Assembly: GCA_011389575.1 (NCBI GenBank)
Contig: JAABUB010000018.1
Span: 1 to 48,642, forward strand
Direction of reading: 5' to 3'
Length of the DNA: 48,642 bases
DNA from: Desulfotignum sp.
GTDB lineage: Bacteria > Desulfobacterota > Desulfobacteria > Desulfobacterales > Desulfobacteraceae
The notes below the pieces were generated by a model. The model did no database searches. It worked only from the letters and a program-made list of their open reading frames with translations, and was not told where the DNA came from. Shown one piece after another: positions 1 through 48,642 of this stretch (the first letter of the stretch is position 1; each line of letters begins with the position of its first letter). The translations under genes were made by a program, and so were the position numbers.

Positions 1-1290
1 GGCAAAGGATGCAGTTGGTGTCAGGAACCGGTCAGATACGGCCAGAAAATTTACTTTTTCCAGGGCACGGGCCGTATTTTTTGAATTGCTGAAGGTCATG
101 ACAGGATTAGATCCGCTGATATAGAGCGCCTCAATGGGATAAGGCCTTCCGGTATGGATGGCAGTAACAATATCAGCCGGGAGCACCCGGTTGAATGCCG
201 GCAGATGGTTTCGCAATGCACTGACACTGCGTTTTTTGATTTCCGGGGGGACCATGTTCGACAGGGTCAGTCGGGTACTGCTGCTGTGGGGTATTGGATA
301 CAAAGGGGCAAGATCAGATCCTGGTTTATCCAGGTGGCCGGTCAGTGCCCGTAAAATGGATATGGCCCTGGCGGTGGCAACGCTGTTGGGGCCGTGTTCT
401 ATGGCATTGCCCCATTGTATGACAGCTTTGGGCGCGGTTGCGTATGTCCTGGCTGTGGTGCGTATGGCTGTTTCAGAAAGGCCGGTCACATCGGCTACGG
501 TGGCAAGGGGATAGTTGGCAGCGTGGTGCTTCAGCTTGTCAAATCCTATGCACCACTGATCTACAAATGCCTTGTCATATAAAGCGTCTGAGATGATGAT
601 GTGGATCAGCCCCATGGCCAGCATCAGGTCTGTACCGGGCCGTATGGGCAGATGAAGCCATCCTTTTTTGGCTGCAACGGTTTTGAAAGGGTCGATTACA
701 ATACACCGGCTGCCGTTTTTAACGGCGTTGCGCAGCCATTTGTGTTCTGTGTGACGGGTTTTGGACAGGTCTGCTCCCCATACCAGTATACAGTCGGGCT
801 GCCCTTCATAATCCGGCACAGGGAAAAATCCATGGGTGAGCTGTCCGGCAAACATGCGCGGCAAAAAACATACATGCCCGGAGGTGGCCAGGTTGGGTGT
901 CTGAAATGCATTGGCCAACCGCTCGGTATAGACATCAATAAGCCCCTTGGCGGTTCCCAGAATGACAGCCGCAGCCTGGGCTCCCTGTCTTTTTTTGGAT
1001 CGGTTCAAATGAAAGGCTGTGTATTCAAGGGCCTCGTCCCAGGAAATCTGGTGCCATTTGCCCTGGCCTCTGGCCCCTGCCCTTTTTAAGGGATATATCA
1101 GCCGCTGGGGATGATAGACCATGTCGATGGCAGCTTTTGCTTTGGGGCAAAGGCTTCCCTTGTTCACAGGACTTTGGGGATCTCCTGTGATGGCGTTTAC
1201 CCGACCGTTTTTCACATGGACCAGGATGCCGCAGCATGAAAAACACATGCCGCATGTGCTCCGTATGATGGTATCTGCTGATGATTTCAT
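1..1290 (-). CDS. Molybdopterin oxidoreductase, acetylene hydratase-like (3' end beyond window)
   Basis: This frame is open from the ATG at 1290 to the window edge (430 codons), so the C-terminal part is missing. Residues 13-48 hold the 4Fe-4S ligand pattern C-x2-C-x2/3-C followed by GSLCPKA. The bis-MGD region follows, with GHVCFLP near residue 141 placing a Cys where the metal ligand of this subgroup lies, then RPGTDLMLAMGL and YISGSNPVMTFS. The order and spacing resemble acetylene hydratase, but the residue directly after the second FeS Cys is Phe, where acetylene hydratase has its catalytic Asp. I therefore call the family, not the reaction. There is no Tat or Sec signal, so it is probably cytoplasmic. 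It lies downstream of the DUF3795 gene on the same strand and may be co-transcribed. The substrate is unknown. Confidence 0.85.
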   Translation of the reverse strand, partial: MKSSADTIIRSTCGMCFSCCGILVHVKNGRVNAITGDPQSPVNKGSLCPKAKAAIDMVYHPQRLIYPLKRAGARGQGKWHQISWDEALEYTAFHLNRSKKRQGAQAAAVILGTAKGLIDVYTERLANAFQTPNLATSGHVCFLPRMFAGQLTHGFFPVPDYEGQPDCILVWGADLSKTRHTEHKWLRNAVKNGSRCIVIDPFKTVAAKKGWLHLPIRPGTDLMLAMGLIHIIISDALYDKAFVDQWCIGFDKLKHHAANYPLATVADVTGLSETAIRTTARTYATAPKAVIQWGNAIEHGPNSVATARAISILRALTGHLDKPGSDLAPLYPIPHSSSTRLTLSNMVPPEIKKRSVSALRNHLPAFNRVLPADIVTAIHTGRPYPIEALYISGSNPVMTFSNSKNTARALEKVNFLAVSDRFLTPTASFA

Positions 1291-1319
1291 GTGAACTCAG
1301 GGGCCTTTCTCATGGCTTC

Positions 1320-1412
1320 TTATGTGAACCCTGCAGGCATGTTCAGGACCCAGGCGGTATCAATGTCGATATTGTCATAGCCCATGGCAAACCGGGAGAT
1401 GATGTCCTCAAA
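1320..1412 (-). pseudogene. Possible remnant of a D-2-hydroxyacid dehydrogenase
   Basis: About 30 codons on the minus strand read like the segment of D-isomer-specific 2-hydroxyacid dehydrogenases around ISRFAMGYDNIDIDTA (family form: I-a-R-x-G-x-G-Y-D-N-I-D-x-x-A). The frame then stops. Nothing else of such a gene is visible because the flanking genes occupy the rest. It is short, so chance resemblance is possible. Confidence 0.3.
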
Positions 1413-1419
1413 TATTGTC

Positions 1420-1908
1420 TTAATCCAAATTGAGTCCGGCTTTGCACTGGTTGCACCGGACCACTCCTCTGAAGACCTTTTGTCCGCATTCCGGACAAAA
1501 ATACCGGTCTTCTTCATCCTGCATCCATTGTGTGGTACCGATTTCCCGGCGCAAAGGCGTGCACCGCAGCATGACCTTTTTTCCCACGGCCATGGGAAAT
1601 TCATCAATAAGCCGGCAGGGAAAATCAGTGCACTCATGGCATCCGGAAATGCCTTTTGCCATGGTGCAGTCCCGGATGTCACACTGCTGACAATGCAGGA
1701 ACCGGTTGTCTGACAGACAGCCCTCACAAAAAATATCATCTGTGGTAAGGTTTTCGCAGTTGGGCAGGGTGCCTTTGCCGGGCACCTCCCCCTTGTAGAC
1801 TGCTACCAGACGTTTCTTGAATTTTTCATTGTTTTCCTTGTAAGCGATGCGAATGGCGCAGACACCGCAGTAAAGGCCGCAGGGGGATGCAAACTCCGGA
1901 TTTGTCAT
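1420..1908 (-). CDS. DUF3795 cysteine-rich protein with C-terminal zinc ribbon
   Basis: This 162-residue protein starts at the ATG at 1908, preceded by AGGAGG six bases upstream. A longer frame to 1983 has no such site. The N-terminal SPCGLYCGVC plus CEGC, CQQCDIRDC and CHECTDFPC form the Cys pattern of DUF3795 proteins, widespread in anaerobes and of unknown function. A C-terminal pair, CPECGQ and CNQCKAG, looks like a zinc ribbon. Many cysteines suggest metal or FeS binding, but no catalytic role can be read. It precedes the molybdopterin oxidoreductase on the same strand with a 129-base gap holding a possible gene remnant. Confidence 0.75.
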   Translation of the reverse strand: MTNPEFASPCGLYCGVCAIRIAYKENNEKFKKRLVAVYKGEVPGKGTLPNCENLTTDDIFCEGCLSDNRFLHCQQCDIRDCTMAKGISGCHECTDFPCRLIDEFPMAVGKKVMLRCTPLRREIGTTQWMQDEEDRYFCPECGQKVFRGVVRCNQCKAGLNLD

Positions 1909-2109
1909 GTCAGACCTCCTGGGAAAAAAATGTGGTTCAGGCATACATGTGTGTAATTTAGAGGCAGGGAATATGAAAGTCAACGAATTTTAACCATATG
2001 GCAGACAATGAACAAGCTGTCCGGGGATTTGCTGGCTGCCAAGGCAAAAACCAGCAGTCTTCAGAACGGTGGTCTTCAAATCCATCTTAGAAAATATATA
2101 AATAATTTC

Positions 2110-2138
2110 TTGACATGTAGCTGTATTGTATCTAAATA
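2110..2138 (+). promoter_or_regulatory. Candidate sigma-70 type promoter for the DUF2080 gene
   Basis: TTGACA at 2110-2115 is a perfect -35 box. Seventeen bases later comes TAAATA (2133-2138), a weak -10 match. It lies 67 bases before the small DUF2080 gene. The DUF3795 gene upstream points away, so this 296-base gap needs a plus-strand promoter; I saw nothing else in it. Confidence 0.35.
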
Positions 2139-2204
2139 GTATCTATGGAACAGCTGAATATGACCAGGCTGTCCCCGGGATTGTAAACAGGAGTCTGTGG
2201 CATT

Positions 2205-2384
2205 ATGGCAAACGAAGATGAGAATCAGGAAGGATCTGCATCCGATTACAGGGAAAAAAAGGTGAAATTTGAGATCTACGGCCGGGAAATGATCGAGAAA
2301 ACAGTGAACGCAAGCGGCAACAGCGGGCGGGTCTATCTGCCCCCTGACTGGATCGGCACAAAAGTCAAAGTGATTAAATGTTAG
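2205..2384 (+). CDS. Small DUF2080 family protein (putative transposon-associated)
   Basis: This is a 59-residue ORF. The C-terminal half, GNSGRVYLPPDWIGTKVKVI, fits DUF2080, a family found mainly in archaea and some deltaproteobacteria and often annotated as transposon-encoded. The fold is thought to resemble AbrB-type swapped-hairpin DNA binding; that is family knowledge, not shown here. The N-terminus is acidic and polar. AGGAG lies about 12 bases before the ATG, a long spacing. No transposase is next to it. It sits 90 bases before the benzoyl-CoA cluster and could be its small regulator or an orphan mobile-element gene. Confidence 0.65.
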   Translation: MANEDENQEGSASDYREKKVKFEIYGREMIEKTVNASGNSGRVYLPPDWIGTKVKVIKC

Positions 2385-2404
2385 CAAAGATCAGCACCTT
2401 TTAA

Positions 2405-2430
2405 CAGATCTGTTTATTGATCTGCATCTA
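2405..2430 (+). promoter_or_regulatory. Candidate operator upstream of the benzoyl-CoA gene cluster
   Basis: CAGATC (2405-2410) and GATCTG (2419-2424) form a perfect inverted repeat with 8 bases between. Overlapping it, TTGAT-CTGC-ATCTA (2417-2430) matches the FNR box TTGAT-N4-ATCAA in nine of ten defined bases. Either could bind a regulator 45-70 bases before the first pathway gene. The -10 region is not clear. Confidence 0.3.
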
Positions 2431-2474
2431 TTTGTATACCCTTAGAAAATACAAAACACGGAAAGGAGAGAAAA

Positions 2475-3587
2475 ATGGCAAATGTTCCTGACACCATTCA
2501 GACATGGCAAATGATCCAACCATTTAAAAAAGACCGGGATACCGGCGACGTAACCCCGGGCAAACTGGAAAAAACACAGATTCCGGTACCTGAACCGGCA
2601 CCCGGTGATGTCCTGGTGGAAGTGGCGGGCTGCGGGATCTGTCATACCGACCTGGGCTATTATTACTACGGGGTGCCAACGGTCAACAAACCGCCGCTGA
2701 CCCTGGGCCATGAAATTTCCGGGACGGTTGTGGCTGCAGCTGACGATGTACAGGCATGGATGGGAAAAGAAGTGATCATTCCTGCGGTCATGCCCTGCCG
2801 CAAGTGCCATTTGTGCAAGACCGGACGGGGCAACCGGTGCCTGGCCCAGAAAATGCCGGGTAACTCCATGGGTGTTTACGGCGGTTTTTCCTCCCATATT
2901 CCGGTGCCTGCCATTGATTTGTGTCCGGTCACCGACCGGGGCAGCATTCCTCTGGAAAAACTGGCGGTTGTGGCAGATGCAGCGACCACACCTTTCCAGG
3001 CAGCCAAACGCGCAGATGTGAATGTAGGAGACCATGCCATTGTCATCGGGGTAGGCGGTGTGGGCCAGTACATGGTCCAGATTCTCAAGGCCCTGGGATG
3101 CGCCACTGTCATCGCCGTGGACATCAACCAGGAACGTCTGGACACCATGCTCAAAAACGGTGCGGATTTTACAGTGAACTCCATGGGCAAAACCACCAAA
3201 GAAGTATCCGGGGAAATCAAGGCGTTCAGAAAGGAAAAAGGTCTGCCCGGATTTGGCTGGAAAATATTTGAAGTTTCCGGAAGCAAACCCGGCCAGGAAC
3301 TGGGACTGGCCCTGTTAAGCTTTACCGGCAAAATGGTGGTGGTGGGGTTCGGTCCCCACAAGGTGGAATATTCCATTTCCCGGCTCATGGCCTTTGATGC
3401 GGAACTCATCGGCACCTGGGGATGCCTGCCTGAATACTATCCACTGGTACTGGGCATGATTACCAGTGGAAAAATCAATTTTGAGGAATTTGTCCAGACC
3501 CGTCCCATGAGTACCATTGTGGATAGTTTTGAGGAAGCCCATAAAAAGTCACCAGATCAGCGTATCGTACTGGTACCTGATTTTTAA
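2475..3587 (+). CDS. had: 6-hydroxycyclohex-1-ene-1-carbonyl-CoA dehydrogenase
   Basis: This 370-residue zinc-dependent medium-chain alcohol dehydrogenase oxidises 6-hydroxycyclohex-1-ene-1-carbonyl-CoA to the 6-oxo compound with NAD in anaerobic benzoyl-CoA degradation (Had of Thauera, BamQ of Geobacter). Visible features are CGICHTD with the catalytic-zinc Cys56, His79-Glu80 in LGHE, four structural-zinc cysteines at 108, 111, 114 and 122, and the Rossmann motif GVGGVG near residue 195. The specific assignment rests on overall similarity and on the oah gene two genes downstream. AAGGAG precedes the ATG. The hydratase gene dch, which normally accompanies had and oah, is absent from this window. 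Confidence 0.88.
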   Translation: MANVPDTIQTWQMIQPFKKDRDTGDVTPGKLEKTQIPVPEPAPGDVLVEVAGCGICHTDLGYYYYGVPTVNKPPLTLGHEISGTVVAAADDVQAWMGKEVIIPAVMPCRKCHLCKTGRGNRCLAQKMPGNSMGVYGGFSSHIPVPAIDLCPVTDRGSIPLEKLAVVADAATTPFQAAKRADVNVGDHAIVIGVGGVGQYMVQILKALGCATVIAVDINQERLDTMLKNGADFTVNSMGKTTKEVSGEIKAFRKEKGLPGFGWKIFEVSGSKPGQELGLALLSFTGKMVVVGFGPHKVEYSISRLMAFDAELIGTWGCLPEYYPLVLGMITSGKINFEEFVQTRPMSTIVDSFEEAHKKSPDQRIVLVPDF

Positions 3588-3621
3588 TAGTGTATAAGCA
3601 TTTAAAAACAAGGATGAATGT

Positions 3622-4371
3622 ATGAAACTGAAAGGAAAAAAAGCCATTGTCACCGGCGGCAGCCGGGGGATCGGGCGGGCCATAGCCCTGCTGTATGCAA
3701 AAGAGGGTGCAGATGTCCTGGTCAATTATCATTCCAATGATACCGCTGCAAAAGAAACGGTGGCCGAGATCGAAAAACTGGGCCAAAAAGGGGTGGCTGT
3801 AGCAGCGGATGTGGCCTCCTATGAGAGTGCCCGGGACATGGTGGAAGAATGTGTCAAACAGCTGGGGGGCGTGGATATCGTGGTGAACAACGCCGGGGTG
3901 TCAAAACCGTCCATGCTGCTGAAAATGAAGGAAGAGGACTGGGATGCCATCATCGACATCCACCTCAAGGCCGCCTTCAATACCAGCCAGGCTGCCGGCC
4001 GCCACATGAAAGAGCAGAATTCCGGCCGGATCATCAATGTGATCTCCACTGCCGGTATTTTCGGCACCATCGGTCAGATCAACTATGCATCGGCCAAGGC
4101 CGGTATCATCGGATTTTCCAAATCCGCTTCCCGGGAACTGGGCCGGTACAATATCACCGTGAACGTCATCTGCCCGGGCATCACCAAAACCGAGATGACC
4201 GGCAAGCTGCAGTCCGATGAAAAGCTGCGCAAGATATATGAAGGCCGGATCCAGCTGGGACGGTTTGCAGATCCCGAAGAAATCGCCCCGGCCTTTGTGT
4301 TTCTGGCCTCGGATGATGCCTCGTATATCACCGGCCAGGTGCTGGGAGTGGACGGCGGCTATATCGGATAA
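3622..4371 (+). CDS. SDR-family 3-hydroxyacyl-CoA dehydrogenase/3-oxoacyl reductase
   Basis: This is a 249-residue classical short-chain dehydrogenase. It has the N-terminal nucleotide motif TGGSRGIGRA, NNAG near residue 90, the catalytic Ser in STAGIFG, YASAK (Tyr and Lys), and a C-terminal ITGQVLGVDGG. The sequence is FabG-like. Between had and oah, a role in oxidising the 3-hydroxypimeloyl-CoA released by Oah is a reasonable inference, but FabG homologues are not separable by sequence alone. Gaps of 34 and 65 bases to its neighbours suggest one transcript. It is cytoplasmic. Confidence 0.8.
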   Translation: MKLKGKKAIVTGGSRGIGRAIALLYAKEGADVLVNYHSNDTAAKETVAEIEKLGQKGVAVAADVASYESARDMVEECVKQLGGVDIVVNNAGVSKPSMLLKMKEEDWDAIIDIHLKAAFNTSQAAGRHMKEQNSGRIINVISTAGIFGTIGQINYASAKAGIIGFSKSASRELGRYNITVNVICPGITKTEMTGKLQSDEKLRKIYEGRIQLGRFADPEEIAPAFVFLASDDASYITGQVLGVDGGYIG

Positions 4372-4436
4372 TAGTGGTGCATTTTTAGAAAACACAGGTA
4401 TGAACACCGAGAATTTAAAAAAATAAGGAGGAACTT

Positions 4437-5573
4437 ATGGCTTTAGAGTGGATGCCCAGAGATAACGAGGCAAAAGACCATTCATTACACAGAAATCCCT
4501 ATTGGAGCACCGAAGCTCCCGGCGTGATTTTTGAGAAAAAACCGTTGACCGATCCCAAAGGCAGTGTGGTAAAAGATTTATACGTGGCCTGGATCACCCT
4601 GAACAACCCCAAACAGTACAACTCCTATACCACGGACATGGTCAAAGGGGTGATCGCCGGTTTTGAAAACGCCTCTCTTGACAGAAGTGTCATCGCCGTG
4701 GTCTTTACAGCAGTAGGTCCCTATGCCTTCTGCACCGGCGGCAATACCAAGGAATATTCAGAATACTATTCCCGGCGCTGTGATGAATACAGCCAGTACA
4801 TGGAGCTGTTCAACCACATGGTGGATTCCATCCTGAACTGCCACAAACCCGTGATCTGCCGGGTCAACGGCATGCGGGTGGCCGGGGGCCAGGAGCTCGG
4901 CCTGGCCTGTGACCTTGCCATTTCATCAGACCTTGCCATTTTCGGCCAGGCCGGCCCCAAACACGGGTCTTCCCCTGCCGGCGGGTCATCGGATTTCCTG
5001 CCCTGGTTTCTGACCATGGAAGATGCGATGTATAACTGCGTGTCCTGTGAAATGTGGACCGCCTATAAAATGAAGATGAAAGGCATGATCTCCAAGGTGG
5101 TACCGGTATTGAAAATTGACGGCAAATGGGTGAGAAACCCCATGATTGAAACCGACAACTATGTAAAAGACGGGGAGATCGTATACGGTGAATACAAAAC
5201 CGGGGATGCCCTGGCAGAGGGAAAAGCCCTGCTCAAACAGCACCAGGCCAATGCAGACTTTGAACTGCTGGACAAGGAAGTGGACAAGATAATCTGGAAA
5301 TTCGCCAACCTGTTCCCGGCCTGTCTGGTGAAATCCATTGAAGATATCCGCCAGAAAAAGAAATTTTTCTGGGACACCATGAAAAACGACCACCGCCACT
5401 GGCTGGCCGCCAACATGAGCGGCGAGGCTTTCCTGGGATTCGGTGCATTCAACACAAAGAAGATAACCGGCCAGGACACCATTGATTTCCTCAAGTTCCG
5501 CCAGAACGTGGCTGCGGCGCGTGACTGGGATATGGAGATGTTTGCCGAAGTGATGGGCAAACCCAAAGAATAA
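4437..5573 (+). CDS. oah: 6-oxocyclohex-1-ene-1-carbonyl-CoA hydrolase (ring-cleaving)
   Basis: This 378-residue enzyme hydrates and hydrolytically opens the alicyclic ring to give 3-hydroxypimeloyl-CoA, the ring-cleaving step of anaerobic aromatic degradation. Its gene (bamA/oah) is the usual marker for that trait. It belongs to the crotonase superfamily but is about 100 residues longer. Diagnostic stretches are NPYWSTEAPGVIFEK, WITLNNPKQYNSYTTDMVKG, FCTGGNTKEYSEYYSRR and the oxyanion-hole region GMRVAGGQELGLACD. A strong GGAGG precedes the ATG. It is the last gene of the cluster, followed nine bases later by a large inverted repeat. Confidence 0.95.
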   Translation: MALEWMPRDNEAKDHSLHRNPYWSTEAPGVIFEKKPLTDPKGSVVKDLYVAWITLNNPKQYNSYTTDMVKGVIAGFENASLDRSVIAVVFTAVGPYAFCTGGNTKEYSEYYSRRCDEYSQYMELFNHMVDSILNCHKPVICRVNGMRVAGGQELGLACDLAISSDLAIFGQAGPKHGSSPAGGSSDFLPWFLTMEDAMYNCVSCEMWTAYKMKMKGMISKVVPVLKIDGKWVRNPMIETDNYVKDGEIVYGEYKTGDALAEGKALLKQHQANADFELLDKEVDKIIWKFANLFPACLVKSIEDIRQKKKFFWDTMKNDHRHWLAANMSGEAFLGFGAFNTKKITGQDTIDFLKFRQNVAAARDWDMEMFAEVMGKPKE

Positions 5574-5582
5574 CCAATAATG

Positions 5583-5642
5583 GGGTCAGGCCTTCCTTAT
5601 TGTCGTCTGGCACCAATAACGACAATAAGGAAGGCCTGACCC
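5583..5642. terminator. Perfect 24-bp inverted repeat with GGGTCAGG ends
   Basis: Arms 5583-5606 and 5619-5642 are perfectly complementary over 24 bases, with a 12-base loop. The outer ends are GGGTCAGGCC and GGCCTGACCC. No T-run follows, so it is not a textbook intrinsic terminator, but the position nine bases after oah suggests it ends or protects that transcript. The GGGTCAGG ends recur in the hairpin at 44143, so it may be a REP-like palindrome. Confidence 0.6.
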
Positions 5643-5715
5643 GCTTTCTCCCCGGGTTTCATTTTCATTGGCTTATCGCAAAGGACCGTAATAAATCAAG
5701 CGTGACTCCCCATTT

Positions 5716-6471
5716 TTACAGCCGGATATACACATACCCGCCCCGGCCGTATCCGAACAGATGAAAAAGATGCTGGTAGTGGGTGGACATCGCCTTGTAG
5801 AAGGTATCAAAACCTACTGTATAGGGATGGGGCACAGAGGTGTCCACATCCAGAAGCGTGACCCTGCCTGTATCCGGGTCAAATCCTCCCACCGGCGATA
5901 TGTGGGGTATGTTCAATTCCGGAAGCAGGCTGCCCTGGTCAAAATGCGCGATGATGACACCGTCTGCCCTGGTTTCAAAAGTTTCAAGCCTGGACCACAG
6001 CTTTTGCCGGCAGGCCTTTATGCTGGCCGGCGCCCTTACTGCTTCCACCACCTCCACTTGCTGGTGGACAATACCAAAGATGTCCAGGCTGGTTTTCACC
6101 ACCTGTCCCAGTACTGCCAGGGGCAATCCCCGACGTCCCTGGTATCCGTTGGGGCCCATACGTTCCTTCCAGTGGGCCGTGGTGACCCTGTCCAGCAGAT
6201 CCTGCTGGGTAAGTGCTGTCCGGGGCAGACGGCCCTGGATTTCCAAAAGGGTGTTCACCACACAGGCCACTGATGCCACTGAACACGATGATTCGTGAAA
6301 CTGCCTTACATGGTGGCGGTACAGCCCGGCCTTTACCGGATTTCCCGGAGGCTTTGCCAGTGTTTTTTCCCACCGGCCATGCCGGTGTCCAAATGATCCG
6401 GTGGCTGTGATTTTATGGAAAAAAAACCGCAGGTATAACACGCTGCGCATTACATATATTAAACCATTCAT
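5716..6471 (-). CDS. Phytochelatin synthase-like cysteine peptidase
   Basis: This 251-residue protein belongs to the C83 peptidase clan (phytochelatin synthase). The likely catalytic Cys63 sits in HESSCSVASVACVVNTL, His190 in PHISPVGGFD and Asp208 in VTLLDVD, in the family's order and context. Bacterial members usually cleave glycine from glutathione or related thiols rather than polymerising phytochelatin. The helical N-terminal segment before residue 55 (LYLRFFFHK) is not a clear signal peptide. The Shine-Dalgarno site is weak (GAGA). It is transcribed divergently from the cytochrome gene. The substrate is unknown. Confidence 0.72.
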   Translation of the reverse strand: MNGLIYVMRSVLYLRFFFHKITATGSFGHRHGRWEKTLAKPPGNPVKAGLYRHHVRQFHESSCSVASVACVVNTLLEIQGRLPRTALTQQDLLDRVTTAHWKERMGPNGYQGRRGLPLAVLGQVVKTSLDIFGIVHQQVEVVEAVRAPASIKACRQKLWSRLETFETRADGVIIAHFDQGSLLPELNIPHISPVGGFDPDTGRVTLLDVDTSVPHPYTVGFDTFYKAMSTHYQHLFHLFGYGRGGYVYIRL

Positions 6472-6566
6472 GGGCTTTTCTCTTTCAGGCCATGGTTCTG
6501 CGTGAACCAGGCACTTTTTGTAAAATTATGCTGAATCATGGTTTGTCAATAACATTGAAAGCTTTT

Positions 6567-6613
6567 GGCTGTTAGCTGAATACTGATAGCTGATGGCTGA
6601 TAACTGACGGCTT
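6567..6613. repeat. Degenerate GCTGATA-type short repeats in the 384-base gap before the cytochrome
   Basis: Several imperfect copies of a 7-base unit (GCTGTTA, GCTGAATA, CTGATA, GCTGATG, GCTGATA, CTGACG) follow one another here. Similar strings occur at 7709-7735 (CATTAGC units) and 45706-45736. The rest of the gap (6472-6855) holds the divergent upstream regions and a possible hairpin at 6663-6700 (ACCGGTATT, 20 bases, AATACCGGT, then TTTT); I see no gene in it. Confidence 0.5.
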
Positions 6614-6855
6614 TCACATGAAATGCCTCAAATTTATGACCAAGCCCCCGGGATGTCTCATGACCGGTATTGTGCACAGAAAAATGTAAAAAATACCGGT
6701 TTTTGTGCTGCCGGGCAAAAAAACAAGGGATTATATATTGATTTTGTTGCCAACAATTTATATAGATCATGTGACAGATAAAAAGAGTACATACCCGGCT
6801 GGGCATTAAAGGCGGTAAAAATATCCTGATGAATATTATAGACTGGAGGAACACG

Positions 6856-7713
6856 ATGAGATCATATGCGCGTTTGGTTTGCTGCATTGCAGTGCTGATG
6901 GTAATTTTGGGCCAGCATCTGGTACTGGCTGATAAAGATCCGGAACAGCTGATGCTTCCCACCGGTACCATGACCATAACCGCCCCGCCGGATGCTGACC
7001 GTGAACCACAGCTCTCACCGGTTGTATTTGACCATTCACTGCATTTTGCATATTCCTGCAAAGACTGCCACCATACCTGGGATGCGGCAGGCCCCGTACA
7101 AAGCTGTGCAGCAGCCGGGTGCCATGAAAACCTGTGGGCAAAACCCCCTGGCACCACACCGTTGGGAAAAAAACAGGTTAAATCTCTGGCAGGCGCCTAT
7201 CATCAGGTCTGCAGAGACTGCCACCGCCAGGAAGAAAAAAACCAGAAAGCAGCTGGAAGGAAAAGAATATACACCGGCCCCATTGCCTGTGAAGGCTGCC
7301 ATCCCGAGCCCCATGCAGAGCCGGTAAATGAGCTGGAGATGCTGCCTGTTCCCCTGGGCACGCTGACCATAGAAGCGCCTGAAGGGGTGTATCCCGAACG
7401 GGCAGCAGTGGACTTTCCCCATGGGGTCCATTTTGACTATGCCTGCCAGTTATGCCACCATGAATGGTATGGAGAATATGAGGTCCAGGGCTGTGCAACC
7501 GAAGGGTGTCATGACCAGCTGGAACCGGATCCCTCCACCAGAGATATCAAGGATCCGGCCAATGTGTACTATTATCTGGCAGCGTATCACAATACCTGCC
7601 TTCCCTGCCATCGGGATCTGCAAAAAGAGCGCACATCATTTGAAAAAGCGGGTATCACCGATGAAGAAAATCTGCCGGCAGCAGGACCTGTTAATTGTGT
7701 GGAGTGCCATTAG
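6856..7713 (+). CDS. Octahaem c-type cytochrome, tandem class III (c3-like) modules
   Basis: This 285-residue secreted protein carries eight haem motifs in two matching sets: CKDCH, CAAAGCH (x4 spacing), CRDCH, CEGCH; then CQLCH, CATEGCH (x4 spacing), CLPCH, CVECH. The halves repeat other features too, such as MLPTGTMTITAP versus LPVPLGTLTIEAP and HSLHFAYSC versus HGVHFDYAC, so one tetrahaem c3-type domain was duplicated. The start chosen is the ATG at 6856, with GGAGG 6 bases upstream, giving a signal peptide with hydrophobic core LVCCIAVLMVILG and likely cleavage after LVLA. The last haem Cys-His ends the protein. It is likely a periplasmic electron carrier; its partner is not visible here. 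Confidence 0.9.
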   Translation: MRSYARLVCCIAVLMVILGQHLVLADKDPEQLMLPTGTMTITAPPDADREPQLSPVVFDHSLHFAYSCKDCHHTWDAAGPVQSCAAAGCHENLWAKPPGTTPLGKKQVKSLAGAYHQVCRDCHRQEEKNQKAAGRKRIYTGPIACEGCHPEPHAEPVNELEMLPVPLGTLTIEAPEGVYPERAAVDFPHGVHFDYACQLCHHEWYGEYEVQGCATEGCHDQLEPDPSTRDIKDPANVYYYLAAYHNTCLPCHRDLQKERTSFEKAGITDEENLPAAGPVNCVECH

Positions 7714-7770
7714 CCATTAGCTTTTAGCTGTGTTGGTAATCAGCAGGGAGAAATTTGTAATTGTCGACTT

Positions 7771-8232
7771 CTAATCTGGTTTCTGTTGGATTTCATGGGC
7801 AGTGTCATCCAGTACCAGAAACAGGCGCTCCTCTTTTTCCACAAGCATCCTGGACAGTTTCATCAACGCCCGCTGGCCGAATTTGATGCAGTGCTCAGGG
7901 GTCTGGATGTACAGATTGTCATTGCGTGTGAACAGCTGTGATGGGTCCAGGGGAACGGTGTCTGTGGTGTTGAGAACCAGGGTGCGGGAGCCCTTCATGT
8001 CAAAAACGAATAAGGCCGTGTCTTCATAAGGAAAATACACTTTTTCCTCACACTGGTCCCGTATTTGAAAAACATGGTACCCTTGGTCATCTTTGCGGAT
8101 GGATTTGTGAAAATATGAGATGATTTTGGGATGCTCGAATTTTCCATGTTTGTTTTGCCAGATGCCGTTTTTGTCCAGCCAGAAAACCGCTTTTTCCTTG
8201 GGAATGATTATTTGTTTTAATTGGGATGTCAT
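7771..8232 (-). CDS. Conserved hypothetical cytoplasmic protein
   Basis: I do not recognise this 153-residue protein. It has no signal peptide or membrane segment. It opens with a short basic stretch and a WLDKNGIWQNKHGKF segment, has alternating hydrophobic residues suggesting beta structure, and ends in a charged helix (ALMKLSRMLVEKEERLFLVLDDTAHEI). AGGAG lies 9 bases before the ATG, so the start is well supported. It is divergent from hrpB, and its 3' end faces the cytochrome gene. Confidence 0.6.
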   Translation of the reverse strand: MTSQLKQIIIPKEKAVFWLDKNGIWQNKHGKFEHPKIISYFHKSIRKDDQGYHVFQIRDQCEEKVYFPYEDTALFVFDMKGSRTLVLNTTDTVPLDPSQLFTRNDNLYIQTPEHCIKFGQRALMKLSRMLVEKEERLFLVLDDTAHEIQQKPD

Positions 8233-8343
8233 GGTTGTGGCTCCTGTTGCATGTGAGATTCATTACCCAGTGTATTACCCCAAAAATTACTGAAGGACAA
8301 CAGACAATCAAATTTCTTTTCCCATACAGGGCAAAAATCCACC

Positions 8344-10941
8344 ATGCCTGATCCCCTGCCTGATCTGCCGGTGGCTGCAGTACTGCCGCAGGTCATCAAT
8401 GCCCTGGGGCACACCGGCCGGGCCATTCTCCAGGCACCGCCCGGTTCCGGTAAAACCACCCGGGTGCCTCTGGCCCTTGTGAACCAGGCATGGCTGGCAG
8501 GCAAAAAAATTCTCATGCTCGAACCCCGGCGTCTGGCAGCCCGGGCCTGTGCCCATTTCATGGCCAAATTGCGCAAAGAACCTGTGGGACAGACCGTGGG
8601 GTACCGAATCCGCAGGGAAACAAAAGCAGGTCCCGACACACGCATTGAAGTGGTCACAGAAGCCATTCTCACCCGGATGCTCCAGAATGACCCTGCCCTG
8701 GACGGGGTGGGTCTGGTGATTTTTGATGAATTCCATGAACGCCATATCCACAGCGATCTGGGGCTGGCCCTGTGCCTGGAGTCGGCAGAGGTGCTGCGGC
8801 CGGATCTGCGGATTCTGGTCATGTCCGCCACCATGGATACCACTGCCCTGGCTGCGCTTTTGGAACCGGTCCAGGTGATTGTTTCCCGGGGGCGGCAGTG
8901 GCCGGTTAAGACAGTGTATCTGCCCCCGGCTTCCGGCCGGTTTGGATCTGGCCGGTTCGGCCCGGTGCTGGCAGGCTGCGCCACCGCCGTACTGACTGCC
9001 TTGTCAGAGCATTCCGGAGATATTCTGGTATTTTTGCCCGGTGCTGCTGAAATCCGCCAGACAGCCCGGCTTCTGGCGGGAAAAACCAGTCCCCATGCAC
9101 AGGTGTTTGCTTTGTCGGGTCTTCTGTCCTTTGAAAAACAATGGGCTGCCCTGGCGCCGTCGAAAAAAGGGATGCGTAAGGTGGTCCTGGCCACAGCCAT
9201 TGCAGAAACCTCCCTGACCATTGAAGGGATCAGCATTGTGGTGGATTCGGGATTGATGCGCAAACCCCGGTTTTTTCCGGGTACAGGACTTACCCGTCTG
9301 CAGACCCTTCCCGTGTCCCGGGCATCGGCAGACCAGCGCCGGGGCAGGGCCGGCCGCACCGGACCGGGGGTGTGCTTTCGCATCTGGTCAGCCCATGTGC
9401 ACAAGGGACTGGTACCCTATAGCCGGCCGGAAATCCTGGAACAGGACCTTGCCGGGGTTGCCCTGGAACTGGCCCTGTGGGGAGCCCGGCACCCTGAAGA
9501 TCTCACATGGCTGGATTCGCCGCCCCAGGAGCAGTTTTCCTTCGCCCGGGACTTGCTGTGCCACCTGGGCGCCCTGGATGACCAGGGCAGTATCACCCCC
9601 CATGGCCGGGCAATTGCCGGATCAGGCATACACCCCCGGCTGGCCCATATGATTTTGGAGGCAGACCGACAGGGCAATGGATTTCTGGCCTGCTGCCTGG
9701 CAGCGGTGCTGGAAGAAAAAGATATGATGCCCGGCACGTCCCATGACCCGGATATCCGGGTACGTCTGGAAATGCTGGCTTTGCTGTGCCAAAACAAGAA
9801 GAAAGCCGGCAGGGCCGGACAAAGCCGGGACCAGAATGCATACCATGGCCGGCAGGTGCACCAGGATCAGGAGATACGTCAAAGTCAGGCAAAAAATATC
9901 CTCACAAGCGCCCGCCGCCTGGCCAGGCGGATGCACATCAAACAGACAGCACTTGATCCGGAAAAAGCCGGCATCACCCTGGCCCTGGCCTTTCCTGAAC
10001 GGGTGGCCCGGCGCAGGGGACCGCTGTCCTATGTCATGGCCTCGGGTTCCGGGGCATATTTCAAAGCACCCAATACCGTAACAGGCCATGACTATATCCT
10101 GGCGGCCCATGTGCAGGGACACCCGGAAAATGCGGTGATCTTCCTGGCAGCCCCTGTTCTGCTGCAGGATCTGGAACAGGTGTTTGCAACAATGATGGAG
10201 ACCCGGGATCTTGTGGCATGGGACCAGGATAAACAGGTGGTGACCGCCATGACCCAGACCTGGTACAACCGGATTCTCATCAAACAGCACCCCCTGCCGC
10301 ATCCGGCGCCTGAAGCAGTCCAGGCGGCCATGATTGCCGGCATACGCCAGATGGGGCTGTCTTTTCTTCCCTGGACCCGCAAACTGACGCACCTGCGGCA
10401 CCGGATAAATTTTCTGCGGGAACATGCCGGCATCACCGCTCTGCCGGACCTGTCTGACCAGGCTTTGTCAGAAAATCTGCCTGCCTGGCTGGGGCCGTTT
10501 CTTACCCATGCCCGGTCTGCCCGGAACCTGAAGCAGGTGGATCTGGCAGGGGCAGTCCTGTCTCTTTTGTCCCGGGAGGACCGGCTGAGGGTGGATGACC
10601 TGGCCCCTTCCCACATCACGGTCCCGTCCGGCTCCCGCATCCCGCTGGCATATATGGACGGCCATACATTACTGGAGTCGCCTGTTCTGGCGGTCCGGCT
10701 CCAGGAAATGTTCGGCCGGACCCAAACCCCCACGGTGGCAAATGGAAAAATTGCCGTAACCCTGCACCTGTTATCGCCTGCAGGCAGGCCGGTCCAGGTG
10801 ACCCGGGACCTGGAAAATTTCTGGAAAAACACGTATAAAGATGTAAAAAAAGACCTTGCCGGGCGCTATCCCAAACATTTCTGGCCGGATGACCCCTTAT
10901 CTGCTGTGGCCACCCGCAGGACCAGGCCTAAAAAAAAATGA
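8344..10941 (+). CDS. hrpB: ATP-dependent RNA helicase HrpB
   Basis: This 865-residue DEAH/RHA-type helicase has Walker A APPGSGKTT near residue 35, motif Ia EPRRLAAR, motif II DEFHER (a DEFH variant), motif III SATMD, motif V VVLATAIAETSLTIEG and motif VI QRRGRAGRTGPG. The HA2 domain and the HrpB-specific C-terminal region follow, and the length fits HrpB (about 800-860). The precise RNA substrate of bacterial HrpB is not settled. The ATG has only a weak, distant AGGG. Its stop overlaps the next start by four bases (ATGA), so the two genes are translationally coupled. Confidence 0.93.
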   Translation: MPDPLPDLPVAAVLPQVINALGHTGRAILQAPPGSGKTTRVPLALVNQAWLAGKKILMLEPRRLAARACAHFMAKLRKEPVGQTVGYRIRRETKAGPDTRIEVVTEAILTRMLQNDPALDGVGLVIFDEFHERHIHSDLGLALCLESAEVLRPDLRILVMSATMDTTALAALLEPVQVIVSRGRQWPVKTVYLPPASGRFGSGRFGPVLAGCATAVLTALSEHSGDILVFLPGAAEIRQTARLLAGKTSPHAQVFALSGLLSFEKQWAALAPSKKGMRKVVLATAIAETSLTIEGISIVVDSGLMRKPRFFPGTGLTRLQTLPVSRASADQRRGRAGRTGPGVCFRIWSAHVHKGLVPYSRPEILEQDLAGVALELALWGARHPEDLTWLDSPPQEQFSFARDLLCHLGALDDQGSITPHGRAIAGSGIHPRLAHMILEADRQGNGFLACCLAAVLEEKDMMPGTSHDPDIRVRLEMLALLCQNKKKAGRAGQSRDQNAYHGRQVHQDQEIRQSQAKNILTSARRLARRMHIKQTALDPEKAGITLALAFPERVARRRGPLSYVMASGSGAYFKAPNTVTGHDYILAAHVQGHPENAVIFLAAPVLLQDLEQVFATMMETRDLVAWDQDKQVVTAMTQTWYNRILIKQHPLPHPAPEAVQAAMIAGIRQMGLSFLPWTRKLTHLRHRINFLREHAGITALPDLSDQALSENLPAWLGPFLTHARSARNLKQVDLAGAVLSLLSREDRLRVDDLAPSHITVPSGSRIPLAYMDGHTLLESPVLAVRLQEMFGRTQTPTVANGKIAVTLHLLSPAGRPVQVTRDLENFWKNTYKDVKKDLAGRYPKHFWPDDPLSAVATRRTRPKKK

Positions 10942-11684
10942 AGCATACAGCAGTGGAGATAAAAACCATGGAAGATACCCGCTTTTCTCCAGAATCGGAT
11001 CGGGCCAGAATTCTGCTGGCCGGGACCCGTGATACTGCCATGAAACAGTTATCCCAATTGCTGGACACCCGGGGCTTTCATGTACCGGTTTTGGCAAGTG
11101 CCATGGACCGGTTTGTAAAATCTTTGGTCCCACTACCCCGGGCAGCTGCCTGTAATATTGGGTGTGCCTGGTGCTGCCATTTGCGGGTGGGGGTATCCAT
11201 TCCCGAAACCCTGGTGATTTTCCATGAAATCAGGGCCCAGGCCACGCCGGAAGGCCTGGCTTTTTTGAAACACCGTATTCTTAAAACTTCTGGCAGAGGC
11301 GATATCCTGGATGAAAACTTCTGGCGCAGGTCCCGTTGTCACTGCCCTTTTCTGGATGTGGACGGTGCATACCAGTGTCTGATATATGGACTGCGTCCCT
11401 TTTCCTGCCGGGCGTTTCATTCTCTGGATGAAGCGGTCTGCCGCAAGGGATACGATCAGGGCATGGAGATCCAGGTACCGTGTTTTCCCCTTTACCGGGC
11501 GGGTGTGGACCTGTATTCTTCCGTGCTGATTCAGGTTGCGGCCCAAAGGGGGCTGGCATCTTTTCAGGTGGGATTTATCAGGGCTCTGGAAATTTTGTTT
11601 ACAGATGATACTGCTTCAGAACACTGGCTGCAGGGAGAAAATGTTTTCCTCCCTGCAAAAATTGCTGAAGTAACCCTGGATTGA
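10938..11684 (+). CDS. YkgJ-type cysteine-cluster (putative zinc/iron-chelating) protein
   Basis: This 248-residue protein has the YkgJ/UPF0153 arrangement: CNIGCAWCCHLRVGVSIPE (residues about 72-90), then CHCPFLDVDGAYQCLIYGLRPFSCRAFHS, then isolated cysteines. The cysteines are thought to bind zinc or iron-sulfur; the function is unknown. It overlaps the hrpB stop by four bases and so is probably co-translated with the helicase. Confidence 0.8.
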   Translation: MKHTAVEIKTMEDTRFSPESDRARILLAGTRDTAMKQLSQLLDTRGFHVPVLASAMDRFVKSLVPLPRAAACNIGCAWCCHLRVGVSIPETLVIFHEIRAQATPEGLAFLKHRILKTSGRGDILDENFWRRSRCHCPFLDVDGAYQCLIYGLRPFSCRAFHSLDEAVCRKGYDQGMEIQVPCFPLYRAGVDLYSSVLIQVAAQRGLASFQVGFIRALEILFTDDTASEHWLQGENVFLPAKIAEVTLD

Positions 11685-11868
11685 CGGTGTGAAAGATTAG
11701 GCTTTAAAAAATATTAATATTCATGCTATGGTGAAATCCTTAATTTTAAAAAAGATTGCGGCAAACCTGAATTCTAATAACAATCATGGCCTGAGAGACC
11801 ACAGCAAATGATGAAAGTATAAGTAGTCAGGCATTAGCTTAACACTTTCATATAAAAAGAATTGGAAA

Positions 11869-14800
11869 ATGGAAAAAGACAAAACACCAGATCCTGGATT
11901 TCACTATGTGGGTATCGGCGCTTCTGCCGGCGGGCTGGAAGCCATTGAAGAATTTTTTTCGCATATGCCTGAAGACTGCAATCTGGCTTTTATTGTCATT
12001 CAGCACCTGTCTCCGGACTACAAAAGCCTGATGGTGGAACTGCTGTCCAAGAAGACCAAAATCCCCGTGCACAGGTGCACCGACGGCATGCAGGTGAAAC
12101 CCAATAATATTTATATGATTCCCCCCAAAAAAAATCTGTCAATTTTTCACGGCAAACTGGTTTTAAAGGAAAAAGACAATATCCGCGGGGTGAACCTGCC
12201 CATAGATATTTTTTTGAAATCTTTGACAGAGGACCAGGCAGACCGGGCCATTGCCATTATTTTATCGGGTACCGGCAGTGACGGCACCCGGGGGGTGCGG
12301 GCGGTCAAGGAGCAGGGGGGCATGGTCATGGTACAGGATGATACCACTGCCAAGTTTGATGGCATGCCCAGGGCCGCCATATCCACCGGGGTTGCTGATT
12401 TTATTCTGCCCCCGGAAAAAATGCCTGCCCAGCTGCTGGCCTATGTGGATCATCCGTATGTGGCGGGAAAAGAAAAATCCAGAAATCTGATCAAGGACCA
12501 AAAAGGGCTTACCCGGATATTTTCAGAACTGCGGGAACGCACCAAGGTGGATTTCACCTATTACAAGCCATCCACCATCTCCCGGCGCATCGAGCGTAGA
12601 ATGACCGTCAACCAGATCAATGACCTGGATGATTATGTGCGGTACATACAAAAGTATCCGGTGGAGATCATGACCTTGTACCGGGAACTGCTCATCGGCG
12701 TCACCAGCTTTTTCAGGGACCCGGCCCCTATGAAGGAGTTGATGGAAGCCTGCCTGCCCCAGTTGATCAGCAACACAAAAAACCGGGAGATCCGGTTCTG
12801 GGTCACGGCCTGCTCCACCGGAGAAGAAGCCTATACCCTTGCCATTCTGGCAAAAGAGGTGATGGAAAAAACCGGTGAAAACAAAGATATCAAAATATTT
12901 GCCACCGACCTGGACAGGGATGCGGTGATGCAGGCCGGCAACGGCGTGTATCCGGAGAGCATTGCTGCAGATCTGACCCCCCGGCTGCTGGGAAAATATT
13001 TTTACCGCAGGGGCGATAATTATCAGATTGCCAGAAATATCAGGGAAATGGTTGTGTTTGCCCAGCATAACCTGGTGATGGACCCGCCCTTTACAAAAAT
13101 CGATCTGATCTCCTGCAGAAATCTGCTCATCTACCTGCAGCCGGTGCTCCAGGAAAAAGCCATGCGCATGTTCAATTTTTCCTTGAACCCTGGGGGCATT
13201 TTGTTTTTGGGCACCAGTGAAACCATCGGCAGCATGACCGACTGTTTTGAAACCGTGCACCAGAAATTCAAAATTTACCGGTCCAGAGGCAAGCTTTCTC
13301 CGGACCTGCATATGACAGATACTGTGACTGCACGTGAAAAAAAAGACAAAGGTCCCCAGCCTTTTTCCTTTCCTTACAGAGAGCGCCGCAGACAGCATCC
13401 CACAGATGCTGCCAACCTTATGGACCGGTATGTGCGGGCCCTGGAAGATGAATACCTGCCCCTGTCCGCCATCGTCAACCAGCAGATGGAAGTGCTGCAT
13501 ATTTTTGGTGAAACAAGGGACTATTTTCAAGTACCTTCAGGCCGGGTGGTGTATGATATCACAAAAATGGCGGTAAAAGAACTGGCCATTCCCCTGGCTA
13601 CAGGGATACAGAAGGTGTTCAGGACAAAGCAGCAGCTGGTGTATTCCAATGTCAAAATAAAGCAGAAAAACGAAACCAGAACTGTGCGGCTGCGCATTCT
13701 TCCCCTGCCGGACCAGAAATCCGCCGACCCGCTTGCAGCGGTTTTTTTCGAAGAGACCAAAAAACAGGAAAATACCGAACAGAACGCCATTGAAGCCTAT
13801 GATCTTGAGGCGGATGTCCAGCAGAGAATCACCGACCTTGAGCAGGAACTCCAGTTTTCCAATGAAAATCTCCAGGCAACCATAGAGGAGCTGGAAACAT
13901 CCAATGAAGAACTCCAGGCAACCAATGAGGAGCTTCTGGCCAGCAATGAAGAACTCCAGAGCACCAACGAAGAGCTGCAATCCACCAATGAAGAGCTGAT
14001 CACGGTCAATTCAGAATATCAGACCAAGATCATCGAGCTCACCCAGATGAGCAATGATGTGGAAAACCTGCTGTCAAGCTCCGGCATCGAGGTGCTGATC
14101 CTGGATGAAAACTATGAAATCCGCAAATATTCGCCGGGCATCACCAAAATATTCAATATCCTGGACAAGGACATGGGAAGACCCATCAACCATCTGTCCC
14201 ATAATCTCATTGATTTCGATGCCTTTGCAGCGGTGGAAACCGTCCAGAAGAACAACAAAGGGATCTCTTTGGAAAAAAAGGACCATGAGGATCTTACCTA
14301 TCTGATCCATATTCTGCCTTATCATATCGGGCCTGAAACCTATGCCGGGTTCATGCTGACCTTTGTGGATACCACGGAACTGGACCAGACCAGAAAAGAT
14401 TTGATCCAGACCCGGAAAATATCCAGTGATATTGTGGTCCATATGCCGGCCGGCCTGTTCATTTACACCGTGAATGGCGCAGGCGATTTGATTCTGGAAA
14501 GCGCCAACCCGACAGCCCAGAAGCTCACCGGCATCACCCTTTCCCAATGGCAGGGAAAATCTTTTGACCAGATCTGGCCCAAAGCAAAGAAACTGGGCAT
14601 TTATGACAAATTCAAACAGGCCCTGCATACCAAAGAACCCTGCCGCCTGGATGAGCTGGAATATGAGGATGATACCCATTCAGGCATCTACCGGGTGGTG
14701 GCATTTGCCTTGCCGGAAAACAAGCTGGCCGTCAGCTTTGAAGATATTACAGACCAGCAGAAAATGTGTATCAGGCTGGAAGAGGCCCAGCTGAAATACA

Positions 14801-15207
14801 ATACCCTTTTTGAAAGAATGCACCAGGGGGTGGTATACCAGAAGGCAGACGGCCGGATCATTTCCGCCAACCCGGCGGCACAAAAAATTCTGGGCCTGAC
14901 CCTTGACCAGATGAACGGCAGAACCTCCATGGACCCGGACTGGAAGGCCCTGAAACCGGACGGATCAGAACTTCCCGGATCACAGCACCCATCCATGGTC
15001 GCCCTGGAAACCGGCAAACCGGTCAGGCAGTTTGTCATGGGGGTGTTTCATCCCCGGCTCCAGGAGCACAGATGGATACAGGTGGATGCCATCCCTGAAT
15101 TCATTGAGGGAGAAGACAGACCGTTTCAGGTGTTTGCCATGTTTGAAGATATCACTGATACAATTTCCATGGAAAAAAACCAGGATAGACAGGCAGAAGA
15201 TGCATAG
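11869..15207 (+). CDS. CheB-CheR fusion with coiled coil and PAS domains
   Basis: This 1112-residue protein starts with a CheB methylesterase domain (Ser19 in GASAGG, His46 in IQHLSPD, Asp138 in GTGSDG). A CheR N-terminal helical region and SAM-dependent methyltransferase domain follow (about 215-490; SRRIERRM, WVTACSTGEEAYTLA, SCRNLLIYL). A coiled coil of NEELQ/TNEEL repeats spans about 640-735, and two or three PAS domains run to the C-terminus. There is no histidine kinase, so its output is not phosphotransfer by itself. Such fusions are often kinase components or soluble adaptation enzymes. The adjacent sigma-54 activator at 15357 is a possible partner. The Shine-Dalgarno site is poor. 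An 8-base inverted repeat (ATGAAAGT/ACTTTCAT, 11811-11851) lies just upstream. Confidence 0.9.
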   Translation: MEKDKTPDPGFHYVGIGASAGGLEAIEEFFSHMPEDCNLAFIVIQHLSPDYKSLMVELLSKKTKIPVHRCTDGMQVKPNNIYMIPPKKNLSIFHGKLVLKEKDNIRGVNLPIDIFLKSLTEDQADRAIAIILSGTGSDGTRGVRAVKEQGGMVMVQDDTTAKFDGMPRAAISTGVADFILPPEKMPAQLLAYVDHPYVAGKEKSRNLIKDQKGLTRIFSELRERTKVDFTYYKPSTISRRIERRMTVNQINDLDDYVRYIQKYPVEIMTLYRELLIGVTSFFRDPAPMKELMEACLPQLISNTKNREIRFWVTACSTGEEAYTLAILAKEVMEKTGENKDIKIFATDLDRDAVMQAGNGVYPESIAADLTPRLLGKYFYRRGDNYQIARNIREMVVFAQHNLVMDPPFTKIDLISCRNLLIYLQPVLQEKAMRMFNFSLNPGGILFLGTSETIGSMTDCFETVHQKFKIYRSRGKLSPDLHMTDTVTAREKKDKGPQPFSFPYRERRRQHPTDAANLMDRYVRALEDEYLPLSAIVNQQMEVLHIFGETRDYFQVPSGRVVYDITKMAVKELAIPLATGIQKVFRTKQQLVYSNVKIKQKNETRTVRLRILPLPDQKSADPLAAVFFEETKKQENTEQNAIEAYDLEADVQQRITDLEQELQFSNENLQATIEELETSNEELQATNEELLASNEELQSTNEELQSTNEELITVNSEYQTKIIELTQMSNDVENLLSSSGIEVLILDENYEIRKYSPGITKIFNILDKDMGRPINHLSHNLIDFDAFAAVETVQKNNKGISLEKKDHEDLTYLIHILPYHIGPETYAGFMLTFVDTTELDQTRKDLIQTRKISSDIVVHMPAGLFIYTVNGAGDLILESANPTAQKLTGITLSQWQGKSFDQIWPKAKKLGIYDKFKQALHTKEPCRLDELEYEDDTHSGIYRVVAFALPENKLAVSFEDITDQQKMCIRLEEAQLKYNTLFERMHQGVVYQKADGRIISANPAAQKILGLTLDQMNGRTSMDPDWKALKPDGSELPGSQHPSMVALETGKPVRQFVMGVFHPRLQEHRWIQVDAIPEFIEGEDRPFQVFAMFEDITDTISMEKNQDRQAEDA

Positions 15208-15291
15208 AAACAAGCAGGTGAAGAATATACTATACCAGGAACAGGTGAGGATGGCATCGGGCAGATACAGGAAACCGGTATGTCAGTCTGT

Positions 15292-15319
15292 TTGACAATG
15301 CGCCGGCAGTATATAAATA
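15292..15319 (+). promoter_or_regulatory. Candidate sigma-70 promoter before the sigma-54 activator gene
   Basis: TTGACA (15292-15297), a 16-base spacer and TAAATA (15314-15319) lie 37 bases before the ATG at 15357. The same box pair, with one base more spacing, occurs at 2110. Confidence 0.4.
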
Positions 15320-15356
15320 ACGGGTAATCAGGACAGTAACCAAAGATGATACCAGA

Positions 15357-16772
15357 ATGACGAATGTACTGATAATTGATGACGATGAACAGGTGTGCAG
15401 GTTCCTGTCCAAAATTTTTACCGGCATGGGGTATGATGTTTCTTATGAGCTGACCCTGAAACAGGGCCTGGCAAAAATTTTTTCACGCAGCGTGGATATT
15501 CTTTTTCTGGATGTGAATCTGCCGGATGGTAACGGCCTTGAGGCCATAAGCACTATCCGGCAGTATGCGTTTGCCCCGGAAATTATTGTTATCACAGCAG
15601 ATGAAAATATTGACGGCGCGGAAATCGCCATGAAATCCAGGGCCTGGGATTATATTTCCAAAACCGGGTCTTCCAAAAATTTCAGGTTTGCCCTGGAAAG
15701 AGCGGTTGAATACCGCCGGCAGAAAAAGACCAAAGATCCGGAAGGCCCTGTCAGCAGGGAAGGGATCATCGGAGAGAGCCGCGTGATGTCGCAATGCCTG
15801 GAACAGGTTGCCAAGGCCGCAAACAGCGATATTCCGGTACTGGTAACCGGTGAGACCGGCACCGGAAAAGAGCTTTTTTCCAAAGCCATCCATGCCAACA
15901 GCAAAAGAGCCACTGCTGAGTTTGTGGTGGTGGATTGTGCGGCCCTGCCCGAGCATCTGGTGGAAAGTACGATTTTCGGTCATACAAAAGGGGCGTTCAC
16001 CGGTGCGGATATGGAAAAAACAGGGTTGATGAAAATGGCGGACAAAGGCACCCTGTTTCTCGATGAGATAGGGGAGCTTCCCTTTGATGTCCAGAAAAAA
16101 TTCCTCAGGACCCTGCAGGAAAAAAAGTTTCGGCCCCTGGGGGGCAAAATTGAAGTCAAAAGCGATTTCCGGTTGATATGTGCCACCCACCGCAATCTGG
16201 AGGATATGGTAAAAGAAAACAAATTCAGGGAAGATCTGTTTTTCAGAATAGTTTCCATGAACATTCATCTGCCCCCTTTAAAGGAGCGGGGCAGGGATGT
16301 GGCAGTTCTTGCTTTGCATCATATCAACCGGCAGAATGATTTTTATCCCAAAAATGTCTGCAACATGTCCCGGGCATTTGTTGATGAGCTGCAGATTTAC
16401 GAGTGGCCGGGAAATGTGAGAGAACTTTTCAATACCCTGGATCTGGTGTGCGCGGAAGCAGGGGACGGGGCCACACTGTTTCCCCACCACCTGCCTGAAC
16501 ACATCCGCGCGTTTAACATCCGGCATAAATTTGCAGCCAGAGGCAATGCCGGCAGTTCTGCAGAAAAACCCCGGGCATCTGCTTTGGGATCTGCAGAAAC
16601 CATGTCCCCACTCAAAGAACATATTGAAAACACCAAAGCTGCATATCTGCAGCATCTGCTGTCCGTCACCAGGGGAAACATCAAAGAATCCTGCAGGATA
16701 TCCGGTCTTTCCAGGGGCCATTTGTATCGTCTCATGCAGCAGCATAATATTAAAACCAATGCAGATTCTTAA
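15357..16772 (+). CDS. Sigma-54-dependent response regulator (NtrC family)
   Basis: The protein has 471 residues in three parts. The N-terminal receiver has acidic pocket IDDDE, phospho-acceptor Asp in LFLDVNLPDG and Lys in YISKTG. The AAA+ domain has Walker A GETGTGKE, the sigma-54 contact loop GAFTGAD, Walker B GTLFLDEIGELP, and R-fingers in FREDLFFRI. The C-terminal Fis-type helix-turn-helix is NIKESCRISGLSRGHLYRLMQQH. All elements needed to activate sigma-54 RNA polymerase are present. It is the only enhancer-binding activator in the window, so the sigma-54 promoter at 33229 is a possible target (inference). It follows the CheB-CheR fusion by 149 bases. Confidence 0.93.
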   Translation: MTNVLIIDDDEQVCRFLSKIFTGMGYDVSYELTLKQGLAKIFSRSVDILFLDVNLPDGNGLEAISTIRQYAFAPEIIVITADENIDGAEIAMKSRAWDYISKTGSSKNFRFALERAVEYRRQKKTKDPEGPVSREGIIGESRVMSQCLEQVAKAANSDIPVLVTGETGTGKELFSKAIHANSKRATAEFVVVDCAALPEHLVESTIFGHTKGAFTGADMEKTGLMKMADKGTLFLDEIGELPFDVQKKFLRTLQEKKFRPLGGKIEVKSDFRLICATHRNLEDMVKENKFREDLFFRIVSMNIHLPPLKERGRDVAVLALHHINRQNDFYPKNVCNMSRAFVDELQIYEWPGNVRELFNTLDLVCAEAGDGATLFPHHLPEHIRAFNIRHKFAARGNAGSSAEKPRASALGSAETMSPLKEHIENTKAAYLQHLLSVTRGNIKESCRISGLSRGHLYRLMQQHNIKTNADS

Positions 16773-17676
16773 CACCATCATCCCCATATTCAGTGTGATT
16801 CTTATAGGATGGCTGGCCCGGCGCAAAGGCTTTATACCGCCTGAATTCACAGGGCCGGCCAACCGCCTGGTATTTTATTTTGCCATTCCCGCCATGGTAT
16901 TTGGTGCCATTGCCAAAGGATCCTTGAAAACCGATTTCAACCCGGTGCTTCTGGGATGCACCCTTGCCGCTGTGGCGCTGTCTTTTGGAATGACCTGGGT
17001 CATGGCGCGTATGTTTCATGTGCCCAAACGCAGATTCGCCAGCTTTGTGCAAAGTTCGGTTCATGGAAATCTGGGCTATATCGGATTGGCCGTGGCCTAT
17101 TACTATCTGGGGCAGGAGGGTTTTGTGAGTGCCAGCCTGCTCATCGGTTTTATCATGATCCTCCAGAACCTTTTGTCTGTCAGTATTTTGCAGTTTTATA
17201 ATGACACGGATTCGCACCGGCACAATGCAGGCAAAATTTTGTCCAAAATCATGGGCAATCCTGTGATCATTTCTGCTGTTGCCGGCATCTGTTTTTCTCT
17301 GACCAATGCTGCACTGCCAATGGTCCTTGCACGGACCCTGGATATTATTTCCGGCATGGCCCTGCCTCTTGCTTTGCTGCTCATCGGCGCCACCCTGAAT
17401 TTTGATTTAATGAAATCACAACTATTGCCGGTTCTGCCGGCTGCAGGCATCAAACTGGTTCTGGTGCCGGGAATGGGCGTTCTTCTTTATACGGTATGGG
17501 GGCTGTCTTCAGAAATATATGTGCCCGGCCTGATTCTGCTGGCCGCACCTTCAGCCACCGTCAGTTATGTCATGGCTGTGGAGATGAACGGGGATGTGGA
17601 TTTTGCCGTCACCGCCATTTCCCTGTGCACGCTGTTGTCTGCTATTTCCTTTTCCGTCTGGCTGCATATCACGTGA
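16759..17676 (+). CDS. AEC (auxin efflux carrier) family transporter
   Basis: This 305-residue integral membrane protein begins at the ATG at 16759, inside the last codons of the response regulator gene (14-base overlap). A longer frame to 16531 would be out-of-frame readthrough of that gene. The start MQILNTIIPIFSVILIGWLARRKG, the following RLVFYFAIPAMVF, and late segments such as PLALLLIGATLNF and PSATVSYVMAVEMNGD are typical of AEC permeases. I count about nine or ten hydrophobic segments. Family members export or import organic acids and similar compounds; the substrate is not known. The overlap suggests expression with the regulator. Confidence 0.88.
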   Translation: MQILNTIIPIFSVILIGWLARRKGFIPPEFTGPANRLVFYFAIPAMVFGAIAKGSLKTDFNPVLLGCTLAAVALSFGMTWVMARMFHVPKRRFASFVQSSVHGNLGYIGLAVAYYYLGQEGFVSASLLIGFIMILQNLLSVSILQFYNDTDSHRHNAGKILSKIMGNPVIISAVAGICFSLTNAALPMVLARTLDIISGMALPLALLLIGATLNFDLMKSQLLPVLPAAGIKLVLVPGMGVLLYTVWGLSSEIYVPGLILLAAPSATVSYVMAVEMNGDVDFAVTAISLCTLLSAISFSVWLHIT

Positions 17677-17877
17677 CCGGGCAAAGGAGCCTGGATCTGT
17701 CGGAATGAACTGGTGGAACATACAATACTGCCGACAAAAACCTTGAACCTTTATTATCAATCTTTTATAGTATCAATTTGTATCTTAAAAAACGCGCGTG
17801 GAAGCCGGCCTGTTTGGGCCATTGGATATCTGCTCTGCCTGCATGGTTTTATAATTATTGTTACAAATGGCCCGAAG

Positions 17878-18262
17878 TTGAAAAAAATATCATTACAACA
17901 TGTGCTTGTGTTTCCTTTTCTGGGTTTGATTCTGCTTTCTGTTGCACTGGTGGGGTATGTTTCCATGCGCAACGGACAGCAGGGCGAGAAAGAAAGTGCT
18001 TTCCAGATATTTATGCCCGTGGCACCTGTTTTTGTTTCTTCCAGGGAACTGAAACAGAGGAAAAATCCTGGCCTGATGGACCAAATGGATTCGGTGCATT
18101 ATGACTGAGACCAGAACAGATACCTTTCCTGTCTGATTACTTGCGGTTCTGGCCCTGGCCCTGCTGGTGCTGGATCCCGGTGTGCATTTTTTACAAAAAC
18201 CGTTTTTGATGGAAGATATTGCCAAAAAGGTGCAGGAGGTGATAGATGATGTATTGTTGTAA
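17878..18262 (+). pseudogene. Relic of a membrane sensor kinase/receiver protein (ends only)
   Basis: The 5' part reads LKKISLQHVLVFPFLGLILL then SVALVGYVSMRNGQ, the N-terminal membrane segment typical of extracellular-sensor signalling proteins. It then runs into unrelated sequence and a stop at 18106-18108. In another frame, 18187-18262 reads GVHFLQKPFLMEDIAKKV then QEVIDDVLL and stop, the C-terminal helix of a receiver domain as found at the end of hybrid kinases. Sensor, kinase and most of the receiver are gone. An open frame extends upstream to 17713, but I see no protein family in it. Confidence 0.6.
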
Positions 18263-18326
18263 TTCCAGGTAGACGGTTGTAATAAGTATGCATCGGAAAT
18301 GGTTCCGAGCAAAAAGGAGAAATCCT

Positions 18327-18695
18327 GTGAAACATATTCTGGTTATTGATGATGAGGCACCCATAAGATTTTTGTTGCAAAAAATGCTTGAACGAGAGGG
18401 ATTTAAGGTCAAAACTGCTTCAGGTGGCCAAGAGGGAATGAAGTTGTTTAGAGAGATGGCCTTTGATCTTGTTATTACAGATATTATCATGCCTGAGAAA
18501 GAAGGCATTGAAATAATCATGGAAATAAGAAAAAAATACCCGGCCGTACCAGTGATTGCTATATCCGGCGGTGGATTTAATTCGCCACAGGATTACCTGA
18601 GTATAGCCTGGGCGGCAGGAGCAAAAACCGTTCTGGAAAAGCCTGTGGAAAGGGCAACTCTTTTGTCTGCTGTCAAAAAAATTCTGGAAGCTTAA
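18327..18695 (+). CDS. Single-domain response regulator (CheY-like)
   Basis: This 122-residue receiver consists of HILVIDDEAPIRFLLQ, phospho-acceptor DLVITDIIMP, Thr/Ser position VIAISGGG and VLEKPVE. I chose the GTG at 18327 because AAGGAG sits 7 bases upstream; an in-frame ATG at 18288 lacks a site. No output domain exists, so it acts by protein contact or as a phosphorelay intermediate. It follows the kinase relic, which may have been its partner. The 255-base gap after it shows no clear feature. Confidence 0.88.
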   Translation: MKHILVIDDEAPIRFLLQKMLEREGFKVKTASGGQEGMKLFREMAFDLVITDIIMPEKEGIEIIMEIRKKYPAVPVIAISGGGFNSPQDYLSIAWAAGAKTVLEKPVERATLLSAVKKILEA

Positions 18696-18950
18696 CAAAG
18701 GGAATAGTGTTTTTTCCCATGTTACCCTGATTCAACAGCGCTCCCGCCGAAAAAATGCCTGGCAACAAACCTCCCAACAACCCAAATAAGTTTATATGAA
18801 AGAACTGCCTGCTGATCCATTCTTTCATGTTTTGTTGTGCCCGGCAGGGCATGGGTGTTACTTCGAATGTTATAAATAAAGCATATCAAAACAACCCGAA
18901 ATCTGATATCGTAAAATGCTGGTATTTGCCTTCCCCGTAAGTATTGACCA

Positions 18951-19682
18951 ATGACAGCAGGCAGGATGAAACGAATGGAAAAATCACACAAGGCAAAAGA
19001 TATTTTACAGATAGATGTTTCAGAGGCAAAACTGACAGCCTGGCAGGAAATCGTGGATACCATGGCTGATATCATAGGTATCCCGGCCGGCCTTATCATG
19101 CGGCTGAATGATCCGGATATTGAAGTGCTTGTGTCAAGCAAAGGACAGGACAACCCCTACCATCCGGGAGACAAAGAAAGTGTCTGGGAATCCGGACTGT
19201 ATTGTGAGACTGTTCTCAAAAGCCGGGACAAGCTGCTTGTACCCAATGCGCTTGCAGATGAAAACTGGAAAGACAACCCGGATATCAAATTACATATGAT
19301 ATCCTATCTGGGCTTTCCCATTCTTTTACCGGATGGGAGTGCGTTTGGTACGATCTGTGTACTGGATAGAAAAGAAAATATGTATGCAGACAATTATGAG
19401 AAACTTCTCCGTAAATTTCGGGACCTGATTCAAGCTGATCTTGAAATCATTTACATGAACAAAATGCTGCAGGATGAAAACAAACAATTAACAGATTATA
19501 TCTCCGAGATTAAAACCCTCAGGGGTATATTGCCCATCTGCATGCACTGCAAAAAAATCCGTGATGACAAAGGATACTGGAACCAGGTTGAGGCTTATAT
19601 CCAGAAAAATTCAGAGGCCCGTTTCAGTCATGGTATCTGCAGGGAATGTGCTGAAAAATACTATCCTGACCTGAATCTTTAA
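18951..19682 (+). CDS. GAF-domain protein with C-terminal Cys4 (putative zinc) motif
   Basis: This 243-residue cytoplasmic protein has a GAF domain from about residue 25 to 165 (AGLIMRLNDPDIEVLVSSKG, ESGLYCETVLKSRDKLLVPNA, YLGFPILLPDGSAFGTICVLD). A short helix leads to a C-terminal module with CMHCKKIRDDKGYWNQVEAY and FSHGICRECAEKYYP, i.e. two Cys-x2-Cys pairs about 36 residues apart. This tail recurs at the end of many deltaproteobacterial PAS/GAF/receiver proteins and in the gene at 27601. I know of no established function. ATGs at 18966 and 18975 are alternative starts; 18975 has the better AGGCAGG spacing. Confidence 0.82.
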   Translation: MTAGRMKRMEKSHKAKDILQIDVSEAKLTAWQEIVDTMADIIGIPAGLIMRLNDPDIEVLVSSKGQDNPYHPGDKESVWESGLYCETVLKSRDKLLVPNALADENWKDNPDIKLHMISYLGFPILLPDGSAFGTICVLDRKENMYADNYEKLLRKFRDLIQADLEIIYMNKMLQDENKQLTDYISEIKTLRGILPICMHCKKIRDDKGYWNQVEAYIQKNSEARFSHGICRECAEKYYPDLNL

Positions 19683-19725
19683 GCCGGGTTTCAGGGGCCG
19701 GCAATAATGCAGCAAGGAGATTCTT

Positions 19726-20358
19726 ATGAAAAATGACGGTAACATATCTCTGGGTTTTGACAATGAAGTCTATCCTGCAGGTACGCACATGTGTCTCATC
19801 TACAATGATGAAGCAGAACGCCGAAAAATTATCACCAGATTTCTGGAAGGAGGGCTGAAAACAGGAGAGAAAGTTGCCTATTTTGTGGATAGCATGCCTT
19901 TGATGGATGTGTATGCCTGGCTGGAAGAAATGGATATCGGCATACCGAAAAAAAAGCTGAATGCCGCATTCACAGCAGCTGAAGCCCAGAAAACCTACTG
20001 CCCGGACAACACTTTTGTTCCTGACAGAATGCTGGCAACGCTACGAAACTTTTATAGCCAGTCTGTGGATCAGGGCTATCCCCATTGCCGTGTCAGCGGC
20101 GAGATGGGGTGGGCTTTAAAAAACCTGCCTGGTTCCGACCGGATCATGGAATATGAATCACTGGTCAATGTGGTTGTTGCCACGCATCCGGTAACCGCTG
20201 TCTGCCAGTATGATGCCAACCGGTTTGACGGAGCCACCATACTCAAATGCCTTGAGGTGCATCCCTACATGATTGTTCGGGGGCAGGTGGTGCACAATCC
20301 CTATTACATGACACCGGAAGAGTTTCTGGGGCCGCTTCAAAAAAATCCAGAGAAGTGA
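19726..20358 (+). CDS. MEDS-domain (DcmR-like sensory) protein
   Basis: This 210-residue protein matches the MEDS domain (methanogen/methylotroph DcmR sensory): GTHMCLIYNDEAERRKIITRFLEGGLKTGEKVAYF, then a small-domain region with SGEMGWAL and YESLVN, and a C-terminal HPYMIVRGQVVHNPYYM. MEDS has a RecA/KaiC-like appearance and is linked to sensing in methylotrophs and methanogens; the ligand is unknown. There is no DNA-binding or kinase domain, so it is a stand-alone sensor. The ribosome site AAGGAG is good. It is directly followed by a hybrid kinase gene and lies in the same locus as the corrinoid/methyltransferase pair. Confidence 0.82.
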   Translation: MKNDGNISLGFDNEVYPAGTHMCLIYNDEAERRKIITRFLEGGLKTGEKVAYFVDSMPLMDVYAWLEEMDIGIPKKKLNAAFTAAEAQKTYCPDNTFVPDRMLATLRNFYSQSVDQGYPHCRVSGEMGWALKNLPGSDRIMEYESLVNVVVATHPVTAVCQYDANRFDGATILKCLEVHPYMIVRGQVVHNPYYMTPEEFLGPLQKNPEK

Positions 20359-20379
20359 AAAAATGACAGGGGCGTGAAT

Positions 20380-22431
20380 ATGGATGCAGACATAAAAATC
20401 ATCGGCCAGCTCTCAACCGCGGAAAACATACTGCATGTTTTTCCCTCCCCCCGGAAAATAGGGGACTTTTCTACCCAGGCATTAAAAAAGGTTCCGGGCA
20501 TCGCCAGAAATTCTATTTGTTTCAAGGACTTATCACAACCATCCGGTGATCTGGTCAAAGCACCTTGTAAAGACTGTTATATGGCTTCCCAAGTGCCTCT
20601 TTCAAAGGTCCAACTGGTATGCGGGTTTGCCGGCAGACACAACCATAAAACCTATTATCTGAAAACAGCAGCCCATTTTTTTGGTTTTCTGATTATTGAA
20701 ATACAAGATCCAGACCTGTTTTCTCCCTATGCCCCGTTTATCAGCAATTTTTCCAATTCTATCTCCGTTACCCTGGAAAACCTCTGGCAAAAAGAACAAT
20801 TACAGACCAAAAATACGGTATTGAAACAGCACCGCCACAATCTTGAATCCTTGATAAAAAAAAGAACCCAACAGCTTGAAAAAAGTGAACACCTGCTGGA
20901 CCTTACCCAAAAAATGGCAAAAATCGGGGGATGGGAATGGGATGTGGAAAGACAGACCATGACCTGGACCGCTGAGACCTATCGCATCCATGGGCTCGAT
21001 CCCGGCAATCATGAAAAGTGTTCCCCTGAAACCAGCCTGAAATGTTACGACCCGGCAGACCAGCCAGTCGTGTGGAAAGCTTTCCAGCAGTGTATAAAAG
21101 ATAAAACCCCTTATGACATGCAGTTTCATATCACAACATACCAAAACCGCAGGGTATGGATCCGCACCATGGGGTTGCCGGTAGTGGAAGGCACCCGGGT
21201 AACCAAGGTCATCGGCAATATCAAGGATATATCTGATTACAAGAAACTGGAACAAGAAAGCATTGCCCTGACCAGACAACTCCAGCATGCCCAGAAAGCG
21301 GAAAGCCTGGGCCGCATGGCCGGTGCCATTGCGCACCATTTCAACAACCAGCTCAATGTGGTCATGGGCAATCTGGAAATGGCCATGGAGGATTCCCCGG
21401 CTGATGCGGTGTATCATGATAATCTGACTGCAGCCATGCAGGCAGCCGGCAAGTCTGCAGAAATCAGCGGGTTGATGTTAACCTATCTGGGACAGGGTGA
21501 GGGCGAAACCAGCAAACTGGAACTATCCAGATTCTGCCTGTCATATCTTCCCATACTGCGGCCCACCCTGCCAGGGGGCATTGTGCTGGAAACAGATTTC
21601 ATGTCTGTGGGACCGGTTGTTCTGGCAAATGCAAACAATATGCAGATGATTTTGAGCCACTTGATTACCAATGCTGCAGAAGCCATCGGTGACAAGACCG
21701 GCCGGATCAAACTGGCCACAAGTATACTGCCGGTATCTGATATTCCCAAAGTTGTCACCGCCCCTATTGACTGGCAGCCCGGTGCAAAAATGTATGCCTG
21801 CGTGGAAGTATCAGATACAGGGTGCGGCATAAGCGACCAGGATATGGAAAAATTGTTTGATCCCTTTTTCACCACCAAATTCACGGGCCGGGGCTTGGGA
21901 CTTTCAGTGGTATTGGGATGGGTAAAGTCCTGGGATGGGGCCCTTTGTGTAGAGAGCAAAAAAGATTGTGGTACGCGTGTGCGTATTTTACTGCCGGTGC
22001 AGGAGAATATGGTTTCACCCCCGTCTGCTGCAGTCAGCCTATGGCCTTCTGAAGCAAAAGGCAGCACTGTGCTGCTGGTGGATGATCAGGAGGCTGTGCG
22101 AAAAATTGGTGTGGGCATGCTCCAGCGGTTAGGGTTCTCCCCCCTGTCCGCTGCGGGCGGCCCGGAGGCTGTGGCCTTGTTTGGCAAACATCAGGACAGT
22201 ATCTGCTGTGTGATAACCGATCTTACCATGCCGGATATGGATGGATGGGAAACCCTGATGGCCCTGCGTAAAATTCGGCCGGATCTGCCCGTGATTCTGG
22301 CCTCCGGCCATGACCAGACCCAGGCAATGAACCGGGATCACCCGGAAAAATTTCAGGTTTTTTTACACAAACCATATGCATTGGTTCAATTGAAAAATGC
22401 CCTGCATAAGGCGTTACAGGATAAGACTTGA
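20380..22431 (+). CDS. Hybrid histidine kinase: GAF-like, PAS, HisKA, HATPase, receiver
   Basis: The protein has 683 residues. The N-terminal 150 form a GAF-like region with PCKDCYMASQVP. A coiled coil leads to a PAS/PAC domain (about 185-285; IGGWEWDVERQTMTWTAETY). The H-box is GAIAHHFNNQLNVVMGN, the ATPase has DTGCGISDQD and GRGLGLSVVLGWV, and the C-terminal receiver has VDDQEAV, phospho-acceptor VITDLTMPDMDG and LHKPY. No membrane segment, so it is cytoplasmic. I use the ATG at 20380, with AGGGG 7 bases upstream, rather than the GTG at 20374. It starts 21 bases after the MEDS gene, so the two are probably one transcript. Confidence 0.92.
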   Translation: MDADIKIIGQLSTAENILHVFPSPRKIGDFSTQALKKVPGIARNSICFKDLSQPSGDLVKAPCKDCYMASQVPLSKVQLVCGFAGRHNHKTYYLKTAAHFFGFLIIEIQDPDLFSPYAPFISNFSNSISVTLENLWQKEQLQTKNTVLKQHRHNLESLIKKRTQQLEKSEHLLDLTQKMAKIGGWEWDVERQTMTWTAETYRIHGLDPGNHEKCSPETSLKCYDPADQPVVWKAFQQCIKDKTPYDMQFHITTYQNRRVWIRTMGLPVVEGTRVTKVIGNIKDISDYKKLEQESIALTRQLQHAQKAESLGRMAGAIAHHFNNQLNVVMGNLEMAMEDSPADAVYHDNLTAAMQAAGKSAEISGLMLTYLGQGEGETSKLELSRFCLSYLPILRPTLPGGIVLETDFMSVGPVVLANANNMQMILSHLITNAAEAIGDKTGRIKLATSILPVSDIPKVVTAPIDWQPGAKMYACVEVSDTGCGISDQDMEKLFDPFFTTKFTGRGLGLSVVLGWVKSWDGALCVESKKDCGTRVRILLPVQENMVSPPSAAVSLWPSEAKGSTVLLVDDQEAVRKIGVGMLQRLGFSPLSAAGGPEAVALFGKHQDSICCVITDLTMPDMDGWETLMALRKIRPDLPVILASGHDQTQAMNRDHPEKFQVFLHKPYALVQLKNALHKALQDKT

Positions 22432-22440
22432 GAGAGTTTT

Positions 22441-23006
22441 ATGCAGATATCGAAAATGGTAAAAGCATTTTTTGTATTCTGGCTGGTGATCCCGGTTCTG
22501 GTGGTTACGCCTGCCCGGGCAGCAGACCAGTCTTCAAATGCCGGCAGGATAATCAAATCAGCCAGCGAGCTTGATTATCCGCTGCTTGTCCGCATATTCC
22601 CCCCAGGAATGTGCACAAAAATATTATCCGGATATGGATATATATGGGGATAAAATCAGCTGAAATGGCCGGAAAGGTACTGGATGAAATAAAAACAGAA
22701 AATCAGGGAGAGGAAAACAATAATGGCGGATAACCCGGCAGGAAATGGCGAAACCATCCTGATCGTGGAGGATGAAGAAACCATTCTGGAGATGCTCACT
22801 ACCATGCTGCAGAACTGGCATCCCTTTATCCGGAACTGAAATTTCTGTTCATGTCCGGCTATACCGCCGATGTCATCGCCCATCAAGGTATCCTGGATGA
22901 GGGTGTCCAGTTTATCCAGAAACCGTTTTCCATGAAAGATATCGCTGTCAAGCTACAGAATGTACTGGAAGGTGTCGATGACCATGATTTTAATAACCAT
23001 ACTTAA
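22441..23006 (+). pseudogene. Relic of a periplasmic-sensor hybrid kinase
   Basis: The first 70 codons encode a signal peptide (AFFVFWLVIPVLVVTPARA) and the start of a bacterial solute-binding sensor domain (IIKSASELDYP), then diverge and stop at 22653. From 22723 a receiver begins (NGETILIVEDEETILEMLTTM) but breaks after the first helix. The remainder continues in another frame as [20 protein letters not shown] then VIAHQ and EGVQFIQKPFSMKDIAVKL, to the stop at 23006. The sensor body, kinase and the phospho-acceptor part of the receiver are missing. The surviving receiver tail resembles that of the kinase at 23031. Confidence 0.75.
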
Positions 23007-23030
23007 TTGAAAAAAAGAAAGTGAAATTTC

Positions 23031-25868
23031 ATGTCACCCAGACCCAGTTATGCAGATTTAGAAAAAAGAATTCATGTCCTGGAACAGATTGCATCAGAAT
23101 ATGAGAACCTGAAAAAAGAACTGTCCGGCATCAGCACATTCAATGAAGATGTTGTCAAAGCAATGAGCGACGGCCTTGTGCTGACAGACATCCAGGGAAC
23201 TGTCACTTTTGTGAATCCCGGATTTGTGGCAATGCTGGGATACCGGCCCGAAGAGATTATCGGCCGGTTATGGCTGGATATCATATCCCTGGACCATTAT
23301 GACATGGTGCAGGAAGCGGAAAGACGGCGTGCTGAGGGTAAAACAGACCGGTATGAGATGGTTCTGCAGCACAAAAGCGGTGAAGAACTGCCGGTTCTGA
23401 TTGATGCCAGTCCCCGGTTTGACAAACAGACCGGAGAATTTGTTGGTACCCTGGGTTTTGTCACCGACATCACCCAGCACAAGCATACTGAATCAGCGCT
23501 CAAGGAAAATGCCCTGCGGTATCAGCTTTTGTTTGAACAGTCTCCCATCGGGGTATTTCATTTCGACAATGACGGCACCATTATAGACTGTAATGACAAT
23601 TTTGTGAACATCATCGGGTCATCCAGAAAAGCGCTGGTGGGCCTGAACATGCTCACCCTGCCGGATAAAAAACTGGTCAAAGAGCTGCAGCAGGCGTTAA
23701 AAGGCCATACCGGTTTATATGAAGGGGTTTATTGCAGCATCACTGCAGAAAAATCCACCCCGGTGAAAGTATATGTGTCCCCTTTGCTGGATAAAGAGGG
23801 AAAATCCTTTGGCTGTGTGGGTATTGTGGAGGACATCACCTACCAGAAACAGGCGGAAGAGGCGGTTAGAAAAAATGCAGCCATGCACAGCAAAATGGTT
23901 GCCAATATCGGGGATGTGATCGTCATCATAGACCGGGACGGCATCAACCGCTACAAAAGCCCGAATATTGAAAAATGGTTCGGGTGGAAACCTGAGGAAG
24001 TCGTGGGGGAGGTTACCTGGAAAAACGTACACCCGGATGACCTGTATACAACCCAGCAGTTTTTTGCTGATATTATACAAAAACCGGGATCTTCGGGTAC
24101 AATTGAGTGCCGGTACAGGTGCAGTGACGGGACCTACAAATGGATAGAGTTCACAGGCACAAACCTTCTGCATGACCCGGATATCCAGGGCCTTCTGGGT
24201 AATTACAAGGATATATCCGACCGGAAAAAAGCGGATGCGGAAAAAGAAAATCTCCAGACACAGTTGATCCAGGCCCAGAAAATGGAGTCAGTGGGAAGGC
24301 TGGCCGGCGGGGTTGCCCATGATTTTAACAACATGCTCACCGTGATCCTGGGCTATGCCCAGGCAGCCATGGATCAGGCAGACCCGTCCGGACCGGTGCA
24401 TAAAAATTTACAGGAGGTCCTCACTGCGGCCCGGCGGTCGGCGGATTTGACCCGACAGCTACTCACCTTTGCCAGAAAACAAATCATCGCACCCAAGGTG
24501 CTGGACCTGAATGCCACTGTGGAAAGCATGCTCAGCATGCTGCGCCGGCTTATCGGAGAGGATATCGACCTGGTTTGGCAGCCCGGCACAGGTCTGGGAA
24601 CGGTTAAGGCAGATCCTTCCCAGATCGATCAGATTCTGGTGAACCTGTGTGTCAATGCCAAAGATGCCATTGCGGATGTGGGGAAAATCACCATTGAAAC
24701 AGGGGCGGCATCCTTTGGCCAGGCTTACTGCCATGACCATCCCGGCGTTTCTCCGGGGGACTTTGTGATGCTGGCGGTGAAAGATGATGGATGCGGCATG
24801 GACAGACATGTCCTGGCAAATCTGTTCGAGCCGTTTTTTACCACCAAGGATGTGGGGGAAGGCACGGGCCTGGGGCTTGCCACAGTATACGGCATTGTCC
24901 AGCAGAACAAGGGTTTTCTTACGGTTGACAGCACGCCGGAACAGGGCAGCACGTTCATGGTGTATCTGCCCCGGCATATGGCGGCCAAAGCTTCCCCTGA
25001 CCCATCCCCCCATTTGCAGGCACCCGCAGCCACAGGACATGAAACCATTTTGGTGGTGGAAGATGAACCTGCAATTTTAAGAATGACCTGTATGATGCTT
25101 GAACGCCTGGAATATGATGTGTTATCAGCCGGTTCACCAGATGCTGCATTGGCCCTGGCCAAAAATCACAACAAAAACATTCATCTGCTTTTGACCGATG
25201 TGGTCATGCCGCAGATGAACGGCAGGGACCTGGCAGAAGAATTGAAAAACCTGCACCCGGATGTTAAGTTTTTATTCATGTCCGGTTATGCCGCAGATGT
25301 CATCTCCCTGCAGAACGTTGGAGACAAAGGTGCCGGGTTTATCCAGAAACCGTTTTCCAAAAACGAACTTGCCGATAAAGTGCGCAAGACCCTGGAATCG
25401 GTCAGAGAAAAAGAGGTTCAAGAGCGCCCGAAAAAAGAAAAAGCAGCGCTTCCCGGAGGTGATGAACATATCCTGCTGGTGGATGATGAAAAACCCATTG
25501 TGCAGCTTGAAAGCCAGATTCTGGAACGACTGGGCTATACAATCACTGCATTTACAGACAGTCTTGAAGCTGTGGCTGCATTTCAGGCAGATCCTGAGAG
25601 GGTGGACCTGGTTATCACTGACATGGCCATGCCCCACATGACCGGGGCCAAACTGGCTGGAGAAATGATCGCCATCAGATCGGATATTCCCATTATCATG
25701 TGCACCGGGTTCAGCGACCGGATCAGCGAAGAAACAGCTAAATATGCCGGGATAAAACATCTTCTCATGAAACCGGTGGTGATGTCTGATCTGGCCTGTG
25801 CCGTGCGCAAGGTGCTGGATGAAGCCAAAAGACAAAAGATAAAGGATATAATGGAACATGACAGATAA
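23031..25868 (+). CDS. Hybrid histidine kinase: three PAS, HisKA, HATPase, two receivers
   Basis: This 945-residue cytoplasmic protein has three PAS/PAC units between about residues 40 and 400 ([54 protein letters not shown]). The H-box is [20 protein letters not shown], the ATPase has [10 protein letters not shown] and [13 protein letters not shown]. Receiver 1 has [16 protein letters not shown]; receiver 2 has DMAMPHMTG and MKPVVM. Its last 11 bases overlap the start of the corrinoid-protein gene, which in turn overlaps the methyltransferase gene. That tight coupling implies a shared function, plausibly sensing corrinoid or methyl-donor status. Confidence 0.93.
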
Positions 25869-26493
25869 AACTGTGGATGCATTCACCCGGGCCCTGCTGG
25901 ATGTGGACAGACTGGCCGCAAAACAGATTTTACAAAAGCGCGGTCATGATACCTCTCCCATAAAATTTGCCGAAGATGTGGTGCTGCCGGCGCTTGAACG
26001 TATCGGAGCCGGATGGCAGGCGGGGACGCTTGCGCTTTCACAGGTTTACATGGCCGGCAGAATCTGTGAAGACCTCATTGACCAGATTCTGCCGCCGGAA
26101 GATCCTGACAGAAAAAACCAGCCCAAAATGGCCATCTGTATTCTCAGCGACCACCACAAACTGGGAAAAATCATGGTCTATTCCTTTTTGCGGGCCAGCG
26201 GGTTTGATCTGGCAGACTACGGGGTGATGGAAGTGGATGACCTGGTGGGACAGGTAAAAAAAGATAAGATTGACATATTGCTGATCTCTGTTCTGATGCT
26301 GCCCTCGGCTTTGAAAATAAAAGCTGTCAAACAAAAACTTGCCCGTCTCGGGTGTGATGTGAAACTCATTGTGGGCGGGGCCCCGTTCCGATTTGATGAC
26401 CAATTGTGGAAAACAGTGGGCGCTGATGCCATGTGCAGGGATGCATCAGATGCTGTGGCTGTCATCGAAAAAATCATGGAGGGTATGGCATGA
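25858..26493 (+). CDS. Corrinoid (B12)-binding methyltransferase-type protein
   Basis: The protein has 211 residues. A helical cap domain (about 1-85; RIGAGWQAGTLALSQVYMAGRI) is followed by a B12-binding Rossmann domain. It has the DxHxxG signature in SDHHKLGK (His is the lower cobalt ligand), LLISVLML, and IVGGAPF. These match corrinoid proteins of methyltransferase systems, although the cap motif is divergent. It overlaps the upstream kinase gene by 11 bases and the methyltransferase gene by 4. It may carry methyl groups for the next gene's product, or serve as the corrinoid-binding sensor subunit of the kinase. Confidence 0.9.
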   Translation: MTDKTVDAFTRALLDVDRLAAKQILQKRGHDTSPIKFAEDVVLPALERIGAGWQAGTLALSQVYMAGRICEDLIDQILPPEDPDRKNQPKMAICILSDHHKLGKIMVYSFLRASGFDLADYGVMEVDDLVGQVKKDKIDILLISVLMLPSALKIKAVKQKLARLGCDVKLIVGGAPFRFDDQLWKTVGADAMCRDASDAVAVIEKIMEGMA

Positions 26494-27545
26494 ATCAGAC
26501 ATCTGTCACATCAATGCAGCGGGTTCTGACAACCCTTGGACACCGGGAACCGGACCAGGTCCCGTTTTTTCTTCTGGCCACACTGCATGGCGCAAAAGAG
26601 GTGGGGCTGCCCATTAAAACCTATTTTTCAGACCCGGACAATGTGGTGGAAGGGCAGATGCGGCTGCTGGCAAAATACAGGCATGACTGTATTTACAGCT
26701 TTTTTTACGCGCCGGTGGAAATTGCGGCATTCGGCGGAGAGGTGATCTTTATGGATGACGGTCCCCCAAACTCCGGTGAACCGGTTATCAAAAAAGCAGG
26801 GGACATAAAAAATCTGGCAGTGCCGGATGTGAAAAACACCCCGTGCCTGGAAAAGGTGTTGACGGCAACACACAGGCTCAAAGAAAGGGTAAAAGATACC
26901 GTGCCCATCATCGGTGTTGTAATGTCTCCGTTTTCCCTGCCGGTGATGCAGATGGGTTTTGACAGATATTTTGACCTGATGTTTGACAAACCGGATCTGT
27001 TCGCACACCTGATGCAGGTCAACCAGGCCTTTTGTTTGGCATGGGCCAATGCCCAGCTGGCAGCCGGCGCCACAGCCATCTGCTATTTTGATCCGATTTC
27101 CTCCACCACCATCACCACCAGGGACATGTATCTGAAAATCGGGTTTAAAATTGCCAAACAGACCCTGGCAAAGATCAATGGCCCCACTGCCACGCACATG
27201 GCCTCCGGCCGGTGTCTGCCCATCATTGATGATATTGCCGCCACCGGAACTGCGGCTGTCGGGGTGAGCTGCCATGAAAACATGACCCTGATAAAAAACG
27301 CCTGCAGGGACAAACTGGCGGTCATCGGAAATTTAAACGGTATAGAGATGTGCCGCTGGTCTTCCGAAGATGCTGAAAACCATGTGAAAGAGGTGATAAC
27401 AAAGGCCGGCCCCGGCGGCGGATTCATCTTGTCCGACAACCACGGGGAGATACCCTTTCAGGTGCCGGATGAGGTGTTGATGGCCATATCCGAAGCAGTG
27501 CATGAATGGGGCCGGTATCCCTTGAACTGGACAGCAGACAAATAA
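26490..27545 (+). CDS. Uroporphyrinogen decarboxylase-family (MtaA/CmuA-like) methyltransferase
   Basis: The 351-residue protein starts at the ATG at 26490, four bases inside the upstream gene. The fold family is that of UroD and the corrinoid:CoM methyltransferases MtaA/MtbA: HREPDQVPFF near the start, GVVMSPFSLPVMQMGFD, DPISSTTITTRDMY, and the late region THMASGRCLPIIDDIAATG. The usual zinc triad of MtaA (His-x-Cys and a distant Cys) is not intact: the first Cys position reads Ala/Ser, with a Cys a few residues later, and the last is replaced in SDNHGEIPFQVPDEV. It could use other ligands or have a non-methyltransferase role. Coupling to a corrinoid protein favours methyl transfer. Confidence 0.85.
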   Translation: MNQTSVTSMQRVLTTLGHREPDQVPFFLLATLHGAKEVGLPIKTYFSDPDNVVEGQMRLLAKYRHDCIYSFFYAPVEIAAFGGEVIFMDDGPPNSGEPVIKKAGDIKNLAVPDVKNTPCLEKVLTATHRLKERVKDTVPIIGVVMSPFSLPVMQMGFDRYFDLMFDKPDLFAHLMQVNQAFCLAWANAQLAAGATAICYFDPISSTTITTRDMYLKIGFKIAKQTLAKINGPTATHMASGRCLPIIDDIAATGTAAVGVSCHENMTLIKNACRDKLAVIGNLNGIEMCRWSSEDAENHVKEVITKAGPGGGFILSDNHGEIPFQVPDEVLMAISEAVHEWGRYPLNWTADK

Positions 27546-27600
27546 ACGGGACATCAGACAAACCACAACTGAAAATTCTATTATATCAACAAGGATGGTA

Positions 27601-28326
27601 ATGCCGATAATGCCGGAACCTAACAGCACAGACCTTCTGGAAAAAGAGATACAGTCAGCCCGGAAAAAGCTGTCCGAATATGCCATGGCGTTTGATCTTT
27701 TGACAAGGATCGCCCATTCATTTACGGAACAAGAAACCATTGAGAGCATCCTTGCGGTATTTGATCAGCTTTTTTCTCCCCGGACACTTGTTTTTGTGTC
27801 GTTGTCCCGAAACCTGCCTGACAAGGTGTATGCATTATCGCCGTTGCCCGAAGACGGGGAGGCCATAAAAGACAGATTGCACGGCTTTGCCCGGGAATAT
27901 GCCTGGACAGTCTCAAAACAAGGATTTCAGGTCATGATCCGCTACAAGGACAAAGACCTGGGGGTGCTTGAAGTCGACCATGTAAAATTCCCGCAGGAAA
28001 AGGACCGGTACCTTAATCTGACCTTGTCCATGGCCGGGGTGTGCGGCCTGGCCATGGAAAATGCCAGGCGCTACCAGAAGATCAAAGACACCCAAAAAAA
28101 GCTGAGAAATGAAAAAGAAAAACTGGAAGCTGCCCTGGCTGAAGTCAAAAAACTGAGCGGTTTGATTCCCATCTGCAGCCATTGCAAAAAAGTCAGGGAT
28201 GACACAGGGTACTGGAATCAGGTGGAGGCATATATCCAGGAGCATTCCGAAGCAAAATTCAGCCACGGTATCTGCCGGGATTGTGCAAAAAAATACTATC
28301 CAGGCTATGACCTGTATGAGGAGTAA
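27601..28326 (+). CDS. GAF-like sensor protein with C-terminal Cys4 motif
   Basis: This 241-residue protein has a GAF-like N-terminal half (about 1-170; FDLLTRIAHSFTEQETIESIL, LVFVSLSRNLPDKVYALSPL, GVLEVDHVKFPQEKDRYL), a short coiled coil (KLRNEKEKLEAALAEVKKL), then the module CSHCKKVRDDTGYWNQVEAY with a second pair in FSHGICRDCAKKYYP. I use the ATG at 27601, with AGG six bases upstream; 27595 and 27610 are alternatives. The N-terminal half is nearly identical to the gene at 31949, which ends in GGDEF instead. It follows the methyltransferase gene by 55 bases and may belong to its transcript. Confidence 0.82.
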   Translation: MPIMPEPNSTDLLEKEIQSARKKLSEYAMAFDLLTRIAHSFTEQETIESILAVFDQLFSPRTLVFVSLSRNLPDKVYALSPLPEDGEAIKDRLHGFAREYAWTVSKQGFQVMIRYKDKDLGVLEVDHVKFPQEKDRYLNLTLSMAGVCGLAMENARRYQKIKDTQKKLRNEKEKLEAALAEVKKLSGLIPICSHCKKVRDDTGYWNQVEAYIQEHSEAKFSHGICRDCAKKYYPGYDLYEE

Positions 28327-28364
28327 AAAGATTGACAGACTCCCTTATATTGGAAGAAAAAAAC

Positions 28365-28402
28365 CTATGGCCACAAAATTCAGTTGGATTTTGTGGCCAT
28401 AG
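28365..28402. terminator. 15-bp perfect hairpin between the GAF-Cys4 gene and the next kinase
   Basis: CTATGGCCACAAAAT (28365-28379), an 8-base loop and the exact reverse complement (28388-28402) form a strong stem. AAAAATTT follows on the plus strand and an A-run precedes it, so the T-run lies on the minus strand. It lies 39 bases after the stop at 28326, so ending that transcript is the simplest role. Confidence 0.55.
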
Positions 28403-28475
28403 AAAAATTTGCTGAAAAAGTACGGATGCTTGGATAAGATATGCTGAATGTTAGTGTTGCCAATGGAGAAAGCCG

Positions 28476-31400
28476 ATGAAAGAGATGTTCACCGAAACTG
28501 ATATTATGGCTGAAAAACCGTCCTATGAAGAATTGGAAAAACGAATTCAGGATCTGGAAAAATCAGAATCTGAGCGTAAGCAGGTCGAGGCAAAACTGGC
28601 CGAAAGCGAGGCCAAGTACCGCCAATTGATCGAAAAAACCCATGACATCATCTATTCTCTCAGTCCCGAGGGTGTGTTTACCTATGTTTCACCATCATGG
28701 ACAGTACTGTTAGGACATCCGGTGGCGGATATCGAAGGCCATGCCATCACGGAGTTTATCCATCCCGAAGACCTGCCGAATTGCTTTATTTTTTTGCAAA
28801 AGGTGGTAGAAACAGGACAGCGGCAGGAAGGTGTTGAGTACCGTGTGCGGCATATCAACGGCGAGTGGCGCTGGCATACATCAAGCGCCGCTCCAACCAG
28901 AAATACCGCTGGCATGGTCGCCGGCTATGCAGGTATTGCCAGAGATATCTCTGAACAAAAGCGGGCGGAGGCGGAACTGCAAAGCGCCCATGAACGCACC
29001 CGCGCCATTATGGAATCTGTCCAGGCAGGAATTATTCTGGTGCGCTGCTCTGACAAGGTCATTGTCGAGGCCAATCCCGCAGCGGCGCGTATGGCCGGGC
29101 TTGATCTGAAAGGGTTGACTGGCAAGATCTGCAACCAATACCTGTGTCCGGCCCAAACAGGACAATGTCCCATTATCGACCTGGAACAGGAAGTGGACAA
29201 TGCCGAGCGAACGATCCGCCGTTTCGACGGCACACTTGTCCCCATTCTTAAGACCGTTACGCGGTTTGACATTGATGGGCAGCAACACCTGCTCGAAAGC
29301 TTTGTCGATATTACGGAACTGCAATCTGCACGGCAGGATCTGGAGAAAATCAATCTATCGCTGGAGGCCGCCACCGCACGGGCTAACAGCATGGCTGTGG
29401 AGGCTGAAATGGCCAATATTGCCAAAAGTGCTTTCCTTGCCAACATGAGTCACGAGATCCGAACACCCATGAACGGCGTGATCGGCATGACCGGGTTGCT
29501 GCTTGATACCACACTCGACGAGGACCAGCGGCGCTACGCTGAAATAGTGAAATCCAGCGGCGAGTCTTTGCTGGGCCTGATCAACGATATCCTGGATTTC
29601 TCCAAGCTTGAGGCGGGCAAACTTGAAATGGAGATGCTGGATTTCGACCTGCGGGCCACGCTGGACGGGTTCGCCGAAATGATGGCGCTCAAGGCCCACG
29701 AGAAAGGGCTTGAGTTCCTCTGCGCTGCCGCGCCCGATGTGCCGGCCTTTCTTGTGGGCGACCCCGGCCGCCTGCGCCAGATTCTGGTAAACCTTACCGG
29801 CAATGCGGTCAAGTTTACCCAAAAGGGTGAAGTGGCTGTGCGCGCGAGTATCGAACAAGAAACAAAGACAGACGTCTTGATCCGTTTCTCCGTGCGTGAC
29901 ACGGGGATCGGCATCCCTGTGGACAAACAGGATGCGCTGTTTCAGAAGTTCTCACAGGTGGATGCATCGACTACGCGCCAGTACGGCGGCACAGGCCTGG
30001 GGCTGGTTATTTCCAAACAATTGGTGGAGGCCATGGGTGGAGAGATCGGGATAAACAGCCATGCACCACCCCTTCAGGCAGGCATGAAAGGCTGCGGCAC
30101 CGAGTTCTGGTTCACTGTCTGCCTGGGCAAACAGCCGGAGCAAGCCCGGGAACGTGAGCGTGCCATGTCAGCCGGTCTGTTGCAGGCGGGCATCAGCGGT
30201 GCGCGCATTCTCGTCGTTGATGACAACGCCACCAACCGGGAAATTCTTCGTGTACAGTTTACGGCCTGGGGTGCACGTTGCGGCGAAGCACCCGACGGAG
30301 AAACGGGCCTGGACCTGTTGCGACAGGCCATGGACGCAGGCGACCCCTTTGTTGTGGCCGTGCTTGACATGCAGATGCCGGGCATGGACGGTGAGACGCT
30401 GGGCCGTGCCATTCGTGCCGATACGGCGTTACACGACACCCGTCTATTGATGCTGACATCCCTGGGGGAGCGGGGGGACGTTACACGTCTTGAAGAGATC
30501 GGCTTCACTGCCTATCTCACCAAGCCCGTGCGCCAATCCGAATTGTTCGACAGCCTGGCTGCCGTATTCTCCGGACAGGTGGCGTACAGCAAAAAACCGA
30601 TCCTGACCCGCCACAGGGTCCGGGAGCTGCGCCGCACCAACGTGCGTATCCTGCTGGCTGAAGACAACATAACCAATCAGCAGGTGGCCATTGGCATCCT
30701 CAACAAGCTCGGCCTGCGCGCAGATGTAGTAGCAAACGGTGCTGAAGCTCTCAAGGCTTTGGAGCAGATCCCCTACGACCTGGTGCTCATGGATGTGCAA
30801 ATGCCGGAGATGGATGGACTGGAGGCCACCCGGCAAATCCGGGACCCCGGAACCGCTGTCCGCAATCACACCGTGCCCGTGATCGCCATGACCGCCCATG
30901 CCATGGCCGGAGACAGGGAAAAATGCCTGGAAGCCGGTATGAACGACTACCTTTCCAAACCGGTTGCGCCGGAAGCCCTGGCCGGTAAGCTGGAAAAATG
31001 GCTGAAGGCGGAATCCCGTCCGGATGCAGACACTGGGGAACCGGCAACATCTCTGCCGGAACCGCAAGGCCTGTCTGATATATTTGACCGAAGCGTATTT
31101 GTCCATCGGATGATGGGTGATGAGGACCTGGCAAACATGATCATCACCGGATTCCTGGAAGATATGCCCGGGCAGGTAAGCATTCTCCGGAACCTTGTGC
31201 AGCAGAGCCAGGTGCAGCAAGCCAGAGCCCAGGCCCATAAAATCAAAGGCGCTGCGGCAAATATCACCGCCATGGCCTTCCATGACAGCGCCATGGCCAT
31301 GGAAAATGCCGGTAATGCAGGTGATATGATGGAATTGAACAGATTAATGCCACAATTGGAAAACCGGTTCAGCCAGTTACGGGAGATATTGAAAATATGA
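28476..31400 (+). CDS. Hybrid histidine kinase, BarA-type: PAS-PAS-HisKA-HATPase-REC-REC-Hpt
   Basis: This 974-residue protein opens with a coiled coil ([14 protein letters not shown]), then two PAS domains (about 45-160 and 170-285; the second contains [14 protein letters not shown], a possible redox or metal Cys cluster). The H-box is [19 protein letters not shown], ATPase boxes are [10 protein letters not shown] and [13 protein letters not shown]. Receiver 1 has [13 protein letters not shown], receiver 2 [13 protein letters not shown], and the C-terminal Hpt has [13 protein letters not shown]. It holds a full four-step phosphorelay in one chain. No membrane segments. GGAGA supports the ATG at 28476. 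Between about 28950 and 30750 codon choice looks different (more CGC/CGT and GAC), hinting at a mosaic origin. Confidence 0.93.
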
Positions 31401-31949
31401 AGATACTGATCGCAGAAGATGACTTGACATCAAGAAATATTCTGGCGGCAATGTCAAAAAAATGGGGATTTGATCCTGTTATTGTCAAAGACGGCATAGC
31501 GGCATGGCAGGTCATGCAGCAGGCTGGAGCCCCGCCCCTGGCAGAAACAGAGGCAAGAGCGCGAGCGGCTCCAGGGGGTTTTGGAAATGGCCGGGGCTGT
31601 TTGCCATGAGATAAACCAGCCATTGCAGATTGCTGCAGGCATGTCGGAAATTCTTTTGTTGGATATGTCAGCCGAAGATCCCGATTATGCACCGCTGCAA
31701 AACATTCAGGCCCAGGTTCACCGCATTGGCAGCCTGACCCGGAAAATCATGCAGATTACCCGGTATCAATCAAAATCATATTTAAAGGGTCATATCGTGG
31801 ATATTGACCAGGCATCCAGTTGACTGCCTTGATGCAATGGATTGTCCTGCGCAGTTTTGTCGGTAACCGATACCGGCACCGGCATCGACCCTGTTGTCAT
31901 GAATAAGATTTTTGATCCCTATTTTACGACCAAGGAAAAAGGATGGTAA
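31397..31949 (+). pseudogene. Relic of a receiver-kinase gene (REC, HisKA and HATPase pieces)
   Basis: A receiver starts at 31397 ([19 protein letters not shown]) and breaks after WQVMQQ, before the phospho-acceptor. A frame change leads to the H-box VLEMAGAVCHEINQPLQIAA and a dimerisation helix ending near 31800. A third piece (about 31858-31949) reads VTDTGTGIDPVVMNKIFDPY then FTTKEKGW and stop, the ATPase N- and G1-box start. The receiver core, the N box and most of the ATPase are lost. It overlaps the upstream kinase stop by four bases, and its own TAA overlaps the next ATG (TAATG), so the old operon coupling persists. Confidence 0.78.
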
Positions 31950-33004
31950 TGCCGGAACCCAACAACACAGCCCTTCTGAAAAAAGAATTACAGTCAGCCC
32001 GAAAGAAGTTGTCTGAATATGCCATGGCGTTTGATCTGTTGACAAGGATCGCCCATTCATTTACGGAGCAGGAAGCCATTGAGAGCATCCTTGCAGTATT
32101 TGATCAGCTTTTTTCTCCCCGGAATCTTGTTTTTGTGTCTTTGTCCCGAAACCAGCCTGACAAGGTTTATGCATTATCGCCTTTATCCGAAGACGGTCAG
32201 ACCATAAAAGACAGATTGCACGGTTTTGAGCAGGAACATGCCTGGACAGCTTCAAAAAAAGGATTTCAGGTCATGATCCGCTACAAGGGCAAGGACCTGG
32301 GGGTGCTTGAAGTCGACCACGTAAAATTCCCACAGGAAAAGGACCGGTACCTCAATCTGACCTTGTCCATGATTGAGGTCTGCGGCCTGGCCATTGAAAA
32401 TGCCAGGCGCTACCAGAAAATCAAAAATACGGAAAACAAACTGAGAAATGAAAAGGAAAAAATCAGGCATCTTTCCATTACAGACAATTTGACAGGCTGC
32501 TACAACAGGCTTTATATCTCGGAGAACCTCGACAGGGAGGTGAGCCGTTCCTTGCGGTACAAACGCAGCCTATCATTGGCAATGTTAGATATTGATCAGT
32601 TCAAAATTGTGAATGACACTTACGGTCATCAATGTGGTGACAAGATACTGGTGAAATTGATAAAGAGGGTAATATCCAACACCCGGGAAAAAGTGGATTG
32701 GCTTGCCAGGTACGGGGGCGACGAATTTCTTCTGGTGATGCCTGAGATCGATGAAAAACAGGCTTTTCATACCTGCCAAAGAATAAGAAAAATTGTGGAA
32801 GAAATGCAGATAGAATGGAAGGGCAGTGTGATTCTCATCACCGCAAGTTTTGGTTTAACCGGGTTCAATCCCGCTGAAGCGGCTATTTCGGTTAATGCGG
32901 AACAGCTCATAAAAGCCGCAGACGAAGCTCTTTACAAAGCGAAGCAAACAGGTAAAAACAGGGTGGCGACAAACTTTATAAAAAGCCAAAAACCGATTAT
33001 GTGA
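31949..33004 (+). CDS. GAF-like sensor diguanylate cyclase (GGDEF)
   Basis: The protein has 351 residues. Residues 1-170 are the GAF-like domain almost identical to that of the gene at 27601; residues about 178-345 are a GGDEF domain (DNLTGCYNRLYISENL, LAMLDIDQFKIVNDTYGHQCGD, WLARYGGDEFLLV, AADEALYKAKQTGKNRV). The catalytic GGDEF motif is intact. The inhibitory RxxD site five residues upstream reads EKVD, so product inhibition through that site is doubtful. It should make cyclic di-GMP. Start at 31949, with AAAGG upstream; its ATG overlaps the relic's stop codon. Confidence 0.9.
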   Translation: MPEPNNTALLKKELQSARKKLSEYAMAFDLLTRIAHSFTEQEAIESILAVFDQLFSPRNLVFVSLSRNQPDKVYALSPLSEDGQTIKDRLHGFEQEHAWTASKKGFQVMIRYKGKDLGVLEVDHVKFPQEKDRYLNLTLSMIEVCGLAIENARRYQKIKNTENKLRNEKEKIRHLSITDNLTGCYNRLYISENLDREVSRSLRYKRSLSLAMLDIDQFKIVNDTYGHQCGDKILVKLIKRVISNTREKVDWLARYGGDEFLLVMPEIDEKQAFHTCQRIRKIVEEMQIEWKGSVILITASFGLTGFNPAEAAISVNAEQLIKAADEALYKAKQTGKNRVATNFIKSQKPIM

Positions 33005-33038
33005 CCGCAGATCCGTATGCAGACAATTCCTGACGCAA

Positions 33039-33162
33039 TGTCACATTTTTGTGAATGTCATATTTTTGTGACAAGCAAGTCTTTTTTCTATAAGCCCTTT
33101 CAAATAAGCTTTCCAAGCATTTATTCCCCGATATCGAAAAACTTTGTCATATTTTTATGACA
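33039..33162 (+). promoter_or_regulatory. Three TGTCA-N8-TGACA palindromes, putative activator sites
   Basis: Site 2 (33056-33073) and site 3 (33145-33162) have perfect TGTCA and TGACA arms; site 1 (33039-33056) has TGTCA and TGAAT and abuts site 2. The spacers are alike (TATTTTTG, TATTTTTA, CATTTTTG). They lie about 100 to 200 bases before the sigma-54-like promoter, the usual range for enhancer-binding activators. They fill the 304-base gap before the chemotaxis operon. Confidence 0.6.
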
Positions 33163-33228
33163 AACCGTGCTGATAAGTCTTTTTCTTTAACCATTTGAAA
33201 TATAAACATAATTGGTTTTTTTTCATGC

Positions 33229-33243
33229 TGGCATGAAACTTGA
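33229..33243 (+). promoter_or_regulatory. Sigma-54 (-24/-12) type promoter of the chemotaxis-like operon
   Basis: TGGCATGAAACTTGA matches the consensus TGGCACG-N4-TTGC with two mismatches and the required spacing of ten bases between the GG and the -12 dinucleotide (here GA for GC). Transcription would begin near 33255, about 54 bases before the first gene. Confidence 0.6.
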
Positions 33244-33308
33244 TTTACTTGTGGTAAAGGAATAGCGTTGCTTGTTAAACCAGGTTACCAAAACGTACCA
33301 GAGAACAG

Positions 33309-33689
33309 ATGAAAAAAATTATTTTATTTGTAGACCGCAGTTCAGGAGAAAAAGGCAGATTTTTTTTACAAGTCATCCAGAAACGACTGCCCGGTATTAA
33401 AATGCATATTTGCCGAAGTGTTCCCTCCTGTGTCACAGAAATAAACCAGACCAAATCCTATATGGAAAATCTTATTATTGTTTTGTTTACAGACAATGAA
33501 GACCGCCTGGATGATCTGTATGAAAAAAAACATATCTTTCAGGACAAAAAAATTGTGATGGTGCTGCCAAAAAAAAACAACCGGAAAATTTCAGCCATTG
33601 TCCACAGATTTTTTCCCAGGTATTTCACCTTTATGGATGATCAATACGAGGACCTGTGTGATGTCCTGAACAAAATGATTATGCAGTAA
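33309..33689 (+). CDS. Unknown 126-residue protein, possibly a degenerate receiver
   Basis: I do not recognise this protein. It begins KKIILFVDRSSGEKGRFFLQ, has a second hydrophobic strand (NLIIVLFTDNEDRLDD) and a third (KKIVMVLPKKNNRKI), an alternation like a receiver fold, but lacks a clear acidic triad and conserved Lys. It is the first gene of the chemotaxis-type operon, 33 bases before cheW. Its AT-rich, Lys-rich makeup differs from the following genes. Confidence 0.6.
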   Translation: MKKIILFVDRSSGEKGRFFLQVIQKRLPGIKMHICRSVPSCVTEINQTKSYMENLIIVLFTDNEDRLDDLYEKKHIFQDKKIVMVLPKKNNRKISAIVHRFFPRYFTFMDDQYEDLCDVLNKMIMQ

Positions 33690-33722
33690 AATGCAGGAAG
33701 AAAAAAATAAAAGGAGAAAAAA

Positions 33723-34232
33723 ATGACTGAAACACAAGAAACATTAAACCAGGCGGTTCAGTCCACCACCCTGAAGACGGGCAAATACCTGACCTTCACC
33801 CTGGCGGATGAAGAATACGGCATTGGTATTCTCAAGGTTAAAGAAATCATCGGCATGATGGCTATTACTTCGGTGCCCAGGACCCCTGATTTTGTCAAAG
33901 GGGTGATCAACCTGCGGGGAAAGGTCATACCGGTCATCGACCTGCGGCTCAAATTCGGGATGGCATCCATACCCTATACCGACCGTACCTGCATCATTGT
34001 GGTGGAAATCGATTCCGATGACATGACCATCCAGATCGGCATTGTGGTGGATGCGGTTTCCGAAGTCCTCAACATCAAAGAGGAGGAAATTGAAAATGCA
34101 CCCTCGTTCGGTACAAGCCTGAGTACGGATTATATCCTCGGGATGGCCAAAATTGACAAAGGGGTGAAAATTCTTCTGGATATTGACAGGGTCCTGAGTG
34201 CAAAGGAGATTCAGCTGCTGGGGGAAACGTGA
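33723..34232 (+). CDS. cheW: CheW-type coupling protein
   Basis: This 169-residue CheW couples chemoreceptors to CheA. Typical stretches are YLTFTLADEEYGIGILKVKE, ITSVPRTPDFVKGVINLRGK then VIPVIDLRLKFG, and VVDAVSEVLNI. An N-terminal tail of about 20 residues precedes the domain. The ribosome site AAGGAG is strong. It lies 87 bases before the receptor gene. Confidence 0.93.
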   Translation: MTETQETLNQAVQSTTLKTGKYLTFTLADEEYGIGILKVKEIIGMMAITSVPRTPDFVKGVINLRGKVIPVIDLRLKFGMASIPYTDRTCIIVVEIDSDDMTIQIGIVVDAVSEVLNIKEEEIENAPSFGTSLSTDYILGMAKIDKGVKILLDIDRVLSAKEIQLLGET

Positions 34233-34319
34233 TCCCTATGGTGGATCTGCGGCTTGAAATTCCGCATAAAAGTGATTGCGTCTGCATCGGTAATAAAAAA
34301 AAGCAAAAGGAGAAAAAAA

Positions 34320-36308
34320 ATGGGTAAGAACATGAAGCTGGGAACCAAATTGATGCTGGGGTTCGGGGTAGTGGCAGTGATAACCCTGATACTGGGTATT
34401 GTGGGATATTACGGGGCCATCAAAGGAGAGGAATCCGTACAGGAGATTGGGGCGGTGCGCCTGCCCAGCGTGGACAGTCTCCAGGTGATTCACGCAGAGG
34501 CGGAAGGCATCCGGGGCTCCATGCGGACCCTTTCCATCCCGGGCCTGGACGATAATATGCGGCAGCGCCAGTACCAGAGCCTGGCAGAGGCCAGAAAACA
34601 TTATGAGGCTGCCTGGAAGGTGTATGAACCGTTGCCCCAGACCGATGAGGAAGCAAGGCTCTGGCAGCAGTTCGTACCGGCCTGGAATGCCTGGCGGGCG
34701 GAAAACAACAAGTTCATGGAGATCATGCAGCAGTGGGACAAGCTGGGCATGGCAGATCCCATGCTCCTGGGAAGAAAGGTGGAATCCTTTACCAAAGACC
34801 ATTACAAGGTGGCGCAACAGGTGCTGACCCTGGTGAACATGGAGACTGATACCGTGTTCACGGGGGGTGAAGATCACGCTGCCTGTGCTGCCGGTCAGTG
34901 GATGGACAGTTTTACAACCGACAATCCGGATCTGGCCGCTGCCATCAGGGCCATGCAGGATCCCCACCACCGTTTTCACCAGGCAGTGAAACAGATCAAG
35001 CAGGTTTACGAACAGGGCAATACAGAAGGTGCCAAAAAACTATACACCATGGAAATGCTGCCGGCCATGCAGGAGGTGTTCCAGCAGTTTAATACCATGA
35101 TCGGGATCATTGACCAGGGGATTTCCCTGGCGGAACAGGGCAGGGCCCGGTTGATGGGTCCTGTGGATACAGAAATGATGAAAGCCCTGGATTTGCTGGA
35201 AAGCATCGTAAAAATCAACCAGGATGTGGCGGCCCATGAAGTTGATGTAGCCCATGACCAGGCTGTTTTTATTGAACTGCTGACCATCGTTGCCACAATT
35301 TTAGGGGTGATCCTGGCCATGGGCCTGGGTTTTTTCATTTCCCGGGGTATCAACAAGACCCTCACCCGCATCACCCAGGGCATGGATGAAGGGGCCAACC
35401 AGGTGGCATCCGCCTCCAGCCAGGTGTCATCCTCTTCCCAGGCCATGGCTGAAGGAGCTTCCCAGCAGGCAGCCTCCATTGAAGAGTCTTCTTCTTCCAT
35501 GGAAGAGATGTCTTCCATGACCAAAAAGAATGCGGAAAATGCCGGTCAGGCAGACACCCTTATGCAGGAAGCCAATCAGGTGGTGCAGCAGGCCAATGCC
35601 TCCATGGAACAGTTGATTCATTCCATGGAAGATATCTCCAAGGCCAGTGAAGAAACCTCCAAGATTATCAAAACCATTGATGAAATCGCTTTTCAGACCA
35701 ATCTGCTGGCATTGAATGCCGCTGTTGAAGCGGCCCGGGCCGGAGAGGCCGGAGCAGGGTTTGCCGTGGTGGCGGATGAGGTGCGCAACCTGGCCATGCG
35801 GGCCGCGGAAGCTGCCAAAAATACGGCGGAACTGATCGAAGGCACCGGCAAAAAAGTCAGCGACGGCTCCAGGCTGGTGACCACCACCAACGAAGAATTT
35901 GCCAAGGTAGCCCAGAGTGCTGCCAAAGTGGGGGATCTGGTTGGAGAGATATCCGAGGCCTCCAAAGAGCAGTCCAATGGCATCGAGCAGGTGAATATCG
36001 CTATCACGGAAATGGACAAGGTGGTGCAGCAGAATGCCGCCAATGCCGAAGAATCCGCTTCCGCAGCCGAAGAGATGAATGCCCAGGCGGAACAGCTCAG
36101 AGATTATGTGGGTGAACTGGTGCTTCTGGTGACAGGAAATCAGAACCACGAAGATACCGCAAGACAGCAAAGACCGGTCAAAAAGGTTGCCCCGGGTTCC
36201 CATAAGCAGGTAACCGGCAGCAAAAAAAAGCTGGAGGAAAAAGCCGGTGAAGTGCGGCCGGATCAGGTCATTCCGTTTGATGATGAAGATGATTTTAAAA
36301 ATTTTTAG
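34320..36308 (+). CDS. Methyl-accepting chemotaxis protein with periplasmic CZB-like motif
   Basis: This 662-residue receptor begins at the ATG at 34320, with AAAAGGAG upstream. TM1 is [20 protein letters not shown], then a periplasmic helical domain of about 280 residues, TM2 [23 protein letters not shown]-like sequence and the signalling hairpin with tip [19 protein letters not shown] and [20 protein letters not shown]. The periplasmic part holds [14 protein letters not shown] and, further on, [10 protein letters not shown], resembling the His/Cys pattern of CZB zinc-binding domains, which are normally cytoplasmic. The C-terminus (DDEDDFKNF) could be a tether for adaptation enzymes. It is the only receptor in the window. 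Confidence 0.92.
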
Positions 36309-36341
36309 GTCCCACATAATTTTTTGGATAAGGATAATCTG

Positions 36342-38975
36342 ATGCCCTATGAAATCATGAAAGATTTAATCGAGAAATTTTCCTGTGAACTTGTATTGGC
36401 AGATCCGGATGACAGCCAAACCATGTCCGGCTTATTGCCGGTGCTCAAAAAGATGCATGGTGAATGCAAGCGCCTGTCATTGCAGCCGGAAGCCGGGGAA
36501 ATCTTACGGGCGCGGGACCTGATTGCCCGGGGTATCAAAGATGATCCAGCTGACGGGGCAGACCTGGTGGCATCTTTGGAAACCTTTATCGCTGATTTGT
36601 CAGCCGGGGTGGAGGCCGCCCGGAAATCAGAGCCGGCCGTGGAAACAGATCCTGCTGATGCCCCGGCCGGCATATCTGAAACCATTGAAGCGGCAGAGAC
36701 AGATGCTGCAGCCCCGGATGCTGCAGCACCGGATACTGCGGAACAGACAGATGCACCGGATATGCAACCAACCGAATCTGATCCTGAACCTGCTGCCGGG
36801 CCTGAATGTTGCGCAGAGCTGGAAAAAAAGCTGGATGAGTTCACATTGCTCATCGGCGGCTTCTGTCCCGGGGAAATTCCTGTGCTCGGAGACATGTTGA
36901 ACAACCTGGATGGGCTTATGGCACTTTCAAAAAACATAGCCCCCTCCTTGTTCCATGACATTGCCCTTGCATGCAAAACATATGTGGAAACCATGACCAT
37001 GGAAGAGATAAGCAGCACCAGGCCGGTGGAAGAAGCCCTGGTGCTGCTCAAGTCAATTCTAAGCCATATGAAGCGCAATGAACCCTTTGCCTTTGATTGT
37101 TCTGATGTTCTGGAATTGCTGGAAATACGGTTTTCAGAAGAAAAAACAGCAAAGCCTGTGCAGGAGGAGTCGGCTGCAGACAACCAGGCAGAACCCGAAA
37201 ACAAAGCATCAGTGAAAATATCTGGTGATGACATGGAAATCCTCATCGATTTTGTGTCAGAAGCCCAAGAGAACCTGGAGACTATTGAGGTGAATCTCAT
37301 TGATCTGGAGCAGGACCCCGCCAACATGGAGATCATCAACAATATCTTCCGTCCCTTTCATACCATTAAAGGGGTATCCGGGTTTTTGTCTCTGAACCGG
37401 ATCAACCGGCTTGCCCATGCCACGGAAAATCTGCTGGACAGTGCACGTTCCGGGGAATTCATAATAAATGATACTGCCACGGACGTCATCCTGGAATCTG
37501 TGGATACACTGAAACAGCTCATTGAACGGGTCAGTGAAGGCATCAACACCGGGTTCATGCCCCGGGATGACGATATTGATGTGGACAGCCTCAGAGACAA
37601 ACTGCAGACACTTCAGCGTGCTTTAATCAGAGGCGACAGAGAACCTCTGGGTGAAATTCTGGTGAAGAAAAAAATGGTTGACCAGACCAGCCTTGATCAG
37701 GCCCTGGAAGACCAGAAAGACCATCCGGACAGAAAACTGGGTGAAATCCTGGTGGATGCAAAAAAAGTACAGCCCGGCCAGGTGGCATCCGCCCTCATGG
37801 ACCAGGTGCCTTCCAGAAAGAAGCCCGATACCCAGGTCAAGGTGAGCACCAGAAAACTCGATGACCTGGTGGATTATGCAGGAGAACTGGTCATTGCCCA
37901 GTCCATGCTCAAGCAGAAAACCATGGATTATCCCCTGATCAGCCAGAATGTGTCTCAGCTGGGACAGATTGTCACCAATATGCAGACCATTGCCATGTCC
38001 ATGCGCATGATTTCCATCAAAGCCACATTCATGAAGATGATACGGCTGGTCCGGGATCTGGCGAAAAAATCGGGCAAGGAGGTCAATCTGACCATGCAGG
38101 GAGAGGACACCGAGATCGACAGAAACGTGGTGGATGCCCTTTATGAACCCATGGTGCACATGATCCGAAACTCAGTGGACCATGGCATAGAAGCTGTATC
38201 CGACCGCCTGGAAAAAGGAAAGCCGGCCCAGGGAGAAATTGTGCTCCGTGCCTACCACAAGGGCGGCCACATCATGATTGAAATCGAGGATGACGGCAAA
38301 GGGCTTGACCGGGATGCCATCCTGGAAAAGGCAAAACATACCGGTCTTGTTACGGGAAAGGAAAACATGACCGATGCCCAGGTATATGATCTGATTATGC
38401 AGCCCGGGTTTTCCACGGCAAAACAGATCACGGATGTATCCGGCAGAGGCGTGGGCATGGATGTGGTGAAAAGCGGGTTGGAGAAATTCCGGGGCCAGCT
38501 GCAGATTGCTTCAAAAAAAGGCAGGGGTACCAAATTCACCATCAGCCTGCCTTTGACCCTGGCCATCATCGACGGGATGCTGGTGCGGGTGGATGAAGAA
38601 AAATACGTGATCCCCACCATGGCCATTCAAAAAGCTTTCAAACCCGGTAAAGATGAATGTTTCACCGTGGAAGGAAAAGGGGAAATGGTCAAAGACAGAG
38701 GAAATCTGATACCGGTCATCCGGTTGAACAACATATATGCAACCAATGGTGCTGATAAGAAAAAACCGGTGCACCAGGGCCTTGTGGTGGTGGTTGAATC
38801 AAAAGATGAAAAGCGTGCTTTTCTCATCGATGAACTGCTGGGCAAGGATGAATATGTGATCAAGAGCCTGGGTGCGCACCTTGAGGGTGTGGAAGGTCTT
38901 GCCGGCGGTGCAATCCTTGCCGACGGACGCGTAGGCCTGATTCTTGATGTCCATGGTATTTTCAATATCATGTAA
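36342..38975 (+). CDS. cheA: CheA-type histidine kinase with long N-terminal extension
   Basis: The protein has 877 residues from the ATG at 36342 (AAGGA 7 bases upstream; the TTG at 36324 is less likely). The first 90 residues and about 155-260 form helical regions of unknown type, separated by an Ala/Asp/Pro-rich linker. The Hpt domain is central, with phospho-acceptor His near residue 340 in FRPFHTIKGVSGF. A repeated LGEILV motif precedes the dimerisation region. The ATPase has the N-box HMIRNSVDHGIE, DDGKGLDRDA and GRGVGMDVVKSG, and a CheW-like domain ends the protein. Typical CheA has Hpt at the N-terminus, so the extension is unusual and may hold a second, degenerate Hpt. Confidence 0.92.
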   Translation: MPYEIMKDLIEKFSCELVLADPDDSQTMSGLLPVLKKMHGECKRLSLQPEAGEILRARDLIARGIKDDPADGADLVASLETFIADLSAGVEAARKSEPAVETDPADAPAGISETIEAAETDAAAPDAAAPDTAEQTDAPDMQPTESDPEPAAGPECCAELEKKLDEFTLLIGGFCPGEIPVLGDMLNNLDGLMALSKNIAPSLFHDIALACKTYVETMTMEEISSTRPVEEALVLLKSILSHMKRNEPFAFDCSDVLELLEIRFSEEKTAKPVQEESAADNQAEPENKASVKISGDDMEILIDFVSEAQENLETIEVNLIDLEQDPANMEIINNIFRPFHTIKGVSGFLSLNRINRLAHATENLLDSARSGEFIINDTATDVILESVDTLKQLIERVSEGINTGFMPRDDDIDVDSLRDKLQTLQRALIRGDREPLGEILVKKKMVDQTSLDQALEDQKDHPDRKLGEILVDAKKVQPGQVASALMDQVPSRKKPDTQVKVSTRKLDDLVDYAGELVIAQSMLKQKTMDYPLISQNVSQLGQIVTNMQTIAMSMRMISIKATFMKMIRLVRDLAKKSGKEVNLTMQGEDTEIDRNVVDALYEPMVHMIRNSVDHGIEAVSDRLEKGKPAQGEIVLRAYHKGGHIMIEIEDDGKGLDRDAILEKAKHTGLVTGKENMTDAQVYDLIMQPGFSTAKQITDVSGRGVGMDVVKSGLEKFRGQLQIASKKGRGTKFTISLPLTLAIIDGMLVRVDEEKYVIPTMAIQKAFKPGKDECFTVEGKGEMVKDRGNLIPVIRLNNIYATNGADKKKPVHQGLVVVVESKDEKRAFLIDELLGKDEYVIKSLGAHLEGVEGLAGGAILADGRVGLILDVHGIFNIM

Positions 38976-38995
38976 TGTCAAAAAAAGGATAACCA

Positions 38996-39475
38996 ATGAA
39001 ACAGATTGTCGGTGTTGCAGATATGAAGGTGAGCAATAACCCGCGGGAATCGATTGTCACCTATTCCCTTGGTTCCTGCATCGGACTGGTCATTTATGAT
39101 CCTGCGGTCAAAGTGGGCGGCATACTGCACTATATGCTGCCCGATTCTTCCATTGACAGGCAGAAGGCGGCTTTACGGCCCTATATGTTTGCCGATTCCG
39201 GCATTCCCAGGTTGTTTAAAAGCGCCTACCAATTGGGGGCAGCCAAGCAGCGCATGAGGGTGTATGTGGCAGGAGGGGCTGAAATCCTTGACCAGCAGGG
39301 CTTTTTCAATATCGGCAAGAGAAATTACATGGCCCTGAAAAAAATGTTTTTCAAAAACAAGGTCATGATCACCAGTCAGGATGTGGGGGGCAATGTCAAC
39401 CGCACCGTGAGAATCGAGATTGCCACAGGAGATATATATGTGAAAACATCCGGGTCAGGGGAGGTGAAAATATGA
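38996..39475 (+). CDS. cheD: CheD chemoreceptor glutamine deamidase
   Basis: This 159-residue CheD deamidates receptor glutamines and binds CheC/CheX-type phosphatases. Its catalytic Cys is in YSLGSCIGLVIYD and the His in VGGILHYMLPDS; YVAGGAEIL, FNIGKRNY and DVGGNVNRTVRI are also family features. It begins 20 bases after cheA and overlaps the HDOD gene by four bases. Confidence 0.93.
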   Translation: MKQIVGVADMKVSNNPRESIVTYSLGSCIGLVIYDPAVKVGGILHYMLPDSSIDRQKAALRPYMFADSGIPRLFKSAYQLGAAKQRMRVYVAGGAEILDQQGFFNIGKRNYMALKKMFFKNKVMITSQDVGGNVNRTVRIEIATGDIYVKTSGSGEVKI

Positions 39476-40320
39476 TATCACTTCAGACACTTGTTGCAGA
39501 GGTGAAAAATTTGCAGCCCATTCCTGCCGTGGCCGGCCAGCTGCTGGCAGTGGCAGACCATCCGGACAGCTCCATGGCAGATATCGCCAAAGTAATCCAG
39601 TATGACCCGGTTATCACGGCAAGTGTGCTTCGCACCTGCAATTCCGCGTATTTCGGCATGAAACATCCGGTGGAATCCATCAAAGATGCCGTCAACCTGC
39701 TGGGCGTTGACCAGGTGATTGAACTGGCATTGATAAAATCCGGATCACAGGCACTCGGGGGCAGTCAGAAAGGATATGGACTGGATGCGGGAGAGATGTG
39801 GAAATATTCTGTATCTTCGGCTATACTCGCAAAACAGGTGGCTGCCAGATTGTCCTTGAAAGGCAAAAATACCATATTCACTGCAGCACTGATAAAGGAT
39901 ATGGGCAAAGTTGTTCTGGAAAAATATGTGGCACAGTCCTCCGGGAAAATTGCCGATCTGGTGGAAAATCAACACTTCAGTTTCCAGGAAGCGGAAAAAA
40001 AAGCCCTGGGCATCGACCATGCGGAACTGGGTGCCATGATAGCCAAAATGTGGAAATTCAGCCCCAGGATGGTCAATATCATCCGGCACCACCATTTGTC
40101 GGATGAAACAAAAAGTGTGGATAAACAGATTGCGGCAGTGTATCTTGCAGACTGTCTGTGCATGATGCTGGGAGGCGGTGTGGGATCCGACGGCCTTGCA
40201 TATCGGTTCAAGGACCAGGTGATGAAGGAACTGGGATTTTCTGCAGTAGACATGTCCATGATCATAGCAGATTTTGGCATCAACATGCAGGAAGTTGAAG
40301 CACTTTTGCAGATGGCGTAA
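39472..40320 (+). CDS. HDOD domain protein
   Basis: This 282-residue HDOD protein has LQPIPAVAGQLLAVADHPDS, IQYDPVITASVLRTCNSAYF then GMKHPVESIKDAV and NLLGVDQVIELAL. A region resembling an HD phosphohydrolase core follows but without the metal-binding HD pair seen in true hydrolases (TAALIKDMGKVVLEKY; RHHHLSDE). HDOD proteins are signalling scaffolds, common in chemotaxis and second-messenger operons. Start by ATGA overlap with cheD. Confidence 0.9.
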   Translation: MISLQTLVAEVKNLQPIPAVAGQLLAVADHPDSSMADIAKVIQYDPVITASVLRTCNSAYFGMKHPVESIKDAVNLLGVDQVIELALIKSGSQALGGSQKGYGLDAGEMWKYSVSSAILAKQVAARLSLKGKNTIFTAALIKDMGKVVLEKYVAQSSGKIADLVENQHFSFQEAEKKALGIDHAELGAMIAKMWKFSPRMVNIIRHHHLSDETKSVDKQIAAVYLADCLCMMLGGGVGSDGLAYRFKDQVMKELGFSAVDMSMIIADFGINMQEVEALLQMA

Positions 40321-40343
40321 ACACAAAACCCGGGGAAAAAACA

Positions 40344-40769
40344 ATGTTATATTCAATTTTGATAGTGGATGATTCGCTGCCCATGCGTGCGGTGATCAAA
40401 CGCACCCTGAAGGCGGCCGGCTATGGTGCCTCACATCTGCTGGAAGCTGCCAATGGTGAAGAAGCGCTTGCTTTGATGAAAAACAGCTGGGTGGATTTGG
40501 TCATAACTGATTACAATATGCCTGTCATGGACGGCCTGGCGTTTATCAAAGCCATGAAAGAACAAAACCTGTTTCAGGATATTCCGGTGGTGGTGGTGTC
40601 CACGGAAGGCAACCAGACCCGGATCGATGAATTTATGAAAACCGGTGCTGCAGGGTATATCACCAAACCTTTCACAGCAGAAGCAGTCAGAGATGTAATT
40701 GTCACCATTCTTGGAGAGGCGGAATATGAAGACATTATTGATGAAAGCGATGAAGACTTCGATTTCTGA
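40344..40769 (+). CDS. cheY: CheY-type response regulator
   Basis: This 141-residue single receiver has SILIVDDSLPMRAVIKRTL, phospho-acceptor VITDYNMPVMDG, switch Thr/Ser in VVVSTEGN and the Lys in GYITKPFTAE. The C-terminus is acidic (DIIDESDEDFDF). Its 3' end overlaps the CheX-like gene by 44 bases in another frame. It is the likely output of the CheA at 36342. Confidence 0.92.
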   Translation: MLYSILIVDDSLPMRAVIKRTLKAAGYGASHLLEAANGEEALALMKNSWVDLVITDYNMPVMDGLAFIKAMKEQNLFQDIPVVVVSTEGNQTRIDEFMKTGAAGYITKPFTAEAVRDVIVTILGEAEYEDIIDESDEDFDF

Positions 40770-41172
40770 AGTCATGGAAACCATGTTTTTTCTGCCGGTT
40801 GCATCCGGGCAGACAGCTGCCTTATCCCGGGCCGGGCTGGATGCGCAGGACACCATGGCCTGCCGGCTGGTATTTTCCGGAGATATCAGCGGTCAGGTGA
40901 TCCTGGCCGCGCCCGAATCTCTGGTGCTGGAGATGGCTGAAAATTTCATGGGAGAGCCCCGGGACCAGCTCACCCGGGAACATCTTACAGGGACGCTCAA
41001 GGAAATGCTCAACATGGTCTGCGGCAATGCCCTGCGCCATACAAAGGCCAGCACCCCCTTTGAGCTGGGTATCCCTGAAATTATTGATTTGTCAAAAATT
41101 GCACCAGACAGCCAGTTTCACATTATTGAAACAGATGTGGCAAAAATGGGAATGCTGCTGCATACAGATTAA
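40726..41172 (+). CDS. CheX-like (CheC/FliY-family) phosphatase
   Basis: This 148-residue protein shows the CheC/CheX phosphatase signature Glu-x2-Asn in TLKEMLNMVCGNALR, plus VMETMFFLP near the start and GDISGQVILAAP. Proteins with one such motif, CheX-like, dephosphorylate CheY-P. The ATG at 40726 is preceded by GGAGAGG and lies within cheY. The start at 40699 in the same frame has no good site. CheX together with CheD and CheY fits a full adaptation circuit except for CheR. Confidence 0.8.
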   Translation: MKTLLMKAMKTSISEVMETMFFLPVASGQTAALSRAGLDAQDTMACRLVFSGDISGQVILAAPESLVLEMAENFMGEPRDQLTREHLTGTLKEMLNMVCGNALRHTKASTPFELGIPEIIDLSKIAPDSQFHIIETDVAKMGMLLHTD

Positions 41173-41184
41173 CTGAGTTTTTGA

Positions 41185-42261
<1,077 letters not shown>

Positions 42262-42395
42262 GCGCAGTCGGAAGGTTTCGGGCCGGCAGGTAGTGAAGAC
42301 CTGCTTGCAAATATCAGGTATCTGCTGGACAATTGACCGGTGTGTGGGTAAACTGCCTTAAAACAAATTATAATAGCCAACATAAAGGAGTGGAA

Positions 42396-42782
42396 ATGGC
42401 TGAAAAAAAAATTTTGGTTGTGGATGATGAAAAAGCAATAATAAATCTTCTGGAACAGGCGTTTTCACGGAATGGATATGAGGTTCGGTCTGCTTTGGAT
42501 GCAGAAACCGCCCTGCAGATCCTGGAAAACGAAACCATATATGTGATGTTTTTTGACCTGAATCTGCCCGGGATGAACGGAATTGAACTGTGCCGGGAAA
42601 TCAAAAAACGCATTCCCATATCTGTGATTTATGCCATTACCGGATATGCCTCTTTGTTTGAACTGGCTGACTGCAGGGATGCCGGGTTTGAAGATTATTT
42701 TAAAAAACCTGTGAACCTGTCCACCCTCATGGACAGGGCCGCATCCGCCTTTGAAAAAATTGAACGCTGGAAGTCGATTTGA
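42396..42782 (+). CDS. Single-domain response regulator
   Basis: This 128-residue receiver has KILVVDDEKAIINLLEQAF, phospho-acceptor VMFFDLNLPGMNG, YAITGY and the Lys in DYFKKPVNL. The ATG at 42396 is placed by AAAGGAG. No output domain. It is the last gene of the chemotaxis-type operon, 134 bases after cheB. Confidence 0.88.
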   Translation: MAEKKILVVDDEKAIINLLEQAFSRNGYEVRSALDAETALQILENETIYVMFFDLNLPGMNGIELCREIKKRIPISVIYAITGYASLFELADCRDAGFEDYFKKPVNLSTLMDRAASAFEKIERWKSI

Positions 42783-42828
42783 CGGATATGATGTAATAAA
42801 CCAAAAAAACATGTAAGGATTGCAACCA

Positions 42829-44136
42829 ATGGAACACAAATATGATGCAATTGTCATCGGCGCCGGGATTATCGGTGCCTGCACCGGATTCGAGCTGGCA
42901 AAAAGAGGCCTGAAGGTGCTGAACGTGGACAAACTGCCCGAAGCCGGCCATGGCTCCACCTCCGGGTCATGCGCCATCATCCGGCTGTACTACTCCACCC
43001 CGGACGGGGTGACCATGGCAAGGGAAGGATATTATTACTGGATAGACTGGCCCAAGTATTTGGGCACGGTGGATGAAACCGGGCTGGTGAAATATATCAA
43101 CACCGGAGGTCTGGTGATGAAAACCCCGAAAAACCACTACCTGGAAAGGGTCAAGGCGGCCCTGGACGAACTGCGTGTGTCTTATTGGGATTTCGGTCCC
43201 AAAGAGATCACCGACCTGCTTCCCATTCTGGACACCCGGGGGTTCGGCTCCCCCACCCTGCCCAGTGATGCGCGATTCGGTACCCCTACCCGGGACAGTA
43301 TTGCCGGGGCCATCTATATTCCGGAATCCGGCCTGATTTCCGATCCCAAGCACTCCACCCACAATGTGCAGCGGGCAGCAGAAGCCCGGGGGGGCAAATT
43401 CATGTTCAATGCACAGGTAACAGAAATCAGAAAGAAAGACAACCGGGTGACCGGCATCACCCTGGCCGACGGTACGCAGATCGATGCCCCGGTGGTCATC
43501 AATGTGGCAGGCCCCCATTCCTTCCAGATCAACCGCATGGCAGGGGTGGAAGACGAGATGAACATCAAGACAAGAGCCCTGCGCCAGGAGGTCTGCCATG
43601 TTCCGGCCCCGGAAGACTTTGACTACAACAACCTGGGCACCATCATTTCAGACGGGGATGTGGGATGCTACTCCCGGCCGGAAGTGGGCAACAATATCCT
43701 CATCGGATCCGAAGACCCGGAATGCGACACCCTGGAATATGTGGAAGATCCGGACAATTACAATACCGACTTCACCGACCAGTGGACCACCCAGGCCATG
43801 AGAGAGGCCCAGCGTATCCCGGACATGCGCATCCCCAACAAACCCAGCGGCATCGTGGACCTGTATGACTGCACCGACGACTGGATTCCCATCTATGACA
43901 GATCCTGCCTGGACGGCTTCTACATGGCTGTGGGCACCAGCGGCAACCAGTTCAAGAACGCCCCGGTAGTGGGGGCCTTGATGGCTGAACTGGTGCAGGC
44001 TGTGGAAAAAGGCCATGACCATGACAAAGACCCGGTGTCTTTTGTCATGAAATATACCAAACGGCCCTGCAACATCGGGTTCTATTCCCGGCTGCGCAAA
44101 ATCAATCCTGATTCCAGCTTTTCCGTGATCGGCTGA
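42829..44136 (+). CDS. FAD-dependent amine/amino-acid oxidoreductase (DAO family)
   Basis: This 435-residue flavoprotein opens with the dinucleotide motif YDAIVIGAGIIGACTGFELAKRG and VLNVDK, continues with GSTSGSCAIIRLYYSTPDG, and ends with GFYMAVGTSGNQFKNAPVVG, the FAD-closing segment of the DAO superfamily (sarcosine oxidase, DadA, glycine oxidase relatives). The substrate is not identifiable; secondary or N-methyl amines are typical. The ATG at 42829 has AAGGA 9 bases upstream. It follows the receiver gene by 46 bases but is functionally unlike the chemotaxis genes, and is closed by a terminator. Confidence 0.85.
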   Translation: MEHKYDAIVIGAGIIGACTGFELAKRGLKVLNVDKLPEAGHGSTSGSCAIIRLYYSTPDGVTMAREGYYYWIDWPKYLGTVDETGLVKYINTGGLVMKTPKNHYLERVKAALDELRVSYWDFGPKEITDLLPILDTRGFGSPTLPSDARFGTPTRDSIAGAIYIPESGLISDPKHSTHNVQRAAEARGGKFMFNAQVTEIRKKDNRVTGITLADGTQIDAPVVINVAGPHSFQINRMAGVEDEMNIKTRALRQEVCHVPAPEDFDYNNLGTIISDGDVGCYSRPEVGNNILIGSEDPECDTLEYVEDPDNYNTDFTDQWTTQAMREAQRIPDMRIPNKPSGIVDLYDCTDDWIPIYDRSCLDGFYMAVGTSGNQFKNAPVVGALMAELVQAVEKGHDHDKDPVSFVMKYTKRPCNIGFYSRLRKINPDSSFSVIG

Positions 44137-44142
44137 TAATCC

Positions 44143-44180
44143 CAGGGGTCAGGCAGTCATCCTGACCCCTGCTTTTGTTA
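44143..44180 (+). terminator. Rho-independent terminator after the FAD oxidoreductase gene
   Basis: CAGGGGTCAGG (44143-44153), a 7-base loop, CCTGACCCCTG (44161-44171), then CTTTTGTTATC. The 11-bp GC-rich stem with a T-rich tail fits an intrinsic terminator. The GGGTCAGG core is shared with the inverted repeat at 5583. Confidence 0.75.
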
Positions 44181-44352
44181 TCTTCTGGTCCCTGTCTGAT
44201 GCACAACTTGATTCCGACCGCCTTCTATTGCACGGTACAGTGCTTCATCTGCACGATTTAACAGGTAGATGGTATTGTCGCCTTTTGTTAGGGTTGTAAC
44301 GCTCAGCTCTTTGTATCTCATTAGCTAATGATTTGTTGAACTTCATTCGATT
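44178..44352 (-). pseudogene. Relic of a GGDEF gene with the catalytic core deleted
   Basis: The minus strand from 44352 reads NRMKFNKSLANEIQRAERYN, the opening helix of a GGDEF domain. In another frame from about 44310 it reads SVTTLTKGDNTIYLLNRADE then ALYRAIEGGRNQVV, the closing strand and helix, to the stop at 44178. Everything between, including the GGDEF motif itself, is missing. The junction is near 44310. Confidence 0.75.
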
Positions 44353-44517
44353 CTTGCCGGAGCAGATCCCTTTGCCGCCATCAAATATCAGATCGCCATC
44401 ATGATTGCCATTTTTTCAGGAAAAGCCATCACCGTGTTTCTGGCAATCCGGTTGACGGTGGCAAACAGTTTCGATGCCTACGGCATTCTTCACCCGGATA
44501 TTCTGCGGATTCATTGA
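44350..44517 (+). pseudogene. C-terminal fragment of an ABC permease, UPF0014 (FetB-like)
   Basis: The frame reads ILAGADPFAAIKYQIAIMIA then FSGKAITVFLAIRLTV and ends RIH-stop. The ILAG-DP-AI-YQI-IM pattern is that of the last membrane region of UPF0014 permeases (iron export FetB family). The N-terminal four-fifths are absent; upstream sequence is the GGDEF relic on the other strand. Confidence 0.6.
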
Positions 44518-44539
44518 CCATACCGGACAGCACCAGGGG

Positions 44540-45007
44540 TCAGTCCAGATGAAGCACCACGGAAAAACAGGAAAAAATTGCCCACATCTGATTACCCTGC
44601 CGAAGTCGTGACAGCCAGGTGCCGCTGGATGACATCACTGCGCAGATATGGGTGGTATCCGAGACTTTGACGATACATTCCGTATTGATTTTTCCCCGGG
44701 TGATCCGGGTCACGGTCTCCTTGAACCGGTTTTCCGCACAGCCTTTGAAAGTCGATGTTCCGTCCTGGAGCATCACCATGGGGGCCTTGACTTCGGCGAC
44801 AATCCATTTGCCCGGGACCAGTTCCAGTCGGAACACACTGTCATTGGTGATCACCGTCACCACCGGGTGGCCGTCCATGGTGATCATCTCCACCCGGGTC
44901 TGGATGTCCCCTGTGACGATATCGGATACCTTGCAGAAAAAAGCGTTTCTGGCACTGGTTCCGCGGCCAGACGTCACAGATTTCCAGCCGATTTTGATAA
45001 AAAATTC
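44540..45007 (-). pseudogene. Di-TOBE (Mop) molybdate-binding fragment, ModE-like without HTH
   Basis: The minus-strand frame reads TSARNAFFCKVSDIVTGDIQ then VVTVITNDSVFRLELVPGKW and VAEVKAPMVMLQ, a TOBE/Mop domain as in ModE. A second, more divergent copy follows (ENRFKETVTRITRGKINTEC to WAIFSCFSVVL). An in-frame stop at 45008-45010 cuts off any DNA-binding domain. A GTG at 44977 could start a protein of 145 residues, similar in size to the molybdate-storage protein ModG, so function is not excluded. Its position among gene fragments and its divergence favour decay. Confidence 0.6.
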
Positions 45008-45185
45008 TTATGCAGCTTTTGATCCGCTTGCTGGTGCAGGTGCACCATGTAAAAGGCCTGTGGTATTTAAATCTTCATCTATGTCAGGCCAGTGAATTCC
45101 AAACCCTGCACCTGCGATTTTTCAGTTATTACGCTGTTCCGGTGTTGCATGCAGCAGACGAGGATACCAGGTTAGTGGAACCGTT

Positions 45186-45740
45186 ATGGTCCTTCCGTTG
45201 CAGATCAGACCCGGGGCCCACGGCATGGGATTCGATACTGCCGGGGTGGGGCAGCAGCTGCGGGCTAGTTTCCAGGGCATTGCCGCCGATGAAATTCAGA
45301 AGGGACCGGAGGCCTATGAAATCGATGTCCGGATGGCAGACATGGACAAAAACAGCCTGCAACAGCTGGAAAACTTCCACCTGACCCGCCCGGCCGGCAT
45401 CCGGGTGCCCATGCCTGCCGTGGTGACCTGGAAAATGGAACGGGACTGGGCCAGGATCGCCCGGTTCAACGGCATGCGGGCCGTGACCCTGAGAGGGGAT
45501 GTGGACACGCGCCTGGCCAACACCAGGGAATTGATGGCACGGTTCAACAACACCTGGCGCCCGGAATTTGCCGGCAGGTATCCGGATATCCAGTTGACCA
45601 TTGCCGGATCTTTGGAAGAAACCACCACATCCCAGAAATCAATGTTCCGGTCCATGATGATTGGATTTATCGGCAGGGAATCCTTTGTATTTGTTTGTTT
45701 ACTGGAAGCTGATAACAGAAGGCTGACAACTTTCATATAA
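45186..45740 (+). pseudogene. Internal fragment of an RND efflux pump (AcrB/HAE1 family)
   Basis: The frame reads FDTAGVGQQLRASFQGIAAD, EAYEIDVRMADMDKNSLQQL, IRVPMPAVVTWKMERDWA and RAVTLRGDVDTRLANT to TIAGSLEETTTSQKSM. This is the central periplasmic (porter/docking) part of an RND transporter. It stops matching after about 45680, at the start of the next membrane helix, then runs into a GCTGATA-type repeat and a stop. The N-terminal half and C-terminal membrane part are missing. Between 45011 and 45185 I see nothing identifiable. Confidence 0.72.
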
Positions 45741-45752
45741 AAAAGTACCAAC

Positions 45753-45791
45753 TTGATCCATATCAAGGAATTGATTGTTCATCTGTATTAT
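45753..45791 (+). promoter_or_regulatory. FNR-type promoter of the cyclase-CBS-HPP operon
   Basis: TTGATCCATATCAA (45753-45766) is a perfect FNR-type palindrome (TTGAT-N4-ATCAA). TATTAT (45786-45791) is a good -10 box. The palindrome centre is about 40 bases before the expected transcription start, the class II activator position. A GTTCAT/ATGAAC dyad flanks the -10 region (45777-45782 and 45804-45809). The same arrangement occurs at 48443. Confidence 0.72.
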
Positions 45792-45840
45792 CTTGTCAGC
45801 GAAATGAACAATGGTCGGCAACTAAGATCTGACCGCTTTT

Positions 45841-45883
45841 TGCCTGGTTCGGGCCATACTTTCCCCATGGCCCGAACCAGGCA
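45841..45883. promoter_or_regulatory. 17-bp perfect hairpin in the leader of the cyclase operon
   Basis: TGCCTGGTTCGGGCCAT (45841-45857), a 9-base loop and the exact reverse complement (45867-45883) lie between the FNR-type promoter and the first gene. There is no T-run after it. It could act in RNA stability, attenuation or as a protein-binding site. Confidence 0.55.
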
Positions 45884-45962
45884 AGCACAGCAGGTTGTCA
45901 GGTGTCATTGTTTCAAACCGGCCCCCAGTATGGTAATGTGGTAAAAAACGTGGGAGATGTTC

Positions 45963-47183
45963 ATGGAACAATTTTACAAAAAACGATTTTACGTTCAACG
46001 GGATGTCATAAAAAAAACAGCCGCTTTGACAGAGGTGAACGAAATTATTGAGATGGCCCGGGAGTCCCTCCGTAAACTCATCCCCAATGCTATGGAAGTC
46101 TGTATTCTATTGATTGATCCGGATGCATTGAAGTATACACGACCGCTGCAGTGTGCCCTGTACAAAAAACCTGTCGACTGTCAATCCTGTAAACGACATC
46201 GGCCGGCGGTGCAAAAAGCGATCACACAGGGCAAAGCCGTTGTAGTACCAAAAAGTGAACCGATCCGGCGACCCGATGGCACCATGATCGCCATCGGGTC
46301 TGAATGTGCGGTGACCGTGTCAGTCGAAAAACAGGTCGTGGCAGCGATCAGTGTTGTCATCCAGCCATTGACCCGGTTTTCACGGAAAGATTTTTTTCTC
46401 ATCAAAGATATAGCCGACATTTTGGGCGCAATTATCCTGAATGCCAAACGCCAGTGGCAGATCACCCAGGAAAAAATACATATCAGCAAAACATTGACCC
46501 ATCTTTCCCCTTTTGTGCCGGATGCGGTCAGGCATATGGCGGACAAACACCCGGAATTGCTCACAAAGGAAAAGGAACGAAAAGAAATTACCGTGCTGTT
46601 CCTGGATTTGGAAAATTATACCAAGCTGTCGACGGATCGCCCGGAGGCGGAAATAAACGCCATCATCGAGCGGATGTTTTCCACGTTTGTGGATCCCATT
46701 CATCGTTCCCATGGGGATATCAATGAAACTGCGGGAGATGCGCTCATGATTATTTTCAAAAACCATGACGCCCGGACAAACGCGGTCAATTCCATCAAGG
46801 TTGCTTTTGAAATAATGGCCCAGAACCGGATAATCAGTCGTTCCCTGCCCGATGATATGACCCCCATTCCGGTGAATATCGGTATCAATTCAGGTAGTGC
46901 ACTTTTGGGAATGACCCGGCTGAAAGGCAATCTGGGGACCCGAATGACCTATACGGCAACCGGCACTGTCACCAATATTGCCGCCCGGCTGTCTGATTAT
47001 GCCTGCGGTGGCGATATCCTTATCGGGGAAGAGACCCGAAAACTGATTCAAGACATCTGGACGGTCTACGACAGGGAAACCGTCACCTTTAAAGGGATCG
47101 ATACCCCTATGCCGGTATATTCCATGTTGCGCCATCGGCCGGACAAACCGGAGGGACAGGTCATCCAGAGCACCACCCCGTGA
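45963..47183 (+). CDS. GAF-domain class III nucleotide cyclase
   Basis: This 406-residue cytoplasmic protein has a GAF-like domain (about 10-165) containing CALYKKPVDCQSCKRHRP, a possible metal or redox Cys cluster, then a class III cyclase domain (about 205-395): ITVLFLDLENYTKLS with the first metal Asp, NETAGDALMIIF with the second, and RMTYTATGTVTNIAARL. The base-recognising Lys of adenylyl cyclases is replaced by Glu (NETAGD), and the partner Asp by Thr, so the product (cAMP or cGMP) cannot be assigned. The ATG at 45963 has GGGAG at correct spacing; 45957 is too close. It is first in an operon behind an FNR-type promoter. Confidence 0.87.
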   Translation: MEQFYKKRFYVQRDVIKKTAALTEVNEIIEMARESLRKLIPNAMEVCILLIDPDALKYTRPLQCALYKKPVDCQSCKRHRPAVQKAITQGKAVVVPKSEPIRRPDGTMIAIGSECAVTVSVEKQVVAAISVVIQPLTRFSRKDFFLIKDIADILGAIILNAKRQWQITQEKIHISKTLTHLSPFVPDAVRHMADKHPELLTKEKERKEITVLFLDLENYTKLSTDRPEAEINAIIERMFSTFVDPIHRSHGDINETAGDALMIIFKNHDARTNAVNSIKVAFEIMAQNRIISRSLPDDMTPIPVNIGINSGSALLGMTRLKGNLGTRMTYTATGTVTNIAARLSDYACGGDILIGEETRKLIQDIWTVYDRETVTFKGIDTPMPVYSMLRHRPDKPEGQVIQSTTP

Positions 47184-47202
47184 ACTCTTGAAGGAGAGAA
47201 CC

Positions 47203-47796
47203 ATGAAATTCAGTGCATTGAATGAATGCAGACAGACCATTTCCGATGAAGACATTGTCGTGGCCATGAAAAAAATTCCCGGATACCTGGATATCACCCC
47301 GTCTGATTTCATGGAAATCTATCGGGTGGCCTACGACCATGCCCTGCACCGGTTAAAACACGCCATCACAGCGGAGCAGATCATGACCAGACAGGTGATA
47401 ACGGTTCCGGAAACCGCACCGCTTGCCGAAGTGGTCCGGCTCCTGGCTGACCATGACATATCCGGGATGCCTGTGATCGGACCGGACCGCACCATTGCCG
47501 GGGTCATCTCTGAAAAGGATTTTCTGTCAAAAATGGGGGGCGGCAAATCCCCCTCGTTCATGCATGTAATCCTGCAGTGCATCGCGCACACCGGCTGTAT
47601 CGCCGCCGATATCAAAGACCTGACCGCAGCAGATATCATGTCATCTCCTGCCGTCACCATCTCCGGCACCACCCCGCTGTTTGAAGTGGCGGAGATCATG
47701 GACCGCTACAACATCAACCGGGTGCCGGTAATTGATGAAGCCGGACGGCTGGCAGGAATTGTTGCCAGATCCGATTTGATCCAGACCATGTGTTAA
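47203..47796 (+). CDS. Tandem CBS-domain protein
   Basis: The protein has 197 residues. An N-terminal helical stretch (about 1-55; DIVVAMKKIPGYLDITPSDF) precedes two CBS motifs (IMTRQVITVPETAPLAEVVR and ISGMPVIGPDRTIAGVISEK; then IMSSPAVTISGTTPLFEVAE and INRVPVIDEAGRLAGIVARS). CBS pairs bind adenosine nucleotides and regulate partners. AAGGAG sets the ATG at 47203. It lies between a nucleotide cyclase and a membrane protein, and could gate the latter in response to nucleotide. Confidence 0.9.
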   Translation: MKFSALNECRQTISDEDIVVAMKKIPGYLDITPSDFMEIYRVAYDHALHRLKHAITAEQIMTRQVITVPETAPLAEVVRLLADHDISGMPVIGPDRTIAGVISEKDFLSKMGGGKSPSFMHVILQCIAHTGCIAADIKDLTAADIMSSPAVTISGTTPLFEVAEIMDRYNINRVPVIDEAGRLAGIVARSDLIQTMC

Positions 47797-47820
47797 TCTA
47801 TATAAAAAAGGGGTGATACT

Positions 47821-48360
47821 GTGTCATCATTTTTCAAAAAAATGAAAGGAGGCAGCCAGAGCCCGCCTGGTGTGGGATTTACAGAAATTGCGTGGTCCTG
47901 GCTCGGGGCATTTCTGGGGATCACGCCGGTGGCTTTGCTGCAGTACAATTTTTTTTCTGACGGAGACCTGGTATTTCTCATCGGGTCTTTCGGCGCCTCT
48001 GCCGTATTGATTTACGGAGCGGTAAGAAGTCCCCTGGCCCAGCCCAGGAACCTGGTGGGGGGACATGTGATCTCCGCTGTCATCGGGGTGGCTGCCTGGC
48101 AGATGCTGGGAGCTGCCCCCTGGCTGGCCGCCGCCTTTGCCGTGGCCACGGCCATTGCCGCCATGCACGCCACCAAGACCCTGCATCCGCCAGGCGGGGC
48201 CACGGCCCTGATTGCGGTGATCGGCAGTGAAAAAGTCCACAGCCTGGGCTTTTTATATGTTTTGTTTCCCGTGCTCACAGGGGTTGTCATCATGCTGGCC
48301 GTGGCATTGGTTGTCAACAATATTGCCGGATCCAGAAAATACCCGGAATTCTGGTGGTAA
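47821..48360 (+). CDS. HPP family integral membrane protein
   Basis: This 179-residue membrane protein has four or five hydrophobic segments (WSWLGAFLGITPVALLQYNF; FLIGSFGASAVLIYGAV; GHVISAVIGVAAWQML; LYVLFPVLTGVVIMLAVALV) and the family hallmark KTLHPPGGATALIAVIG. HPP proteins include a plant chloroplast nitrite transporter; bacterial ones are mostly uncharacterised. The start is a GTG with AGGGG about 9 bases upstream. CBS genes often accompany HPP genes or are fused to them, matching the neighbour upstream. Confidence 0.9.
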   Translation: MSSFFKKMKGGSQSPPGVGFTEIAWSWLGAFLGITPVALLQYNFFSDGDLVFLIGSFGASAVLIYGAVRSPLAQPRNLVGGHVISAVIGVAAWQMLGAAPWLAAAFAVATAIAAMHATKTLHPPGGATALIAVIGSEKVHSLGFLYVLFPVLTGVVIMLAVALVVNNIAGSRKYPEFWW

Positions 48361-48442
48361 AAAAATAAAATGGTGCAGAAAAAAGTGCAGGATATATAAA
48401 AAAATGGTTTAAAAAAGTTAATTTTAAGATTAAAATGTTTAA

Positions 48443-48481
48443 TTGATCCATATCAAGGAATTGCATGTTCATCTGTACTAT
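48443..48481 (+). promoter_or_regulatory. FNR-type promoter of hcp
   Basis: TTGATCCATATCAA (48443-48456) and TACTAT (48476-48481) have exactly the spacing seen at 45753 (33 bases from the palindrome's first base to the -10). The bases between are nearly identical to that site, including the GTTCAT/ATGAAC dyad. A leader hairpin follows (CAGCCGG 48504-48510, CCGGCTG 48528-48534). Confidence 0.72.
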
Positions 48482-48580
48482 CTCTTGTCATCGAAATGAA
48501 CGGCAGCCGGCCGGAAATTTCCTATGACCGGCTGACACATACAGCAACATAAACGCAACACATATCAAGGAGGCAACACC

Positions 48581-48642
48581 ATGTTTTGTTTTCAATGTCA
48601 GGAAACCGCAAAAAACACCGGATGCACAATAAAGGGCGTCTG
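48581..48642 (+). CDS. hcp: Hybrid-cluster protein (hydroxylamine/NO reductase), 5' end
   Basis: Only the first 20 codons are in the window, but MFCFQCQETAKNTGCT is the highly conserved N-terminus of the hybrid-cluster protein, with the first cysteines of its [4Fe-4S] cluster. Hcp reduces nitric oxide and hydroxylamine in nitrosative-stress defence of anaerobes. AAGGAGG lies 6 bases before the ATG. The FNR-type promoter at 48443 drives it. Hcp in other bacteria is under FNR/HcpR-family control. Confidence 0.93.
   Translation, partial: MFCFQCQETAKNTGCTIKGV

Follow-up and report, generated by a model that had tools for sequence, protein, structure and literature searches.

Comparative analysis of a corrinoid-protein locus in a 48,642-nucleotide stretch of DNA from Desulfotignum sp. 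(contig JAABUB010000018.1, positions 1 to 48,642; hereafter, the window) points to a three-gene sensory cassette, consisting of a corrinoid protein, a UroD-like protein, and a GAF-domain transducer (usually DUF1638-GAF) with an exchangeable output, which on balance appears to read the methylation or redox state of the corrinoid. A corrinoid protein and a methyltransferase-like partner normally belong to metabolism; the pair described here, with its varying signaling outputs, probably forms a type of sensor not described before and not a catabolic pathway. A description of this cassette was not found in the open-access literature, as represented by titles, the starts of abstracts, and individual passages.

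On the forward strand of the window, a PAS/CckA-like hybrid histidine kinase (23031..25868; ORF of 945 aa), in which Pfam recognizes three PAS stretches, HisKA, HATPase_c, and two receivers, is followed by the corrinoid (B12-binding) protein (25858..26493; 211 aa), with a cap and a Rossmann domain carrying DxHxxG (PF02607/PF02310), and by the UroD-superfamily methyltransferase-like protein (26490..27545; 351 aa from its ATG; PF01208). The kinase and corrinoid genes overlap by 11 bases (25858..25868) and the corrinoid and UroD genes by 4 bases, ATGA (26490..26493), a conserved junction type. Both overlaps are present where the earlier note had placed them, the Pfam domains of the three ORFs uphold its identification of their products, and the MEDS gene (19726-20358) and further hybrid kinase (20374-22431) that it reported upstream are also there. 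That note passed over the third gene of the cassette (27595..28326, forward strand), located just outside the stretch it covered, which encodes a short transducer with a GAF-fold domain (approximately residues 8-185) and a Cys-rich C-terminal tail. The next gene downstream on the same strand (28476..31400) encodes a PAS hybrid kinase in which Pfam recognizes two receivers and an Hpt domain, possibly a downstream relay, and a second copy of the GAF domain, here combined with a diguanylate cyclase (GGDEF) output, is encoded at 31943..33004, also on the forward strand.

The locus set used for comparison comprised the window and 80 relatives from many bacterial phyla, retained from 255 (n = 81). 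A GAF-domain third gene lies directly after the UroD gene at 78 of 81 loci, and the contig ends at the remaining three. The first neighborhood count had yielded 74 of 81, to which the third genes of L110, L115, L126, and L130 were added; these four are less plain, having long overlaps, an intervening pair of corrinoid ORFs (L130), or a contig end (L126). The corrinoid and UroD ORFs overlap at 72 of 79 loci, by exactly 4 bases at 40 of them, with some of the longer overlaps overstated because ORF starts were assigned mechanically, and this overlap exceeds chance. The conserved unit is corrinoid protein, UroD protein, and third gene.

The third-gene GAF-fold domain belongs to no Pfam family and is usually preceded by DUF1638; the fold is visible in the structure model of a Riflebacteria homolog. 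Among the 74 third genes of the first neighborhood count, DUF1638 was detected in 52, HATPase_c in 43, HisKA in 35, and GGDEF in 11, whereas DUF1638 was not detected in 22, including that of the window. The cultured bacterium Desulfonema magnum 4be13 (L070) has the DUF1638-GAF-kinase form, and Candidatus Methylobacter oryzae (L111) has a GGDEF form. The type of output switches at least 12 times along the UroD tree, which includes all but 13 of the 81 loci (seven with no third gene in the first count and six with an unclear output, three of the latter cut at contig ends). Exchange of kinase and cyclase partners is familiar from H-NOX, a free-standing cofactor protein that shares its operon with a kinase in some species and with a cyclase in others; the cassette differs from it in its cofactor and in having an additional methyltransferase-like component. 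Signaling domains also extend beyond the third gene, since the close same-strand genes that follow the cassette encode HATPase_c in 16 of 40 cases and receivers in 17 of 40 (71 loci examined; flanking-gene counts refer to loci other than L088, L110, L113, L115, and L130). The commonest families among neighboring genes being signaling ones, the surroundings provide no metabolic hint to the ligand.

Co-occurrence leads to the same association. In 86 genomes of the family, all 21 with the cassette UroD protein also have the GAF domain, versus 2 of 65 without it (Fisher p 4e-18, for genomes that are related and therefore not independent). Pairwise distances of the corrinoid, UroD, and GAF sequences correlate with one another (r 0.61-0.70, n = 71, all but 10 of the 81 loci). 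The genome of the window itself (83% complete) contains only two matches to the GAF domain, both inside the window; these copies, in the genes at 27595 and 31943, are 86% identical. A two-component or c-di-GMP output domain is absent from the third gene of the window, but its GAF twin at 31943 carries a GGDEF domain, the motif of which is visible in the translation of 31943..33004. A tie between the corrinoid/UroD pair and signal transducers across phyla is thus well supported.

The UroD-type protein of the window has the fold of the MtaA/MtbA methylcobalamin:coenzyme M methyltransferases, as indicated by PF01208, by its AlphaFold model (pLDDT 94.2), and by a Foldseek search in which the MtaA-type structure 4ay7 had the top TM-score and a HemE the top E-value; its best profile match is likewise of MtaA/MtbA type (4ay7). 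Unlike these enzymes, it scores below the NCBIfam cut-offs (102.8 versus 235.4 bits for TIGR01463 and 89.4 versus 400 bits for NF040654), and the zinc cysteines, in a site that we take to be H-x-C ... C, are replaced (H-x-A and SDNHGEIP). At the H-x-C site, the His is kept in 80 of 81 sequences of the cassette group and the Cys has become Ala (A238) in 80 of 81. H318, present in 81 of 81, presumably occupies the position of the distal zinc Cys; the 4ay7 alignment stops before that residue. The motif E-x14-E-x20-H, presumably the zinc site of the O-demethylases OdmB and VdmB, occurs in none of the 81 sequences, and a zinc-type O-demethylase reading was rejected. Thirty-six alignment columns are invariant in the 81 sequences, including D316, N317, H318, and E320, although the way in which the loci were collected contributes to the invariance around D316-E320: LSDNHGEI was one of the two search patterns, and its constancy in the 80 named loci is to some extent a product of selection. 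The same motif runs throughout the family-level UroD alignment (19 rows), collected by a search that used no pattern.

The corrinoid protein has the domains of a methyltransfer-type protein (PF02607 and PF02310 with DxHxxG), and D98, H100, and G103 of this corrinoid-binding motif are kept in 80 of 80 aligned homologs; its score for NCBIfam TIGR02370 is below the cut-off (70.6 versus 215.3 bits). DUF1638, for its part, contains four near-invariant cysteines (C17 in 36 of 36 sequences, C45 in 34, C75 in 34, and C97 in 35), counted in the 36 of 44 rows that include the region. The stand-alone DUF1638 of L140 was set aside. In Phaeobacter, DUF1638 has been genetically tied to corrinoid-protein function, with no specific proposal for its job in the passages available from that paper (PMC5764234).

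From these features we infer methyl transfer, docking, and a direction of signaling as follows. The UroD protein would bind a methylated ligand and pass its methyl group to the cobalt of the corrinoid protein, or alter the state of the cobalt in another way; the corrinoid protein in its altered state would then dock on the DUF1638 part with its four cysteines, and the GAF domain would relay docking to the output, which may be a histidine kinase, a diguanylate cyclase, or a Cys-rich tail. Because the third gene of the window lacks DUF1638, reading of the corrinoid there may rely solely on the GAF domain or involve either of two DUF1638 genes of this genome that are unlinked to the cassette. In favor of a sensor, RamA was not found in 15 of 44 cassette genomes (a subset of the 80 loci, without L095); against it, RamA is present in the other 29, which makes ordinary catalytic cycling possible in many, and DUF1638 was not detected in 22 of the 74 third genes. 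In its boldest form, the proposal is of an undescribed sensor class in which a corrinoid methyltransferase pair serves as a "trigger enzyme," with the methylation or redox state of a dedicated corrinoid protein read by a DUF1638-GAF receptor and converted into phosphotransfer or c-di-GMP signals, spread horizontally over about a dozen bacterial phyla in forms with fused and unfused DUF1638; we consider this wider version evenly poised.

A possible though rather doubtful alternative is a corrinoid redox or oxygen sensor, in which the UroD-like protein is a docking or ligand-binding partner only and the signal is the oxidation state of the cobalt or a metal site formed by the four DUF1638 cysteines. 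The near-invariance of these cysteines is in agreement with such a sensor, as is the failure to find RamA in 15 of the 44 cassette genomes. The 36 invariant UroD columns, however, suggest a specific ligand or catalysis.

It is unlikely that the cassette is instead a catabolic operon resembling mec, with the UroD protein acting as MT1 on a halogenated or methylated compound, the corrinoid protein as methyl carrier, and the kinase or GGDEF protein as a mere regulator. According to the available passages on the mec cassette of anaerobic dichloromethane degraders, it begins with MecA (histidine kinase), MecB (corrinoid protein), and MecC (UroD superfamily, listed as MTI), the gene order of the window; besides MecE, MecF (MTII), and MecI, it has a transporter and a receiver protein, and its function is taken to be degradation (PMC9768040). 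Zinc-free UroD-type MT1 proteins, CdmB and MtvB, are also known (PMC13222342), and the UroD sequence here is highly conserved; strong conservation is also compatible with a metabolic enzyme whose regulation is built in. Partner genes speak against this alternative. Searches at the loci for RamA, MttB, and the pterin-binding MT2 domain, with single-sequence queries from the window's own genome (for RamA and MttB, up to 9 kb on each side), found no RamA around any of the 80 cassettes, MttB around 2 of 80, and the pterin-binding domain around 1 of 80, in a MetH-like gene on the opposite strand; no MTII was found in the cluster, unlike mec with its MecF. Failure to find RamA in 15 of 44 genomes, the DUF1638/GAF transducers, and their switching between kinase and GGDEF, unexpected for a pathway regulator, likewise set the cassette apart from such an operon.

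The earlier note had also argued from the lack of a visible MT1 gene; the argument is weak since CdmB, MtvB, OdmB, VdmB, and CmuA are described in the passages seen as MT1 proteins of the UroD superfamily (PMC13222342). CdmB itself, an MT1 for chloromethane, resembles the cassette protein in having a UroD fold with no zinc site and a separate corrinoid protein, but by description it belongs to a catabolic set with CdmA (MT2). Type 1 mlp gene clusters similarly combine UroD-family proteins with a corrinoid protein and are widespread; unlike the cassette, they contain several Mlps and a Ram/RACE protein, in the excerpts consulted, and the words "sensor" and "signal" are absent from the main text (PMC10418091). 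As a control, 13 distant UroD paralogs, the best-scoring full-length ones among many more weak matches, were inspected with wide flanks: eight show corrinoid-UroD-DUF1638-kinase/GGDEF arrangements without RamA, and five lack DUF1638 (L176, L177, L178, L181, and L182). Four of these five adjoin RamA, so that corrinoid/UroD pairs outside the cassette group can have RamA as a neighbor, and in L177 a GGDEF gene follows RamA. In the cassette UroD group itself, the pattern named beforehand as refuting a sensor, regular pairing with a substrate methyltransferase and without a kinase, was not observed.

The upstream genes fare differently from the third gene. A same-strand gene lies within 300 bases upstream of the cassette at 37 of 76 loci, and 16 of these 37 encode a kinase ATPase domain, so that the conserved kinase-corrinoid-UroD triplet envisaged earlier was not borne out. 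The 11-base overlap in the window and the presence of kinases directly upstream in several Desulfobacteraceae favor a dedicated partnership between the kinase at 23031-25868 and the corrinoid protein, but this seems improbable in view of the 16 of 37 count and of differences even among Desulfotignum relatives, in two of which the genes are separated by 15 and 114 bases instead of overlapping. The window kinase resembles a fusion of two neighboring kinases in the relative L037. It is a lineage-specific, locally coupled gene and no conserved part of the cassette. The MEDS gene was rejected as a cassette member: of the 81 loci, tblastn with the window protein matched the window alone, in a search that distant MEDS proteins could escape. 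Of the earlier sensor proposal, the tie to signaling therefore stands, with the downstream DUF1638/GAF gene rather than the upstream kinase as the constant partner.

A CarH-type photoreceptor, in which a B12 domain feeds signaling outputs as proposed for the cassette, is most improbable. The cap Trp is conserved (W53 in 78 of 80 sequences, with G50 in 77 of 80), and there are reports of light-sensing B12 domains in fusion with MEDS, GAF, and diguanylate cyclase domains. Of the light-sensing signature, which in the passages seen includes GxxW and EH (PMC11796333), however, the EH positions of CarH and photocobilins are V63/Y64 here (window numbering), and neither E63 nor H64 occurs in any of the 77 sequences that are ungapped at these positions (3 of 80 are gapped), whereas L165, a different B12 protein encoded in this genome, has W-x9-EH.

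The corrinoid/UroD cassette indicates a likely nonmetabolic role for corrinoid and UroD-family proteins whose genes would normally be assigned to methylotrophy or heme metabolism, and it points to a possible function for DUF1638. If the proposed sensor is correct, bacteria, including many from anoxic habitats, would sense methylated compounds or the state of their corrinoids directly and convey this information to kinases or c-di-GMP.

Across 23031-27545, a hybrid kinase gene (23031-25868), a corrinoid protein gene (25858-26493) and a UroD-type gene (26490-27545) are present, the first junction overlapping by 11 bases and the second by 4, as an earlier note on this DNA had described. In a family-level search, the UroD-type protein belongs to a distinct group (47-92% identity) present in 21 of 86 family genomes, the next paralogues in those genomes being only about 31% identical or less. 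From a wider scan of 84,980 species genomes, the best 80 of 255 relatives were used; their holders include Thermodesulfobacteriota, Nitrospirota, Bacteroidota, Ignavibacteriota, Chloroflexota, Pseudomonadota, Spirochaetota, Planctomycetota, Bacillota and others, with the proviso that most are MAGs, so that individual phylum placements may be binning errors, although the complete Desulfonema magnum genome is included. The nearest named relatives among these 80 are Desulfotignum MAGs (UroD protein 91-92% identical). Together with the window, the corrinoid part lies directly before UroD in 80 of 81 loci, counting one fused protein; in the sole exception, L130, the corrinoid ORFs are placed after UroD. 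The two genes overlap at 72 of 79 measured junctions, by exactly 4 bases in 40, on mechanically assigned ORF starts. The fused form, from Brocadia (L117:1285-2985), is a single 566-aa protein with a pairing as described for CmuA. In two Bacteroidota loci there is an additional corrinoid gene, which follows the GAFx kinase in L112 and the next kinase in L131.

The earlier note had proposed a kinase–corrinoid–UroD triplet, of which the corrinoid and UroD members are conserved; the third member is not the upstream kinase but a gene it had missed, at 27595-28326, which encodes a domain termed here GAFx. A GAFx gene is found downstream of UroD in 78/81 loci, and in the remaining three the contig ends within ~100 bases of UroD. 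In L130 the GAFx gene follows the corrinoid ORFs, and in L126 it is truncated where the contig stops. Kinases, by comparison, make up 16 of 37 close upstream neighbours (76 loci examined), and which kinase adjoins the corrinoid gene varies between Desulfotignum relatives, arguing against the upstream kinase as a conserved partner. Over residues 1-800 the window kinase shares 85-94% identity, depending on the segment, with a single kinase of the related locus L037, and over residues 801-937 it shares 84% identity with the final part of the following L037 kinase, suggesting that the gene may have arisen by local fusion or deletion; it resembles a fusion of the two adjacent L037 kinases in which the neighbouring gene supplied the second receiver. 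In the window, this kinase may well be co-expressed with the cassette. The MEDS-domain gene (19726-20358), between a GAF/Cys-tail gene and another hybrid kinase, was not found in the stretches of the 80 relatives.

Pfam gave no match for the third protein of the window, or for the GAFx stretch of nine full-length homologues scanned singly. An AlphaFold model of a Riflebacteria homologue (pLDDT 89.6, pTM 0.71) matches the GAF-containing sensor 6oaq, a dual-sensor kinase (E 2.8e-5, with low TM-scores), a single KdpD GAF domain (E 0.006, TM 0.64 on the target) and a DUF484 GAF protein (E 0.009). Domains detected in the 74 third genes scanned were DUF1638 (52), HATPase_c (43), receivers (14) and GGDEF (11). 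GAFx occurs in 23 of the 86 family genomes, including all 21 with this UroD (Fisher p 4e-18, a statistic that ignores kinship); the remaining two matches are a fragment, from a genome 78% complete, and a marginal one (E 4e-4). The source genome assembly is fragmented (163 contigs) and 83% complete; within it, GAFx was found nowhere outside the window, which has one copy at 27595 and another, 86% identical and joined to GGDEF, in a gene starting at 31943, so that a single sensor domain is paired here with two outputs. Output type must change at least 12 times on a 68-row UroD tree, where 2 would be the lowest possible number; counting well-supported branches only, 5 changes are forced for kinase and 4 for GGDEF, with the bootstrap not settled. 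Such a pairing of constant input and exchanged output typically marks a sensory module. Ten other source-genome matches to the third protein cover only its Cys-rich C-terminal tail (CxxC...CxxC, ~60 aa), which lies at 28150-28326, 19458-19679 and nine further places in the genome, is common to several signalling proteins, GAF and receiver proteins among them, and had no Pfam match in the two window proteins.

The cassette is not a usual catabolic set. In single-sequence searches with source-genome queries, the corrinoid reactivase RamA was found near 0/80 cassettes, MttB, the MT1 family covered, near 2/80 and a pterin-binding MT2 domain near 1/80, inside an opposite-strand MetH-like gene. RamA-type proteins occur somewhere in 29 of 44 cassette genomes searched and were not found in 15, in assemblies of unstated completeness. 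The source genome has 11 MttB-type and 4 RamA-type matches, and a separate catabolic-type MttB–corrinoid–pterin protein set on contig 154. Thirteen UroD paralogues from beyond this group, at 23-31% identity, served as a control and were inspected with wider flanks. All 13 adjoin a corrinoid gene. In eight, the order is corrinoid, UroD, a separate DUF1638 gene (Pfam-confirmed in the 5 submitted, by a home-made profile in the other 3), then a kinase (7) or a GGDEF protein (1), with no match to RamA, MttB or pterin-binding proteins within these stretches. DUF1638 was not found in the other five loci, four of which (L177, L178, L181, L182) have a RamA-type gene nearby, as expected of a methyltransfer pathway; one has neither. 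Corrinoid/UroD pairs therefore come in two arrangements, one with RamA and one with DUF1638 plus an output, and the UroD group of the window belongs with the latter. DUF1638 and signalling output are repeatedly linked, by fusion in one subfamily and as neighbours in the others. The cassette is very probably a dedicated signalling unit. The closest published gene order, mecABC, differs in having MTII and further methyltransferases (PMC9768040).

As to the signal, corrinoid methylation by the UroD protein has about an even chance of being correct. By sequence, the best profile match of UroD is MtaA-type 4ay7, which also has the highest TM-score (0.83/0.86) in the Foldseek list for the window model (pLDDT 94.2), the best E-value belonging to HemE 6w2o. 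MtaA has a Cys following its conserved His, where 80 of 81 UroD sequences carry Ala, and the distal position, presumably a zinc Cys in MtaA, is His in 81/81; MtaA-like thiol activation therefore appears unlikely. Zinc-free UroD-type MT1 enzymes exist, CdmB and MtvB being examples (PMC13222342), so where the earlier note saw no MT1 gene, the UroD-type protein may itself be the MT1 that was overlooked. D98, H100 and G103 of the corrinoid protein are retained in 80/80. The main alternative is that the cassette reports cobalt redox state. The DUF1638 part has four near-invariant cysteines (36/36, 34/36, 34/36 and 35/36). Against a purely sensory DUF1638, in Phaeobacter and Ruegeria it occurs as a protein of its own with a link to cobalamin reactivation: mutant fitness in Phaeobacter ties it to a split methionine synthase whose corrinoid protein stands alone, with no specific function proposed (PMC5764234), and one such protein is more abundant in Ruegeria on N-osmolytes (PMC12478193). 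Because the window's third gene is without DUF1638 (the genome has two unlinked DUF1638 genes), the reading step is least certain there. Light is an unlikely signal for the cassette. Elsewhere in the genome (L165:4878-8455, on contig 101) lies a further B12 protein of 278 aa that has W-x9-EH and GxxxP, motifs found in light-sensing B12 domains; its gene overlaps a GGDEF gene, beyond which come genes for a kinase and for a receiver protein bearing the Cys-rich tail, an arrangement that is possibly a B12 photoreceptor operon.

The cassette is built from known families with ordinary outputs, and its gene combination did not turn up in searches of open-access literature. Its logic resembles that of H-NOX, an accessory cofactor sensor whose outputs are exchangeable. 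Should the signal prove to be methyl transfer, the cassette could fairly be called a 'new class' of sensor.
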